Shown: one piece after another, positions 1-64,000 of the stretch | Numbering within the stretch: the stretch's first letter is position 1 | Layout: the number at the start of each line of letters is the position of its first letter | Assembly (NCBI RefSeq): GCF_000517265.1 | Contig: NZ_AYSJ01000004.1 | Span: forward strand, 366,819-430,818 | Reading direction: 5' to 3' | Source of the DNA: Photorhabdus khanii NC19 | Lineage (GTDB): Bacteria; Pseudomonadota; Gammaproteobacteria; Enterobacterales; Enterobacteriaceae | Length of the DNA: 64,000 nt | Translations under genes and position numbers: made by a program | The notes under the pieces: model-generated | Database searches by the model: none | What the model saw: only the letters and a program-made list of their open reading frames with translations | What the model was told of the DNA's origin: nothing

Positions 1-203
1 GGTGTTCACCGTAAGCGGCTTTTGTCATGCGAGCAATACCCACAGATTTACTCCCGTCAAGCCCCAGGAATTGCCCTTGAAGCATGTCACTGTTCAACAG
101 GTGCCCCAAGTTATTGAACACCCATTGTTTGTTACCTGCTGATTTCTCGCCTATACGCTCAAGTTTTGTTAACCATGATAGTCCGTCAGTTGTGTACGGC
201 CAT
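1..203 (-). CDS. Group II intron reverse transcriptase/maturase, N-terminal part
   Basis: This is the start of the intron-encoded protein, which would bind the intron RNA, help it splice and reverse-transcribe it into DNA. From position 190 leftwards, 63 codons are open to the window edge. They contain the residues LERIGEKSAGNK, VFNNLGHLLNSDMLQ and LDGSKSVGIARMTKAAYG, which match the N-terminal RT0-type region of bacterial group II intron RTs (usual form LDG.KAVG.D.VTK..YG). The obvious ATG at 203 has a good context but reaches a TGA at 186. Removing one base near 190 would join it to the RT frame. The copy may therefore be frameshifted at its start, or may use a non-ATG start. The catalytic YADD region is outside the window, so activity cannot be judged. 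Confidence 0.75.
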
Positions 204-682
204 TGTTGCCCTCTTACGTTCGATCTGTCTGCCAGCCCTTCGCTCCACGGTCATTACTCGCTTCATTACTACTATGGCTGACTCCGACTTCCGGAAAGCC
301 ATTTCTGTGGCCTTGTGTTTGGCACTTGTGCCACAGATACCCAGTTCCTCAGGGAACCCTCCGGATCTCCTGTGTTCCGTCATTCATCTCTGCAAACTCG
401 CTGACGCCTGCTCCCCCGGTGGTTGGTTTCCTTTGGCAATTTGCCAGTATGGCCTCCGGTAACCTGTTGCCTGCCAGGTGCTCCAACCTGTCGGCTCCCA
501 CAATTAGTTCCATTTCGGGGGTATCACGTTCACCCTTTGGTTTCGGCTCGAATGCTTCGCTGTCTACGCTTCACCCTCCAAGTTACCCAGGACGGCGCAA
601 GACTCGCTATCCGGTGGCACTGGCTATGCCTTCCGGAGCAGGACTTTCACCTGCAAGATAAATGCAGCTTTTCACAGCGCAC
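1..682 (-). mobile_element. 5' part of a group II intron (runs out of the window)
   Basis: Read leftwards from 682, the sequence starts GTGCGC, which fits the group II intron 5' consensus GTGYG. About 28 bases in (638-654) is the GCAGGTGAAAGTCCTGC stem typical of domain I. Some 480 bases of GC-balanced structured DNA follow, and then a reading frame for an intron-encoded reverse transcriptase (1-203). The last six bases of the flanking 5' exon on this strand are TGCTCC (683-688). The complementary hexamer GGAGCA occurs twice inside the intron (409-414 and 479-484), and either could be EBS1. The 3' half, with domains V and VI, lies beyond the window. The intron boundary and family are my reading. 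The EBS1 pairing is inference. Confidence 0.8.
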
Positions 683-1130
683 GGAGCATTGGATACGTAA
701 AACACTGGCTCGTTACCCGGATGTGGTCATTAGTCCTTACTCCAATGGTCTGATGATACGAGTGGGTAAATACCCAGATCTGACCCCGCTGCCGGGCAGT
801 GTTCCGGAGAGTTATTTTGCTATTAACCAGTTGATACGTCCGATACGAGTGATCCCCCGTGAAGGTCATTCACTGCATTTTTATGGGGCGGGTCATTTTA
901 ATTCAACTTCCACCTTGGCTTGGTATGCCCGCTATGACCGGGGCCCCCTGCATGTAACCCCGGTGAGAACCGGCGAACCGATGCTTGTCAGCGGATTCTG
1001 GCGCACCGACAGCTAGCCTGACAAACAATATTTCTTTGTTCAGGGCTCGACTGCCTTTGATATTCAGGGCGCAGAGCCGGGGACAACCGTATGGCATCTG
1101 ATACGGGAAGCAGAAAACACGTGGGAATAA
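683..1130 (+). pseudogene. Unrecognised gene remnant cut by the intron and by an in-frame amber codon
   Basis: From the intron boundary an open frame runs to a TAG at 1014-1016 and then continues in the same frame to TAA at 1128-1130. The part after the stop (YFFVQGSTAFDIQGAEPG, then a tryptophan-rich end) has the same coding character as the part before it (for example HFYGAGHFNSTSTLAWYARYD), so the TAG looks like a nonsense mutation in one gene. The 5' end is missing because the intron lies there in the opposite orientation and cannot splice out of this transcript. I do not recognise the family. A secretion-associated or toxin-immunity protein is possible but unsupported. Confidence 0.55.
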
Positions 1131-1166
1131 CAGATTATCCCCTGCCTCATCATGAACGGAGAGCAT

Positions 1167-1416
1167 ATGGAAACTCATGATTATTTTTCCCGGCGGAGAT
1201 CACAGCTGACCAGTTTTAACTTCTATGACGACTTTCCCTTAGAGTGCCAGTTAGTTCAGCGTTATCCTGCCCTCAGGGCGGGATTCCACTTTGCTTATTT
1301 TTCATTTCACCTTCTTTGCCCCGGCTGTTGGCCGCTTTTTGGTAAAGAGCAACGCCGGCATCGATATCATAAACACTGACAACATGCAAAGCGGTGTGAT
1401 TGGCTTCGTAAAATAA
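1167..1416 (+). pseudogene. Small frameshifted gene of unknown function
   Basis: An ATG at 1167 follows a good ribosome binding site (GGAG, six bases upstream) and opens a frame beginning METHDYFSRRRSQLTSF. Around 1285-1310 the coding sense passes to another frame that gives a hydrophobic stretch (LLIFHFTFFAPAVGRFLV) and ends at TAA 1414-1416. This reading needs one frameshift. It lies 36 bases after the preceding remnant, so the two probably formed one operon. No family is recognised. The hydrophobic segment suggests a membrane-associated protein. Confidence 0.4.
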
Positions 1417-2234
1417 TAGTGAGAAAACATATTAATCTCAATCTATTCGGATAATATTCTTTTTCCCGCTGATTTCCTTTCAACTTTCTATTAATAATTA
1501 ATGGACTTCGATTAAATACAATTCACTGTCCATTTGAAAAATATGTTTATTGAGTTTAATCCACCTTTTATATCAAAGTGTTAATCTCCTCTGCATTTGC
1601 GTTTTCAAATGATTATGACAGGTTAAATAAATGTAAAATAAGAGGAGAATGCATCGCCAATGAAAAGGGGTTTACGAGCTATTCTCATTCTGAGGGTTTT
1701 CTTATTTTTTAATTAAACATTTATTTAATGAATGGTTTTCATTGTGCCGTTTTTTGTAAATCCAATCGTTTTTCCCGTTTTCTGACTCATATTTAAATTT
1801 TACTACTTCCATTAAACTGATACTGAAGTTTTTTCCTTTATTTGATTTTCCAGGTTTAAAACCAGAGAGGGTAAAAATATATTCCAATGATATTAAAATC
1901 AAAGCCTATTTCTTTAATCATTTTTAATACTGCTAAGCGTTTTTATCCTTTTCTCTCTATTAATCCGATTAATCAAAAAGCTTCCTGGCTTTCTTTAACG
2001 ATTTATCTCTCTTTTCGAAAACCTTTTTCAACCATGTAACATCTTTTACTTAAAAAAATCTTTTAATGCGATTAATCGTGCTTTCAATACTTCGTGATTA
2101 ATCGCATCGAATAGAAAGCTAACGTGTTTTTTAAGCTTGGTTTTGTTTATAACCAAAGTTAATAAATTTAAAATCCGTTTTTCCTGATGTTTTCTCTTCC
2201 AATATCAGTACAGTACCGAGTTTTTTACCTGCCC
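1417..2234. other. AT-rich stretch without a recognisable gene
   Basis: About 800 bases, very AT-rich, with stops in all frames at short intervals. It separates the decayed intron region from the exporter operon. I see no tRNA, insertion sequence, repeat array or convincing terminator. A 66-codon leftward frame at 1702-1902 is not supported by composition or by a clear ribosome binding site. Confidence 0.6.
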
Positions 2235-3407
2235 CTATCGGGTTTCTCGCCTTATATCCCCTCCCGCACTGGACGAAGGTTTACGGCGATTTTTGCTAAA
2301 TTCACCACTGCGCACCCTCCCAATCAGAATCCCCAGCAGCGTATAAACCACGCCAAGGATCAGCATCATGGCGATATCGCCCAGTACATTCTGTAATGGC
2401 AGCCCCATCTGGTTAACACCTGCAATCGCTTTTGTCGCCCAAGTGGATGGTAAGGCAGAAGAGATTGCCCTCACCCAATCAGGCATCGCCTGTACTGGCC
2501 AGATTGTGCCGGAAATATAGAACACAGGCGTTGTGCTAAGGGCGAGCGTCAGATAGATCATTTCCACACTGCGCATGCATTCTGTCACCAGCTTTCCTAA
2601 TCCGAACACCGCCAGCATAAACAGGAAAGTCAGCATTAATAACAGAGGAATAGACGCTTCCTGCCGGTATCCCAATACCCACGGCCAAAGAACAAAAAAT
2701 AGAGTGGAGAGGAAAAGCCAGATTGGTAATAACGCCGATAATGCACCTAAATAGACGGGTAATGGTGGTTTACCTTTCGGCGTACTGCGCATCGTAATAC
2801 TGACCCGCACACAAGATATTAGCAAAGAGTGTTGCAACAACATCACCAACAAACCAGGGAAGGTAATTGCAGCAAAGCTAACTCCTGGGTTGAACAGCCC
2901 AACAGTTTCACTACGAATTGGCATCAGTAGTAGCTTTACCTGTTCAGGACTGAAACCATATTTCAAGAGTAATTTGCTGTTATATTCACTCAGCAATTGC
3001 CGGTGGGCAGAGGTCAACTCTTGCTGAATTTGCCCATTGGCAAGACGACTCGTTGCATCTCCATAAATCGGGAAGGTGATATTTTTTCCATTAAGGATAT
3101 TTTTCTCCAGATCCGCCGGTATGATAATAATCGCAAAAATTTCACGTAACAGCAGATCGTGACGAGCATCAGCCAGATTGTCATAGCTGCGGACAGCAAT
3201 TTTAGCCGTGGAATTAAGCTGACGTATCAGAGCACGACTGGCGAAGCTGTGATCCTGATCGATCACGGCAACGGGCAGATCCCATACTGTTGGCCGGACA
3301 TACACCAAACTCATCAGACACAGGGAAGCCAGCATCAACATCCACATGGGTTTTTCCAGCATTCCCATTAACACCCGGCGAAAAGTCTGCCAATACATCT
3401 GCATCAT
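2235..3407 (-). CDS. ABC-2 type transporter permease (YhhJ/YbhR-like), second of a pair
   Basis: This is an inner-membrane permease of 390 residues, normal for the ABC-2 family. It has one N-terminal membrane helix (about 20-40), a large periplasmic loop (motif VIDQDHSFASRALIRQL, about residues 48-64) and five or six helices in the C-terminal half, ending with the polar tail RSGEFSKNRRKPSSS. Its ATG overlaps the stop of the upstream permease (ATGA), so translation is coupled. The two permeases are distant paralogues and probably form a heterodimer with the fusion protein upstream. Substrate unknown; relatives export drugs, dyes or lipids. No ATPase gene is adjacent, which is odd for this family. 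Confidence 0.88.
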   Translation of the reverse strand: MMQMYWQTFRRVLMGMLEKPMWMLMLASLCLMSLVYVRPTVWDLPVAVIDQDHSFASRALIRQLNSTAKIAVRSYDNLADARHDLLLREIFAIIIIPADLEKNILNGKNITFPIYGDATSRLANGQIQQELTSAHRQLLSEYNSKLLLKYGFSPEQVKLLLMPIRSETVGLFNPGVSFAAITFPGLLVMLLQHSLLISCVRVSITMRSTPKGKPPLPVYLGALSALLPIWLFLSTLFFVLWPWVLGYRQEASIPLLLMLTFLFMLAVFGLGKLVTECMRSVEMIYLTLALSTTPVFYISGTIWPVQAMPDWVRAISSALPSTWATKAIAGVNQMGLPLQNVLGDIAMMLILGVVYTLLGILIGRVRSGEFSKNRRKPSSSAGGDIRRETR

Positions 3408-4555
3408 TCACCGCCTTGTGGCAGACTAAGCCGTTTCAATAACCGGTTACGCACCAGCAGGGAACAAACGACCGGATAAGTCAGTAACGAAGCACAAACA
3501 GATAAAATACCCAGTAAAGAAACCTCACGCAGAAAAATATCAAACATCGCATTCAAGGCATGGGTCAAAGGCTCAAGATTGGCAATTATCCTCGCCGGCA
3601 ATATCATTGATAATTCGGGTACTGACATACCTGAAAAGGTCATCGCAATACTCACCAACACCCCGATAAGGCTATACGCTGTCAATGTGCTATTGGTGAA
3701 AGTAAATAACAACAGACCAATACTTTGAGCGGCAATCACATAGAAGAAACCGACTACCACCATATATATTGGATTACCATTCACTTTTGCATCAAATACC
3801 CCAATCAGCGCCGCCAATTCCACGATCAACAACAGAGTAAAAAACAAGGTATAAGGCATCAATTTTCCCAACAGGGCGAAGGTAAACGGTTTCATTGTCA
3901 TCAGCGTACTGCCACGGGCCATACTGTAAATCGTGCAAGTCACAACAAAAAGCTGCAACAAATGGATAGTGGCCGCAAACTGCTGATAATAAATGTAACT
4001 ACCACTGGCATTGAAAAGACTGTCATAAGCGAGTGTGACACTGGCTAACGGAGGTAACTGGCGCTCCATCTCCGTTGCCAATATGGAACGGTATTTGGCA
4101 TTGATTTCCGCCATGACTCCACTGAAGTCCTGAATAGAATAACTTCCGGCACCATAAAACAATGCGTTGTAATACATACGAACGGTTGGCTGGTCCCCCC
4201 GGAGAGCATCAGCCTCAAAATCATTCGGGATATAAAGCAGAGAGTAATCCTTAGCGTTGCCAAGCCGTTCAAGAGATTCATGCAATCCACCATCGTAGGA
4301 TTTAATATGCGCATGAGAAGCGCCATCCAGATTACGGATCAGACTACGTGACAACGAGCTATGATCATTATCCACTACCGAGACCGGCAGATTGAGCAAC
4401 GTCCCTTCTGAAAAGTTAGCGCTGATTAGCACAAACAGCATCAAAGGGAATAACCAACTTAGCCAGTGAAAAACCGGACTACGGATCGTAGCCCGAATCT
4501 CTTGACTAAAAGCGCGTTCGAACCCACGCCATGCAACCTTGCTCCTCATCAGCAA
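3404..4555 (-). CDS. ABC-2 type transporter permease, first of a pair
   Basis: An inner-membrane protein of 383 residues with the ABC-2 membrane layout: an N-terminal helix at about 28-46, a periplasmic domain carrying VVDNDHSSLSRSLIRNLDG near residues 60-78, then a cluster of helices from about 185 to the end. The shared VDxDHS..SR.LIR motif shows common ancestry with the next gene. It starts 5 bases after the stop of the HlyD-like gene and overlaps the second permease by 4 bases, so all three are one operon. It probably forms the membrane channel of an efflux pump. The energy source is not encoded in the operon. Confidence 0.88.
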   Translation of the reverse strand: MLMRSKVAWRGFERAFSQEIRATIRSPVFHWLSWLFPLMLFVLISANFSEGTLLNLPVSVVDNDHSSLSRSLIRNLDGASHAHIKSYDGGLHESLERLGNAKDYSLLYIPNDFEADALRGDQPTVRMYYNALFYGAGSYSIQDFSGVMAEINAKYRSILATEMERQLPPLASVTLAYDSLFNASGSYIYYQQFAATIHLLQLFVVTCTIYSMARGSTLMTMKPFTFALLGKLMPYTLFFTLLLIVELAALIGVFDAKVNGNPIYMVVVGFFYVIAAQSIGLLLFTFTNSTLTAYSLIGVLVSIAMTFSGMSVPELSMILPARIIANLEPLTHALNAMFDIFLREVSLLGILSVCASLLTYPVVCSLLVRNRLLKRLSLPQGGE

Positions 4556-4560
4556 ATCAC

Positions 4561-5532
4561 CTATTTATCCCAACGCCACAAGGCGCTCATACCAGGGCGT
4601 AAACCTTCAACCGGCTGTAAGGGAAATAAACGAACTTCAAAGGTTCTCAGGTCAAAATCACCGGTCGCACGCGTCGCGCGTTTGGTTGCGTAATCTCCCA
4701 TCGGGGCGATATAACGTATTTCTGCTTCGATCTCTTTATCACCCAGCGCAGGAACACGAAGGTTGACTTTATCCCCTTTACGCACTTTCGCCAGAATGTC
4801 TTCCCGCAAGTTATAAATAAAATAGGCTTCCGGTACACGAACTAATGTCACCAGCGGGCTGTTGGCATTAAATAGTTCACCAACCTCTGCCGGAATCGGC
4901 CCAACTTCACCCTCGACTGGCGCTTTAACCTGTAAATCATCCTTCTGGGTTTGTAACTCAATGAGTTGCTGTTCAGCCTGACGCAGAGCCGCCGCATATT
5001 TCTGGCGTAGCTCAATCCTGTCACCATGCACACCTTCATCTAACGCAGCTTTTGCTCCCTGCATTTTTTGATAGGAAACATCCCTGCTCCTGCGGGCGTT
5101 ATCCAGTTCATTTCGTGAAACATAGCCTTTAGACGCGATGTTCTGAATACGGTTATATTCACGTACCGCATTATCATATTCAGCCTGAGCCTGTGCTAAA
5201 CCCGCTTCCAGATTCCGGATACTTTCTTCACGCGTACCATGCAGAGATTGTTCTAACTGGGCTTTAGCCTGATCACGGATAGCTTCCAATGAAGCGACTT
5301 GAGCCAGTAATTCAGGGCTTTCAAGTGTGATCAGGAGCTGACCTGTTTTAACATCATCTCCCCGTTCGACGTGGCGCGCGATCACCCGGCCTTTAGCCTT
5401 AGATGCCACAATCACTTCCGGCGCATCAACTTCACCCTGTAACAATAAATATTGGTTATGAGAACGAAATAACACAGCCATTGCTGTGAGCAGGATAACC
5501 AGTAAGATCGTAAAAAGTGTTGTTTTTTTCAT
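4561..5532 (-). CDS. HlyD-family membrane fusion protein of the exporter
   Basis: A periplasmic adaptor of 323 residues that links an inner-membrane pump to an outer-membrane channel. One N-terminal membrane anchor (about 5-24) is followed by a biotinyl-lipoyl-like half (GEVDAPEVIVASKAKGRV), a long Ala/Gln/Glu-rich alpha-helical hairpin (about 75-205), the second lipoyl half (VKAPVEGEVG) and a beta-barrel domain. Length and order fit the YhiI/YbhG type. It is the first gene of the operon and is divergent from btsS across 235 bases, which must hold its promoter. The outer-membrane partner is probably a TolC encoded elsewhere. Substrate unknown. Confidence 0.9.
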   Translation of the reverse strand: MKKTTLFTILLVILLTAMAVLFRSHNQYLLLQGEVDAPEVIVASKAKGRVIARHVERGDDVKTGQLLITLESPELLAQVASLEAIRDQAKAQLEQSLHGTREESIRNLEAGLAQAQAEYDNAVREYNRIQNIASKGYVSRNELDNARRSRDVSYQKMQGAKAALDEGVHGDRIELRQKYAAALRQAEQQLIELQTQKDDLQVKAPVEGEVGPIPAEVGELFNANSPLVTLVRVPEAYFIYNLREDILAKVRKGDKVNLRVPALGDKEIEAEIRYIAPMGDYATKRATRATGDFDLRTFEVRLFPLQPVEGLRPGMSALWRWDK

Positions 5533-5767
5533 TATGTCTTACACACTCAAAATTGCTCAACCTGAAACTAATAGCATCTTCGCATTATTTCACGGAAAAT
5601 TTCTTATATATTTGTACGTATAATCACTGACGGAAAGAATAAGTCTTTATAATAGTGTAGTGGTTTATGATTCTTGTCAAATATTGAACTACTTGAAATA
5701 AACTTTTGATAATCTTATTTAACTATTTCTGTAAACTAGCAACATTCGCCATCCTTCCGGAAAACCC

Positions 5768-7465
5768 ATGTACGAATTTAACCTTGTGTTGTTATTACTA
5801 CAGCAGATGTGCGTCTATTTGGTAATCGCTTGGCTGCTAAGTAAAACACCTCTGTTTATTCCACTGTTACAAGTTACAATACGTTTACCTCATAAATTGC
5901 TGTGCTACGTCATTTTCTCCATTTTCTGCATTATGGGGACTTATTTTGGTCTGCATATCGGTGATTCCATTGCCAATACCCGTGCTATTGGCGCTGTACT
6001 TGGCGGGCTTCTGGGCGGGCCAGGCGTCGGAGCTTTAGTTGGCTTAACAGGGGGGCTGCACCGCTATTTTCTAGGAGGGATGACTGCTTTCAGTTGTATG
6101 ATATCAACCATTGTTGAAGGTTTAATCGGTGGCATTATTCACCGCTATCTGATGAAACGGGGTCAAATAAACCGACTGATTAATCCCTGGACAGCCGCTA
6201 TCGTCACGTTTTGTGCTGAAATGATACAGATGGGCATTTTACTGCTACTTGCCCGCCCATACAGTGAAGTATTAGCGTTGGTAAAAAATATTGCCTCCCC
6301 GATGATTGTCACCAATAGTATTGGTTCAGCCATGTTCATGCGTATCTTACTTGACCGGCGTGCTATATTTGAAAAATACACCAGTGCATTTTCTGCTCAG
6401 GCACTGAAAATCGCTGTCTATACCGAAGGTATTTTGCGAAAAGGATTTAATGAAAATAACAGTATGCGGGTAGCAAAAGTTATTTATCAGCAACTGGAAA
6501 TTGGTGCCGTCGCCATTACAGACAGGGAAAAACTGCTGGCATTTATCGGTATCGGTTCAGATCATCACCTTCCTGGAACACCTATTTCCTCGGAGCACTC
6601 CCGCCGGGCAATTGAAAATAATGAAGTGGTTTATGCCGATGGCAATGAAATACCTTACCGTTGCTCAATCAATCCAACTTGCAAACTAGGCTCCACCCTG
6701 GTCATTCCACTACGGGGAGAAAATCAGCAAGTTATCGGAGCAATTAAACTTTACGAAGCCAAAAACCGTCTGTTTAGCTCAATCAATCGCACCCTGGGGG
6801 AAAGTATTGCCAGCCTGTTATCTGCCCAAATCCTTGCCGGACAATATGAACGTAACAAACAATCACTGCTCCAGTCAGAAATTAAGCTGCTTCACGCGCA
6901 AGTGAATCCTCACTTTTTATTTAATGCCTTAAATACCCTGCAAGCAGTGATACGGCGAGACAGTCATCAGGCTGGTCAGTTAGTACAATATCTCTCAACC
7001 TTCTTCCGTAAAAACTTGAAACGGTCAGAAGAGATCGTCACTCTGTCTGATGAAATAGAGCATGTGAATGCTTACTTACAAATTGAGAAGGCCCGTTTCC
7101 GTGATCACCTGCAAATAACTATTGAACTGCCGGAATCTCTGCTTCACGCCAAACTGCCTGCTTTTTCTCTCCAACCAATAGTAGAAAATGCGATCAAACA
7201 CGGCACATCACAATTACTGGAAACCGGTAGGATTACCATCCGAGCTCATCAACAGGATCGATTGCTGATACTGGAAGTGGAAGATAATGCGGGTCTTTAT
7301 AAGTCAGTTTCTATGGGAGATGGACTAGGAATGAGCCTGGTGGATAAACGGCTGCGACTTCGCTATGGTGAAAATTATGGTGTGCAAATAGATTGCCAGC
7401 CAGAACAATTTACCCGCGTAATTTTATGTTTACCATTAAATAAAGAGGCTGATAAAACTGTGTGA
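5768..7465 (+). CDS. btsS: Sensor histidine kinase BtsS (LytS type)
   Basis: The membrane kinase of the BtsS/BtsR pair, which in E. coli is a high-affinity sensor of extracellular pyruvate. The product has 565 residues (E. coli 561): a 5TM-LYT membrane module over about the first 200, a GAF domain at about 220-355, the His-kinase box [17 protein letters not shown] near 376 and an ATPase domain with N-box [11 protein letters not shown] near 469. The phospho-acceptor is the His of NPHFLFN. Its stop lies at the start of btsR, so the two are co-transcribed. The transporter it should control follows directly, which supports the pyruvate assignment over the paralogous YpdA system. Confidence 0.9.
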
Positions 7466-7467
7466 GC

Positions 7468-8184
7468 ATGAATATATTAATTGTTGATGACGAACCGCTG
7501 GCACGGGAAAACCTGCGTTGTTTGCTGGAAGAAGAACGGGATATCCAAATTATTGGCGAATGTGCCAACGCCGTTGAGGCTATTGGGGCCATACATCGCC
7601 TGAAACCGGATGTTGTATTTTTGGATATCCAGATGCCACGTATCACCGGATTAGAAATGGTAGGTATGCTCGATCCAGAGCACCGCCCCTATATCGTTTT
7701 CCTGACCGCATTTGATGAATATGCAATACAAGCGTTTGAAGAAAGCGCATTTGATTATTTATTAAAACCACTGGAAAAAAACCGTCTGACCAAAACCTTA
7801 CAACGATTACGACAAGGGCATCAGAAACAGGATATTTCCATTCTGACAGCAGAAGAGCCGCTGAAATATATCCCATGCACAGGCCACAGCCGGATCTGGC
7901 TGGTTCAACAGGATGAGGTGCTTTATGTCACCTCCCGCCCAAGCGGAGTCTATGTTATGTGTACCAATGGGCAGGAAGGATTTACTGAACTGACTCTTCG
8001 CACACTGGAAACCCGTACACCACTGATGAGAAATCATCGTCAATATTTGGTCAATATGACCCATCTGCGCGAAATCCTGTTTGGTGATAATGGACAAGCC
8101 GAATTGGTTTTACGTAATGGTCAAACTATTCCTGTCAGCCGCCGCTATCTGAAACCGCTGAAAGAGGCATTAGGGCTGAAATAA
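7468..8184 (+). CDS. btsR: LytTR response regulator BtsR
   Basis: The DNA-binding partner of BtsS. It has a receiver domain (about 1-120) with acidic pocket VDDEP at 6-10, phospho-acceptor Asp53 in FLDIQMP and the conserved Lys in LLKPLE. A LytTR domain (about 135-238) follows, which contacts DNA with beta strands. The sequence is almost collinear with E. coli BtsR ([20 protein letters not shown] is shared), so the assignment is firm. The start is either GTG 7462 (overlapping the btsS stop) or ATG 7468; I prefer the ATG because [10 protein letters not shown] is the usual beginning. Its expected operator is the set of direct repeats at 8231-8279. Confidence 0.93.
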
Positions 8185-8204
8185 TGCGTGATATTCATCA
8201 CATC

Positions 8205-8247
8205 TTCAGCAGGTTAGTAAATTTCGACTCACCGCTTACCTGCTGAA
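8205..8247. repeat. 10-bp inverted repeat upstream of the carrier gene
   Basis: TTCAGCAGGT at 8205-8214 is repeated exactly in inverted form as ACCTGCTGAA at 8238-8247, with 23 bases between. The right arm overlaps the last base of the first BtsR repeat and its spacer. No T-run follows, so it is not a clear terminator. It may be a second protein site or an RNA hairpin after btsR. Confidence 0.5.
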
Positions 8248-8279
8248 TCTAACCACTTAACCCGCCATACAACCACTCA
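8231..8279 (+). promoter_or_regulatory. Three direct repeats matching the BtsR operator
   Basis: ACCGCTTA at 8231-8238, ACCACTTA at 8252-8259 and ACCACTCA at 8272-8279 all fit the described BtsR half-site ACC(G/A)CT(C/T)A. The first two are separated by exactly 13 bases, as in the E. coli btsT promoter. The third follows after 12. The 20-21 base period places all three on the same DNA face. The repeats end 76 bases before the ATG of the carrier, where an activator site would sit. Confidence 0.82.
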
Positions 8280-8355
8280 CTCAGACACTTCCTGATAGCT
8301 TCCTTTAGCTGTGACAAGATAGGAGTAAAAAATTATAGCCCTCAGGAGAAGAGAA

Positions 8356-10158
8356 ATGCAGCACGCTCTCACATTTGTTATTGCGACGTTGTGTATTCTG
8401 GTTATCTGCTACCGTTTTTACGGCGTATTCTTCGTTAAGAAAGTATTGAAAGCTGATGACAGTGAAGTGACACCTTCGCATTTACTGGAAGACGGTAAAG
8501 ATTATGTACCTACGAAAAAATGGGTGAATTTCGGTAGCCACTTCGCGGCAATCGCAGCCGCAGGACCGCTGGTTGGCCCAGTATTAGCCGCTCAATACGG
8601 TTATCTGCCCAGTATGTTATGGCTGTTAATCGGCTGTGTTATCGGCGGTGCTGTACACGATACAGTTGTTTTATTCGCCTCAATGAAACATCGTGGTAAA
8701 TCGCTGTCAGAAGTTGCCAAAGCAGAACTTGGCCCAGTTGCAGGCTGGTGTACCGGCCTTGCAATGTTGTTCATCATCACGATTACCATGGCAGGTCTGT
8801 CTATGGTGGTGGTTCACGCATTAGAACGTAACCCCTGGGGAACGTTTGCAGTATTTATGACCATCCCGGTAGCCATCGGTGTCGGCCTGTGGGAACGCTT
8901 TACCGGCAATATGCGCGGAGCAACCTGGGTAGGCATTATCACCATTATGGCCTGTGTGCTCATCGGCCCTTATATCCAGGAATCGGCTTTCGGCGAATGG
9001 CTGAGTCTGCGTACATCCACCGTCAGCATGGCACTGCCAATCTACGCGTTTTTCGCAACCGCCCTGCCAGTTTGGATGCTGCTGACTCCACGTGGCTATC
9101 TCTCCAGCTTTATGAAAATTGGTGTATTCGGTGCGCTGGTTGTGGGTGTGATCTTTATTAACCCAGAGATCCAATTCCCGGCAGTGACTGAATTTATTCA
9201 TGGTAATGGCCCGGTGCTGGCTGGACCGGTATGGCCGTTTATCTCTATCACTATCGCTTGTGGTGCAATTTCTGGCTTCCACGCATTTATCGGTTCTGGT
9301 ACGACACCTAAACAGATCGATAAGTGGAGTGATATTTTGCCCGTTGGCTTCGGCGCAATGTTGGCAGAATGCGTTGTTGGCGTAATGGCGCTGATTGCAG
9401 CCACTTCCCTATATCCGGCTGACTATTTCGCTATTAACTCCGCCCCGGAAGTCTTCGCCACACTGGGTATGGATGTTGTCCACCTGCCAACACTCAGTCA
9501 GGAAATTGGCCTGGATCTGTATGGCCGTACTGGTGGTGCAGTCACCCTGGCAGTGGGTATGGCGGATATCTTCACCCGTATCCCCTGGTTCAGCCAATTG
9601 GCATCCTATTTCTTCCAGTTCGTCGTCATGTTCGAAGCGGTGTTTATCCTGACAGCAGTTGATTCTGGTACACGTGTTGCCCGCTACCTGCTGCAAGATT
9701 TTCTGGGCGATATCTGGGCGCCTCTGAAACGCCTCGACTGGTTACCGGGTTCGGTCGGTTGTAGTGTCATTGCCTGTTTATTGTGGGGTTATCTGTTGAA
9801 TTCCGGTGATATCAATTCAGTTTGGGCACTATTCGGTGTATCCAATCAACTGATGGCATCTATCGGCCTGATGATTGGTGCAACAATTATCCTGCGTTTG
9901 TCTGAAAAACGCTGGTATATGCTGACCTGCCTGATCCCACTGGCTTACCTGTATGTTACGGTGAACTACGCTGCCTATTGGATGGTGAAAAATGTCTATT
10001 TCAACTCCGCAGCAAAAGGTTTCAACATCTTCAACGGAACTATCTCCATTGTGATGGTTATCCTCGGTGTAGTGATTATGGTTTCTTCTATTATGCAATG
10101 GCTGAAACTATGGCGCGCACGCAGTGCAAACAATCCGGTTGAAGTATTGAGTAACTGA
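8356..10158 (+). CDS. CstA-family carrier, probable pyruvate/H+ symporter controlled by BtsR
   Basis: An inner-membrane carrier of the CstA family with about 16-18 hydrophobic helices over 600 residues. Family marks include the N-terminal FYGVFF segment, FGSHFAAIAAAGPLVGPVLA (about 60-80), the GGAVHDTVVLF stretch and FHAFIGSGTTPKQI (about 310-325). E. coli CstA and BtsT are about 700 residues, and this is the shorter form common outside the Enterobacteriaceae. It follows btsSR behind a BtsR operator and ends at a clear terminator, so it most likely does the job of BtsT, taking up pyruvate. Peptide uptake, the older proposal for CstA, cannot be excluded. The ribosome binding site is CAGGAGAAG, close to the ATG. 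Confidence 0.85.
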   Translation: MQHALTFVIATLCILVICYRFYGVFFVKKVLKADDSEVTPSHLLEDGKDYVPTKKWVNFGSHFAAIAAAGPLVGPVLAAQYGYLPSMLWLLIGCVIGGAVHDTVVLFASMKHRGKSLSEVAKAELGPVAGWCTGLAMLFIITITMAGLSMVVVHALERNPWGTFAVFMTIPVAIGVGLWERFTGNMRGATWVGIITIMACVLIGPYIQESAFGEWLSLRTSTVSMALPIYAFFATALPVWMLLTPRGYLSSFMKIGVFGALVVGVIFINPEIQFPAVTEFIHGNGPVLAGPVWPFISITIACGAISGFHAFIGSGTTPKQIDKWSDILPVGFGAMLAECVVGVMALIAATSLYPADYFAINSAPEVFATLGMDVVHLPTLSQEIGLDLYGRTGGAVTLAVGMADIFTRIPWFSQLASYFFQFVVMFEAVFILTAVDSGTRVARYLLQDFLGDIWAPLKRLDWLPGSVGCSVIACLLWGYLLNSGDINSVWALFGVSNQLMASIGLMIGATIILRLSEKRWYMLTCLIPLAYLYVTVNYAAYWMVKNVYFNSAAKGFNIFNGTISIVMVILGVVIMVSSIMQWLKLWRARSANNPVEVLSN

Positions 10159-10179
10159 TTCTTCTTAGTATTAAAGATC

Positions 10180-10210
10180 AAAGCTGCCTCTTTATGGGGG
10201 CAGCTTTTTT
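10180..10210 (+). terminator. Intrinsic terminator of the carrier gene
   Basis: AAAGCTGCC pairs with GGCAGCTTT around a short loop and is followed by a run of six T. It lies 22 bases after the stop codon. Confidence 0.9.
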
Positions 10211-11025
10211 GCTATAAAAATGAATGCATATTTAATCCATTATATAAGGGACTCTATACTCCACTTATTTTACATTTACCTAATCTGCCATAATCATTGA
10301 AAAGCACGAATACAGAGGTATTAAAGCGCTTTTTCGCCGGTCATTTTACGAAGAAAACCCTAAAAATAACGCAATAAAAAATGGATAAAACGATTAATTT
10401 AGCAGGATTTAAGCCCTGAAAAAGGGATTGATTATCCGAAAAAACAGAAAGGAGTACTTTTATCTCATCAAGCTATTTACTTGCTGATTTATAAAGAAAA
10501 AATAAAGGGAGGTGACTTATGAAAACTATTCGTATTGCCAGTAAACCTTATCGTAAACGATATGATGGTGATGGAAAAAGGGAAAAAGTCGAAAAACAGA
10601 GTTAGTAAAGATAAAAAGCGAGTATTATTAGCGTTCGTTAAAGGTAAAATACGATATCCAATGATGATTAAACTTAACAAAAAGCAAGCGTTAAAAGGGG
10701 TAAAAACAACGGTGAAAACTTTATACCAATTAGAACCATGAGTTAAAAAATGACTTTTAATGACAGTTTAAAACCTGCCTATCATAAAACGCAGAGCATT
10801 AATGTCAGCGTGTGGGGCTGGTATTTCATTGATATAGTTAAAAATAGTCATCGTCAAAATCACTTTTTTTATGAAAGATGATTATCAGATCATTTTAATA
10901 ATGTGAAATCTCGCCCGGTATGGTTATCTATATGAAATATGCCAACAACCCCCAACAACTTTTAAAAAAAGTCATTTTCATGAAACATTTGAACAGGTAT
11001 GAAATGCTATTCTGATAGTTCATTT
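10211..11025. other. Low-coding stretch between the carrier and the HD-hydrolase remnant
   Basis: About 800 AT-rich bases with no recognisable gene apart from the small frame at 10519-10605. I see no insertion sequence ends, tRNA or long repeats. With the decayed gene to its right, it looks like a site of gene loss. Confidence 0.55.
10519..10605 (+). CDS. Possible 28-residue peptide with a very strong ribosome binding site
   Basis: ATG at 10519 is preceded by GGGAGGTGAC, an almost perfect Shine-Dalgarno sequence at good spacing. The 28-residue product is very basic (MKTIRIASKPYRKRYD at its start). Another open frame covers 10535-10741 and is also Lys-rich (KSKNRVSKDKKRVLLAF). A frameshift near 10580 would join them into one basic protein of about 70 residues. 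It may be a genuine small protein or the remnant of a longer one. No family recognised. Confidence 0.3.
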   Translation: MKTIRIASKPYRKRYDGDGKREKVEKQS

Positions 11026-11550
11026 ATAAAGAAATGAATACGGATCCTGCACATGACATCAACCATATTATGAGGATAGTGCAAACGTCAAAAAGATTAT
11101 GTCTGCAAGAGAAAGCAAACAGTAAAGTAATCATACCCGTCGCTTCCTACATGATTGTTATACTCTCCCCAAAAATCACCCAGACAGAGGGAGAAATTCA
11201 CAAATTGCTGCTGATATAGCTATCACATTTCTGGAAAAGATAGGCTACCCCCAGAAATGCCTTTCAGACATTCATCATGCAATTGTAGCCCACAGTTTCA
11301 ATGCAAATTAGTACCGACAACCTTAGAAGCGAGGATCGTCCAGGATGCAGACCGTCTAGACGCACTTGGCGCAATCGGTATCGACCGATGCATTCAGATT
11401 GGTATAACATTCAACAATCAGCTGTATTCTGAAATTGATCCATTTTGTGTTGATAGGGCACCAAATGACAAAATGTATACCGTGGATCATTTTTACACCA
11501 AATTTTTTCGGCCCCCTGAGACAATGCAAACTACAGCAGGCAAAAGGTAG
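11026..11550 (+). pseudogene. Decayed HD-domain phosphohydrolase (YedJ-like)
   Basis: Three frames together rebuild an HD-superfamily hydrolase like E. coli YedJ. DPAHDINHIMRIVQ and KVIIPVASYMHD (with the HD metal pair) lie at 11034-11155, PKNHPDRGRNSQIAADIA through HAIVAHSFNAN at about 11155-11311, and EARIVQDADRLDALGAIGI to the end at 11323-11550. At least two frameshifts, one near 11150 and one near 11312, break it. There are also two stop codons before 11034 where the N-terminus should be. Intact relatives have about 230 residues; about 170 can be traced here. It cannot make an active enzyme. Confidence 0.8.
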
Positions 11551-11570
11551 ATTGAAGTGCACTAGCAACA

Positions 11571-11600
11571 AAAACGGCCCCTGTAAAAAGGAGCCGTTTT
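11571..11600 (-). terminator. Terminator after deaD
   Basis: AAAACGGC and GCCGTTTT pair around an inner CCT/AGG extension. On the leftward strand a T-run follows. It sits 20 bases past the deaD stop and could also work in the other direction. Confidence 0.85.
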
Positions 11601-11620
11601 ATCATTCAAATATCAGTTAA

Positions 11621-13555
11621 TTACTGCGCGTTGCTGTTGTTATAACGACGGCGTGGGGCAGATGAACCATTCTCATCGCTACGACCACGGAAATTGCTAC
11701 GGTTTTGGCCTTCACCGCGACTTTCACCACCGCGATCTTCTCCACTACGGCGTTCACCGCTGAAACGACGGCCACCACCGTTGAAATTCTCACGATCACG
11801 GCGAGGAGCATTGCCATTACTATTACCGTTACGTGGGCCACCACGGCGTTCACGACGTTCAAATGGTTGCGCATCACCCATTAACTGCATATTCATTGGC
11901 TTATTCAGAATACGAGTACGGGTAAAATGAGACAATATTTCGCCTGGCATACCTTTTGGCAGCTCAATTGTTGAATGAGTTGCAAACAGTTTGATGTTAC
12001 CAATATAACGGCTGCTAATATCGCCTTCGTTAGCAATCGCACCAACGATATGACGAACTTCAACACCATCGTCACGACCCACTTCAATACGGTACAGCTC
12101 CATGTCACCAACATCACGGCGCTCACGGCGAGGACGATCACCACGTTGTTCACCCCGCTCACCACGATCATCGGAACCATTGCGACGACGATCATCACGC
12201 TCGTTGAACTCACGACGAGGACGGCGAACCGGATCGGGTGGCAGAATCAACGGACGCTCACCTTGTGCCATTTTCAACAACGCCGCTGCCAGAGTTTCTA
12301 TATCCAAATCTTCCGCAGGTTGCAATTTGGACAACAGAGCACGGTACTGCTCCAAATCGCTGCTTTCCAGTTGTTGTTGCACATTGGCTGCGAATTTTTC
12401 CAGACGGCGCTGACTCAGCAACTCGGCATTCGGCAGTTCAACTTCAGGGATAGTCAACTTCATTGTACGTTCAACGTTACGTAACAGGCGGCGTTCACGG
12501 TTTTCTACAAACAGTAATGCACGTCCCGCACGTCCCGCACGACCTGTACGACCAATACGGTGAACATAAGATTCCGCATCCATTGGAATATCATAGTTAA
12601 CAACCAAACTGATACGTTCAACATCCAGACCACGCGCTGCAACATCCGTTGCGATCAGAATATCCAAACGACCATCTTTCAGACGTTCCAGTGTCTGCTC
12701 ACGCAGTGCCTGGTTCATATCACCGTTCAGGGCCGCACTATTGTAACCACTACGCTCCAGTGCTTCTGCCACTTCCAGTGTTGCATTTTTGGTGCGCACG
12801 AAAATAATCGCAGCATCAAAATCTTCAGCTTCCAGGAAACGCACCAGCGCTTCATTTTTACGCATACCGTAAACAGACCAATAACTCTGGCTGATGTCAG
12901 GACGGGTAGTTACACTCGCCTGGATACGTACTTCCTGGGGATCATTCATGAAACGACGAGTGATGCGGCGGATAGCTTCCGGCATCGTTGCAGAGAACAG
13001 CGCAGTTTGGTGCTCTGCTGGGATCTGGCTCATAATGTTTTCAACATCTTCGATGAAGCCCATGCGCAGCATTTCGTCTGCTTCATCCAAAACCAAACCG
13101 CTCAGGTTAGAAAGATCCAAAGTACCACGCTTCAGGTGATCCAGAAGACGCCCAGGTGTACCTACAACAATTTGTGGACCTTGGCGCAAAGCACGTAACT
13201 GAACGTCATAACGTTGCCCACCGTACAGTGCAACAACATTCACGTTACGCATATGTTTAGAAAAATCCGCGCACGCTTCGGCTACCTGTACCGCCAGTTC
13301 ACGGGTCGGTGCCAACACAAGGATCTGCGGAGCTTTCAGCTCAGCATTGATGTTATGCAATAAAGGCAGGCTGAATGCCGCCGTTTTACCACTGCCGGTC
13401 TGTGCCATACCCAGCACATCACGACCATTTAATAAATGGGGGATACATTGTTGCTGGATTGGAGATGGCTTTTCATAGCCAAGATCTTCCAGTGCAGAAA
13501 GAATAGGTGCTGATAAACCCAGATCAGCAAAGGAGATTTCAGTTTCAGTGGTCAT
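11621..13555 (-). CDS. deaD: ATP-dependent RNA helicase DeaD (CsdA)
   Basis: A cold-shock DEAD-box helicase that unwinds RNA during 50S assembly and mRNA decay at low temperature. It carries the Q motif (GYEKPSPIQ), Walker A AQTGSGKT near residue 50, PTRELA, the DEAD box, SAT, and motif [14 protein letters not shown] DbpA-type RNA-binding domain follows ([18 protein letters not shown], about 480-550), then an Arg/Gly/Asn-rich tail of about 80 residues. At 644 residues it is slightly longer than E. coli DeaD. I chose the ATG at 13555 (MTTETE) because GAGG lies at good distance and the small gene yrbN ends just inside it. An ATG at 13570 is in frame but has no clear site. Confidence 0.97.
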
Positions 13556-13625
13556 GTAATGGTGCCTCATTAGTTATGGCGGCCAGTCTACATAACGCAT
13601 TGAAAAAAATTTCGGTCATTTTCAT
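13545..13625 (-). CDS. yrbN: Small protein YrbN, overlapping the start of deaD
   Basis: A 26-codon frame starts at ATG 13625 and stops with TGA at 13545-13547, so it overlaps the first eleven bases of deaD. The peptide begins [17 protein letters not shown], and the LCRLAAI core is what I recall of YrbN, a small protein described upstream of deaD in E. coli. Its stop lies inside the deaD start region, an arrangement that allows translational coupling. Function is unknown. It could be a leader whose translation sets deaD expression. The assignment rests on position and a short motif. Confidence 0.68.
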
Positions 13626-13726
13626 TTAAAATGTGAACTGGCTCAAAGTATATAATTAAACGAACAAACAAGCCCTCATCGGTCAAGATGATGGACTTTG
13701 CAAATCGATCTCGAAATGTTCGTCAG

Positions 13727-14611
13727 CTATTGCTGGTCCGATTCTGATAGGTCGTCTTGTTCCTGGCCTAACAGCGCCAATTCCAACAATGCATAGCGGT
13801 GCTCAACAAAGTTATGTGCATTGTTAGCCACCGTCAGCTTGAATAACGCAGATGCGCTATCCTTGTCCCCCAGACTTAGGTAATGTTTACCTAAATAGAA
13901 GTCAGTTTCACTGAGATGCTCAGCGAGCGAAGTGTTATCCGTTGCATTCTCTTTCAGGCGATCCATCAATGTATATTCACTGATTTTGCCTAAATAGAAT
14001 TCAACTATATTCCAGCCCCATTGCCCCCGGTTCGCTCTTTCGTAATGTTGCGACAAGTTTACCATCGCTCCTTTAGGATAAAATTCTTTTTCCACCAGGT
14101 ATAACCACAACGAACGGAAGGGATCATTTGGATCGTCTTGATAAAACGCCTGCAGATCATCCTGCGCTAACTTATACCGGCCACCGTAATACAACGCGAT
14201 GCCGCGGTTCAGACGCGCGTAATTGTAAGTTGGATCAAGCTCTAATACAGAATCAAACGCTTCATAGGCGGCATCAAAATTGCCAGCCTGCGTAAAGTAA
14301 ATTCCCAGATAATTAAAAATCTCTGGAATATTAGGCCGAATAGACAAGGCAATAGAAAAATCATTCCGTGCCAAGGCTCTCAGCCCGAGACTATCATACA
14401 GCACACCCCTCTCATATAAAAGCTGTGCGTACTCATCTTCTGTCAATGATCGACTCGCAAGAATCTGTTCCATACGGGCCAGAATAACTTCCTGCTGCAA
14501 TGAAGGTTGTAATGGAATAGCAAAAACTTCGTTTTTACGCCAATCCTTGCTGCTGCATCCTGCCAAGATAAGTATTGCTACAGCATAACACCAGCGCAGA
14601 AAAAAATTCAT
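13727..14611 (-). CDS. nlpI: Lipoprotein NlpI
   Basis: An outer-membrane lipoprotein that in E. coli brings the protease Prc to the murein endopeptidase MepS and scaffolds other peptidoglycan hydrolases. The signal peptide ends in lipobox LAGC, so the lipidated Cys is at about 19. The rest is a row of tetratricopeptide repeats, clearest at about 62-160 ([53 protein letters not shown]). Length 294 matches E. coli. It lies between pnp and deaD as in E. coli. Confidence 0.95.
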
Positions 14612-14733
14612 TTCCTACTCCCAAAGTCAGACATTGATTAAGAATGCCCTATCACCTATTGCATTTATTGGGCCTCCTGCCCTGAGTCTGTTAAACGGCG
14701 CTTTTTTACAAGACACCGTTTATGACATCAAAT

Positions 14734-16863
14734 TTATTCTACTGATTGTGGTGCTGGTGGTGCTTCCTCAACAGCTGTGCCGGCTGTCGCTTCTTTGATG
14801 CTCAGGCGAACACGACCCTGGCGATCAATTTCTAGTACTTTAACTGGTACTTCCTGACCAACCTGCAAATAGTCAGCCACTTTCTCAACCCGCTTATCAG
14901 CAATCTGCGAAATATGTACCAGACCTTCTTTACCACCACCGATAGCAACAAATGCGCCGAAATCAACGATACGGGTTACCTTACCGGCGTAAATACGGCC
15001 AACTTCGATCTCGGCGGTAATTTCTTCAATACGCCTGATTGCATGTTTTGCTTTTTCGCCATCAGTTGCAGCAATTTTCACTGTGCCATCATCTTCGATC
15101 TCAATGGTAGTGCCGGTCTCTTCAGTCAGTGCACGGATAACCGAACCACCTTTACCGATAACATCTTTGATCTTGTCCGGGTTGATCTTGATAGTATGAA
15201 TGCGTGGTGCAAATTGAGAAATATCATCACGTGGAGTGGTAATTGCCTGCTCCATCACGCTCAGAATATGCAAACGCGCACCTTTTGCCTGATTCAACGC
15301 AACTTGCATAATTTCACGGGTGATACCTTCAATTTTGATATCCATTTGCAGCGCACTGATACCTTCACAGCTACCCGCTACTTTAAAGTCCATGTCACCC
15401 AGATGATCTTCGTCACCCAGAATATCAGACAGAACAACAAAGTTATCACCTTCTTTCACCAGACCCATTGCAATACCAGCAACAGCGGCCTTAATTGGCA
15501 CACCTGCATCCATCAACGCAAGAGATGCTCCACAGACAGATGCCATTGAAGATGAACCGTTAGATTCTGTAATTTCAGAAACTACACGAACTGTGTATGG
15601 GAACTCGTTAGCTTTTGGCATAACTGCCAATACACCACGTTTAGCCAAACGGCCATGACCAATTTCACGACGCTTTGGTGAACCCATCATACCTGTTTCG
15701 CCAACAGAATATGGAGGGAAATTATAGTGCAGCAAGAAGCGATCTGTACGCTCGCCCATCAGCTCATCAATGATCTGTGCATCACGTTCTGTACCCAGAG
15801 TCGCAGTAACCAGAGCCTGAGTTTCACCGCGGGTAAACAGTGCAGAACCGTGAGTACGGGGCAGAACACCAGTACGTACGTCCAACGCACGAACCATATC
15901 TTTTTCGCGGCCATCAATACGTGGTTCACCGCGCAGGACACGGCTACGAACAACATTTTTCTCTAAGCTACCCAGAATTTCATAGATTTCCGCTTCTTCC
16001 AAAGTTTCATCCTGTCCCAACAGCGCAGCTGTAACTTCATCTTTGATAGCATCAACCTGAGCATAACGCTCCTGTTTCTCAGTGATACGGTAAGCATCAC
16101 CCAGACGGCTTTCTGCCAATTCAGCTACACGATCATGCAACGCCTGGTTAACAGGTTCTGGTACCCAATCCCATTTCTCTTTGCCTGCTTCCGCAGCCAA
16201 CGCATTAATGTTATCAATAACCACTTGTTGTTGATCATGGCCGAACACTACCGCACCCAGCATTTGCTCTTCAGTCAGCAGATCTGCTTCAGATTCCACC
16301 ATCAAAACAGCACCGGCAGTACCTGAAACCACCAGATCCAAACTGCTGTTTTTCAGTTCATCGCTGGTTGGGTTCAGCACGTATTGATCATTAATATAAC
16401 CAACGCGGGCAGCGCCAATCGGGCCATTGAATGGAATACCAGACAATGCCAGCGCAGCAGAAGCGCCAATCATTGCAACGATATCCGGGTTAATTTGTGG
16501 ATTGACAGAAACCACAGTCGCTACAATCTGAACTTCGTTCAGGAAACCTTCCGGAAACAGAGGACGCAGAGGGCGATCAATCAAACGTGCTACCAATGTT
16601 TCGCCTTCTCCTGGGCGACCTTCACGACGGAAGAAGCTGCCTGGGATACGGCCTGCGGCGTAAGTACGCTCCTGATAGTTAACAGTCAGCGGGAAGAAAT
16701 CCTGACCAGCTTTTACTTTTTTCTGACCAACAACAGTTACGAATACAGCAGTGTCATCCATATTGACCATGACAGCAGCCGTGGCCTGACGAGCCATCAT
16801 ACCCGTTTCGATAGTAACGGTATGTTGACCATATTGAAATTTACGAACAATCGGATTCAGCAA
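14734..16863 (-). CDS. pnp: Polyribonucleotide nucleotidyltransferase (PNPase)
   Basis: A 3'-5' phosphorolytic exoribonuclease and part of the RNA degradosome. It has two RNase PH-like domains (about 1-220 and 320-550) separated by a helical domain, the KH domain with [15 protein letters not shown] (about 560-575) and an S1 domain with [13 protein letters not shown] (about 620-690). At 709 residues it matches E. coli. It starts with TTG at 16863 behind AAGGAT, the same unusual start as E. coli pnp. The leader carries a stem like the RNase III site through which PNPase controls its own mRNA. Confidence 0.98.
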
Positions 16864-16936
16864 AATAATATCCTTTCGTTAACGTTGTCTTTTATATTCA
16901 GCAGACAACAATGAATGATCTCTTCATGCCACATCC

Positions 16937-16988
16937 TCGCGACTAATGACAGCTCTCACTCCTTTAAGCACTCTCATTAGCCGCGCGA
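16937..16988 (-). promoter_or_regulatory. RNase III processing stem in the pnp leader
   Basis: On the leftward strand TCGCGCGGCTAATGA pairs with TCATTAGTCGCGA around about 24 bases, some 75 bases before the pnp start. Position and stem sequence match the E. coli pnp leader hairpin that RNase III cuts so that PNPase can destabilise its own message. Confidence 0.75.
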
Positions 16989-17067
16989 ACCTCTGTAACC
17001 GAAGAGCCTTACCCAAAAATCATCATCAGCATTCTTATGCTGTTACGTATGATGACTTCTCAGAAGA

Positions 17068-17091
17068 AAAGGGGCCATATATGGCCCCTTT
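17068..17091 (-). terminator. Terminator between rpsO and pnp
   Basis: A perfect 24-base palindrome, AAAGGGGCCATA and its complement, lies 19 bases after the rpsO stop. It ends rpsO transcripts partly and leaves pnp to read-through and its own promoter, as in E. coli. Confidence 0.85.
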
Positions 17092-17109
17092 CCACTGAAA
17101 CTTGCTTGA

Positions 17110-17379
17110 TTAGCGACGTAAGCCAAGACGCCCAATCAGCCCAGTGTAACTTGTTACATTTTTACGCTTCAGATAGTCCAGCAATTTACGACGCTGAGAA
17201 ACCATGCGCAGCAGACCACGACGGCTATGGTGATCTTTTTTGTGCTCTGAAAAATGGCCTTGCAGGTGGTTAATCTGTGCGGTCAGCAAAGCAATCTGCA
17301 CTTCACTAGAACCACTGTCATTCGCATCACGACCAAATTCAGCAATAATTTGCGCTTTTGCTTCAGTACTTAGAGACAT
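17110..17379 (-). CDS. rpsO: 30S ribosomal protein S15
   Basis: Binds 16S rRNA early in assembly of the 30S platform. The 89-residue product starts [11 protein letters not shown] and contains [29 protein letters not shown], the helical core that holds the rRNA contacts. An upstream in-frame start at 17400 exists, but ATG 17379 has GGAG in front and gives the universal N-terminus. It lies between truB and pnp, the conserved order. Confidence 0.98.
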
Positions 17380-17501
17380 ATTACAACTCCAAAAATACAT
17401 AAATTAAAATTACGGGTGCCGATCTCTAATTCAGCCACCCAACATATAGCTGCGCCATTCTACGCTGCAAATAAGTTAAGCGCAAGATAGCCCCAAATAC
17501 C

Positions 17502-18449
17502 CTAATCCCGGCTTTCAACAACTAAACGGCGAGGAGCAACAAGCCCATCGTCATTGATAACAGCAATGCCAATGAATTTTCGTTCATTACCTTCAGTTAC
17601 GCGCACCATACTCTCAACCAGAGCCAGAGATTTGGCACTTCGTACCGCCTGACCTTGTTTAAAATAAGCCGCAACTACCGGAAGTAAATTAACCTCTGGG
17701 AAATGAGCAACTGCACTATCCATTGGTAATAACAACGGATCAATTAATTTGTCCACAGGTATTTCCCGATCTTCGGCCTGCTTTTGCAATTCATATAATT
17801 GCTCAAGCGTAACCATTCGATCATTTGGATAATTCGCTACCTGTAAACGACGTAAATAAATAACGTGAGCACCACAACCTAATAATTCGCCTAAATCATC
17901 AATAATAGTGCGAATATAAGTTCCTTTCGAACAGTGTATTTCCAATTCCAGTTCATCATCTTCCCAGCGGATAAACTGTAATTCATAGACTGTGATTAGC
18001 CGTGCTTCCCGTTCTACTTCAATACCTTGACGGGCATATTCATACAGTGGTTTCCCCTGATGTTTCAGTGCAGAATACATGGAAGGGATTTGCATAGTAT
18101 TACCACGAAATTTAGCCAAAGCTTCATTAAGCTGAGCCTGATTTATCCGGATTGCTCTTTCACTGATGATCTGCCCGTGTGAATCAGATGTGTCAGTACG
18201 CTGACCAAGACGGGCTATCACCCGATAACGCTTATCAGAATCAAGTAAGAACTGGGAAAACTTCGTAGCTTCACCGAGACAAACCGGCAGCATACCCGTT
18301 GCCAGCGGATCCAACGCACCAGTGTGACCAGCTTTGTTGGCGTTGAAAATACGTTTTACTTTTTGCAACGCATCATTAGAAGAAATATCCTGCGGCTTAT
18401 CCAGTAACAACACGCCATGTATATCACGACCGCGACGACGACGCCCCAT
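17502..18449 (-). CDS. truB: tRNA pseudouridine-55 synthase
   Basis: Makes pseudouridine 55 in the T arm of tRNAs. It has the N-terminal DKPQDISSN motif and the catalytic segment [16 protein letters not shown] (catalytic Asp near residue 48), then a PUA-like C-terminal domain. Length 315 (E. coli 314). Its ATG overlaps the last base of rbfA, so it is translated from the same message. Confidence 0.97.
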
Positions 18450-18859
18450 TACTTCTCCTCTTTGTGATCCACAGAAGCCCGTCGCTGTTCATCATTCTTC
18501 ACGACATTAGTGACCAGATTGGACATCCGCATCCCCTCGACCAGGGAATTATCATAGGAGAAAGTCAGTTCTGGTACGACACGCAAACGCATTGCTTTAC
18601 CCAGCAGAGAACGAATAAAACCAGAAGCTTCATTCAATGCCTTAATACCTTTTTTCACCACATCGGAATCATGTTCTTCAGTCAACACATTCAGAAAGGT
18701 AACAAATACTTTGGCATAAGCCAAATCACGGGAAACTTCAACACCAGAAACAGTTGCCATACCAATCCGAGGATCTTTTACTTCTCTCTGTAAAATGATG
18801 GCAATCTCTTTTTGCATTTCCTGTGCAACGCGCTGAGTACGGCTGAATTCTCTTGCCAT
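18449..18859 (-). CDS. rbfA: Ribosome-binding factor A
   Basis: A cold-shock factor that matures the 5' end of 16S rRNA on the 30S subunit. It is a small KH-like protein of 136 residues with [16 protein letters not shown] at the start, VKDPRIG in the core and a basic, disordered C-terminus. The ATG at 18859 gives the family N-terminus; an ATG at 18877 is in frame but adds six residues not seen in relatives. Located between infB and truB as usual. Confidence 0.97.
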
Positions 18860-18924
18860 TGCTATATCTCCTGACATTTGGGGGGCATAAGCCCCCCAAC
18901 AATGAAATTAACCAGCGGTAGGAA

Positions 18925-21639
18925 TTAAGCGATAGAACGTTTAATTTCAATAATTTCAAATACTTCTATCATATCTCCGACGCGAACATCGTTGTAGTTC
19001 TTAACGCCGATACCACATTCCATACCATTACGGACTTCGTTAACGTCATCTTTAAAGCGGCGCAGGGATTCCAGCTCACCTTCGTAAATCACTACGTTAT
19101 CACGCAGTACACGGATTGGGTTATTTCGCTTAATGGTCCCTTCAGTCACCATACAACCTGCAATCGCACCGAATTTCGGTGACTTAAACACATCACGAAC
19201 TTCTGCAAGGCCCATGATCTGCTGTTTATATTCAGGTGCCAGCATACCACTCATTGCCTGTTTAACTTCATCAATCAGGCTATAGATAACGGAGTAATAA
19301 CGCAGATCCAGGCTTTCATTTTCAACGACACGGCGTGCAGAAGCATCGGCACGAACGTTGAAACCCAGAATAATTGCATTAGAAGCAGCAGCCAATGTAG
19401 CGTCAGTTTCAGTAATACCACCTACACCAGAGCCAATGATTTTCACCTTCACTTCATTGGTAGACAGTTGTTCCAGTGCTTCACGGATTGCTTCACATGA
19501 CCCTTGAACGTCAGATTTCAGAACGATATTCAGTTCAGAAACTTCACCTTCTTCCATATTAGCAAACATGTTTTCCAGTTTAGATTTCTGCTGACGAGCC
19601 AATTTGACTTCACGGAATTTACCCTGACGATACAGAGCCACTTCACGGGCTTTCTTCTCGTCACGTACAACCGTTGCTTCATCACCCGCTGCCGGCACGT
19701 TGGACAAGCCAAGAATTTCCACTGGAATAGATGGGCCTGCGGAAAACACTTCACGACCCAGTTCGTCACGCATCGCACGAACGCGCCCATATTCAAAGCC
19801 ACAAAGTACGATATCGCCTTTGTTCAAAGTACCTTCCTGAACCAGTACTGTCGCAACCGGACCACGACCTTTATCTAGGAACGATTCGATAACAACGCCG
19901 CTTGCCATACCAGAATAGACAGCATTCAGTTCAAGGACTTCAGCCTGTAGCAAGATTGCGTCCAGTAGTTCATCAATTCCGATACCAGCTTTAGCAGACA
20001 CATTGATAAACTGAGTTTCACCACCCCACTCTTCAGGCTGAACGCCGTGCTGCGAAAGCTCAGTTTTCACGCGATCCGGATCGGCTTCTGGTTTATCGAT
20101 TTTGTTAACTGCAACAACCACAGGAACATTCGCTGCTTTTGCGTGCTGGATAGCTTCGATAGTCTGGGGCATTACGCCATCATCGGCAGCAACAACCAGA
20201 ACCACGATGTCAGTAGCTTTCGCCCCACGCGCACGCATTGAAGTAAATGCAGCGTGTCCTGGAGTATCCAGGAAGGTAATCATGCCACTTTCAGTTTCAA
20301 CATGGTAAGCACCGATATGCTGGGTAATACCACCCGCCTCACCAGAAGCCACCTTAGTAGAACGAATGTAATCCAACAGAGAAGTTTTACCGTGGTCAAC
20401 GTGACCCATGATAGTAACAACCGGCGCACGAGATTCGGCTACAGCTTCACCGGTATCGCGGTCACTCATCAGCGCTTCTTCCAGTTCGTTCTCACGACGC
20501 AGGATGACTTTATGACCCATTTCTTCAGCAACCAGCTGTGCAGTTTCCTGATCAATCACCTGGTTGATGGTTGCCATTGCGCCCATTTTCATCATGGCCT
20601 TAATGACTTGGGAGCCTTTAACCGCCATCTTATTAGCCAGCTCAGCAACAGTAATAGTTTCACCAATTACAACATCACGGTTAACTGCGGCTACAGGCTT
20701 ATTGAAGCTCTGTTGCAATGTACTGGTTTTACGTTGTTTACCTTTTGTACGGCCAACTGCACGGGCTTCTTCACGATCCGCTTTGGATTCAGAATGTTTA
20801 TTATTTTTCTTCTGACGAGTAGTTTTACCACTGCGGCTACGAGCACGGCGATCACCTTCAACTTTAGCATCATTTTCGTCTTCCGCAGCACGGGCGTGGC
20901 GAGAGGTAGTGACATGATAATCTTCATTATTATCGCTGGAATCTGAATCATTTGACCATTTATCCTGATTCTCCTCAGCCATACGGCGAGCCTCTTCAGC
21001 AACGCGTTTAGCTTCCTCTTCTACCTTACGGCGCATTTCTTCTTCGGCTTTGCGCTTAAGATCAGCAGCTTCTGCTTCTCGACGCGCTTTCTCATTTTGA
21101 GCTGGTTTTTGTTTATGTTCGGTATGTTGATTGGTCACTTTTTCATTTTCCGCTGCCTGGCGCTTAGCTTTTTCAGCTGCCTCACGTTTGGCTATTTCTT
21201 CTGCCTCACGTTTAGCCTGCTCTTCAGCGAGTTTCTTCGCTGCTGCTTCGGCTTCGCGTTGCGTTTTTTCTTCTGCTTCGCGCCGTGCTTGCTCTTCCGC
21301 TTCACGCTTCGCCTGTTCTTCCGCTTTAACCTGTTCAACGGCATCGCGGTTTACATATGTGCGCTTTTTGCGGACCTCGACGGCTACCGGTTTGCTTTTT
21401 CCATCGGTGCCTGAAACACTCAATGTACTACGTGTTTTACGCTGTAATGTTAATTTATCTGGTTTACCAGCTGAACCGCCTTGTTCACGGTTCAAATGCG
21501 CCAGTAAAGCTTCTTTTTCTTTCTGGGAGACAAAATCAGCTTCGGTTTTTTTAATCCCTGCATCAGCAAATTGCTGTACCAGGCGATCAACCGAAGTCTG
21601 GATCTCTTCTGCCAGTGATTTTACGGTTACATCTGTCAT
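18925..21639 (-). CDS. infB: Translation initiation factor IF-2
   Basis: A GTPase that brings fMet-tRNA to the 30S subunit and promotes subunit joining. Of 904 residues, 1-50 form the small N-terminal IF2 domain and about 90-240 a highly charged helical region built from Arg-Glu-Ala-Glu-Glu repeats. The G domain starts near 405 with G1 GHVDHGKT, G3 DTPGHAAF and G4 NKID, and domains II to IV follow. E. coli IF2-alpha has 890 residues. Internal starts that give shorter IF2 forms are likely but not decided here. Part of the rimP-nusA-infB operon. Confidence 0.98.
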
Positions 21640-21663
21640 GCTGTTCCTTCCTGCTACAGTTTA

Positions 21664-23193
<1,530 letters not shown>

Positions 23194-23646
23194 TTAAAAG
23201 TGGGGTACCAGGTTCGCTTTCTGGATGTTGCTCAGTGCGAACACTTCATCTTTTCCATCCACCGTAACCGTGATCATTTCGCCGTCGACAGTTTTGATAA
23301 TACCCAGCCATTTCCGACGGTTTTGCATTGCTATACGTAAAACCAGACTGACTTCTTCACCAATAAAACGCTGGTAATGTTCAGCAGTGAACAATGGACG
23401 TTCTAGGCCAGGTGAAGAAATTTCCAGGTTATAAAGTACCGAGATAGGATCTTCGACATCCAATACCGCACTGACCTGGTGGCTAACATCAGCACAATCA
23501 TCAACAGTGATACCATTCTCACTATCAATATAGATCCGCAGTGTAGAAACACGCGCACGAATAAACTCCAGGCCGACTAATTCAAAGCCTAAAGCTTCAA
23601 CTGGTGCTGAAATCATCGCTGTTAATTTTTGTTCTAATGTGGACAA
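23194..23646 (-). CDS. rimP: Ribosome maturation factor RimP
   Basis: Needed for 30S maturation. The product matches E. coli RimP throughout: [19 protein letters not shown] at the start, [18 protein letters not shown] in the core and [13 protein letters not shown] at the end. The frame has no ATG at the proper place. I use TTG 23646; GTG 23652 and TTG 23658 are in frame and possible. The G-rich run just upstream is the likely ribosome binding site. First protein gene after the tRNA, behind two terminator-like hairpins. Confidence 0.93.
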
Positions 23647-23670
23647 ACCCACCCCCAAGACATAAAAAAA

Positions 23671-23684
23671 GGGCTCATTAGCCC
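23671..23684 (-). terminator. Second hairpin between tRNA-fMet and rimP
   Basis: GGGCT and AGCCC pair around AATG on the leftward strand and are followed by seven T, ending about 15 bases before the rimP start codons. It looks like an intrinsic terminator that must be read through for rimP expression. Confidence 0.7.
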
Positions 23685-23706
23685 AGTAGTTCTGTTGTCA
23701 AATAAC

Positions 23707-23731
23707 AAAAAACCCCGAAATTCGGGGCTTT
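23707..23731 (-). terminator. Terminator after tRNA-fMet
   Basis: On the leftward strand AAGCCCCGAATTTCGGGG is followed by TTTTTT, a strong intrinsic terminator about 125 bases past the tRNA. Confidence 0.85.
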
Positions 23732-23857
23732 ATGCAACTGGACCCTATTTGCTGCCAGTGACTTAAACCACTCACTTCGCGCACCTTTCAAATCAGGATC
23801 AATACGTTAAATATTGCTGAATTATTTCATTCGAAAAAGGTACATCTTATTAAGAAG

Positions 23858-23934
<77 letters not shown>

Positions 23935-23992
23935 TTCGAAAACGTGGCAAATATTACGCTGATAACTGCCAAAACGCAAGCTATCTAAATAA

Positions 23993-24081
23993 TGGTACCG
24001 AGGACGGGACTTGAACCCGTAAGCCCTAGTGTGGGCACTACCACCTCAAGGTAGCGTGTCTACCAATTTCACCACCTCGGC
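23993..24081 (-). tRNA. leuU: tRNA-Leu (GAG)
   Basis: 89 bases from GCCGAGGTGGTGAAATT to an encoded CCA, with a long variable arm as expected for leucine tRNA and anticodon GAG in the loop CTTGAGG. It lies between secG and tRNA-fMet, the E. coli position of leuU. Confidence 0.97.
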
Positions 24082-24139
24082 ACTGATATAAGGCTATCTA
24101 CTTAACCAATAACCTTATCTTAATTCTTTTTCGTGACGA

Positions 24140-24478
24140 TTATTGCGGAATGTCACTATTCGGTGCTGCTGGCATTGCTGGGATTTCTGTGGACTTCTCG
24201 ACTTTAGCCGGTTCACCAATATTCTCCCACTTACTGCCTATACCCGTTTGGTTACTGGTCATGTTCCCAAGCACCAAACTAATAATAAAAAACAGAGTGG
24301 CAAAAAGCGCAGTCATACGGGTCATAAAGTTACCAGAACCCGATGAACCAAATAGTGTTGCAGACGCACCCGCACCAAAGGAAGCACCCATATCAGCACC
24401 TTTACCCTGCTGTAGCATAACCAAGGCAATCAGCCCGATAGCGACCAGCAAGAAAACAACTAAAAGAGCTTCATACAT
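24140..24478 (-). CDS. secG: Protein-export membrane protein SecG
   Basis: The accessory subunit of the SecYEG translocon. 112 residues: a first helix MYEALLVVFLLVAIGLIALV, a cytoplasmic loop with LQQGKGADMGASFGAGAS, a second helix near 55-75 and a polar Pro-rich tail. The ATG at 24478 gives the conserved N-terminus; a longer frame from 24511 adds 11 residues without family support. Between glmM and leuU as in E. coli. Confidence 0.96.
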   Translation of the reverse strand: MYEALLVVFLLVAIGLIALVMLQQGKGADMGASFGAGASATLFGSSGSGNFMTRMTALFATLFFIISLVLGNMTSNQTGIGSKWENIGEPAKVEKSTEIPAMPAAPNSDIPQ

Positions 24479-24653
24479 ATGTTGTACCTGTATCCTCGTG
24501 GGGTTTACCACGATTTACGTGGTTACCTTATACCGCATCACCCACCCAAACAGATTAATCGCCTGTTGAGTGGGTGTGAATACTAACCAAACAACATCTG
24601 ATACGCAAGGTTAATTTCAATAATCAGAATCACTTGAGGAAAAAAACAACAAA

Positions 24654-25991
24654 TTAACCAGCGTGTTTCACTGCATCAGCAATGCGATGCGCCAAAGCCG
24701 TTACCTGAACATTATCTTCACCTTCCACCATGACACGAATCAATGGCTCAGTGCCTGATTTGCGTAACAATACCCGTCCACGGCCATTTAATTCAGCTTC
24801 AACAGATTTGGCGACACTGATTACATTTTCTGATTGAAGTGGATCGTGTGAACCAGAAAAACGAACATTTACCAGCACCTGCGGCAAAAGTTTCATACCA
24901 CTGCATAAATCATGCAGGCTCATATGGTTACGCACCATTGCACTCAGTATCTGAAGGCCAGCAACAATACCATCACCTGTAGTTGTTTTATCAAGCAGGA
25001 TAACATGACCGGAATTTTCAGCACCTAAACGCCAGCCCTCTTCCTGCAATTTTTCCAGCACATAACGGTCACCCACCTTAGCACGCAAGAATGGGATACC
25101 AAGCTGCTTCAATGCCAACTCCAATCCCATATTACTCATCAGCGTACCCACAACACCACCACGCAGTTGCCCCTGTCTCAAGGCTTCGCGGGCAATAATA
25201 TAAAGGATCTGATCGCCATCAACTTTCTGCCCCAAGTGGTCAACCATAATCACGCGGTCACCATCACCATCGAATGCCAAGCCAACATCGGCTTTCTCTT
25301 CTACAACACGTTGCTGCAACAACCGAACATCGGTAGCACCACATTTTTCGTTGATATTAATCCCGTTCGGCTCACAGCCAATCGTCACAACATTAGCCCC
25401 TAGCTCTCTGAGTACATTTGGAGCAATGTGATAAGTCGCACCGTTAGCGCAGTCAAGAACAATTTTCAACCCATTGAGACTTTGTTCGCTTGGAAATGTA
25501 CCTTTACAGAACTCAATATAACGACCAGCCGCATCAACAATACGGTTTGCACGTCCTAACTCTGCGGATTCCACGCAAGTCAGTGGTTTTTCCATTTCAG
25601 CTTCAATCGCTTCTTCCACATCATCCGGCAATTTCTTCCCGTCAATAGAGAAGAATTTAATACCATTATCATAATAAGGATTATGAGAAGCAGAAATAAC
25701 AATTCCAGCTTCAGCACGGAAAGTACGGGTCAGATAAGCAACAGCTGGTGTCGGCATAGGACCAGTAAATGAAGCAGACAAACCAGCCGCTGCCAAACCT
25801 GCTTCTAAAGAAGACTCCAGCATATAGCCAGAAATGCGAGTATCCTTACCGATAATTATCTTACGAGAACCATGACGGGCCAGTACCTTACCCGCAGCCC
25901 AACCGAGCTTTAACACAAAATCCGGCGTGATTGGGCTATCGCCCACTTTGCCACGGATGCCATCAGTACCAAAGTATTTGCGGTTACTCAT
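24654..25991 (-). CDS. glmM: Phosphoglucosamine mutase
   Basis: Converts glucosamine-6-phosphate to glucosamine-1-phosphate on the way to UDP-GlcNAc, for peptidoglycan and LPS. Four-domain phosphohexomutase of 445 residues with the phosphoserine loop [16 protein letters not shown] (Ser near 102), the metal loop DGDGDR near 241 and the phosphate-binding loop [12 protein letters not shown] near the end. Overlaps the folP stop by four bases. Confidence 0.98.
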
Positions 25992-26833
25992 AATTTCTTT
26001 TCTTCCTTTACTGAAAGTGTTTCTTCAACAATTCGCATTGCCTGAACGGTCTCTTTAACGTCATGTACCCGGATAATTTGTGCTCCTTGCATAGCGGCAA
26101 TAACAGCGCAGGCCACACTACCGGCAACCCTTTCTTGTGGTGGGACATGAAGCAGTTGACCTATCATGGACTTACGTGACATTCCTGCCAACACAGGCAA
26201 ACCAAATTGATGAAGTTCGTTTAAATGCGCCAGTAACTGATAATTATGCGTCAAGTCCTTGCCAAAACCGAAGCCCGGATCAAGAATAAGTTTATCTTTT
26301 GCTATCCCTGCAGCCATACAACGTTCAATTTGCTCAGTAAAAAATTGTTTCATTTCACCCAACAAATTTTCATAATATGGAGCATCCTGCATAGTCCTCG
26401 GCTGACCTTTCATATGCATCAAACAAACAGGTAAGCCAGATTGAACAGCACTTTCCAAAGCACCAGACTCTTGCAATGAACGAATATCGTTAATCAAATG
26501 AGCACCAGCTTTTGCCGATTCACTCATAACCAATGCTTTTGAGGTATCAACAGAAATCCAAATATTAAATCGTTGAACTAAAGCTTCAATAACCGGAACA
26601 ACCCGATCTACTTCTTCCTGTTCACTGACCTCATCGGCACCGGGACGGGTAGATTCTCCACCGACATCAATGATTGCAGCGCCTTCAATAACCATTTTTT
26701 CAGCATGCCGTAAGGCCATATCCAGAGTATTATGAATGCCGCCATCTGAAAATGAATCTGGAGTAACATTCAAAATACCCATTACTTGCGGGCGGGAGAG
26801 ATCGAGAACATTATCTCTAACTATGAGTTTCAT
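25988..26833 (-). CDS. folP: Dihydropteroate synthase
   Basis: Joins p-aminobenzoate to the pterin in folate synthesis and is the sulfonamide target. TIM-barrel of 281 residues with the signatures [15 protein letters not shown] (about 18-32) and [13 protein letters not shown] (about 54-66), and [12 protein letters not shown] further on. It lies between ftsH and glmM as in E. coli and is translationally coupled to glmM. Confidence 0.97.
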
Positions 26834-26854
26834 GTTGGTCTACCTTTAATATCA

Positions 26855-26879
26855 AAACCCCAGGGCTTGCCTGGGGTTT
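26855..26879 (-). terminator. Hairpin between ftsH and folP
   Basis: AAACCCCAGG and CCTGGGGTTT form a perfect 10-bp stem around GCTTG. It has T-rich flanks and can act leftwards after ftsH, so folP-glmM may depend on read-through. Confidence 0.75.
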
Positions 26880-26909
26880 AATACATATATCTATCGGGCT
26901 AAGGAACAA

Positions 26910-28862
26910 TTACTGATCTTTATTTCCTGATTGTTCACCATCTTGTACCGACGTATTGATATCATCAGTTGGTTTTGCAGGCTGTGGAGGTGACGTATTA
27001 CTTGCTGGTCGGCTGTTATTGTTGCTACCGTTACCATTTTCCCATCCTGCCGGCGGGCGCACATTCGTACGATTCATTAAGTCATCGATCTGAGGTGCAT
27101 CAATAGTTTCGTACTTCATCAATGCATCTTTCATCGAATGCAGGATATCAAGGTTATCCATCAGAATATGACGGGTACGTTGATAGTTATGGTCAATAAT
27201 TGCCTTAACTTCCTGATCGATAAGACGAGCAGTTTCATCAGACATATGTTTAGCTTTCGCAACTGAACGCCCGAGGAACACTTCCCCTTCTTCCTCCGCA
27301 TAGAGCAATGGGCCGAGTTTTTCCGAGAAACCCCACTGCGTTACCATGTTACGAGCAATCGATGTTGCAACCTTGATATCGTTAGATGCACCAGTAGAAA
27401 CACTGTCTGGACCATAAATAATCTCTTCTGCCAGACGGCCTCCATATAAGGTTGAAATCTGGCTTTCCAGCTTCTGGCGGCTAGCACTGATCTGATCCCC
27501 TTCCGGCAGGAAGAAAGTCACACCCAAAGCGCGACCACGAGGAATAATGGTAACTTTATGAACAGGATCATGCTCAGGAACCAAACGACCAATAATGGCA
27601 TGGCCTGCTTCATGATAAGCAGTTGATTCTTTTTGCTCTTCCGTCATCACCATGGAACGGCGCTCCGCACCCATCATGATTTTGTCTTTCGCTTTTTCGA
27701 ATTCAACCATAGAAACCACACGTCTGTTGCCACGGGCAGCAAACAAAGCAGCTTCATTCACCAAATTCGCCAGATCAGCACCAGAGAATCCCGGAGTACC
27801 GCGCGCAATGACAGAAGCATCGACATCAGTATCCAGAGGAACCCGGCGCATATGAACTTTCAGAATCTGCTCACGACCACGTACGTCTGGCAGACCGACA
27901 ACAACCTGGCGGTCAAAACGCCCAGGGCGCAGTAACGCCGGATCAAGTACGTCAGGGCGGTTAGTTGCGGCAATGACGATAATACCTTCGTTACCTTCAA
28001 AGCCATCCATCTCAACCAGCATCTGGTTCAAAGTCTGCTCACGTTCATCGTGACCACCACCCAAACCGGCACCACGCTGACGGCCTACTGCATCAATCTC
28101 ATCAATAAAAATGATACAAGGTGCCGCTTTCTTCGCCTGTTCGAACATATCACGAACACGGGATGCACCAACGCCGACAAACATTTCAACAAAGTCAGAG
28201 CCGGAAATAGTAAAGAATGGCACTTTTGCCTCACCGGCAATTGCTTTTGCCAGCAAAGTCTTACCAGTACCTGGAGGCCCGACCATCAGAATGCCTTTTG
28301 GGATTTTTCCACCCAATTTCTGGAAACGGCCTGGCTCACGCAGATATTCCACCAGTTCACCGACTTCTTCTTTCGCTTCGTCACAACCAGCAACATCAGC
28401 AAAAGTGGTTTTAATCTGATCTTCTGTCAGCATACGAGCTTTGCTTTTACCAAAAGACATTGCCCCTTTACCGCCACCGCCCTGCATCTGGCGCATAAAG
28501 AAAATCCAGACTCCGATAAGCAATAACATCGGGAACCAGGAAATGAAAATAGAAGTTAGCAGGCTTGGTTCTTCCGGCGGTTCACCAACCACTTTCACGT
28601 TCTTATTCAGTAACGTATCAAGTAGTTTTTCATCCTGTATTGGTAGGTAAGTGGTGTATCTGCTGTTATCTTTCTTACTAACATTAATTTCACGACCTGT
28701 GATACGAACTTCGCGCACCTGATCCTGGGCTAACTCATTGATGAAGGTAGAGTAATCCACCCTACGACTATTGGAATCGCTGGGACCAAAACTCTGGAAT
28801 AACGACATCAGCACAACTGCGATAACTAACCAGAGAATCAGGTTTTTCGCCATGTCACTCAA
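26910..28862 (-). CDS. ftsH: ATP-dependent zinc metalloprotease FtsH
   Basis: A membrane-bound hexameric AAA+ protease that degrades misassembled membrane proteins, LpxC and the heat-shock sigma factor. Two membrane helices (about 7-27 and 100-122), Walker A GPPGTGKT near 197, Walker B IIFIDEID, the second region of homology through RPGRFDR, and zinc site HEAGH near 418. The tail after 605 is a low-complexity Asn/Ser/Pro stretch. Two starts are possible: TTG 28862, which has GAGGT at good spacing, or ATG 28853 (MAKNLILW), the common annotation. I use the first. Confidence 0.97.
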
Positions 28863-28910
28863 GGGATTAACCTCATATTACAACTGTGTTAACAAATAGC
28901 ATTCAGGGTA

Positions 28911-29540
28911 CTATAGTTTCCGCCCTGTCGCTACAATGTATACTTCACGCGATCGTGCCCGCGAAGCGTCTGGCTTACGAATTTTCACGTTCGTAAACAG
29001 GGAGCGAATTTCCCTCAGGTATTCATCAAAGCCCTCTCCCTGAAACACTTTGACAATGAAACTCCCCCCGGGGGCCAGCACATCACGACACATATCCAAC
29101 GCCAATTCAACCAGATACATGGATCGAGGAATATCGACCGCAGGTGTTCCGCTCATATTGGGTGCCATATCCGACATGACAACCTGGACTTTGTTATCAC
29201 CAACTCGCTCAAGCAATGTTTTCAATACAAGTTCATCACGAAAATCGCCCTGAAGGAAATCGACTCCGACAATTGGATCCATCGGTAAAAGATCACAGGC
29301 AATCACCCGCCCATTCTCATTAATTTGACTCACTGCATACTGAGACCATCCACCAGGGGCGGCGCCTAAATCGACAACGGTCATGCCGGGCTTAAAAATT
29401 TTGTCACTTTGTTGAATTTCATCAAGTTTAAACCAAGCGCGAGAGCGAAGCCCTTTTTTCTGTGCCTGAAGAACATATTTATCACTAAAGTGTTCTTGTA
29501 ACCAGCGGCTGGAGCTTGCCGAACGTTTTTTATTGGCCAT
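28911..29540 (-). CDS. rlmE: 23S rRNA 2'-O-ribose U2552 methyltransferase (RrmJ)
   Basis: Methylates U2552 of 23S rRNA at a late step of 50S assembly. Rossmann methyltransferase of 209 residues with SAM motif [13 protein letters not shown] (about 59-71) and the K-D-K-E residues in [25 protein letters not shown] and SREVYIV. I start at ATG 29540 (MANKKRSAS); the in-frame codon at 29552 adds four residues. Directly upstream of ftsH and divergent from yhbY. Confidence 0.97.
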
Positions 29541-29677
29541 TGTCCTTTCCAACTATACTAATAAAGAGCCAGATATCTATTGCTCCGCACACCAAAACCA
29601 CAACACACTATTTATGGTGATAGATATGAGATGGCGGTAGAATGTCCCGTTTTCAATCCTAACTAAGCAAAAAAACA

Positions 29678-29971
29678 ATGACTCTTAACAAAAAACAAGT
29701 GCAACACCTGAAAAGTTTAGCTCATCCGTTAAAACCTGTCGTCATGATTGGTAACAACGGTTTGACTGAGGGCGTGTTGGCTGAAATTGAACAAACGCTG
29801 GCACACCATGAGCTTATCAAAGTCAAAATCGCAGGCGAAGATCGTGAAATCAAAAATTTGATCGCCGATGCAATTGTCCGCGAAACTGGTGCATATAATG
29901 TGCAAATTATCGGAAAAATACTGGTTCTTTACCGCCAATCGGAAGAACGCAGAATTATTTTACCTAAATAA
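29678..29971 (+). CDS. yhbY: Ribosome assembly RNA-binding protein YhbY
   Basis: A 97-residue CRM-domain protein that binds pre-50S particles. It shows LKSLAHPLKPVVMIGNNGLTEGV near the start, containing the GNNG loop that marks the domain. Divergent from rlmE across 137 bases, and itself ended by a strong hairpin. Confidence 0.95.
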   Translation: MTLNKKQVQHLKSLAHPLKPVVMIGNNGLTEGVLAEIEQTLAHHELIKVKIAGEDREIKNLIADAIVRETGAYNVQIIGKILVLYRQSEERRIILPK

Positions 29972-30011
29972 TCAAACCACATTTATATAAAAATGCCATG
30001 CGCATGATTAT

Positions 30012-30043
30012 GGTAAAAAAGGCCATATCCGGCCTTTTTTACC
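30012..30043. terminator. Bidirectional terminator between yhbY and greA
   Basis: GGTAAAAAAGGCC and GGCCTTTTTTACC form a 13-bp stem around ATATCC. It has a T-run on either strand, fitting two convergent genes. Confidence 0.9.
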
Positions 30044-30107
30044 TTCTCTAGGTTTTTTATGTAGCTTTACCTAATAGGAATCAATAGCAACAGGCTGATT
30101 CTGAAGT

Positions 30108-30584
30108 TTAAATATATTCAACTTTCAGGATTTCATATTCAACTTCACCGCCTGGTGTTTTGATAATAACAACGTCATCAGCTTCTTTACCAATCAGACC
30201 ACGGGCAATCGGTGAATTCACTGAGATTAAATTTTCTTTAATATCAGCTTCATCATCACCCACAATCCGGTAAGTCTGCTCTTCATCCGTATTTATATTC
30301 AAAGCTGTCACTGTAGCGCCAAAAATAACGCGCCCAGTTTTGGGCATTTTTGTGACATCAATCACTTGTGCATTAGAAAGCTTAGCTTCGATTTCCTGAA
30401 TACGGCCTTCGCAGAAACCTTGCTGTTCACGGGCTGCATGATACTCAGCGTTTTCTTTCAGATCACCATGTTCACGCGCTTCAGCAATGTCTGAAATAAT
30501 TTTTGGACGGCGTACGTTCTTTAGATAATCTAACTCTTCGCGCAACTTATCCGCGCCACGTACCGTCATTGGAATCTGTTTCAT
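30108..30584 (-). CDS. greA: Transcription elongation factor GreA
   Basis: Rescues backtracked RNA polymerase by stimulating cleavage of the nascent RNA. 158 residues: an N-terminal antiparallel coiled coil whose tip holds the acidic residues in [14 protein letters not shown] (about 36-49), then a globular FKBP-like domain. Divergent from dacB, as in E. coli. Confidence 0.98.
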
Positions 30585-30844
30585 TTATTAATCCTCTAAA
30601 TCTTTCCTGAGCAAAAAACAAGCATCATCCTGATGTTTTCAGATAACAGCACAATGAGCACGCCTTGTCGGGCGGGCTTCCAGACAATAAACAATAATGT
30701 GAACCACCGGGCTACCCAGAGTTCACAGTCATATTCTACATATTAATATATCATTCTAACGTAGACTTGATGATGGGTCATCGTTTACTTTCCCCCACGT
30801 TGCGCCTTAGTATTGTGGCATGTCCACATCCATATGCGAAATTT

Positions 30845-32293
30845 ATGTCCTTCTTTAAAATTGCCAGCAAATTAGTTTGCGTTGTCTGTCTGTACTTGAC
30901 TACCCCCAACGCAAACGCCACATCTGTTGAGGAATATACGCAATATCTGCCTGATGGCACTAATCTTGCGTTAATCGCTCAGAAAGTTGGTGCCAATACC
31001 CCGTTAATTGATTATCACGGGCAGCAAATGGCTCTGCCAGCAAGCACTCTGAAAGTTGTCACCGCGCTTGCAGCATTATTACAACTGGGAAAAGACTATC
31101 GCTTTATCACCACATTGGAAAGTAATGGCAAAATTTCAAACGGTATTTTAAAAGGGAATTTGATCGCTCGTTTTGTCGGAGATCCAACGCTGACCCGCCA
31201 ACAACTTCGCAATATGGTTACAGTTTTGAATCAAGCCGGCGTGAAAAAAATTGACGGTGATCTTTTAATAGATGTTTCCGCTTTTTCCAGCCACGATAAG
31301 GCTCCCGGTTGGGTATGGAATGATATGACCCAATGTTTTAGTGCGCCGCCTGCTGCCGCAATCGTAGATAGAAACTGTTTTTCCGTTTCATTGTATAGCG
31401 CAGAACATCCCGGTGATACTGCGTTCATCCGTGTCGCATCCTTTTATCCAGTGAATATGTTTAGTGAAGTTAAAACATTGGCAAAAGGTTCTCCTGAAAG
31501 CCAATACTGTGAATTAGATGTCGTTCCAGGAGAACTCAACCGTTTTACACTTACCGGATGCCTTACTCAGCGCAGTGAACCGTTGCCACTGGCTTTCGCT
31601 ATTCAGAACGGAACCAGCTATGCGGGGGCAATTCTCAAAAACGAACTGCAAATTGCTGGAATTGAAATCACAGGTAACCTCAAACGCCAAAGCTTACCAA
31701 CTGAGCCGAGTAAAATTTTGGTTCAGAATCAATCCGCACCATTACATGATCTGCTGAAAGTCATGCTGAAAAAATCTGACAATATGATCGCGGATACCGT
31801 ATTCAGGACAATAGGCCGACAGCTCTTTGATATACCAGGAACCTGGCGTTCAGGCTCTGATGCGGTACGGCAAGTATTGAAACAAAAAGCAGGTATCGAT
31901 CTGGGAAATACCGTGATGGTAGATGGCTCAGGATTATCCCGCCATAATCTGATTGCCCCAGCAACCATGATGGAAGTATTACAATTTATTGCTCAACATG
32001 ATCAAGAATTAGATTTCATTTCCATGCTGCCATTAGCTGGTCATGACGGTACTCTAAGATACCGGGGAGGATTGGATGAAGCAGGAGTAAACGGGAAAGT
32101 TTCGGCTAAAACCGGTGCCCTGCAAGGAGTGTATAATCTGGCTGGCTTTATAACCACTGCTAGCGGTCAGCGAGTTGCCTTCGTGCAGTTTATTTCTGCT
32201 TATGCCGTACCGCCAAAAGAGCACCGCAGCCGGCGGGTTCCTCTGGTGCGATTCGAAAGTCGGCTATATAAAGATTTATATCAACAAAACTAA
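30845..32293 (+). CDS. dacB: D-alanyl-D-alanine carboxypeptidase/endopeptidase (PBP4)
   Basis: A periplasmic penicillin-binding protein that trims pentapeptides and cuts cross-links in peptidoglycan. A signal peptide covers about 1-23 (ending NANA). The active site is S-x-x-K in ASTLKV, S-x-N in KKSDNMIAD and K-T-G in SAKTGALQG. Length 482 against 477 in E. coli. I start at ATG 30845 (MSFFKIASKL), which gives a proper signal peptide; an in-frame start at 30767 would add 26 residues in front of it. Confidence 0.95.
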   Translation: MSFFKIASKLVCVVCLYLTTPNANATSVEEYTQYLPDGTNLALIAQKVGANTPLIDYHGQQMALPASTLKVVTALAALLQLGKDYRFITTLESNGKISNGILKGNLIARFVGDPTLTRQQLRNMVTVLNQAGVKKIDGDLLIDVSAFSSHDKAPGWVWNDMTQCFSAPPAAAIVDRNCFSVSLYSAEHPGDTAFIRVASFYPVNMFSEVKTLAKGSPESQYCELDVVPGELNRFTLTGCLTQRSEPLPLAFAIQNGTSYAGAILKNELQIAGIEITGNLKRQSLPTEPSKILVQNQSAPLHDLLKVMLKKSDNMIADTVFRTIGRQLFDIPGTWRSGSDAVRQVLKQKAGIDLGNTVMVDGSGLSRHNLIAPATMMEVLQFIAQHDQELDFISMLPLAGHDGTLRYRGGLDEAGVNGKVSAKTGALQGVYNLAGFITTASGQRVAFVQFISAYAVPPKEHRSRRVPLVRFESRLYKDLYQQN

Positions 32294-32300
32294 TAAAATC

Positions 32301-32322
32301 GGCGCCACAAATAGGTGGCGCC
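32301..32322. terminator. Hairpin between dacB and cgtA
   Basis: GGCGCCAC and GTGGCGCC pair around six bases just after the dacB stop. There is no long T-run, so strength is uncertain. Confidence 0.5.
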
Positions 32323-32350
32323 CTTAACTGCAATGAAAGAGACAGAAGAA

Positions 32351-33589
<1,239 letters not shown>

Positions 33590-33602
33590 TCAGAATAATA
33601 AA

Positions 33603-33628
33603 AAGCCCCGCAACACATTGCGGGGCTT
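33603..33628 (-). terminator. Terminator after rpmA
   Basis: AAGCCCCGCAA and TTGCGGGGCTT form an 11-bp stem around four bases. On the leftward strand TTTTTATT follows, between rpmA and cgtA. Confidence 0.88.
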
Positions 33629-33654
33629 CTGATTCGGTTTGTAACTCGAAAAAC

Positions 33655-33924
<270 letters not shown>

Positions 33925-33931
33925 CTAAATC

Positions 33932-34240
33932 TTAAGCGATGCCAGTGATTTTAACATCAGTGAACCACTGACGGTGGCCTTGCTGCTTACGGCTGTGTTT
34001 ACGACGACGAAACTTAACGATTTTAATTTTCTCGCCGCGACCATGAGCAACCACTTCAGCTTTGACTTTAACGCCTTCAACTACAGGAGCGCCGATTTTG
34101 ATGTCATCACCATTAGCGACCATCAGAACCTGGTCAAACTCAACAGTTTCACCTGTTGCGATGTCCAGCTTTTCCAGGCGAATTGTTTGACCTTCGCTGA
34201 CTCGGTGTTGTTTACCACCACTTTGGAAAACCGCGTACAT
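33932..34240 (-). CDS. rplU: 50S ribosomal protein L21
   Basis: A 102-residue 23S rRNA-binding protein starting [14 protein letters not shown], with the basic [16 protein letters not shown] segment near the end. ATG 34240 gives the family length; a longer frame from 34276 is unlikely. First gene of the rplU-rpmA operon, divergent from ispB. A promoter with a GC-rich discriminator lies upstream. Confidence 0.97.
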
Positions 34241-34313
34241 ATAAACTCCGCTTTCCGCACGCCCCCTAAATATCATTCCAGAGCGCGCTATAAATATTCA
34301 TAATAGGGCGCGA

Positions 34314-34342
34314 ATTCTACGCAAAAAAGCCTAAGAAGACAA
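34314..34342 (-). promoter_or_regulatory. Sigma-70 promoter of rplU-rpmA
   Basis: On the leftward strand TTGTCT (34337-34342), a 17-base spacer, and TAGAAT (34314-34319) form a good -35/-10 pair. The discriminator TCGCGCCC is GC-rich, as in stringently controlled ribosomal promoters. Confidence 0.7.
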
Positions 34343-34490
34343 GAGCAGAATTAGAGCAGATGATAAAAAAACATAGTTTCTGAATTGTCATTTATTTGAA
34401 CTGTTTTTCGAGTACAATCAAGACACAGCGATAACTATTATAATGTTAATATGAACACTGCTCTGCATTAGAACCTATAGCCGAAAAAAC

Positions 34491-35462
34491 ATGAATTTAG
34501 AATCTATTATCAAGCTAACCGCTGATGATATGGCAGCGGTAAATGAAGCCATTCTTAGTCAGTTGAATTCTGACGTTACTCTTATAAATCAACTGGGCTA
34601 CTACATAATCAGTGGCGGTGGAAAACGCATCCGCCCAATCATTGCCATTCTCGCTGGCAGAGCATTAGGTTGTCAGGGTGATAAGCATATTACTGTTGCT
34701 GCTTTAATTGAATTTATCCACACAGCGACCTTGCTACATGATGATGTTGTAGATGAATCGGATATGCGACGTGGCAAAGCCACCGCCAATGCCACTTTTG
34801 GTAATGCAGCCAGTGTACTGGTTGGTGATTTTATATACACCCGATCGTTTCAGATGATGACTACACTTAACTCTATGCAGGTTCTTAAACTGATGTCAGA
34901 AGCAACTAATGTTATCGCTGAAGGCGAGGTTTTACAGTTAATGAACTGCAATGACCCAGATATCTCTGAAGACGATTATATGCGTGTGATTTACAGTAAA
35001 ACAGCACGGCTGTTTGAAGTCGCCGCCCACTCTTCTGCGATTCTTTCCAACGCGACACAAGAACAAGAAGCTGCTTTACAAGATTACGGACGTTATTTAG
35101 GCACTGCATTCCAGCTAATTGATGATTTGCTGGACTATGATGCTGATAGCGACACTCTGGGCAAAAACACCGGTGATGACCTCAATGAAGGTAAACCAAC
35201 ATTACCACTGCTGCACGCTATGAATCATGGTAGTCCAGAACAATCAGCACTTATCCGTGAAGCAATTGAAAAAGGTAATGGCCGCCATTTACTCGAAACC
35301 GTACTGACAACAATGAAACAGTGCGGCTCGCTGGAATATACCCGTAAGCGAGCAGAAGAAGAAGCAGATAAAGCCATTGCTGCTTTACAGGTGCTGGGAA
35401 GCTCCCCATATAAGCAAGCACTTGTGGGGTTAGCACATATCGCCGTACAACGTATCTCTTAA
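34491..35462 (+). CDS. ispB: Octaprenyl diphosphate synthase
   Basis: Makes the C40 side chain of ubiquinone and menaquinone. A trans-isoprenyl diphosphate synthase of 323 residues with the first Asp-rich motif LLHDDVVDESD (about 82-92) and the second LIDDLLDYDAD (about 209-219), plus GGGKRIRP for substrate binding. Divergent from rplU, as in E. coli. Confidence 0.97.
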   Translation: MNLESIIKLTADDMAAVNEAILSQLNSDVTLINQLGYYIISGGGKRIRPIIAILAGRALGCQGDKHITVAALIEFIHTATLLHDDVVDESDMRRGKATANATFGNAASVLVGDFIYTRSFQMMTTLNSMQVLKLMSEATNVIAEGEVLQLMNCNDPDISEDDYMRVIYSKTARLFEVAAHSSAILSNATQEQEAALQDYGRYLGTAFQLIDDLLDYDADSDTLGKNTGDDLNEGKPTLPLLHAMNHGSPEQSALIREAIEKGNGRHLLETVLTTMKQCGSLEYTRKRAEEEADKAIAALQVLGSSPYKQALVGLAHIAVQRIS

Positions 35463-35484
35463 TTAATAGCAGCAAAACCTGGGG

Positions 35485-35865
35485 TTAATCTGCCTCCAGG
35501 TTTTTCTCTACGTCTTCAACACCAACATCAATATAACCAATAAGTTTTGCCAACCCTTCCCGAAGAATGAATTTCACAATTTTTTCCCGCTCAACTTTAG
35601 TCAGTTGATAGTAAGCTTCAACCCAGATTAAGAATGGGTCCTGCCGTTTGTTCGCGTAATCAACCGTGTTTTCCCCTACGGATAACATATTAAGTACATC
35701 TTCAGGCAAACTGTTTATATGGTATTCAAGAGCCTTGCCCTGAACACCCAGTTTACGTCTATATTCCCATTCTTCCCGCCTTGCCATCAGATTTATTCCC
35801 TGTGGCGAAGAAGGAAGTCCGGCAATACCAACCAGCTCTTTAGCTGAGTACCATTCTTTTTTCAT
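35485..35865 (-). CDS. Mu-type DNA-binding domain protein, copy 1
   Basis: A 126-residue protein starting MKKEWYSAKELVGIAGLPS and continuing through SPQGINLMARREEWEYRRK. This is the winged-helix Mu-type HTH found in the phage Mu transposase and repressor N-termini. The C-terminal half is a short, acidic helical region with no catalytic domain. It is a clear paralogue of the next gene leftwards-read upstream. Likely a transcription regulator of phage origin. I use ATG 35865; an ATG at 35886 is in frame. It is convergent with ispB, and its targets are unknown. Confidence 0.78.
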   Translation of the reverse strand: MKKEWYSAKELVGIAGLPSSPQGINLMARREEWEYRRKLGVQGKALEYHINSLPEDVLNMLSVGENTVDYANKRQDPFLIWVEAYYQLTKVEREKIVKFILREGLAKLIGYIDVGVEDVEKNLEAD

Positions 35866-35941
35866 ACTTTTCTTCTCACTTTGCACCGGGATAATGAAGA
35901 AGAAGCCAAGTTAATTGGCATTTTTAATTTCCAAAAAAGAG

Positions 35942-36289
35942 TCAAATAACAGAAATATTTTCCAAAAAACTTCTGATACCGTCTCGTAAAATCATGGCTG
36001 TCACAGCCTGTTTCTCAGATTCTGACAACTGGTGGAAAGCTCCAACCCAAATCGATAAAGGATCTTGTTTCTGCACCTGATACTCAGAAGATGATTCATG
36101 AAGCTCCAGCGCTGCAATGGTCGTCTCTGGAAAACAGGAATAGTGATATTCGACTGCTTTGCCTTGTACCCCTTGCTTTTTCTGACATAACCACTCCTCA
36201 CGTTTTGCTCTGGCATTAACCCCTTGTGGTGATCCAGGTAACTCACCCACGCCAACCAATTCCTTGGCCGAAAACCACTCTTTTTTCAT
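35942..36289 (-). CDS. Mu-type DNA-binding domain protein, copy 2
   Basis: 115 residues starting MKKEWFSAKELVGVGELPG and then SPQGVNARAKREEWLCQKK, the same Mu-type winged-helix domain as copy 1. The two share the motif KQGVQGKA/KLGVQGKA, the QDP..IWV segment and a similar C-terminal helix. They lie in tandem 76 bases apart and probably arose by duplication. Divergent from the Ner-like sfsB gene across 185 bases, so this protein, SfsB or both may act on that interval. Function is inferred only from the domain. Confidence 0.78.
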   Translation of the reverse strand: MKKEWFSAKELVGVGELPGSPQGVNARAKREEWLCQKKQGVQGKAVEYHYSCFPETTIAALELHESSSEYQVQKQDPLSIWVGAFHQLSESEKQAVTAMILRDGIRSFLENISVI

Positions 36290-36474
36290 CACGTTTCTCT
36301 ATTTTTGTAACCAAGTTCAAAAAAGAAGTTTTTAAGAAAAAATTTGGAAATATTTTTAGAAAAATAATGCTATTTTATTTCTCAATAACAGGTTTCAGTT
36401 CGTTATTGCTCTCATGCAGACCTGTTATTTATACCACTAACATAGCATCAAATTTAACAAAAAAAGGATTAAAA

Positions 36475-36741
36475 ATGATTTCAAGGAAATCTGATTGGCA
36501 TCCAGCCGACATAATTGCAGCTTTACGCAAGCGGGGAACAACCTTAGCTGAGGTATCACGCAAAGCGGGACTGAGCTCATCTACACTCGCTAATGCACTG
36601 TCTCGCCCATGGCCAAAGGGAGAATGGATAATTGCGAATTATCTGGAAATACACCCTTCAGAGATTTGGCCTAGTCGTTATTTTGATCCAAATACTGGAG
36701 AATTATTAGAAAGGAAAGTACGCGAACAAATAAATAATTAG
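36475..36741 (+). CDS. sfsB: Ner-like DNA-binding regulator (SfsB/Nlp)
   Basis: A small helix-turn-helix protein of 88 residues related to the Ner repressor of phage Mu. SDWHPADIIAALRKRGTTL and LSSSTLANALSRPWPKGE match E. coli SfsB, which also lies just after ispB. AAAGGA precedes ATG 36475. E. coli SfsB was linked to maltose gene control, but its normal role is not settled. Confidence 0.9.
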   Translation: MISRKSDWHPADIIAALRKRGTTLAEVSRKAGLSSSTLANALSRPWPKGEWIIANYLEIHPSEIWPSRYFDPNTGELLERKVREQINN

Positions 36742-36764
36742 CTAACGAATTATTTTCATTAAAT

Positions 36765-36800
36765 AAAAACCGCCGGTAATTCGTTATACCAGCGGTTTTT
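36765..36800. terminator. Bidirectional terminator between sfsB and mdh
   Basis: AAAAACCGC and GCGGTTTTT pair, with an inner GGTA/TACC extension, between two convergent genes. T-runs follow on both strands. Confidence 0.85.
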
Positions 36801-36843
36801 ATTGTTTCATAAGTATATATTTTATGTTTATAAAATATACCAA

Positions 36844-37782
36844 TTAGTTATTAATGAATTTTTCACCTAATTCTATATCTTTTCTCAATACGTCCAACAT
36901 GCCTTCCAATGATTTCTGTTCAAAATCACTCAACTTGCCAATATCCAGACGCTCTTCTACGCCATTTTTACCCAAACGAATCGGTTGAGCGAAAAAACGC
37001 GCATATTTGCCATCACCTTCAACATAGGCACATTCCACAACATTGCTTTCACCTTGTAAACCACGGACCAAAGAAAGGCCCAGACGAGCCGCAGCTTGTC
37101 CCATAGACAGAGTTGCAGATCCACCACCAGCTTTAGCTTCAACGACTTCAGTACCTGCATTCTGAATACGTTTAGTTAAGGCAGCTAACTCTTCATCAGT
37201 AAAACTCACACCAGGGATTTGGGACAACAGAGGCAGGATAGTCACACCAGAGTGACCACCGATAACCGGCACTTCGATTTCCTGCGGTTTTTTACCTTTC
37301 AATTCAGCAACAAAAGTATTGGAGCGGATAATATCCAGGGTTGTTACGCCAAACAGGCGGTTTTTATCATATACACCCGCTTTTTTCAGCACTTCGGCCG
37401 CAATAGCTACAGTTGTGTTGACTGGGTTAGTAATAATCCCAATCAGTGCCTTCGGACACGTTTTAGCCACTTGTTCTACCAGGTTACGAACGATACCCGC
37501 GTTAACATTAAACAGATCTGAACGATCCATACCTGGTTTCCGGGCAACACCCGCAGAAATCAATACAACGTCCGCTCCTTCCAACGCTGGCGTTGCATCT
37601 TCACCAGCAAAGCCCTTAATTCTCACATCCGTTGGGATGTGGCTCAAATCAGCAGCCACCCCAGGTGTCACTGGAGCGATATCATATAAAGAGAGTTCTG
37701 AACCTGAAGGAAGCTGGGTTTTTAGTAGAAGAGCAAGCGCCTGACCAATACCACCGGCTGCACCGAGAACTGCAACTTTCAT
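36844..37782 (-). CDS. mdh: Malate dehydrogenase
   Basis: Oxidises malate to oxaloacetate with NAD in the TCA cycle. 312 residues with NAD loop [10 protein letters not shown] (about 4-13), the substrate Arg in [14 protein letters not shown], catalytic His in [10 protein letters not shown] (about 177) and NPVNTTV. Length and sequence match E. coli. Divergent from argR across 453 bases, as in E. coli. Confidence 0.98.
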
Positions 37783-38706
<924 letters not shown>

Positions 38707-38740
38707 ATGAATCGCGCCAGCATGGCGCGATTCATTTTTC
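38707..38740. terminator. Terminator between argR and mpl
   Basis: ATGAATCGCGCCA and TGGCGCGATTCAT make a perfect 13-bp stem around GCA, followed by TTTT on the right. It serves two convergent genes. Confidence 0.92.
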
Positions 38741-38752
38741 CTGCCGCCATCC

Positions 38753-40123
38753 TCAGGACTGATAAGTTTTTTTATTCAGCTCAGACAATAATTTTTCATG
38801 CATACCACCAAACCCACCATTACTCATAACCAAAATATGATCGCCCTTTTGTGCCTTATCAACAATCATATGTACCAATGAATCGATATCAGCACTCCAA
38901 TGCGCAGGCTGAACACAGCGATCTGCAATTTCTGATACATGCCATTTAATATTAGCCGGCTGGAATAAGAACACTTTGTCAGCACGCCCCAAAGCTGGCG
39001 CGATCTCATTCTTACTAACGCCCATTCTCATAGTATTTGAACGCGGTTCCAACACAGTAATAATACGGGCAGTTCCGCCAACCTTACTGCGCAGAGCTTC
39101 CAATGTTGCCAGAATTGCTGTCGGGTGATGCGCAAAATCATCATAAACGGTGATGCCATTCTGCTCACCACGTAGTTCAAGGCGACGACGAGCATTAATA
39201 AAATCACTCAAAGCACGGCAGGCATCGACTGGCTGGACGCCAACATGATGTGCAGCTGCAATCGCAATCAACCCATTACGCATATTATGTTCACCAACCA
39301 GTGACCAATTCACTTCTCCAACAATTTCACCACCATAAAACACCCGATAATCACTGCTGTCTGTACTTATTTTTTTTGCCTGCCAGCGGCCAGTTTCACC
39401 CACCAGTTCCAATTCACTCCAGCAACCCATAGACAAGACATGCTTCAGGTTCATATCGTTATCCGGAACAAAGATCTTGCCACTAGCCGGAATGATCCTG
39501 ACAAGATGATGGAACTGTCTCTGAATAGCTGCCAGATCGCCAAAAATATCCCCATGATCAAATTCCAGATTATTCATAACCAGCGTACGTGGGCTGTAAT
39601 GCACAAACTTGGATCGTTTATCAAAGAAAGCACTATCATATTCATCGGCTTCTATCACGAAAAACGGGCTTTCTCCGATCTGAGCTGATGTTTCAAAATT
39701 TCCAGGAACACCACCGATCAAGAAACCCGGTTTATAGCCACAAGCTTCCAGAATCCAAGCCAACATGCCGGCGGTTGTTGTTTTGCCATGCGTCCCTGCA
39801 ACCGCCAGAACCCAACGCTCCGGCAAGACATAATCATGCAGCCATTGAGGACCAGAGGTATAAGGGAGCCCACGCTCCAGCACAGCCTCTACACAAGGAT
39901 TTCCACGGCTCATGACATTACCGATGATGACCATATCTGGCACAGAATCCAATTGTGCCGGATCATATCCTTGAATCAGGCTAATCCCATGTTTTTCTAG
40001 TAAGGTACTCATTGGTGGATAAACATTGGTATCTGAGCCGGTTACCTCATGGCCGAGAGAACGTGCCAAAATTGCCAGTCCACCCATAAAAGTACCGCAG
40101 ATACCAAGAATATGAATACGCAT
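38753..40123 (-). CDS. mpl: UDP-MurNAc tripeptide ligase (murein recycling)
   Basis: Reattaches the recycled tripeptide to UDP-MurNAc. A Mur ligase of 456 residues: N-terminal Rossmann domain starting MRIHILGICGTFMGG, ATP loop AGTHGKTTTAG near 110, central domain with VIEADEYDSAFFD, and a C-terminal domain with DDFAHHPTAI. I use ATG 40123; an in-frame upstream start at 40177 adds 18 residues not found in relatives. Divergent from fbp. Confidence 0.96.
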   Translation of the reverse strand: MRIHILGICGTFMGGLAILARSLGHEVTGSDTNVYPPMSTLLEKHGISLIQGYDPAQLDSVPDMVIIGNVMSRGNPCVEAVLERGLPYTSGPQWLHDYVLPERWVLAVAGTHGKTTTAGMLAWILEACGYKPGFLIGGVPGNFETSAQIGESPFFVIEADEYDSAFFDKRSKFVHYSPRTLVMNNLEFDHGDIFGDLAAIQRQFHHLVRIIPASGKIFVPDNDMNLKHVLSMGCWSELELVGETGRWQAKKISTDSSDYRVFYGGEIVGEVNWSLVGEHNMRNGLIAIAAAHHVGVQPVDACRALSDFINARRRLELRGEQNGITVYDDFAHHPTAILATLEALRSKVGGTARIITVLEPRSNTMRMGVSKNEIAPALGRADKVFLFQPANIKWHVSEIADRCVQPAHWSADIDSLVHMIVDKAQKGDHILVMSNGGFGGMHEKLLSELNKKTYQS

Positions 40124-40288
40124 TGATTTCCCATTCCATAGCATGAAGTTAGCCACTATTCTAACCATCAAAAGCAAGATAAGAAATGGAATAGCCTATG
40201 AATCATCCCTTTCTTTGGCTAAACTGCCCGCGTAAGAGTGCAATGGACATTCTAAAACCACTATCAAATCACATTCAGGACTTTCGTC

Positions 40289-41293
40289 ATGAAAACATTA
40301 GGCGAATTCATCGTCGAAAAGCAGCAAGATTTTTCTCATGCCACAGGTGAGCTCACCGCATTGCTTTCCGCTATTAAGCTCGGAGCAAAAATCATTCACC
40401 GTGATATCAACAAAGCCGGTTTAGTGGATATTTTAGGGACCAGCGGTGCGTCCAATATCCAAGGCGAAGTTCAGATGAAACTGGACCTGTATGCTAATGA
40501 AAAACTCAAAGCAGCATTGAAAGCACGCGGTGAAGTTGCCGGTATCGCTTCCGAGGAAGAAGACGACATCGTTATTTTCGAAGGCGACCGCGCTGAAAAT
40601 GCAAAATATGTTGTTTTGATGGACCCATTAGATGGTTCTTCAAATATTGATGTAAACGTTTCCGTTGGTACTATCTTCTCTATCTACCGTCGTATTACAC
40701 CTATCGGCAAACCCGTCACTGAAGAAGATTTCCTGCAACCGGGTAACCGCCAAGTCGCAGCCGGATATGTTGTCTACGGTTCTTCAACTATGTTGGTTTA
40801 TACCACTGGCTGTGGTGTACATGCCTTTACTTATGATCCTTCACTCGGCGTATTCTGTCTTTCTCATGAGAAAGTCCAGTTTCCCCCTAAAGGCAATATG
40901 TATTCCATCAACGAAGGGAATTACATCAAATTCCCTATGGGAGTGAAGAAATACATTAAATATTGCCAGGAACAGGATGAGGAGACTCAGCGTCCTTACA
41001 CCACACGTTATATCGGCTCGTTGGTTGCTGATTTCCACCGCAACCTGCTGAAAGGCGGAATCTACATTTACCCAAGCACCGCCAGCCATCCATCAGGAAA
41101 ATTGCGCTTGCTGTATGAATGTAACCCAATGGCATTCTTGGCCGAACAAGCCGGCGGTAAAGCCAGTGATGGTGCCAACCGCATTCTGGATATCATCCCA
41201 TCCAAACTGCATCAGCGCGTGCCTTTCTTTGTTGGTAGTAAATCAATGGTAGAGAAAGCCGAAAGTTTTATGGCTGAATTTCCGGATGAGTAA
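40289..41293 (+). CDS. fbp: Fructose-1,6-bisphosphatase class 1
   Basis: A gluconeogenic enzyme that removes the 1-phosphate of fructose-1,6-bisphosphate. 334 residues (E. coli 332) with the metal site [15 protein letters not shown] (about 109-123) and EEEDD for the first metal, and [21 protein letters not shown] near 255-275. Next to mpl as in E. coli. A short inverted repeat (41313-41340) follows the stop. Confidence 0.98.
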
Positions 41294-41312
41294 TTTCATC
41301 GATTAATGACGA

Positions 41313-41340
41313 ATTAAGAGGTGGTATTCCGCCTCTTAAT
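41313..41340 (+). terminator. Hairpin after fbp
   Basis: ATTAAGAGG and CCTCTTAAT pair around ten bases, 20 bases past the stop. No T-run follows, so it is only a possible terminator. Confidence 0.4.
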
Positions 41341-41447
41341 CCTATGCCAGTATCTTGAAAAGGAACTTCTACTTACAAAACCCAAACGAGAGTTTTTCTT
41401 CGGTAGCTCTTCTCGCGAGAATTAGAAAACAGCTAACCATGAAGTAT

Positions 41448-42350
41448 TCATTTACTATCAATATTGACATTATCGACAAGGAAGTCTAAAAAAGCACGTA
41501 CACGTAAAGGCATATAACCACCATGCCCGACAAAAACAGCATGAATGTCTTCCATATCATCCATGTTAAACGCATCCAACACTGTGCATAATTTGTTGCG
41601 ATTAATATCATCCTTCACTCTGAATTTTGCCAACCGAGCTAATCCGCCGTGTTCAATGGCCAGATAACGAAGTGCCTCACCATCACTGGCCTGAATTGTC
41701 CCTTTCGTGCTTATTTGACGGCGTACTCCATCAACAACAAACGGCCAGCCATTGATCGAACGCATATAGTTTGCACTTAGCAAATTATGGTTTCCCAAAT
41801 CATCAGGGTGTTGTGGTATTCCTCTTTTCTGTAAATAAAGGGGAGAGCCAACAATAACCATTTTAGCCTGCCCAAGTTTACGTGCTATTAGGCTTGAATC
41901 CTTAAGTGGACCGGCTCTCACTGCGATATCTGAGCGCTGCCCAAGAATATCTACCACAGTATCAGTCAATACAATATCAAGTGTAATATCAGGGTATAGA
42001 GATGAAAAAATAGGGATCAACGGTAAGAGAAAATGATGGCCAAACGTGACGTTAGCATTCACACGTAAACGGCCCCGAGGTACATGACACTCACTGACAC
42101 TACGTTCAGCTTCGTTCAGTTCAGCAAGAATCCCTACCCCACGCTCATAAAACAACTGCCCTTCTAGTGTAAATTGCAACTGCCGGGTTGAACGATTAAA
42201 CAAACGAGAACCAAGCCGCGACTCCAAACGAGATATCAACTTACTAATAGCTGAAGGTGTCATCCCACAAGTTCTAGCTGCCGCAGAAAAGCTTCCATTT
42301 TCAACAACACATATGAATACTTCTAACTCTCTAAAGCGATTAATATCCAT
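41448..42350 (-). CDS. LysR-family transcriptional regulator
   Basis: 300 residues with an N-terminal winged helix (RELEVFICVVENGSFSAAARTC, then TPSAISKLISRLESRLG at about 30-46) and a two-lobed effector-binding domain starting near residue 90 (GRLRVNANVTFGHHFLLP). The sequence places it among the small LysR regulators related to DsdC-unlike, PgrR-type proteins, but I cannot name the orthologue. No target operon lies divergent within 250 bases; the nearest upstream gene is the broken epimerase. The effector is unknown. Confidence 0.85.
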   Translation of the reverse strand: MDINRFRELEVFICVVENGSFSAAARTCGMTPSAISKLISRLESRLGSRLFNRSTRQLQFTLEGQLFYERGVGILAELNEAERSVSECHVPRGRLRVNANVTFGHHFLLPLIPIFSSLYPDITLDIVLTDTVVDILGQRSDIAVRAGPLKDSSLIARKLGQAKMVIVGSPLYLQKRGIPQHPDDLGNHNLLSANYMRSINGWPFVVDGVRRQISTKGTIQASDGEALRYLAIEHGGLARLAKFRVKDDINRNKLCTVLDAFNMDDMEDIHAVFVGHGGYMPLRVRAFLDFLVDNVNIDSK

Positions 42351-42609
42351 ACCAATCCTATGAATTTATTTCACAAGTGTTTTTCCGTTATCCAGTCTAG
42401 TCCGTTAGATACCTTTAGTCCAAAATTTGGACAAATCAAAAGGATTAAAAATCCCTCTGAAAATATATCTAAATAACTTTTCAAAATAGTGATACACCTT
42501 GCCAACGCCTTACACAACAAGGGTTGTGGTATGCATAGTACAAAGCAGTTCATCAGACGTCAGAGTGGCCCTTTTCAGATATCAATCGAATAGACCAACT
42601 GTATCGGTA

Positions 42610-43678
42610 TTATGAAATTCTACCTAGTCCCATTTCACAGCCGTGATAAAAAGGTTGAACTGCTGGGCCAAGACCGAAGTAATTAGCAATAGCACCAATA
42701 ACACGTTGTGTCGCTTGACCATCTCCATAATGTTTAGTCTGAATATTAGCGCTTTTGAACACATCAAGATTATCCAAGATATGATTGACGCGTCGAATAA
42801 TCAGATCACCAGAATTACCAACCAAAATTGCTGAACCAGTATGTATGGCTTCTGGCCTCTCGGTCAATGAACGCAATATCAATGTAGGTTTGCCAAGTGT
42901 TGGGCCTTCCTCTTCTGCTCCACTACTATCGGAAAGAATAATATCCGCACGACTCATCAACTGACAGAAATCCAGATAATTTAACGGTTCGATCAAATCA
43001 ACGTTTATCATATTAGCCAGAATATTTTGAAGAGTTTGACAAACAACAGGATTTTTATGCATTGGAATTATAATCCGTACATCTTGCCGTGCGGCGATTT
43101 GTTTAATTGCATTAGCAATTTCAGGAATTTTTTCCCATGCTTCACGACGATGAACAGAAGCCAAAATAATCTTTCGTGTATCATGTTGCAAATCTTCAAA
43201 GATAGCATGTCGGCAAGACTGTTCTCTCTTAATTGCCCAATACAATGCATCGATTACTGTATTACCGGTAATAACAATACGGTCTTCCTTGATACCTCCA
43301 CGGATTAGGTTAGCTGCGTTACCAGGTGTTGGTGCTAAATGCAAAGAGGCGATTTATGCTACCAATTTCCTATTACCTTCCTCGGGGAAAGGAGAACTGA
43401 TGTTTCCGCTACGTAGCCCTGCTTCAATGTGGATCACTGGGGATATGATGATGGAAACCGGACAATGCAGCTGCCAACGTTTGTCCAAGCTGCATCACTT
43501 GCAAGTTATAATCCGGTCGGATATCAAACACAGCAAGAGCGTCATCCAACATTTCCTTGTGTTGACCAGTGGAAATCACAATAACTTTAAAACGAAAATC
43601 TTTTTTCAATGCATTTATTACCGGTCCATATTTAATAGCTTCCGGACGAGTGCCTAAAATTACAGCAATTTTCTTCAT
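42610..43678 (-). pseudogene. Broken non-hydrolysing UDP-GlcNAc 2-epimerase (WecB-like)
   Basis: The first part (43424-43678) has KIAVILGTRPEAIKYGPVI, the N-terminal signature of WecB-type epimerases. The rest (42610-43344) continues with HLAPTPGNAANLIRGGI, VHRREAWEK, the active-site stretch SDSSGAEEEGPTLGKPTL and RSLTERPEA. Between them the expected [10 protein letters not shown] and PFPEEGNRK can be read in another frame at about 43355-43425, followed by an in-frame TAA. About 35 residues, including the VHGDTTT segment, are missing. So there is one deletion, a frameshift and a stop. The gene would have made UDP-ManNAc for surface polysaccharide. It is isolated from other sugar genes. Confidence 0.85.
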
Positions 43679-43863
43679 TGTCAGATCCCGAATAATTGAT
43701 TATAAATATTAAAATGATACTACTGAGATAACTCAGACTATTACTTACATGATCTCGTATAAAATTTTTTTACTTCTGAACCAGGTTGTTATTTAATACG
43801 AAGCTAAATGATATGAAAAGCAATTTATTGGAAAAAAATTTTTTCCAAAAAGGAAAATATAGA

Positions 43864-43977
43864 ATGAAGAACCTTGATGACCTTGAGGCTTTTATACAAA
43901 TGATAGATTGCAAGAATTTTTCAAATGCAGCACAGACGTTAAATGTTACAACCAGCACAATTAATTTCAATGAGTGA
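43864..43977 (+). pseudogene. N-terminal fragment of a LysR-type regulator
   Basis: 37 codons from ATG 43864, MKNLDDLEAFIQMIDC then NFSNAAQTLNVTTSTIN, read as the first two thirds of a LysR winged helix and then stop. The remaining 250 residues are absent. AAGGAAA precedes the ATG. A leftover of a lost regulator. Confidence 0.6.
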
Positions 43978-44407
43978 TAATAGTTAATTGGAAATTTTTA
44001 CCCCACGAGCAATAATATTATTTGGAGATTATTACTGCCATAATATATTCATTATTCGGTAATATAATGTGCTGTTCACTTTACTGGAATTAGTAATTAT
44101 AACCGAATTCGTGATAATCAGATGGCTACCAAAAACCTGATAATATCCTTCCATAAAACAGTTATTCCCCTTAGCTGTAACTCCTATCTTTTCTACACAA
44201 ATTCCCTATCGAAAGATAGGGAATTAGATTGCTGGCAAGAAATTGATTAAAAAACAATCAGCTGGTCAGCAATCTACTACGAGCTCCCCTCACCTTTCTT
44301 ATTTTGAAGATTTTTACAGATTAAGGTTATAGAGATAGTGAGATTTCATCATCATTCTGGCTATAATACCCCCCACTCCATTCTGGTTTGAAACAAAGGA
44401 AACGTTC
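43978..44407. other. Intergenic stretch before ppa with one strong hairpin
   Basis: 430 bases without a gene. It holds the 11-bp hairpin at 44200-44225, and the ppa promoter must lie in the right-hand part. No mobile-element ends seen. Confidence 0.6.
44200..44225. repeat. 11-bp perfect hairpin with GAAA loop
   Basis: AATTCCCTATC and GATAGGGAATT pair without mismatch around GAAA, a stable GNRA tetraloop if transcribed rightwards. No T-run follows, so it is not a standard terminator. It lies 183 bases before ppa. Confidence 0.6.
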
Positions 44408-44938
44408 ATGAGCCTGAACTCAGTACCGGCAGGGAAAGACCTGCCAGAAGACATCTACGTCATTATCGAAATCCCTGCGAACGCAGATCCAATCAAATAT
44501 GAAGTTGATAAAGAATCCGGTGCGCTGTTTGTAGACCGTTTTATGTCTACCGCAATGTTCTATCCATGCAACTATGGTTACATCAACAATACTCTGTCTT
44601 TGGATGGTGACCCGGTTGATGTTCTGGTTCCAACGCCATACCCATTGCAACCAGGTGCTGTGATCCGCTGCCGTCCGGTTGGCGTTCTGAAAATGACTGA
44701 TGAATCAGGTGAAGATGCCAAACTGGTTGCAGTTCCGCACAGCAAATTGACCAAAGAATATGATCACATTAAAGATGTGAACGATCTGCCAGAATTGCTG
44801 CGCGCTCAGATCACTCACTTCTTTGAGCACTACAAAGATCTGGAAAAAGGTAAGTGGGTTAAAGTTGATGGTTGGGATAATGCCGAAGCGGCTAAAGCAG
44901 AAATTGTCTCCTCTTTCGAACGTGCTGCTAAGAAATAA
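44408..44938 (+). CDS. ppa: Inorganic pyrophosphatase
   Basis: A soluble family I enzyme that hydrolyses pyrophosphate and so pulls biosynthetic reactions forward. 176 residues (same as E. coli) with [19 protein letters not shown] and the metal-binding [12 protein letters not shown] (about 66-77). Convergent with ytfP across two hairpins. Confidence 0.98.
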
Positions 44939-44960
44939 TCCATCTTTATGTGCATAATTA

Positions 44961-44997
44961 AAAAACCTCTGTGGACCATCACCGGCAGAGGTTTTTT
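44961..44997 (+). terminator. Terminator of ppa
   Basis: AAAAACCTCTG and CAGAGGTTTTT pair around 14 bases, followed by a T-run, 22 bases after the ppa stop. Confidence 0.85.
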
Positions 44998-45005
44998 AAT
45001 GTCAT

Positions 45006-45035
45006 AATCCCTTTTTATCATGATAAAAAGGGATT
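45006..45035. terminator. 30-base perfect palindrome between ppa and ytfP
   Basis: AATCCCTTTTTATCA meets its exact complement with no loop. It is followed by T-rich DNA on the right and ends six bases before the ytfP stop codon. Probably the terminator of ytfP-tamBA read leftwards, and a second stop for ppa. Confidence 0.65.
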
Positions 45036-45040
45036 TTTAT

Positions 45041-45388
45041 TTACTCTTCTGCGTGGCGCTTTAACCAGTCACCGCTTTTTATCCGCCGTAAACTGGTTAC
45101 CGGAAACTGATAAAGATATATCCATGCACTACCATACGGTGTTTGAATCAACTCCCTTACATACTCCCGAGAATTATCTTTCAAATCGTCTAATTCTGTC
45201 AGGATAGTTGAGTTGATGCGATATACCTCACATTCAATACTCCCGTCACCACGGATTACCGCAGGATAATACCCAAGGTCATACAGCTCATAGCCTTCCA
45301 GCTTATGATCCCCTAACCATTGAGCATCGGTCATCCAGTGATGATTGCCCTGTTTGCGCCGTAAGCTGCCATAAACAATAATTCGCAT
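45041..45388 (-). CDS. ytfP: Gamma-glutamylcyclotransferase-fold protein YtfP
   Basis: 115 residues with the substrate-loop start IIVYGSLRRKQGNHHWM (about 3-19), YYPAVIRG and the conserved Glu in LDDLKDNSREYVRE. It belongs to the AIG2/GGCT-like family, whose exact reaction in enterobacteria is unknown. It follows tamB by two bases in the conserved tamA-tamB-ytfP operon. Confidence 0.93.
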   Translation of the reverse strand: MRIIVYGSLRRKQGNHHWMTDAQWLGDHKLEGYELYDLGYYPAVIRGDGSIECEVYRINSTILTELDDLKDNSREYVRELIQTPYGSAWIYLYQFPVTSLRRIKSGDWLKRHAEE

Positions 45389-45390
45389 TT

Positions 45391-48300
45391 TTAAAACTCA
45401 AACTGATAGAGCAAATCCAATGTCTGATCAATACCAGACACTGCTTCCAGATACAATCTAGGCATTAACCTATAGCGTAAAGTTAATGTTGCCAGTGAAT
45501 CAAATATACCAACACCATACTTAACTTGCAGATCTTTTGTGATCTTTCCGCTAACAACTACTTGTGATTTATCACCAACCCCTTGAGTATCCAGCGCTAA
45601 ATCGGAAACACCAAATATTTCACCGATTTTACCTACCAACTGACCACTCTGCGCAACCCCCAAACCTATCAACATTGCCGTCATCTGGGAATTGTCTGAG
45701 CCACTGCTCTCCAACCCTTCACCACGCAACAAGTAAGAAAGCGCTTCTTGTTGTGATTTAGCAGGTTCTGAGAAAATTTCCACTTTTGGCTGATCCGCCA
45801 AACCGGTAACTCTCACCCCAGCAATAACACGACCATCAGTTGATTCCGGATTCCGGATAGCCTCAATATTAAGCAATGGTTGATCCGGTGGACCTGAAAA
45901 CACAATCATCCCTTTACGGACAATCAGATCCTGTCCATAAGCATGGAAACGGCCATCGAGAATATCAACTTGACCATTCAAACCCAGGCCTTGCTCACCC
46001 TGAACAGCTTTCAGAACACCTCTAAGTTTCGCTTTGAGGCCAAATGCACTGAGTCGAACATCATCGCCTATATGAATCGTCAAATTACTTTGAATCGGGA
46101 TTGACGCTTTTTTCACTTCTAACGGCTGAAGATTCTCACCCAATATAATCTCATCCGATGAAGCCTCAACAGCCGATTCAGGTAGTTCTTTAACTGTAAT
46201 ACGCGCCCAGGGAATATCAACGTTACCATCCAATTTCAGTAACTGGGGAGAAGCCTCAAACACCAGAGCAGGGCTGACATCAATTTTCACCATTGGTGGA
46301 AAAGTTACCCTCAACTTATCACCGTTAGCGGCAATTCTTGCATGCCACGCATCCAAATTACGCCAGTCAGCATCACCATTCAGGTTAAGTTGCCCCTTCG
46401 GGGTTTTGATAACACCATCAAGATCGGAACGTATTCCATCAAAATTTACACCAAGTTGCCCTTGAGTAATATCAAATGGAATCCAATGACCCGAAGCTTG
46501 CAGTGCGCTCAGGCTCAACCGACCAAACAGTAATGGATTTTTAGCATTTCCGCCCAGACGCAGGTTAGCGTTCAAATGACCTTCTGCCTTATCACCTTTT
46601 CCAAGAATCGGTTCGATCAACGCCAGTGAAATATCCTGAATACCGATATTGCCTGATAGTTTGCGAGGCCCTTCAAGATCAGCAACCTGTACCGCACCGT
46701 TAAACTGACCATTTCCCATAATTTTAAACAGCCAATTCAGCTCTGCGGCTCCATTCTTCAAGCCTGCATTGAGTGTCAGGGTTTGAAAATCTACAGGTAA
46801 TGCGATGCCATCAATCACTTGCTTAACCTGCACCGCATCACCACGCAAATTAACGTTGGCCTGAGGCAATCCACCTCCAGCACTCCATTTAACATCAGCA
46901 TTACCACTGAATACACCTTTCAAATGTGTTTCAGGCTCCAGTAATGGTTGAATCATAGCAAGATCAAAACGATCAAGAACAATAGATGCACTACCGCTGG
47001 CACCCGCTTCAATGGGTTTCGGTACGCAGAGCTGTGCATGTGGATTCAACCAACAATGAGTACCCACAGTGACTTTCTGCTGCTGATTGAGATAATCAAT
47101 AGTAATAGCTTTGGTTAAACGCCATTCGCCAACCGGAGTATCAAAACGGGTATTATTGATACTGCCTTTCCATCGTTGTTGCTTGCGATCAAAACTACCA
47201 TTAAGCGCAAGTTGACCGGCAACCGGCTCACCATCGACATTCAGTTGCAAATTATGTTGTTTTTCATTGCCCTTAGCATTCAACGTCAAACTACGAACGA
47301 TTAAATCAGCCTGTTTCAACTGGCCGACTTTGATAGCCAGATCGCCCTGGATCTGCGCAGCAGAACGTACATCTCCCTTCACATTCACACTATCAATGCG
47401 CAAATCCTGCCATTTCAACCCATTAGCATTCAGATCAGCCAGAATTTGAGGCGCTTGCATATTACCACGCAGTTTCAACGTCCCATTAACGACACCGCCA
47501 AGCCCCGGTAATAAGCCATCCAACCTCGGTGCTCTGATATCGCCATCAAGTTGCCACTGTTTGAACAACTGTCCCTGGAGATTGATTTTATTACGCCCCA
47601 AAGCCAGCTCAAATTGAGGAATATTCCACTGACCAGCTGCATTACCCGAAATCTTACCCCTCGCTTTTATCAAGTTCTGTTTTACATTACCATCAAGCGT
47701 GATTTCCGGGATTCGGAGCTGCCAGCTACCACCGTGCAAACTGCCACGAGTCACTATTTTCCCCTCTATTTCAGCTGGCCATTCCGGCCACTGTTTAACA
47801 GTATTGATTCCAGAGAGTGTCAACACCGCATTCCAACTTACCGCCTTACTCCAATCTGCCACACCGACCAGTTCAGTCCTTCCCTGCAAAGCAGACAAGC
47901 GCAAGCGGGTCAACTTAAAGCGTTCTTCATTACCTTTAGCATCCAGCACCAATAATGCCGGTGGAATTTCATTACCTTTAATGCCCGAACGCAATGACAA
48001 ATCATAACCACTCGCTTTACCATTCAGGCGCATTTTTACGTTATCAAGCTGATATTCAGGCTCCCCCGTCAAAGGCCAGCTCAGTTGCTGGCTCTCAAGC
48101 GTCATACGCACTGGCAAACCTGTCTTAGCCAATTCCGCCTGGGCATCAATTTTAGCTCTGACAGGGCCAGACAAATTCAGAATTAAGTTGAGTTGCTCCA
48201 GCAAGGCTCCATTAAGCTTCAAGTCAACTTTTTGCCCTTGAATCTCTTGCTGATCTATCTCACCTTTTATTGACAGCTTTACCGGCCATTGCTGTGCCAA

Positions 48301-49152
48301 CGTCGCGGAACCATGAACGGCTAAAGAACCTTCCGGCGCCTTTACATTCAATTTATCAAGCTGAATCTGCTGCCCCTGATTACTCAGTTGCAGTAATAAG
48401 TCATTGATTATGATATTGGTATCACCGGTTAGCCGTAATTGCTTCCCACTGATCTCTTCGACAGTAATATCCAGTGGAATAGGCACTTCCGGTAACGTTG
48501 CCAATAGCGGCTGAGAGAACAATGTCTTGAGGATTTCTCCCAACGACTTTTCCGGCTCAACTTCCCGCTTTGCTTTCGCTGTTTTCAATTGCTCAGGAGT
48601 TGTTTTTGGCAATCCCACCAGCAATCCAGTGATTTTTGTTGGCTTAAGAATTAATGCCTTTTGCTGCCACTCAGCTGCGGTCCTGAATTCATCAAGGGCA
48701 AATACCTTATCATCTACGGTGACTGCGGCATTTTTAATGGATAGCAAATTAAGTGAAATCGGATACAGCGTTTTCAGTTCAGTCAGAGGCTCTGATTCTG
48801 GCGACGGCTCTCCCACAGGTGGCAATTGTTTAGTGTTAATCGCGACTTTTACGCCTTCTGTCGTCAATGCATTAATACATAACTGACTATTTTTCAGACA
48901 GGAAAGACGCAGCGAAAGGTGGAGTTGATTCACATTAACATCAACACCGGGCATCTGATACCTGATACCTTTCAAGGTCAAATCACGCCAGCCACCACTA
49001 ACATCGGCAATATCCAGCCCCGGTACCCAACGGGCGGCACTGTTAATCATAGTATGCAGGCCAGATTGCGTCCCTACCAATCCGGCAACAGCAATAACCA
49101 ACAATATAATAATCAGCAAAAAAGCAATACTGATCTTCTTAATCCATTTCAT
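45391..49152 (-). CDS. tamB: Translocation and assembly module protein TamB
   Basis: A very long periplasmic protein (1253 residues, E. coli 1259) anchored in the inner membrane by one helix (about 7-28). It is made mostly of repeated beta strands that form a hydrophobic groove through the envelope. The C-terminal DUF490 domain (about 890-1253) contacts TamA. Known roles are autotransporter assembly and phospholipid transport to the outer membrane. Its start overlaps tamA by four bases, so the pair is made together. Confidence 0.96.
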
Positions 49153-50891
49153 AATTCAGATCCTAACCCGATGTAAAACTGGATATTACGGGATTCTGAA
49201 TCCCCTATTGGCCTGGCAAGATCAAACTTAATGGGTCCGACAGGAGAAGCCCAACGCACACCAACACCTGCGCCGGTTTTAAAATTGCTCCTTCTAACAT
49301 CATTAATTGCTTCACCGGTATCGACAAAAACAGCACTCCACCAATCACCCGTTACGTTATATTGATACTCAAGTGAACCCACGATCAGCATGGATGCACC
49401 GGTCAATTTTCCTTTATCGTCTTTAGGAGAAATTTTCTGATACCTGTAACCACGAACACTGCGATCACCACCGGCAAAGAAACGTAAATCAGGAGGGACT
49501 TTCTGGAACTCATTGGTTTCTATCCAACCCAAATTACCCCGGGCAACAAAACGATGGTTATCCCAGTAAGTTCTGATCCAAACGTTTTGCGCCTGTAATA
49601 CCAGAAAATCCACATCAGAACCCCAAAGGGTATCAGAAATATCAATGGAATAACGCTGGCTATCGCCCCAATAAGGCATCGTACCCCCACGTTGGCGGAT
49701 ACGACTCACGTTCACTCCCGGATACAACAACATAGCCGTATTCGTGACATTAGCTTGAGTAAAGTGGCTGAGGCTCCAGCGCATATTGATCCCATACTGC
49801 CAACCAGTTGAAAGATCCCAATTACGGGAAAGGTTCACCGTCGCAGTATCTGATACGGTATCGTTGACATCCTTACGTTTATAACCCGTCTGCAACGCAT
49901 AATATTGCTCCAGCGGGTTCGCTTTCAGCGGCATTTTATAGGTAGCATCAATCACCTGTTCAGGTGCAGAAAGGTTGATACTCGTGCCAAGGCTATGTCC
50001 ACGAGAATTCAGCCACGGTTTTGTCCACTTAGCTTTTACCCGTGGCCCAACGTCTGTTCCATAACCCCCCCCCAGTTCAACATAGTTTTTGGAACGTGGT
50101 GTTAATACCGCATCAAGAGGGAGAATCTTATTACCACTTTTTCTGGCAGCATTAAAATCAGGTGTCACAAGCGCTGAATTAAACCAACCAGTTTCTGCCA
50201 GCCGCCGGTTGAATTCTGCCAATTGTTCCGAGGTATAAAAATCCCCTTCTTTGAACGGCACCAAGTGACTCAGATAATCTTCACGAATTTGTGAGCCACG
50301 ATAATGTATCTGACCAAAGTGATAACGCTCACCACTGTTAAAATTAAAATCCCAGAATGCCTCATGCCGCTCTTTGGCAACACCTAATTGGCTCTTTTTC
50401 ATGATGGCGTCAAAATAACCTTTTCTAATAGCAAGCCCGGTCAGAGAACCTTTAAAGCTTTCATAGCCACCATGATTAAGAATTGTTCCCTTTTTTGGGC
50501 TTTTGCTTTTAACCAGTTTGGCATAATCTCCATCTGTCTTAGCCCCACCGTCCAAAACAACATTAACACCGGCAATCCTTACAGGTTCACCTGCGGTGAC
50601 TTTTGCTGTTAATACCGAGCGAGCGGGGGGTTTATTTTCCTGATAGGTAAATTCAATAATAGGTTCATAATAACCAAGGGGACGCAGACCTTCACGAATC
50701 GCTTTATCTACACGAGAACGGAAGCGACCATCTGCCGCAACTTCGTCAGTACTGATGGTAGAAAGATGAACCCGGGCATTTTTTTCTAAACTGCCGGTTA
50801 ATCCTTCTATTTTCAGGCGAAGACTAGCACTATGAGCGATGGGAGTTGCGATAGACATACAAAGAAAACATAAAACGGGGTATCTCGACAC
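49149..50891 (-). CDS. tamA: Outer-membrane assembly protein TamA
   Basis: An Omp85-family protein of 580 residues: signal peptide (about 1-21, ending AHSA), three POTRA domains (about 22-265) and a 16-strand barrel with the conserved lid motif [14 protein letters not shown] (about 486-499) and [11 protein letters not shown] near the end. It starts with GTG 50891 behind TAGGAG. It works with TamB in the envelope. Divergent from msrA, as in E. coli. Confidence 0.96.
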
Positions 50892-51006
50892 GCGAACTCC
50901 TAACCTGATCGGAATAATTTGACTATAATAAAATTTAACTTGAGTAAAGTTTATAATATATACAATCTATCAATATCTGAAAACCTAATAATTACAGGAG
51001 GGAATT

Positions 51007-51654
51007 GTGCCAACTTCAGCTAATAAAATCCTATCTACCGATTCTAAAAGTATCTTACTTGGCAGAGCTGAACCACTTAAAGTTTCACCTAACCATACTG
51101 TCACCAATCATGCAATAGAGCCTGTTCCAGCGAATATGGAAGTTGCCTATTTTGGTATGGGATGTTTCTGGGGCGTAGAACGGCTGTTCTGGCAACAACC
51201 TGATATTTACACGACCTCTGTGGGTTATAGCGGTGGTACAACACCCAATCCAACTTATGAAGAAGTCTGTAGCGGTTTGACCGGCCACGCTGAGGTTGTC
51301 AGAATCGTTTATGATCCGGCAAAAAATAGTTACGAAAACCTGTTAAAACTTTTCTGGGAAAACCACGACCCGGCTCAAGGAATGCGTCAGGGAGGGGATA
51401 TTGGTACTCAGTATCGTTCCGCGATTTATACTGTGTCACCTCAGCAACATGAACTGGCATTAGCCAGCCGTGAACGCTTCCAAAAAGCCATGCAACAACA
51501 AGAAGATAACCGACCTGTTACAACCGAGATCACAGAAGCCGGGCCATTCTATTTTGCTGAAGACTATCACCAGCAGTATCTGTTTAAAAATCCTGAGGGG
51601 TATTGCGGATTAGGCGGTATTGGCATTTGCCTGCCACAAGTGGGCAAAAACTAG
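51007..51654 (+). CDS. msrA: Peptide methionine sulfoxide reductase A
   Basis: Reduces the S-form of methionine sulfoxide in proteins. 215 residues with the catalytic [11 protein letters not shown] (Cys near 55), [16 protein letters not shown] and the C-terminal resolving cysteine in GYCGLGG. It starts at GTG 51007 behind AGGAGG. Divergent from tamA. Confidence 0.97.
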
Positions 51655-51749
51655 CCGGCTCACCTAAACTGATGTTATAATTAATACACTAATCAATAGC
51701 TTTCTAAGCATTTATTGCAACTTTTTATTTTATATGATTTTTATTGTTT

Positions 51750-51792
51750 CCTCCGGTGTTCTTTCAACGAAAACCTACCCTATCACCGGAGG
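51750..51792 (+). promoter_or_regulatory. Leader hairpin upstream of paeA
   Basis: CCTCCGGTG (51750-51758) and CACCGGAGG (51784-51792) form a perfect 9-bp stem with a 25-base loop, 17 bases before the paeA ATG. The right arm contains GGAGG, a Shine-Dalgarno core, hidden in the stem, though its distance from the ATG is longer than usual. A regulatory leader is possible. Confidence 0.5.
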
Positions 51793-51809
51793 TAAAACAC
51801 GGATACCTT

Positions 51810-53141
51810 ATGCTAAATAGTTTACTAGTGGTGCTTTTACTGTGCACAATCAGTGCCTTTTTTTCGTTATCTGAAATCTCTCTCGCCGCCTCAAGGCGAA
51901 TCAAATTAAAACTGATGGCAGATGAAGGTAATGTCAACGCAGCTCATGTCCTCAAATTACAAGAATCTCCAGGAATGTTTTTTACCGTTGTGCAAATCGG
52001 CCTGAACGCAGTCGCCATTTTGGCAGGTATTGTCGGCGAATCGGCATTCTCTCCTTCACTGAAAACTTTTTTCATTCAATTTATGCGTCCTGAATGGGCA
52101 GAACAACTCGGCTTTATCTGTTCATTCATCATTGTGACCAGTACATTTATTTTACTTGCTGACCTGACACCAAAGCGTATCGGAATGATCAAACCAGAAG
52201 CTGTCGCGGTGAAAATCGTTAATCCAATGCGTTTCTGTCTGGCCATTTTCCGTCCATTAGTTTGGTTGTTTAATGGACTGGCTGATCTTATCTTCAAGAT
52301 CTTTAAAATTCCGATGGCACGTAATGAAGACATCACATCTGATGATATTTTCGCGGTTGTGGAAGCAGGCGCTGTTGCTGGTATCCTGCGTAAACAAGAA
52401 CATGAACTGATTGAAAACGTATTCGAACTCGAATCCCGCACCGTTCCTTCTGCCATGACCTCACGGGAAAGCGTCGTCTACTTTGATAAGAATGAAAGCG
52501 AAGAAAGTATCAAACAACAGGTTTCCACCCAACCACATTCCAAGTATCTGATATGTGACGGAGATATTGATCATGTTATCGGTTATGTGGATTCCAAAGA
52601 TCTGCTTAACCAAGTCCTGAGTGGTCAGAGCCTGAACTTCAATAAAGGTGTCCAGATCCGCAACGCGCTGATCATTCCAGATACCTTAACGCTTTCAGAT
52701 GCCCTGGAAAGTTTTAAAGCTGCCGGTGAAGATTTCGCTATTATCCTGAATGAATATGCGCTGGTCATGGGGGTGATTACCCTCAATGATGTGATGACTA
52801 CCCTGATGGGTGATTTGGTTGGTCAGGGGCAAGAAGAACAGATTGTTGTCCGGGACGAAAATTCATGGCTGGTTGAAGGCGGAACACCGATTGATGATGT
52901 ACAGCGGGTACTGGATATTGATGATTTTCCTGATTCCAGTAACTACGAAACCATTGCAGGCTTTATGATGTTCCGGTTGCGGAAAATTCCAAAACGTACT
53001 GATTCGGTCAAGTTTGCTGGTTATAAGTTCGAAGTTGTCGATATTGATAACTACAAAATCGATCAGCTATTAGTCACAAAAATCACTGACACCCCCACCA
53101 CGGCTTCGGCTCACAATCCAACCATCAATGATGATAAATAA
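51810..53141 (+). CDS. paeA: Polyamine export protein PaeA (YtfL), CNNM/CBS family
   Basis: An inner-membrane protein of 443 residues: a DUF21/CNNM membrane domain with about four helices (1-190; SAFFSLSEISLAASRR at the start), two CBS domains (about 200-345) and a C-terminal CorC/HlyC domain (EGGTPIDDVQRVLDID onward). It matches E. coli YtfL along its length; that protein exports cadaverine and putrescine. ATG 51810 gives the family start MLNSLL. An in-frame TTG at 51744 lies in the leader hairpin and is unlikely. The next genes ytfK and ytfJ keep the E. coli neighbourhood. Confidence 0.93.
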   Translation: MLNSLLVVLLLCTISAFFSLSEISLAASRRIKLKLMADEGNVNAAHVLKLQESPGMFFTVVQIGLNAVAILAGIVGESAFSPSLKTFFIQFMRPEWAEQLGFICSFIIVTSTFILLADLTPKRIGMIKPEAVAVKIVNPMRFCLAIFRPLVWLFNGLADLIFKIFKIPMARNEDITSDDIFAVVEAGAVAGILRKQEHELIENVFELESRTVPSAMTSRESVVYFDKNESEESIKQQVSTQPHSKYLICDGDIDHVIGYVDSKDLLNQVLSGQSLNFNKGVQIRNALIIPDTLTLSDALESFKAAGEDFAIILNEYALVMGVITLNDVMTTLMGDLVGQGQEEQIVVRDENSWLVEGGTPIDDVQRVLDIDDFPDSSNYETIAGFMMFRLRKIPKRTDSVKFAGYKFEVVDIDNYKIDQLLVTKITDTPTTASAHNPTINDDK

Positions 53142-53171
53142 AAACGGCCTATTCCTAAACTGAGGCCGTTT
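53142..53171 (+). terminator. Terminator of paeA
   Basis: AAACGGCCT and AGGCCGTTT pair around 12 bases directly after the stop codon. Confidence 0.8.
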
Positions 53172-53243
53172 AATATTCTGTGTTAAGCGCCACTTATTGT
53201 GGCGCAGATTATTCAGTATGCTGCTCGCGGCTATTCTCGTTAT

Positions 53244-53450
53244 CTATCCTATTTCAGCCTGCAAACGTAGCACCTGCTGATTAACTTCACTCATCACACT
53301 AAAATGGCGTTTGTCTCTCACCTTCGGCGGTAAAATTTTGCCGCAGTCGAATTCAAAAGCCCCCATATCTTTAATGTATAAACGTCCACGGAATAAAGTT
53401 TTAACGTAGAGAGCAATTTTCAGTGGGTTATATCGGTGAAAAATTTTCAT
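53244..53450 (-). CDS. ytfK: DUF1107 protein YtfK
   Basis: 68 residues, almost the E. coli YtfK sequence: [33 protein letters not shown] and [14 protein letters not shown]. coli YtfK has been described as a small protein that promotes (p)ppGpp accumulation by acting on SpoT under phosphate or fatty-acid starvation. It lies alone on the leftward strand between paeA and ytfJ. Confidence 0.93.
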
Positions 53451-53738
53451 CTCTGCTTTTTTCCTCCTATGCTTCTTACGGTTACGTTTGGTGAACCAGC
53501 TCCATGCACCACACCGTTATGTAGAATAGTAGACTTAATTTATCGGATTTTGTTCCCCCCATTTTCAGTTTTATGTACTAACTTTACATAAAATGACAGA
53601 TATCTAGATATGCATAATTATGTAAATTTATCTCTTATTTAATGTTAAAAAATTGATCTTCTTTAAAGAGATAAATCAACTGATAACCGCTATGCTAAAG
53701 ACCCGTGCATCGTCACATTCACTTACAAAGGAAAAATT

Positions 53739-54293
53739 ATGATCAAGAATTTTATGTTATATGCTGCGCTACTTTGTTCTCCTACTCTGGCATTCGCTCA
53801 CAACATTAACCTGGAACAAAAGGTTCCTGCGGCCAGTGTTTCTGATAAAGGTGAGTTGTTACTCAACAATAATAAGTTTAGCTACCAAAATTGGGATAGT
53901 GGAAAACTGATCGGAAAAGTGAGAGTCATACAACATATTGCAGGTCGTAGTGCAGCAAAAGAACTGAATGCTCCGCTGATAGAAGAAATAAAACGTGCTG
54001 ATTTTTCAAAAGAAAAATACCAAACAACCACCATCATCAATGTTAGTGATGCCATATTTGGTACTGGACCATTTGTCCGCAGCAGTATTGAAGACAGTAA
54101 AAAAGAGTTTCCTTGGTCGCAGTTTATTGCTGACAGCAATGGTGTAGTCAAGAAAACCTGGCAGTTGGAACCCAAAAATTCTGCCATTATTGTCCTGGAT
54201 AAAAACGGCGTCGCGAAGTTTGCCAAAGAAGGTAAGCTAAACAGCAACGAAATCAAACAGGTAATTGAATTGGTTCGTCAAGAATTACAGTAA
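53739..54293 (+). CDS. ytfJ: Periplasmic protein YtfJ
   Basis: 184 residues with a signal peptide (about 1-20, ending AFA) and a thioredoxin-like fold (KVRVIQHIAGRSAAKELNAPL; later SAIIVLDKNGVAKFAKEG) without the CxxC pair. The length equals E. coli YtfJ, and its function is not known. AAAGGAAAAA precedes the ATG. The fec locus begins about 290 bases downstream. Confidence 0.92.
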   Translation: MIKNFMLYAALLCSPTLAFAHNINLEQKVPAASVSDKGELLLNNNKFSYQNWDSGKLIGKVRVIQHIAGRSAAKELNAPLIEEIKRADFSKEKYQTTTIINVSDAIFGTGPFVRSSIEDSKKEFPWSQFIADSNGVVKKTWQLEPKNSAIIVLDKNGVAKFAKEGKLNSNEIKQVIELVRQELQ

Positions 54294-54518
54294 AAACATC
54301 AGTGGTGATAACGACTTGCGGATATGTTTCGGTTTGCCCTTATCACCACCGCCCTACTGAGAAGCAACTTATTTAACGTCAGCTTTGCTTAAGAGCAGCA
54401 ATTTTCAGCATCACGTAAACAGTGTTTACACTCCAACATCTTAAGAAACCGCGACAAGTCTCGCGACCACACTTACTCGACACCACGTTAACATGAAATA
54501 AAAACCTTCAAGAACAAT

Positions 54519-54537
54519 TGTAATGATTACCATTCTC
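54519..54537 (+). promoter_or_regulatory. Probable Fur box upstream of fecI
   Basis: TGTAATGATTACCATTCTC matches 14 of 19 positions of the Fur consensus by eye. It lies 47 bases before the fecI ATG, where iron-loaded Fur represses fecIR in E. coli. Confidence 0.7.
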
Positions 54538-54583
54538 ACATTAAGATGATACCGTGATTATTAACTTTTGATATTATAAAGCT

Positions 54584-55105
54584 ATGTCTGACTACATTGT
54601 TGTTTCCGCTGAGCTGACGCTTGAATCGTTTTACGGCGCGCATCACGGCTGGCTGAAAAACTGGCTCACGCGCAAACTGCAATCGTCCTTTGACGCCGAC
54701 GACGTAGCGCAGGATACCTTCCTCCGCGTGATAACTAATGACTCGCTACAGACAATTCGCGACCCAAAATCCTTCCTCTGCACTATCGCCAAAAGGGTGA
54801 TGATCGATCTGTTTCGCCGCAACGCTCTGGAAAAAGCCTATCTGGAACTGCTTGCGCAACAGCCTGAGGAGCTTATACCCTCGCCAGAAATTCGCCAGTG
54901 TCAACTTGAAACGCTCCAACAAATCGACCAGATGATCGATGGCCTGAGCAGCAAAATGCGCCAAACCTTTTTACTGTCTCAGCTTGAAAGTCTGACCTAC
55001 AGCGACATCGCTTCACGTCTTAATGTGTCTGTCAGTTCCGTGAAAAAATATATGGCCAAAGCCACCGAGCATTGCTTACTGTTTCGCCTGGAGCATGGAT
55101 TCTGA
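54584..55105 (+). CDS. fecI: Iron-starvation ECF sigma factor FecI
   Basis: An RNA polymerase sigma factor that transcribes fecA when ferric dicitrate is bound outside. 173 residues: region 2 ([35 protein letters not shown] at about 37-80) and region 4 ([24 protein letters not shown] at about 137-160). It is very close to E. coli FecI. fecR follows with one base between. Base composition is richer in G+C than the flanking ytfJ and fklB genes. Confidence 0.96.
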
Positions 55106-55106
55106 T

Positions 55107-56057
55107 ATGAATACCATGTTGACCAATTCTCGTCTCCAGGCCCTAAAATCAGCATCACACTGGTATGCAGTACTGAGCAGCGATCAAACAAGCCCACGGC
55201 AAACCGAAAAATGGCAGCGTTGGTACGAGCAGCATCAGGATAATCAGTGGGCGTGGCAACAGGTGGAAAATCTGCGTAACCAAATGTTTATGGTGCCAGA
55301 CAATGTGGCAAGCCGCACACTGCAGGAAGCGCACCTGTCACGCCGCAGAATGATGAAAAGCATGCTGTTGCTACTAGGGGTTGGCGGTATCTGGCAACTG
55401 TGGTACTCAGAAGCGGGAGAAGGTCTGCGAGCCGATTACCGTACTGCTAAAGGGGATATTCAGCATCATCGACTGAACGATGGCACACTGCTTACACTCA
55501 ATACTGACAGCGCAGTAGATGTCCGTTTTGACTCTCAGCAACGTCTGGTGCATCTCTGGTATGGCGAAATTGCCATCACCACCGGGCACGATGTGGGAAC
55601 AAGGTTATTGCGCGTACAAACCCGCCAGGCACAACTGACCGCGCTGGGTACCCAATTTACAGTTCGTCAGGAAGGCAACACCACGCTAGTTAGCGTGCAG
55701 CAGCATGCCGTAGAGGTGATGCTGACCGGTGCTGACCGCAAATATATTGTACGTCAGGGTGAAAGCTTAAAATTCAGCGCCACCGACTTTAGCGAACTGA
55801 CAACGGCAATCGCCGAAGACAACGCGTGGACGCAGGGTATATTAAGCTTCAGCGACAAACCACTGAGTGAAGTGATAGCGACCCTCGCCCGTTATCGCAA
55901 CGGCGTATTACGCTGCGACCCAACTGTCGCCTCACTACGGTTAAGCGGCACTTTCCCGATAAAAAATACCGATACAGCATTAACCGTCATAGAAAAAACA
56001 CTTCCCGTTAAGATTCAATACATTACCCGTTACTGGGTGAATGTTCTGCCCGCATAA
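55107..56057 (+). CDS. fecR: FecR, transmembrane regulator of FecI
   Basis: Carries the ferric-citrate signal from FecA to FecI. 316 residues: a cytoplasmic N-terminal part with the W-rich [18 protein letters not shown] (about 41-58), one membrane helix (about 84-100, [14 protein letters not shown]), and a periplasmic FecR domain with [14 protein letters not shown] and [18 protein letters not shown] near the end. ATG 55107 gives the E. coli length; an in-frame codon at 55095 overlaps fecI. Confidence 0.95.
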
Positions 56058-56156
56058 AAATCATTAACGTAAAAATAATCATTTTCGATTATCCCTTTTT
56101 ACCTCTTCATTCGACTTATAAGTGAATACAGCAACAAAATGATTATGGAGACATGT

Positions 56157-58517
56157 ATGATGCCTTTACGTGCACGGCCACTGCGCGCGCTTCACAAAAC
56201 AACACCGCTGGTAATAGCGATTCGTTTGAGCCTGTTACCGGTGGCTTGCCTAACCTCGGGGATCGCGTATGCTTCGGTGGCGCCAGCTAGCGCACACTAT
56301 GACATTAATGCAGGCGAACTGGATAAAGTTCTCAATCAATATTCCACCCGCGCGGGTATTACCCTTTCAGTAAATGCCAACTTAACGCGCGGCAAACAGA
56401 GTAGCGGCCTACACGGCGATTATTCCATCACCGATGGACTGAACATCTTACTGGCCGGTACTGATTTACAGGCGAAAACGTTGGGTGATAACACGTTCAC
56501 GCTCGAACCCGCTTCTGTCACGCAGAAAGACTCGATGACCGTGATAGGCGACTGGCTAGGCGATGCTCGTGAAACTGACGTGTTTGAACATGCAGGCGCA
56601 CGCGATGTCATCCGCCGTGAAGATTTTGCCAAAACAGGCGCAACAACAATGCGTGAAGTGCTAAACCGCATTCCTGGCGTCAACGCACCGGAAAACAACG
56701 GTACCGGCAGCCACGACCTGGCGATGAACTTCGGCATTCGTGGCCTGAACCCGCGTCTTGCCAGCCGCTCTACGGTTCTGATGGATGGCGTTCCGGTACC
56801 CTTCGCGCCTTACGGCCAGCCACAGCTATCGTTGGCACCAGTATCTCTCGGCAACATGGACGCCGTAGACGTAGTACGCGGTGGCGGTGCTGTGCGTTAC
56901 GGACCACAAAGCGTAGGTGGTGTGGTGAATTTCGTGACTCGTGCTATCCCGCAGGATTTTGGTATTGATGCAAGTGTGGAAGGCCAGCTTAGCCCCACAT
57001 CTTCACAAAACAATCCAAAAGAAACCCATAATCTGATGATTGGAGGTACGGCAGATAACGGTTTCGGCACGGCGCTTCTCTACTCCGGTACACGTGGCAG
57101 CGACTGGCGCGAGCACAGCGCCACGCACATTGACGACGTGATGCTCAAAAACCGCTATGTACCCAATGAAGCGCACACCTTCAACAGCCTGCTGCAATAT
57201 TATGATGGCAATGCGGATATGCCAGGAGGTCTTTCACGCGCCGATTACGATGCCAATCGCTGGCAATCCACTCGCCCATATGATCGCTTCTGGGGCCGCC
57301 GTCAGCTCGCAAGCCTCAGCTATCAGTATCAACCCGACCAGCAGCACAAATTCAATATTCAGAGCTTATATACCCATACCTTGCGCAGCGGTTATCTCGA
57401 GCAGGGCAAACGCATTACCCTTTCCCCACGGGAATACTGGGTGCGCAGCATCGAACCGCGCTATAGCCAGCTCTTCAATTTAGGGCCTTCAGCCCATGAA
57501 GTAGGAATTGGCTACCGCTACGTGAATGAATCCAGTCACGAAATGCGTTACTACACCGCCACCCGCAGCGGCGAATTACCCAGCACGTCGAGTCCTTATG
57601 ACCGTAATACCCGCTCTGGCACCGAGGCTCATGCCTGGTACATTGACGACCGCATTGATATCGGCAACTGGACCATCACGCCAGGGATACGATTCGAACA
57701 TATCAAATCCATCCAAAACAACAACCTGAAAGGCACCCGCCAAGAAGTGAGCTACAATGCGCCGCTGCCTGCACTCAACGTTCTTTATCACGTTACTGAC
57801 AGCTGGAATCTTTATGCCAATACGGAAAGCTCATTCGGTACCGTACAGTACAGCCAGATTGGTAAGGCGGTGCGGAGCGGCAATGTAGAACCGGAAAAAG
57901 CGCGAACCTGGGAAGTCGGAACCCGCTACGACGATGGCGCTCTGACGGCGGAAATGGGGCTGTTCCTGATTAACTTCAACAATCAATACGACTCCAACCA
58001 GACCAACGATACTGTTACAGCACGTGGGAAAACCCGACACACTGGGCTGGAAACTCAGGCACGTTACAATCTTTCCGAGCTTACGCCTAAACTGGAGAAC
58101 GTTTCGGTTTACGCCAACTACACGTATGTGAACGCAGAAATTCGTGAAAAAGGCGATACCTACGGGAATCAAGTGCCGTTCTCACCAAAGCATAAAGGTA
58201 CACTTGGTATGGATTACAAACCTGGCAACTGGACCTTCAACCTCAACAGCGAATTCCAGTCTGGTCAGTTTGCTGATAACGTTAACACCGTACAGGAAAG
58301 TGTCGATGGCAGCACCGGCCGCATACCGGGCTTTATGCTGTGGGATGCGCGCATGGCGTATGACTTCGGCCCACAAATGGCCAATCTGACTCTAGCCTTT
58401 GGGGTGAAAAACATTTTCGACCACGAGTATTACACCCGTTCCTATGATGATAACAATAAAGGCATCTACGCCGGGCAGCCGCGCATATTCTATATGCAAG
58501 GCTCACTGAAGTTCTGA
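56157..58517 (+). CDS. fecA: Ferric dicitrate outer-membrane transporter FecA
   Basis: A TonB-dependent receptor that imports ferric dicitrate and starts the FecRI signal. 786 residues from ATG 56157 (GGAG upstream): signal peptide, an N-terminal signalling domain ([19 protein letters not shown]), TonB box DSMTVIG, plug domain ([19 protein letters not shown]) and a 22-strand barrel ending in MQGSLKF. Identity to E. coli FecA is high along the whole protein, much higher than vertical descent would suggest for an accessory gene, and the composition is GC-rich. The cognate periplasmic and ABC genes are missing here. Confidence 0.97.
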
Positions 58518-58535
58518 TGCTACGTTAACCCTTTC

Positions 58536-58553
58536 GCCGGGCCATTGCCCGGC
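58536..58553 (+). terminator. Hairpin between fecA and the fecB remnant
   Basis: GCCGGGC and GCCCGGC pair around CATT, 19 bases after the fecA stop, with a short T run. It probably ends or stabilises fecA mRNA. Confidence 0.7.
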
Positions 58554-58576
58554 TTTGCTATTTCTGGAGTTCAGTT

Positions 58577-58690
58577 ATGTCTGCACTGATTCGCGTTATG
58601 TTTATCGCTTTGCTCTTCTCCACCAACCTGACCCGTGCCCTCGCAGTCACGGTGCAGGATGAGAAAGGTAGTTTTACCCTCATTTACTAA
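58577..58690 (+). pseudogene. fecB: Truncated fecB (5' end only)
   Basis: ATG 58577 (CTGGAG upstream) begins MSALIRVMFIALLF, a signal peptide ending near ALA, then VTVQDEKGSFTL, which matches the start of mature FecB, the periplasmic ferric-citrate binding protein. After about 35 codons the frame ends in IY and a stop. The remaining 260 residues and all of fecCDE are absent. The last four bases overlap the end of the leftward cysQ gene, so the deletion joined the fec operon to the cysQ 3' end. Confidence 0.88.
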
Positions 58691-59433
58691 AAAATTGTTA
58701 CTCTAAATCCCGGATTCAGGAATGATTCACGAGGCGTATAATCCAGAGTCTGGCCTTTCCAGTTTGTTACATGAGCACCGGCCGCAATTGCCACAGCATG
58801 ACCTGCTGCGGTATCCCAGATATTAGTTGGTCCAAAACGGGGATAAAGTTGCGCCTTTCCTTCGGCCACCAGACAGAACTTTAATGAAGAACCCACAGAA
58901 ACCGTATGATGTTCACCTAACTGATTGAGATAATCCTCCAATTCTGTATCCATATGAGAGCGGCTGACTACCACCATTGGAGGATTAGCATCACGAATTT
59001 TAATCGGCAAACATTGACCACCACAGGTTTTTTTCCATGCCTGTCGTCCTTGCCCAAAATAAAGCGTATCCTGCGCAGGAGCGTACACCACCCCCATCAC
59101 AGGAATTCCCCCATCAATCAGAGCGATATTAACCGTAAATTCACCGTTACGATTAATAAACTCCTTGGTTCCATCCAAAGGATCAACTAACCAATAGCGC
59201 TTCCAATCACGCCTCTCCTCCCAGGCAGGAGGCTCTTCTTCCGACAACAATGGAATGTCCGGTGCAATACGGGATAATCCGGCTTTAATGATTTTATGAG
59301 CCGCAATATCAGCAATAGTAATCGGTGAATCATCCTGTTTATGATCAACTTTCAGGGGATGTTCATCCTGATAAATTGTCATAATAGCCGCGCCAGCTTC
59401 CCGGGCCAGTTGGCAGACTTGTTCTAGCATCAT
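58687..59433 (-). CDS. cysQ: 3'(2'),5'-bisphosphate nucleotidase CysQ
   Basis: Removes the toxic sulfate-assimilation by-product PAP and controls PAPS. An inositol-monophosphatase-fold enzyme of 248 residues with [10 protein letters not shown], the metal motif [11 protein letters not shown] (about 83-93) and [14 protein letters not shown] (about 205-218). Length and sequence match E. coli CysQ (246). Its 3' end borders the truncated fecB, but the protein itself looks complete. Confidence 0.96.
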
Positions 59434-59529
59434 ACACCTCTACGGTTAGTTATCTGTTATCATTTTAGACTATATTATCAATCGATCTTCTGCCGGAATT
59501 GTAAGAATTTTATTGCCATCACCAAAACA

Positions 59530-59557
59530 AAAACAGCCGGATATACCGGCTATTTTT
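59530..59557 (-). terminator. Terminator of fklB
   Basis: On the leftward strand AGCCGG and CCGGCT pair around a five-base loop, followed by TTTTTGTTTT. About 20 bases past the fklB stop. Confidence 0.85.
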
Positions 59558-59577
59558 AATCATATTTCTGGATAAAA

Positions 59578-60198
59578 TTATAGAATATCCAGTAATTCCA
59601 CTTCAAAAATCAGTGCGCTATATGGAGGAATCGATGCGCCGGCACCACGCTCACCATAAGCCAAATCATATGGGATATAAAGTTCCCATTTAGAACCGAC
59701 AGGCATCAGGGTTAATGCTTCGATCCATCCGGCAATCACACCATTCACTGGGAATTCGGCAGGTTCACCACGTTCTACTGAACTGTCAAACACAGTGCCA
59801 TCAATCAGGCGACCTGTATAATGAACACTCACCCGGTCAGTACGGGACGGAATTGCTCCATCACCCTGTTTTAGTACTGAGAACTGTAAACCAGATTCTG
59901 TCGTACTGATACCATCGCGCTGGGCGTTTTCTGCCAGAAACTTCTGACCCTCTTCTGCCATAGCCTGCTGGCGTTCACGACGCACACCGTCTGCACGCTC
60001 ATGCATCTCACGTAAAGCACGATGCAGTATATCAACCGGCACCGCTGGAGAACGACTTTCCAGCGCATCACATAACCCTGCCAGCAAAGCTTCAGGCTCC
60101 AGACCTTGCAGACCCGATTCCAGTAATTGCTGACCGACTTGTAAGCCAACCCCATAACTTGCTTGCGCTTCGATAGAGTCAAAAGAAAGTTTTGCCAT
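59578..60198 (-). CDS. fklB: FKBP-type peptidyl-prolyl isomerase FklB (FKBP22)
   Basis: A dimeric prolyl isomerase of 206 residues, the length of E. coli FklB. The N-terminal helical dimer domain (about 1-95) has [15 protein letters not shown]. The FKBP domain (about 110-206) has [18 protein letters not shown] and [24 protein letters not shown] use ATG 60198 (MAKLSFDS); an in-frame codon at 60216 adds six residues. Confidence 0.96.
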
Positions 60199-60467
60199 GA
60201 AAATACCTGTGATCAAATTAAATTAGGCCTGCAAGCATAACAGTGCTATGTAACAGGGTAAACCGAAGATATCACTGGAGGATACGTCTCACCGAAATAT
60301 ATAAAACTCAATATTCGGTATAACTCTAAGTGGCATATCCATTTCTTAAAGGTTATAATACAAGTAAATTCTTTTAAAATATTTTTACTTCCAATTGATT
60401 ATATAAATAAAATATTATTGATATAGAATTAATTCTACTGCTAATATTATATAATGAGGAAAATCTT

Positions 60468-61178
60468 ATGAATACGTCATTTAATGAGATTTTATCAGAA
60501 ATTCAGAAATCCAAGACCATGCCGGAATTAGAAAAGAAATTGTTAAACGCGATAAATTATCTGGGTTTTGAATTTTACTCAATTTATCAGGAAGAAAAAT
60601 ACCCATTCACGACAAAAAAATATGTTTTAATAACCAATTTAAATATAGAAACCGCAAACAATTATAATCAAAATAGTAATCACGACAGCGACCAATTAAT
60701 GAACGGTGATTATACTTTTTCCATACCTTCCATTTGCAATGAAAAAATATCAAAAAATGCTGATTTTATGATTAAAAAATCAAATATAGACGAAGTTAAA
60801 AATAGTCTCTCAATTAAAATAAAAGGCTCTCATGGAGAAAGATCAATTTTTTCAGTCGCCAGAAAAGAAGGCGCCATTTCTCACAATGAGATACTTAATA
60901 AAGCAGGCATGTTAGGCATATTAGCAAATGAATGCGTGGAAACATTCAATAACTTAAAGAATAAAGAGGATAAAATAATCGTCCCAACACTGTCCACAAG
61001 AGAAGTCGAAGTAATAAGATGGACTTGTGAAGGAAAAACCTCTGCTGAAATAGCCAATATACTGGAAATTTCAACAAGAACAGTTAATTTCCATATCAAT
61101 AATATTATGGAGAAATTAGTTGTTCCCAATAAAGTCGCTGCGGTTGCTAAAGCAATAGCATACAACCTGATCATATAG
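60468..61178 (+). CDS. LuxR-type regulator without a cognate synthase (LuxR solo)
   Basis: 236 residues: an N-terminal autoinducer-binding-like domain (about 10-165) and a C-terminal LuxR helix-turn-helix (LSTREVEVIRWTCEGKTSAEIANIL, then STRTVNFHINNIMEKL, about 175-222). By hand alignment to TraR, Tyr61, Asp70 and the HG glycine are kept, but Trp57 reads Thr, Pro71 reads Gln and Trp85 is lost. The pocket therefore probably does not bind an acyl-homoserine lactone. Photorhabdus solos such as PluR and PauR sense other ligands in this way. No luxI lies in the window. The gene is convergent with the ligase operon, a likely target. Very AT-rich. Confidence 0.88.
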   Translation: MNTSFNEILSEIQKSKTMPELEKKLLNAINYLGFEFYSIYQEEKYPFTTKKYVLITNLNIETANNYNQNSNHDSDQLMNGDYTFSIPSICNEKISKNADFMIKKSNIDEVKNSLSIKIKGSHGERSIFSVARKEGAISHNEILNKAGMLGILANECVETFNNLKNKEDKIIVPTLSTREVEVIRWTCEGKTSAEIANILEISTRTVNFHINNIMEKLVVPNKVAAVAKAIAYNLII

Positions 61179-61180
61179 CA

Positions 61181-61205
61181 ATTAGAGCCAAAATGAGGCT
61201 CTAAT
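61181..61205. terminator. Hairpin between the LuxR solo and the ATP-grasp gene
   Basis: ATTAGAGCC and GGCTCTAAT form a 9-bp stem around seven bases between two convergent genes. No strong T-run, but the position fits a shared terminator. Confidence 0.6.
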
Positions 61206-61214
61206 CATATGAAA

Positions 61215-62510
61215 TTATAAAATATAATTTTTCAAAATATCTCTCCAGGCATCATTAATTTCATTCATCAGGGATTCACATTTGATATGCTCGTCATTAA
61301 TATGCACACAAACATAACCACAGAAATCATTATTGCTCTTTGGTGTTTCGTAAACCAACGAATTTTTGTCTAAATTAATCCCTATTGAAATAATATCATA
61401 ATGTAATTTCATCAAGATATTATCAATAGATACTAACAATAATCTATTTACTACTGTTTTACTAAATTTATCATCAATTTTTCCGTCTTTACCCGCCAGT
61501 AAATTAATCAAAAATGCTCTACCCTTCGCTTTGGGTAATATCATTCGATCACTAAATCCTTTAACCAAGTGATCAACCCAAATCTCCTGCAAACTTATAC
61601 CATATACCCGATTAGCCATATCCCAAATACGCATACCTGCCGGTCTACGGTTAGTTTCAACCAGGAAGGTTTCTCCCGTTTTACTATCTTGCTTAATCTC
61701 ATTATGGAATGCACCGAGAGTCTGCCCTGAAATCAGGTTAATTGCTTGCCCTGCTTTATGTAATGCAATAGCATTTCTTCCATCACATTGCGCGGGAACT
61801 ATTTGCCCTATTTCAACAGGATATTCACCTTTCTGAGAGACTTTTTGCGTTAAAAAAGCCATACAACCAATACCATCGTACGAATATTCTGTATCGAAAA
61901 TAATCAATTCTTCTGCAAGAATTGGGTTGCCACCAGACTGCGCAACAGATTGAGCAAAAGCCGTTGGGATTTTATTCCTATCTTTAATCGCCACTACACC
62001 GAAATTTGCCCGGCCACAATTAGGTTTAATAACCACACCATACGGAACAGAATCATAAAATGCTTCCAGTTCTTTAATATCATTAATGAAACTGTATCGC
62101 GGAGTTTTAATATGTTGGGCTGCAAGCAGTGGCGATATACGGGTTTCTTGTTGACGAAACTGAGATTTCTCAATACCCGCGAAACTTAATTCAGGATCAT
62201 CACCATAAACATTCAGTTTCTTCGCTATAACAGCAGCATACCCGGACACCGCATCCATAAAGGGAAGAATACCGGCACATGCCATATCAAGTTCAGAAAG
62301 AACACCTATTACTTTATCAACATAATTTTCTATCCGCACAGGTATATGATAGACAAATGGGGTAATATCTTTCTCTTCACCGGACAACATATCACTAATA
62401 ATCACTAATTCAAGGGAATAATTATACTGAATATAGTCACGGATATTAACGATTTCATTCAGTCTTGCCGGAAGATAATCAAGTACTAACAAGTATTTTT
62501 TCGAACTCAT
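61215..62510 (-). CDS. ATP-grasp ligase of a specialised-metabolite cluster
   Basis: 431 residues. An N-terminal pre-ATP-grasp domain (about 1-110) is followed by the ATP-grasp fold: YGVVIKPNCGRANFGVVAI (about 155-173, with the ATP-binding Lys), ILAEELIIFDTEYSYDG and the Mg-binding FLVETNRRPAGMRIW (about 285-299). The family forms an amide or similar bond between a carboxylate, activated as acyl phosphate, and an amine. It resembles L-amino-acid ligases and carboxylate-amine ligases more than purine or D-Ala enzymes. The C-terminal 130 residues are typical only of this subgroup. It lies 13 bases after the MFS gene, in one operon. Substrate unknown. Confidence 0.85.
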   Translation of the reverse strand: MSSKKYLLVLDYLPARLNEIVNIRDYIQYNYSLELVIISDMLSGEEKDITPFVYHIPVRIENYVDKVIGVLSELDMACAGILPFMDAVSGYAAVIAKKLNVYGDDPELSFAGIEKSQFRQQETRISPLLAAQHIKTPRYSFINDIKELEAFYDSVPYGVVIKPNCGRANFGVVAIKDRNKIPTAFAQSVAQSGGNPILAEELIIFDTEYSYDGIGCMAFLTQKVSQKGEYPVEIGQIVPAQCDGRNAIALHKAGQAINLISGQTLGAFHNEIKQDSKTGETFLVETNRRPAGMRIWDMANRVYGISLQEIWVDHLVKGFSDRMILPKAKGRAFLINLLAGKDGKIDDKFSKTVVNRLLLVSIDNILMKLHYDIISIGINLDKNSLVYETPKSNNDFCGYVCVHINDEHIKCESLMNEINDAWRDILKNYIL

Positions 62511-62523
62511 ATTTCCTCCATTA

Positions 62524-63708
62524 TTAACTATTATGCAAATTGAATTTAAGCGAACGATAAGGATTAATAATGACGAACATCAATAAAACAAATACAGAGA
62601 ATATCAAATAGATACTATTGTAGGAAAAATAGTTCAGTAAATTAGCACAAATGAAACTGGTTAAAGGTGTCGCTACTTGATTCAAAACAAGCACAACACC
62701 GAGATACTGAGAAAAATTCTTCTTCGGAATAAGGCTTGCCCGGTAAGAGCGGGAAAAAAGATTAAAACAACCTTCCGAACCAATGACCAGCAAGAAACCC
62801 AATGTATAAATAACGAATAACGGACCGGTAGCGAATAATGTCAGACCACATAACGCAATAAGAAAAGCCGTCACACCAACGATACGCACATCAAAAATAC
62901 GGCATAATTTCGGAGCAACAAAAAATACACAACAGTTCACCACCCCTGCATAAGCCAAAAGCCGGGCATAACTCTCTTCCGGCTGCGAAAAAATACTGGT
63001 GATAACATAAACAGCCGTTGATAAGATAGCCCCTTGCATCACATTCATCAGAAATGTCAGGCTAATAACCCGTAGCAGCAACGGGTTTCCCATCAGGAAT
63101 TTAAATATCGCAGGCAGATTATAACCTTCTCTATTAGCATGCTCTGCAATCTGATTTTTCCGTTGTAGCTGAAACCATATGAAGCTGCTAATCAGGAAAG
63201 GAAAAAAAGCAAATGCAAATACGGCGTAAACGCTGAATTTATAAACCAGTACACCAACCACCGCCGGTGCTGCAATATAAGTAAACTGTTCAACAAATTG
63301 CAAACGAGAGTTAACAGAAGGTAACTCTATTGCATTAATGTTTTTAGAGACAAAACCTTCGAGGTTGACATAACCCGCTCCACTAAAAAAGGATAAAACA
63401 CATGAGAGAGGAATAATGATATATACAATATTATTATCAGAATATATAAATGAAAGAATAAAAAGGAATAAACAAACCAATGAACGTAGAATATCACTCA
63501 GGAATAACATAACTAGTGTATGCATCCTGTCACCCATCCAGCCAGAAATAGGAAGTGATATGACTCTGAATAACCGTTCAAGCCCAAAAGCAAAAGATGA
63601 AAGTGAAGCGCTATTAGTTGAGGTATACACTAATACAGGCACAGCAAACATCACGAATGCTTCTGAAAAAACAGAGAAAAAGCGAGCCAGTATGATCCTG
63701 TGTATCAT
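62524..63708 (-). CDS. Major facilitator superfamily transporter of the cluster
   Basis: An integral membrane protein of 394 residues with about 12 helices. GWMGDRMHTLVMLFLSDILRS (about 56-76), in two parts, is the loop 2-3 motif typical of MFS drug efflux proteins. The family is that of small exporters in natural-product clusters. GAGG lies nine bases before ATG 63708. It is between the carbamoyltransferase and the ATP-grasp ligase and is therefore the likely exporter of the pathway product. Uptake of a precursor is the alternative. Confidence 0.88.
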   Translation of the reverse strand: MIHRIILARFFSVFSEAFVMFAVPVLVYTSTNSASLSSFAFGLERLFRVISLPISGWMGDRMHTLVMLFLSDILRSLVCLFLFILSFIYSDNNIVYIIIPLSCVLSFFSGAGYVNLEGFVSKNINAIELPSVNSRLQFVEQFTYIAAPAVVGVLVYKFSVYAVFAFAFFPFLISSFIWFQLQRKNQIAEHANREGYNLPAIFKFLMGNPLLLRVISLTFLMNVMQGAILSTAVYVITSIFSQPEESYARLLAYAGVVNCCVFFVAPKLCRIFDVRIVGVTAFLIALCGLTLFATGPLFVIYTLGFLLVIGSEGCFNLFSRSYRASLIPKKNFSQYLGVVLVLNQVATPLTSFICANLLNYFSYNSIYLIFSVFVLLMFVIINPYRSLKFNLHNS

Positions 63709-63831
63709 TAGTATTACCTCAACCTTATTGTCTATCCCATTAGGCTATTTTATTTATCAATTCGAGTCTGGGCAATACTCAAATTACTTAATCAATTACG
63801 CCTACTGGGATAGACTTTTACTACGCAAATT

Positions 63832-64000
63832 TTAATGAATCGATTTAATCAAATAATTCCCCAAAACTAAATAATCAATATTTGTTTTCATGAAAGTTTT
63901 AATAGCATCATCAGGTGAACAAACAATCGGTTCACTATCGTTATAAGAGGTATTTAGCAACAAAGGAACACCTGTTTTCCGATAAAATTCCTCAATCAAC
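63832..64000 (-). CDS. Carbamoyltransferase, C-terminal end (continues beyond the window)
   Basis: The last 56 codons of a leftward gene. EEFYRKTGVPLLLNTSYN, then EPIVCSPDDAIKTFMKT and DYLVLGNYLI are the C-terminal signature of NodU/TobZ/NovN-type carbamoyltransferases (TG.P.LLNTS.N..EPIV..P.DA...F). These enzymes carbamoylate a hydroxyl group of a sugar or other natural product from carbamoyl phosphate and ATP. The catalytic Kae1-like part lies outside the window. 123 bases separate it from the MFS gene, which probably belongs to the same operon. Confidence 0.88.
   Translation of the reverse strand, partial: LIEEFYRKTGVPLLLNTSYNDSEPIVCSPDDAIKTFMKTNIDYLVLGNYLIKSIH

What the first reader, a model, noticed from the sequence alone, without database searches (positions are those of the whole stretch)
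60468..64000. LuxR solo + ATP-grasp ligase + MFS exporter + carbamoyltransferase: candidate undescribed metabolite pathway
Seen: a leftward operon of carbamoyltransferase (cut), MFS transporter and ATP-grasp ligase faces a LuxR solo. The region is very AT-rich and lies past the conserved cysQ-fklB pair. Known: carbamoyltransferases of the NovN/TobZ type decorate natural products, ATP-grasp ligases make amide bonds, MFS proteins export. Inference: a small ligase-based (non-NRPS) pathway makes and exports a carbamoylated amide, under control of a non-AHL signal. I cannot link it to a known product.
Basis: partly seen in the sequence, partly recalled or inferred. Interest (0 to 1): 0.7.

Follow-up and report, generated by a model that had tools for sequence, protein, structure and literature searches.

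The report
Photorhabdus clumping-factor operon with its regulator
The genes at the window's end are the already published quorum-sensing regulator and clumping-factor operon of the insect pathogen Photorhabdus; what the operon makes chemically still seems unknown, and a related copy sits in two plant-associated Pectobacterium species.

Summary
The window lies in a Photorhabdus genome; extended past 64000 it gives a LuxR regulator (pluR) and the six-gene pcfABCDEF operon ("Photorhabdus clumping factor"), published as controlled by non-AHL signals (photopyrones via PluR, dialkylresorcinols via PauR). The window's LuxR carries the photopyrone-type motif TYDQCS. All seven genes occur in 12 of 12 congeneric genomes held. 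I found no structure for the operon's product in the open-access papers searched. Added here: (1) PcfB, an argininosuccinate-synthase homologue, lacks the ATP-binding SGGLDTS loop in 12 of 12 species and in both Pectobacterium copies, yet is under purifying selection; (2) the cluster, plus an L-amino-acid ligase and a LysE exporter, occurs in 2 of 25 Pectobacterium species; (3) the photopyrone synthase PpyS was found in 5 of 12 genomes, not in the window's own. Most likely PluR switches on synthesis and export of a small arginine/serine-derived, carbamoylated, ligase-joined compound; the regulation is published, the chemistry is inference. Novelty: already known; the interest lies in the unsolved product and the loop-less PcfB.

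The parts
60468..61178 (+). pluR: LuxR-type receptor-activator of the pcf operon; residues T62 Y66 D75 Q76 C90 S113/S115 = published photopyrone-type motif TYDQCS
   Evidence: ORF; Pfam GerE and Autoind_bind; motif against published positions
61215..62510 (-). pcfF: ATP-grasp, L-amino-acid-ligase-like
   Evidence: present in 12 of 12 Photorhabdus genomes
62524..63708 (-). pcfE: MFS exporter
63832..64000 (-). pcfD: O-/N-carbamoyltransferase of the NodU/GdmN/TobZ family, 3' part only; the gene runs on to 65529 in window numbering (L003:4651-6348)
   Evidence: Beyond the window, in L003 (window number = L003 + 59181): pcfC 6372-7175, pcfB 7175-8362, pcfA 8352-9380, candidate PluR box 9628-9645

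Best explanation
This is the pluR-pcfABCDEF locus of a Photorhabdus species (identity: about 0.97). PluR, a LuxR-type receptor of the photopyrone-binding type, activates the operon from a promoter in front of pcfA (published for P. luminescens; here a conserved palindrome ACTGTCA-N4-TGACAGT is the candidate site, inferred). The six proteins most likely make and export one small amino-acid-derived compound (inferred, about 0.7): PcfA (PLP, SbnA/CysK-type) forms a beta-substituted alanine from activated serine; PcfC (DDAH-type hydrolase with its Cys-His-Glu triad) splits a substituted guanidine such as an N-substituted arginine; PcfB (argininosuccinate-synthase fold without the ATP loop) handles a citrulline- or arginine-like ligand without making an acyl-adenylate; PcfD adds a carbamoyl group; PcfF joins the product to a second amino acid; PcfE exports it (order and substrates: inferred, below 0.3). 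Cell clumping and insect toxicity are the published downstream effects.
For: Gene content, order and site. Genus named Photorhabdus by 11 of 12 loci. Published locus: PluR = Plu4562; PauR = Pau4062 and pcfABCDEF = pau4068-pau4063 (passages). Published motif TYDQCS for PluR and TYDQYI for PauR: the window has TYDQCS, and the P. asymbiotica and P. australis rows have TYDQYI, which is an internal control on the assignment. Palindrome exact in 10 of 12 upstream regions, one base different in the other 2. Purifying selection on every gene, dN/dS 0.025-0.137 in four pairwise comparisons. Pectobacterium copies carry an added L-amino-acid ligase (LAL_C2, 3.2e-15) and a LysE exporter, as expected if the product is an amino-acid derivative.
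Against: No product was detected or predicted by any search; all substrates are inferred from fold families. A 2025 paper says clumping is thought to be mediated mainly by phage tail fibres, and its acrA mutant had lower pcfAB and pcfD transcripts but little change in clumping (passages), so the metabolite may not be the clumping agent. The window's own genome has no PpyS match, so its PluR may not sense a self-made photopyrone. Structure models of PcfF and PcfB were too poor to use (mean pLDDT 62.4 and 40.4). The palindrome is not shown to be the PluR site; the published site is described without letters in the passages seen.
Confidence: 0.85

Rival explanations
1. The operon modifies the cell surface: the carbamoyltransferase (NodU-like) and ligase decorate an envelope glycan or peptide, and clumping follows directly; no diffusible product.
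For: Clumping is the published phenotype (passages); PcfD's best NCBIfam match is NodU, a decorator of a sugar-based signal.
Against: PcfE is an MFS exporter, the other enzymes are of small-amino-acid type, and the Pectobacterium copies add a LysE-type amino-acid exporter.
Confidence: 0.15
2. The operon is mainly an arginine/citrulline-handling pathway that changes nitrogen or polyamine metabolism, and clumping is an indirect effect.
For: PcfC and PcfB both belong to arginine-citrulline enzyme families.
Against: PcfB has lost the ATP loop; a carbamoyltransferase, a ligase and an exporter in one quorum-controlled operon are not expected of catabolism; the genome has its own ArgG.
Confidence: 0.1
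3. PcfB makes a nitrile, like the argininosuccinate-synthase-like nitrile synthetases, and the product is a nitrile-bearing dipeptide.
For: A solved nitrile synthetase is among the relatives (9lei, 4e-26).
Against: True argininosuccinate synthases are far closer (3.5e-67); ATP-dependent nitrile formation needs adenylation (passages, for an asparagine-synthetase-like enzyme), and PcfB lacks the ATP loop.
Confidence: 0.05
4. A hitherto undescribed biosynthetic cluster unrelated to any published locus.
For: The chemistry has no published product in the papers searched.
Against: Gene content, genus, order and receptor motif match the published pluR-pcf locus.
Confidence: 0.02

Closest known systems
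pluR/pauR-pcfABCDEF of Photorhabdus luminescens/laumondii, P. temperata and P. asymbiotica
   Same: Genus, seven genes, adjacency of the LuxR gene, receptor motif.
   Different: A species in which no PpyS was found; otherwise the same locus.
PCF-like cluster of Pectobacterium betavasculorum NCPPB 2795 (L043) and one more unnamed Pectobacterium species (L047)
   Same: All six pcf genes in the same order with a convergent LuxR gene; PcfA-F 57-74% identical.
   Different: Another genomic site, an added L-amino-acid ligase and LysE exporter, LuxR only 36-37% identical and without the PluR motif. I saw no report of it; the one genome paper searched mentions neither clumping nor carbamoyl (passages).
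Argininosuccinate synthase (ArgG)
   Same: Fold family: TIGR00032 291 bits, above its cut-off of 268; GNDQVR and downstream blocks kept.
   Different: SGGLDTS replaced by YNRRYNP or YNRLYNP and the GATGKGND loop two residues shorter.
Arginine dihydrolase AgrE/ArgZ and dimethylargininase DDAH
   Same: Best solved relative AgrE (Alr4995), 1.1e-44, catalytic Cys, His and Glu aligned; NCBIfam DDAH 219 bits, dihydrolase 207 bits.
   Different: Below both curated cut-offs (300, 450 bits); Asp where AgrE has Asn71 and Ala where AgrE has the Asp after His (numbering counted by me, role of Asn71 recalled).
SbnA (2,3-diaminopropionate route of staphyloferrin B) and CysK/CBS
   Same: PLP fold, SbnA model 289 bits, cysta_beta 304 bits.
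   Different: Below both cut-offs (350, 510 bits); no SbnB partner in the cluster.
Carbamoyltransferases GdmN, NovN, TobZ
   Same: 6.5e-88 to GdmN with HHxxHA and EFGPRALG blocks kept.
   Different: Acceptor unknown.
L-amino-acid ligases BL00235 and BacD
   Same: Only solved relatives of PcfF together with PurT-type proteins.
   Different: Remote (5.5e-5 and 0.007); lacks a LAL_C2 hit in Pfam.

Membership tests
pluR-pcfABCDEF locus | Photorhabdus genome | tested here: met
   11 of 12 loci with a PcfF relative are named Photorhabdus; the window's genome falls in the same genus as 11 of them by the genome search.
pluR-pcfABCDEF locus | Six-gene operon next to a LuxR gene | tested here: met
pluR-pcfABCDEF locus | Letter-level identity with plu4562-plu4568 | not tested
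PluR-type receptor | TYDQCS at the six positions, not WYDPWG | tested here: met
   published positions.
PluR-type receptor | Responds to photopyrone D and activates PpcfA | not testable with these tools
   Needs a reporter assay.
PpyS/PluR system | ppyS in the same genome | tested here: not met
   No match at 1e-15 in the own genome (17 contigs, 100% complete by estimate); 5 of 12 genomes match, one of the five with a TAA inside. Query identity checked by six published residues.
Functional argininosuccinate synthase (PcfB) | ATP-binding SGGLDTS loop | tested here: not met
   Absent in 12 of 12 Photorhabdus and 2 of 2 Pectobacterium copies; present in the genome's own ArgG.
Functional argininosuccinate synthase (PcfB) | Curated family score | tested here: inconclusive
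   Above TIGR00032's cut-off (291 vs 268), just below PRK00509's (323 vs 334).
Arginine dihydrolase / DDAH (PcfC) | Cys-His-Glu triad | tested here: met
   Alignment.
Arginine dihydrolase / DDAH (PcfC) | Curated family score | tested here: not met
   219 vs 300 (DDAH) and 207 vs 450 (dihydrolase).
SbnA (PcfA) | Curated family score | tested here: not met
   289 vs 350 bits.
L-amino-acid ligase (PcfF) | ATP-grasp fold | tested here: inconclusive
   Sequence hits weak; structure model too poor; fold search not run.

The most novel reading that the evidence does not exclude
PcfA and PcfC form an arginine-fed counterpart of the SbnA/SbnB route: PcfA joins the alanyl unit of activated serine to the guanidino nitrogen of arginine, PcfC, a DDAH-type hydrolase opened for a bulky guanidino substituent, releases L-2,3-diaminopropionate plus citrulline, and PcfB, an ATP-independent descendant of argininosuccinate synthase, binds or recycles the citrulline side. 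PcfD carbamoylates and PcfF ligates the product to give an exported small effector, shared by insect-pathogenic Photorhabdus and some Pectobacterium.
Probability: 0.1. Interest if true: 0.75.

Novelty: already known. Interest (0 to 1): 0.4.

Why it matters
The locus is the output of one of the first described non-AHL LuxR quorum-sensing systems, yet I found no structure for what it makes. The anatomy points to a small arginine/serine-derived compound and to a testable enzyme oddity (an argininosuccinate synthase without its ATP loop). The Pectobacterium copies offer a second, independent producer for comparison, and the receptor without a detectable synthase in the window's genome raises the question of which signal it answers.

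Tried and rejected
Considered and dropped: an undescribed cluster (the locus is published); membership of known clusters found on plasmids with an ATP-grasp relative (Streptomyces cyaneofuscatus and Burkholderia stagnalis, 28-29% identity): their neighbours are ferredoxins and other ATP-grasps, with no pcf-like enzymes in the annotation shown. Plasmid searches with PcfB, PcfC and PcfA gave only relatives below 60% identity (80, 25 and 621 records). Nitrile-synthetase reading of PcfB: demoted. A wider PluR regulon: the palindrome occurs exactly twice in the genome (pcfA and 38 bp before an NRPS start), and 40 sites have up to 2 mismatches against 23 for a reversed control; the two NRPS copies are homologous DNA, so they count as one case; left as a lead. 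A first comparison of PcfB with the genome's ArgG took the neighbouring argH by mistake and was redone. Structure prediction of PcfF and PcfB ran but gave poor models. Papers on the AgrE/ArgZ residues are not held. Searching for the Pectobacterium antibiotic literature gave no link to this cluster.

Sampling limits: the family, class and order searches (2 of 198, 1 of 369, 1 of 394 genomes) are draws from larger groups and did not turn up Pectobacterium; the scan of 84,980 species genomes used two short peptide patterns, so it finds close relatives only and did not list the second Pectobacterium genome.
Full report
What is there. The window is G000:C4:366819-430818, and its end was extended with L003 (G000:C4:426000-445999; window number = L003 + 59181, checked). 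Beyond 64000 the leftward operon goes on: carbamoyltransferase 4651-6348, a 267-aa DDAH/arginine-dihydrolase-like protein 6372-7175, a 395-aa argininosuccinate-synthase-like protein 7175-8362, and an SbnA/CysK-like PLP enzyme up to 9380 (families). The last gene's long reading frame starts at 9560, but the upstream part is broken in at least two related species and the conserved protein starts at its Met61, so I take 9380 as the start. Then come rplI, priB and rpsF (my reading of the sequences). The luxR gene is convergent with the operon, so the operon's promoter lies at its far end.

What it is. A scan of species genomes with the ATP-grasp found 12 loci, 11 in named Photorhabdus species and one in Pectobacterium betavasculorum. 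Papers seen as passages describe exactly this layout: PluR (Plu4562), PauR (Pau4062) and the adjacent pcfABCDEF operon, pau4068-pau4063 in P. asymbiotica; PluR senses photopyrones, PauR dialkylresorcinols; both switch on pcfABCDEF, which leads to cell clumping and adds to insect virulence (PMC4414361; PMC4235431; PMC4683029); HexA represses it (PMC5407808). The founding papers (Brachmann 2013, Brameyer 2015) were not read. The window's LuxR has T62, Y66, D75, Q76, C90 and S113/S115, the published TYDQCS motif. Across the 12 genomes the motif is TYDQCS in 8, TYDQYS in 1 (P. tasmaniensis), NYDQCS in 1 (P. namnaonensis) and TYDQYI in 2 (P. asymbiotica, P. australis); the last two agree with the published PauR motif.

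Conservation. All seven genes were found in 12 of 12 genomes of the genus held (own plus 11). fklB flanks the cluster in 12 of 12; rplI was seen in 11 of 12 (not within the stretch fetched for L026; in L030 and L032 it is further off). Cluster GC is 36.6% against 48.7% for fklB and 47.1% for the right flank. dN/dS is 0.025-0.137 for the seven genes in four pairwise comparisons.

The odd enzyme. PcfB aligns with argininosuccinate synthases over nearly its whole length, but where these have the ATP-binding SGGLDTS, PcfB has YNRRYNP or YNRLYNP, in 12 of 12 Photorhabdus proteins and in both Pectobacterium proteins; a second loop (GATGKGND) is two residues shorter. The genome's own ArgG keeps both. 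The blocks that I recall as lining the citrulline pocket (GNDQVR, the Ser/Glu block, the Glu and Tyr further on) are kept. PcfB's dN/dS of 0.128-0.131 in four of four comparisons speaks against decay. Its role without ATP activation is unknown; I infer binding or ATP-free processing of a citrulline- or arginine-like ligand.

The other enzymes. PcfC keeps the Cys, His and Glu of AgrE but has Asp at AgrE's Asn71 and Ala in place of the Asp that follows the His by two (numbering counted by me). A paper seen as passages says that this second Asp holds the guanidino group in arginine deiminases and is a lysine in DDAHs, making room for a substituent (PMC11659421). I infer that PcfC takes a substituted guanidine. 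PcfA falls between SbnA, cysteine synthase and cystathionine beta-synthase and reaches none of their cut-offs. PcfD keeps the conserved blocks of GdmN. PcfF is a remote relative of L-amino-acid ligases. No model of a structure was usable.

Pectobacterium. In P. betavasculorum (L043) and a second, unnamed species of the genus (L047) all six pcf genes lie in the same order with a convergent luxR: PcfA-F identity 57-74%, LuxR 36-37%. Two more genes sit beside pcfA in both: an ATP-grasp with the LAL_C2 domain of L-amino-acid ligases and a LysE-type exporter (Pfam run on L043 only). This is 2 of 25 genomes of that genus. The LuxR lacks the PluR motif, so the signal should differ. Low GC against the flanks (38.5% vs 52.6%, and 39.0% vs 53.3% and 59.2%) and the different site suggest horizontal transfer.

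Signal. PpyS was taken from G203 and recognised by six published residues, E105, R121, C129, D137, H281 and N310, all present with the 353-aa start. It was found in 5 of 12 genomes (one with a TAA inside) and not in the window's own. Of the 8 genomes with TYDQCS, 4 have a PpyS match and 4 do not; some of the latter are draft genomes. In G203 ppyS lies about 291 kb from pluR, whereas a review calls it adjacent (PMC10134790, passages). In front of pcfA a palindrome ACTGTCA-N4-TGACAGT is exact in 10 of 12 genomes and differs by one base in 2; it is a candidate PluR site, not a shown one. I did not find it in the two Pectobacterium loci.

Against my reading. No call shows a product. A 2025 study reports little change in clumping when part of the operon is down-regulated and names phage tail fibres as the likely bridges (PMC12502680, passages). 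Family scores for PcfA, PcfC and PcfF are below curated cut-offs. Statements that no product structure is in print rest on searches in an open-access library and on passages only.

Verdict. Known operon, correctly spotted, wrongly called undescribed. What remains of interest is the unsolved chemistry, the loop-less PcfB, the Pectobacterium copies and the receptor without a detected synthase.

Noticed in passing
G000:C17:140570-140587 (L093, L051:1501-1518) and G000:C2:1008514-1008531 (L052, L092): The pcfA-type palindrome occurs exactly 38 bp before the start of an NRPS gene, and with one mismatch before a homologous, frame-broken NRPS copy. Possible link of the NRPS to PluR, or chance.
   Followed up: partly
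G000 genome as a whole: Photopyrone-type PluR but no PpyS match; a 382-aa ketosynthase (L049), perhaps of the DarB/StlD kind (my guess), is present and might supply another signal.
   Followed up: partly
G206:C24:66614-67660 (L088): The PpyS copy of P. tasmaniensis has a TAA inside, and the same genome's PluR has the altered motif TYDQYS: receptor and synthase may be changing together.
   Followed up: no
window 55095-58517: FecR and FecA are both well above their curated cut-offs, but cysQ follows FecA directly, so fecBCDE are not next to it here.
   Followed up: no
L047:16816-19987: In the second Pectobacterium genome the PCF-like cassette lies between mutS and what reads like an iron-siderophore ABC transporter (names by me).
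   Followed up: no
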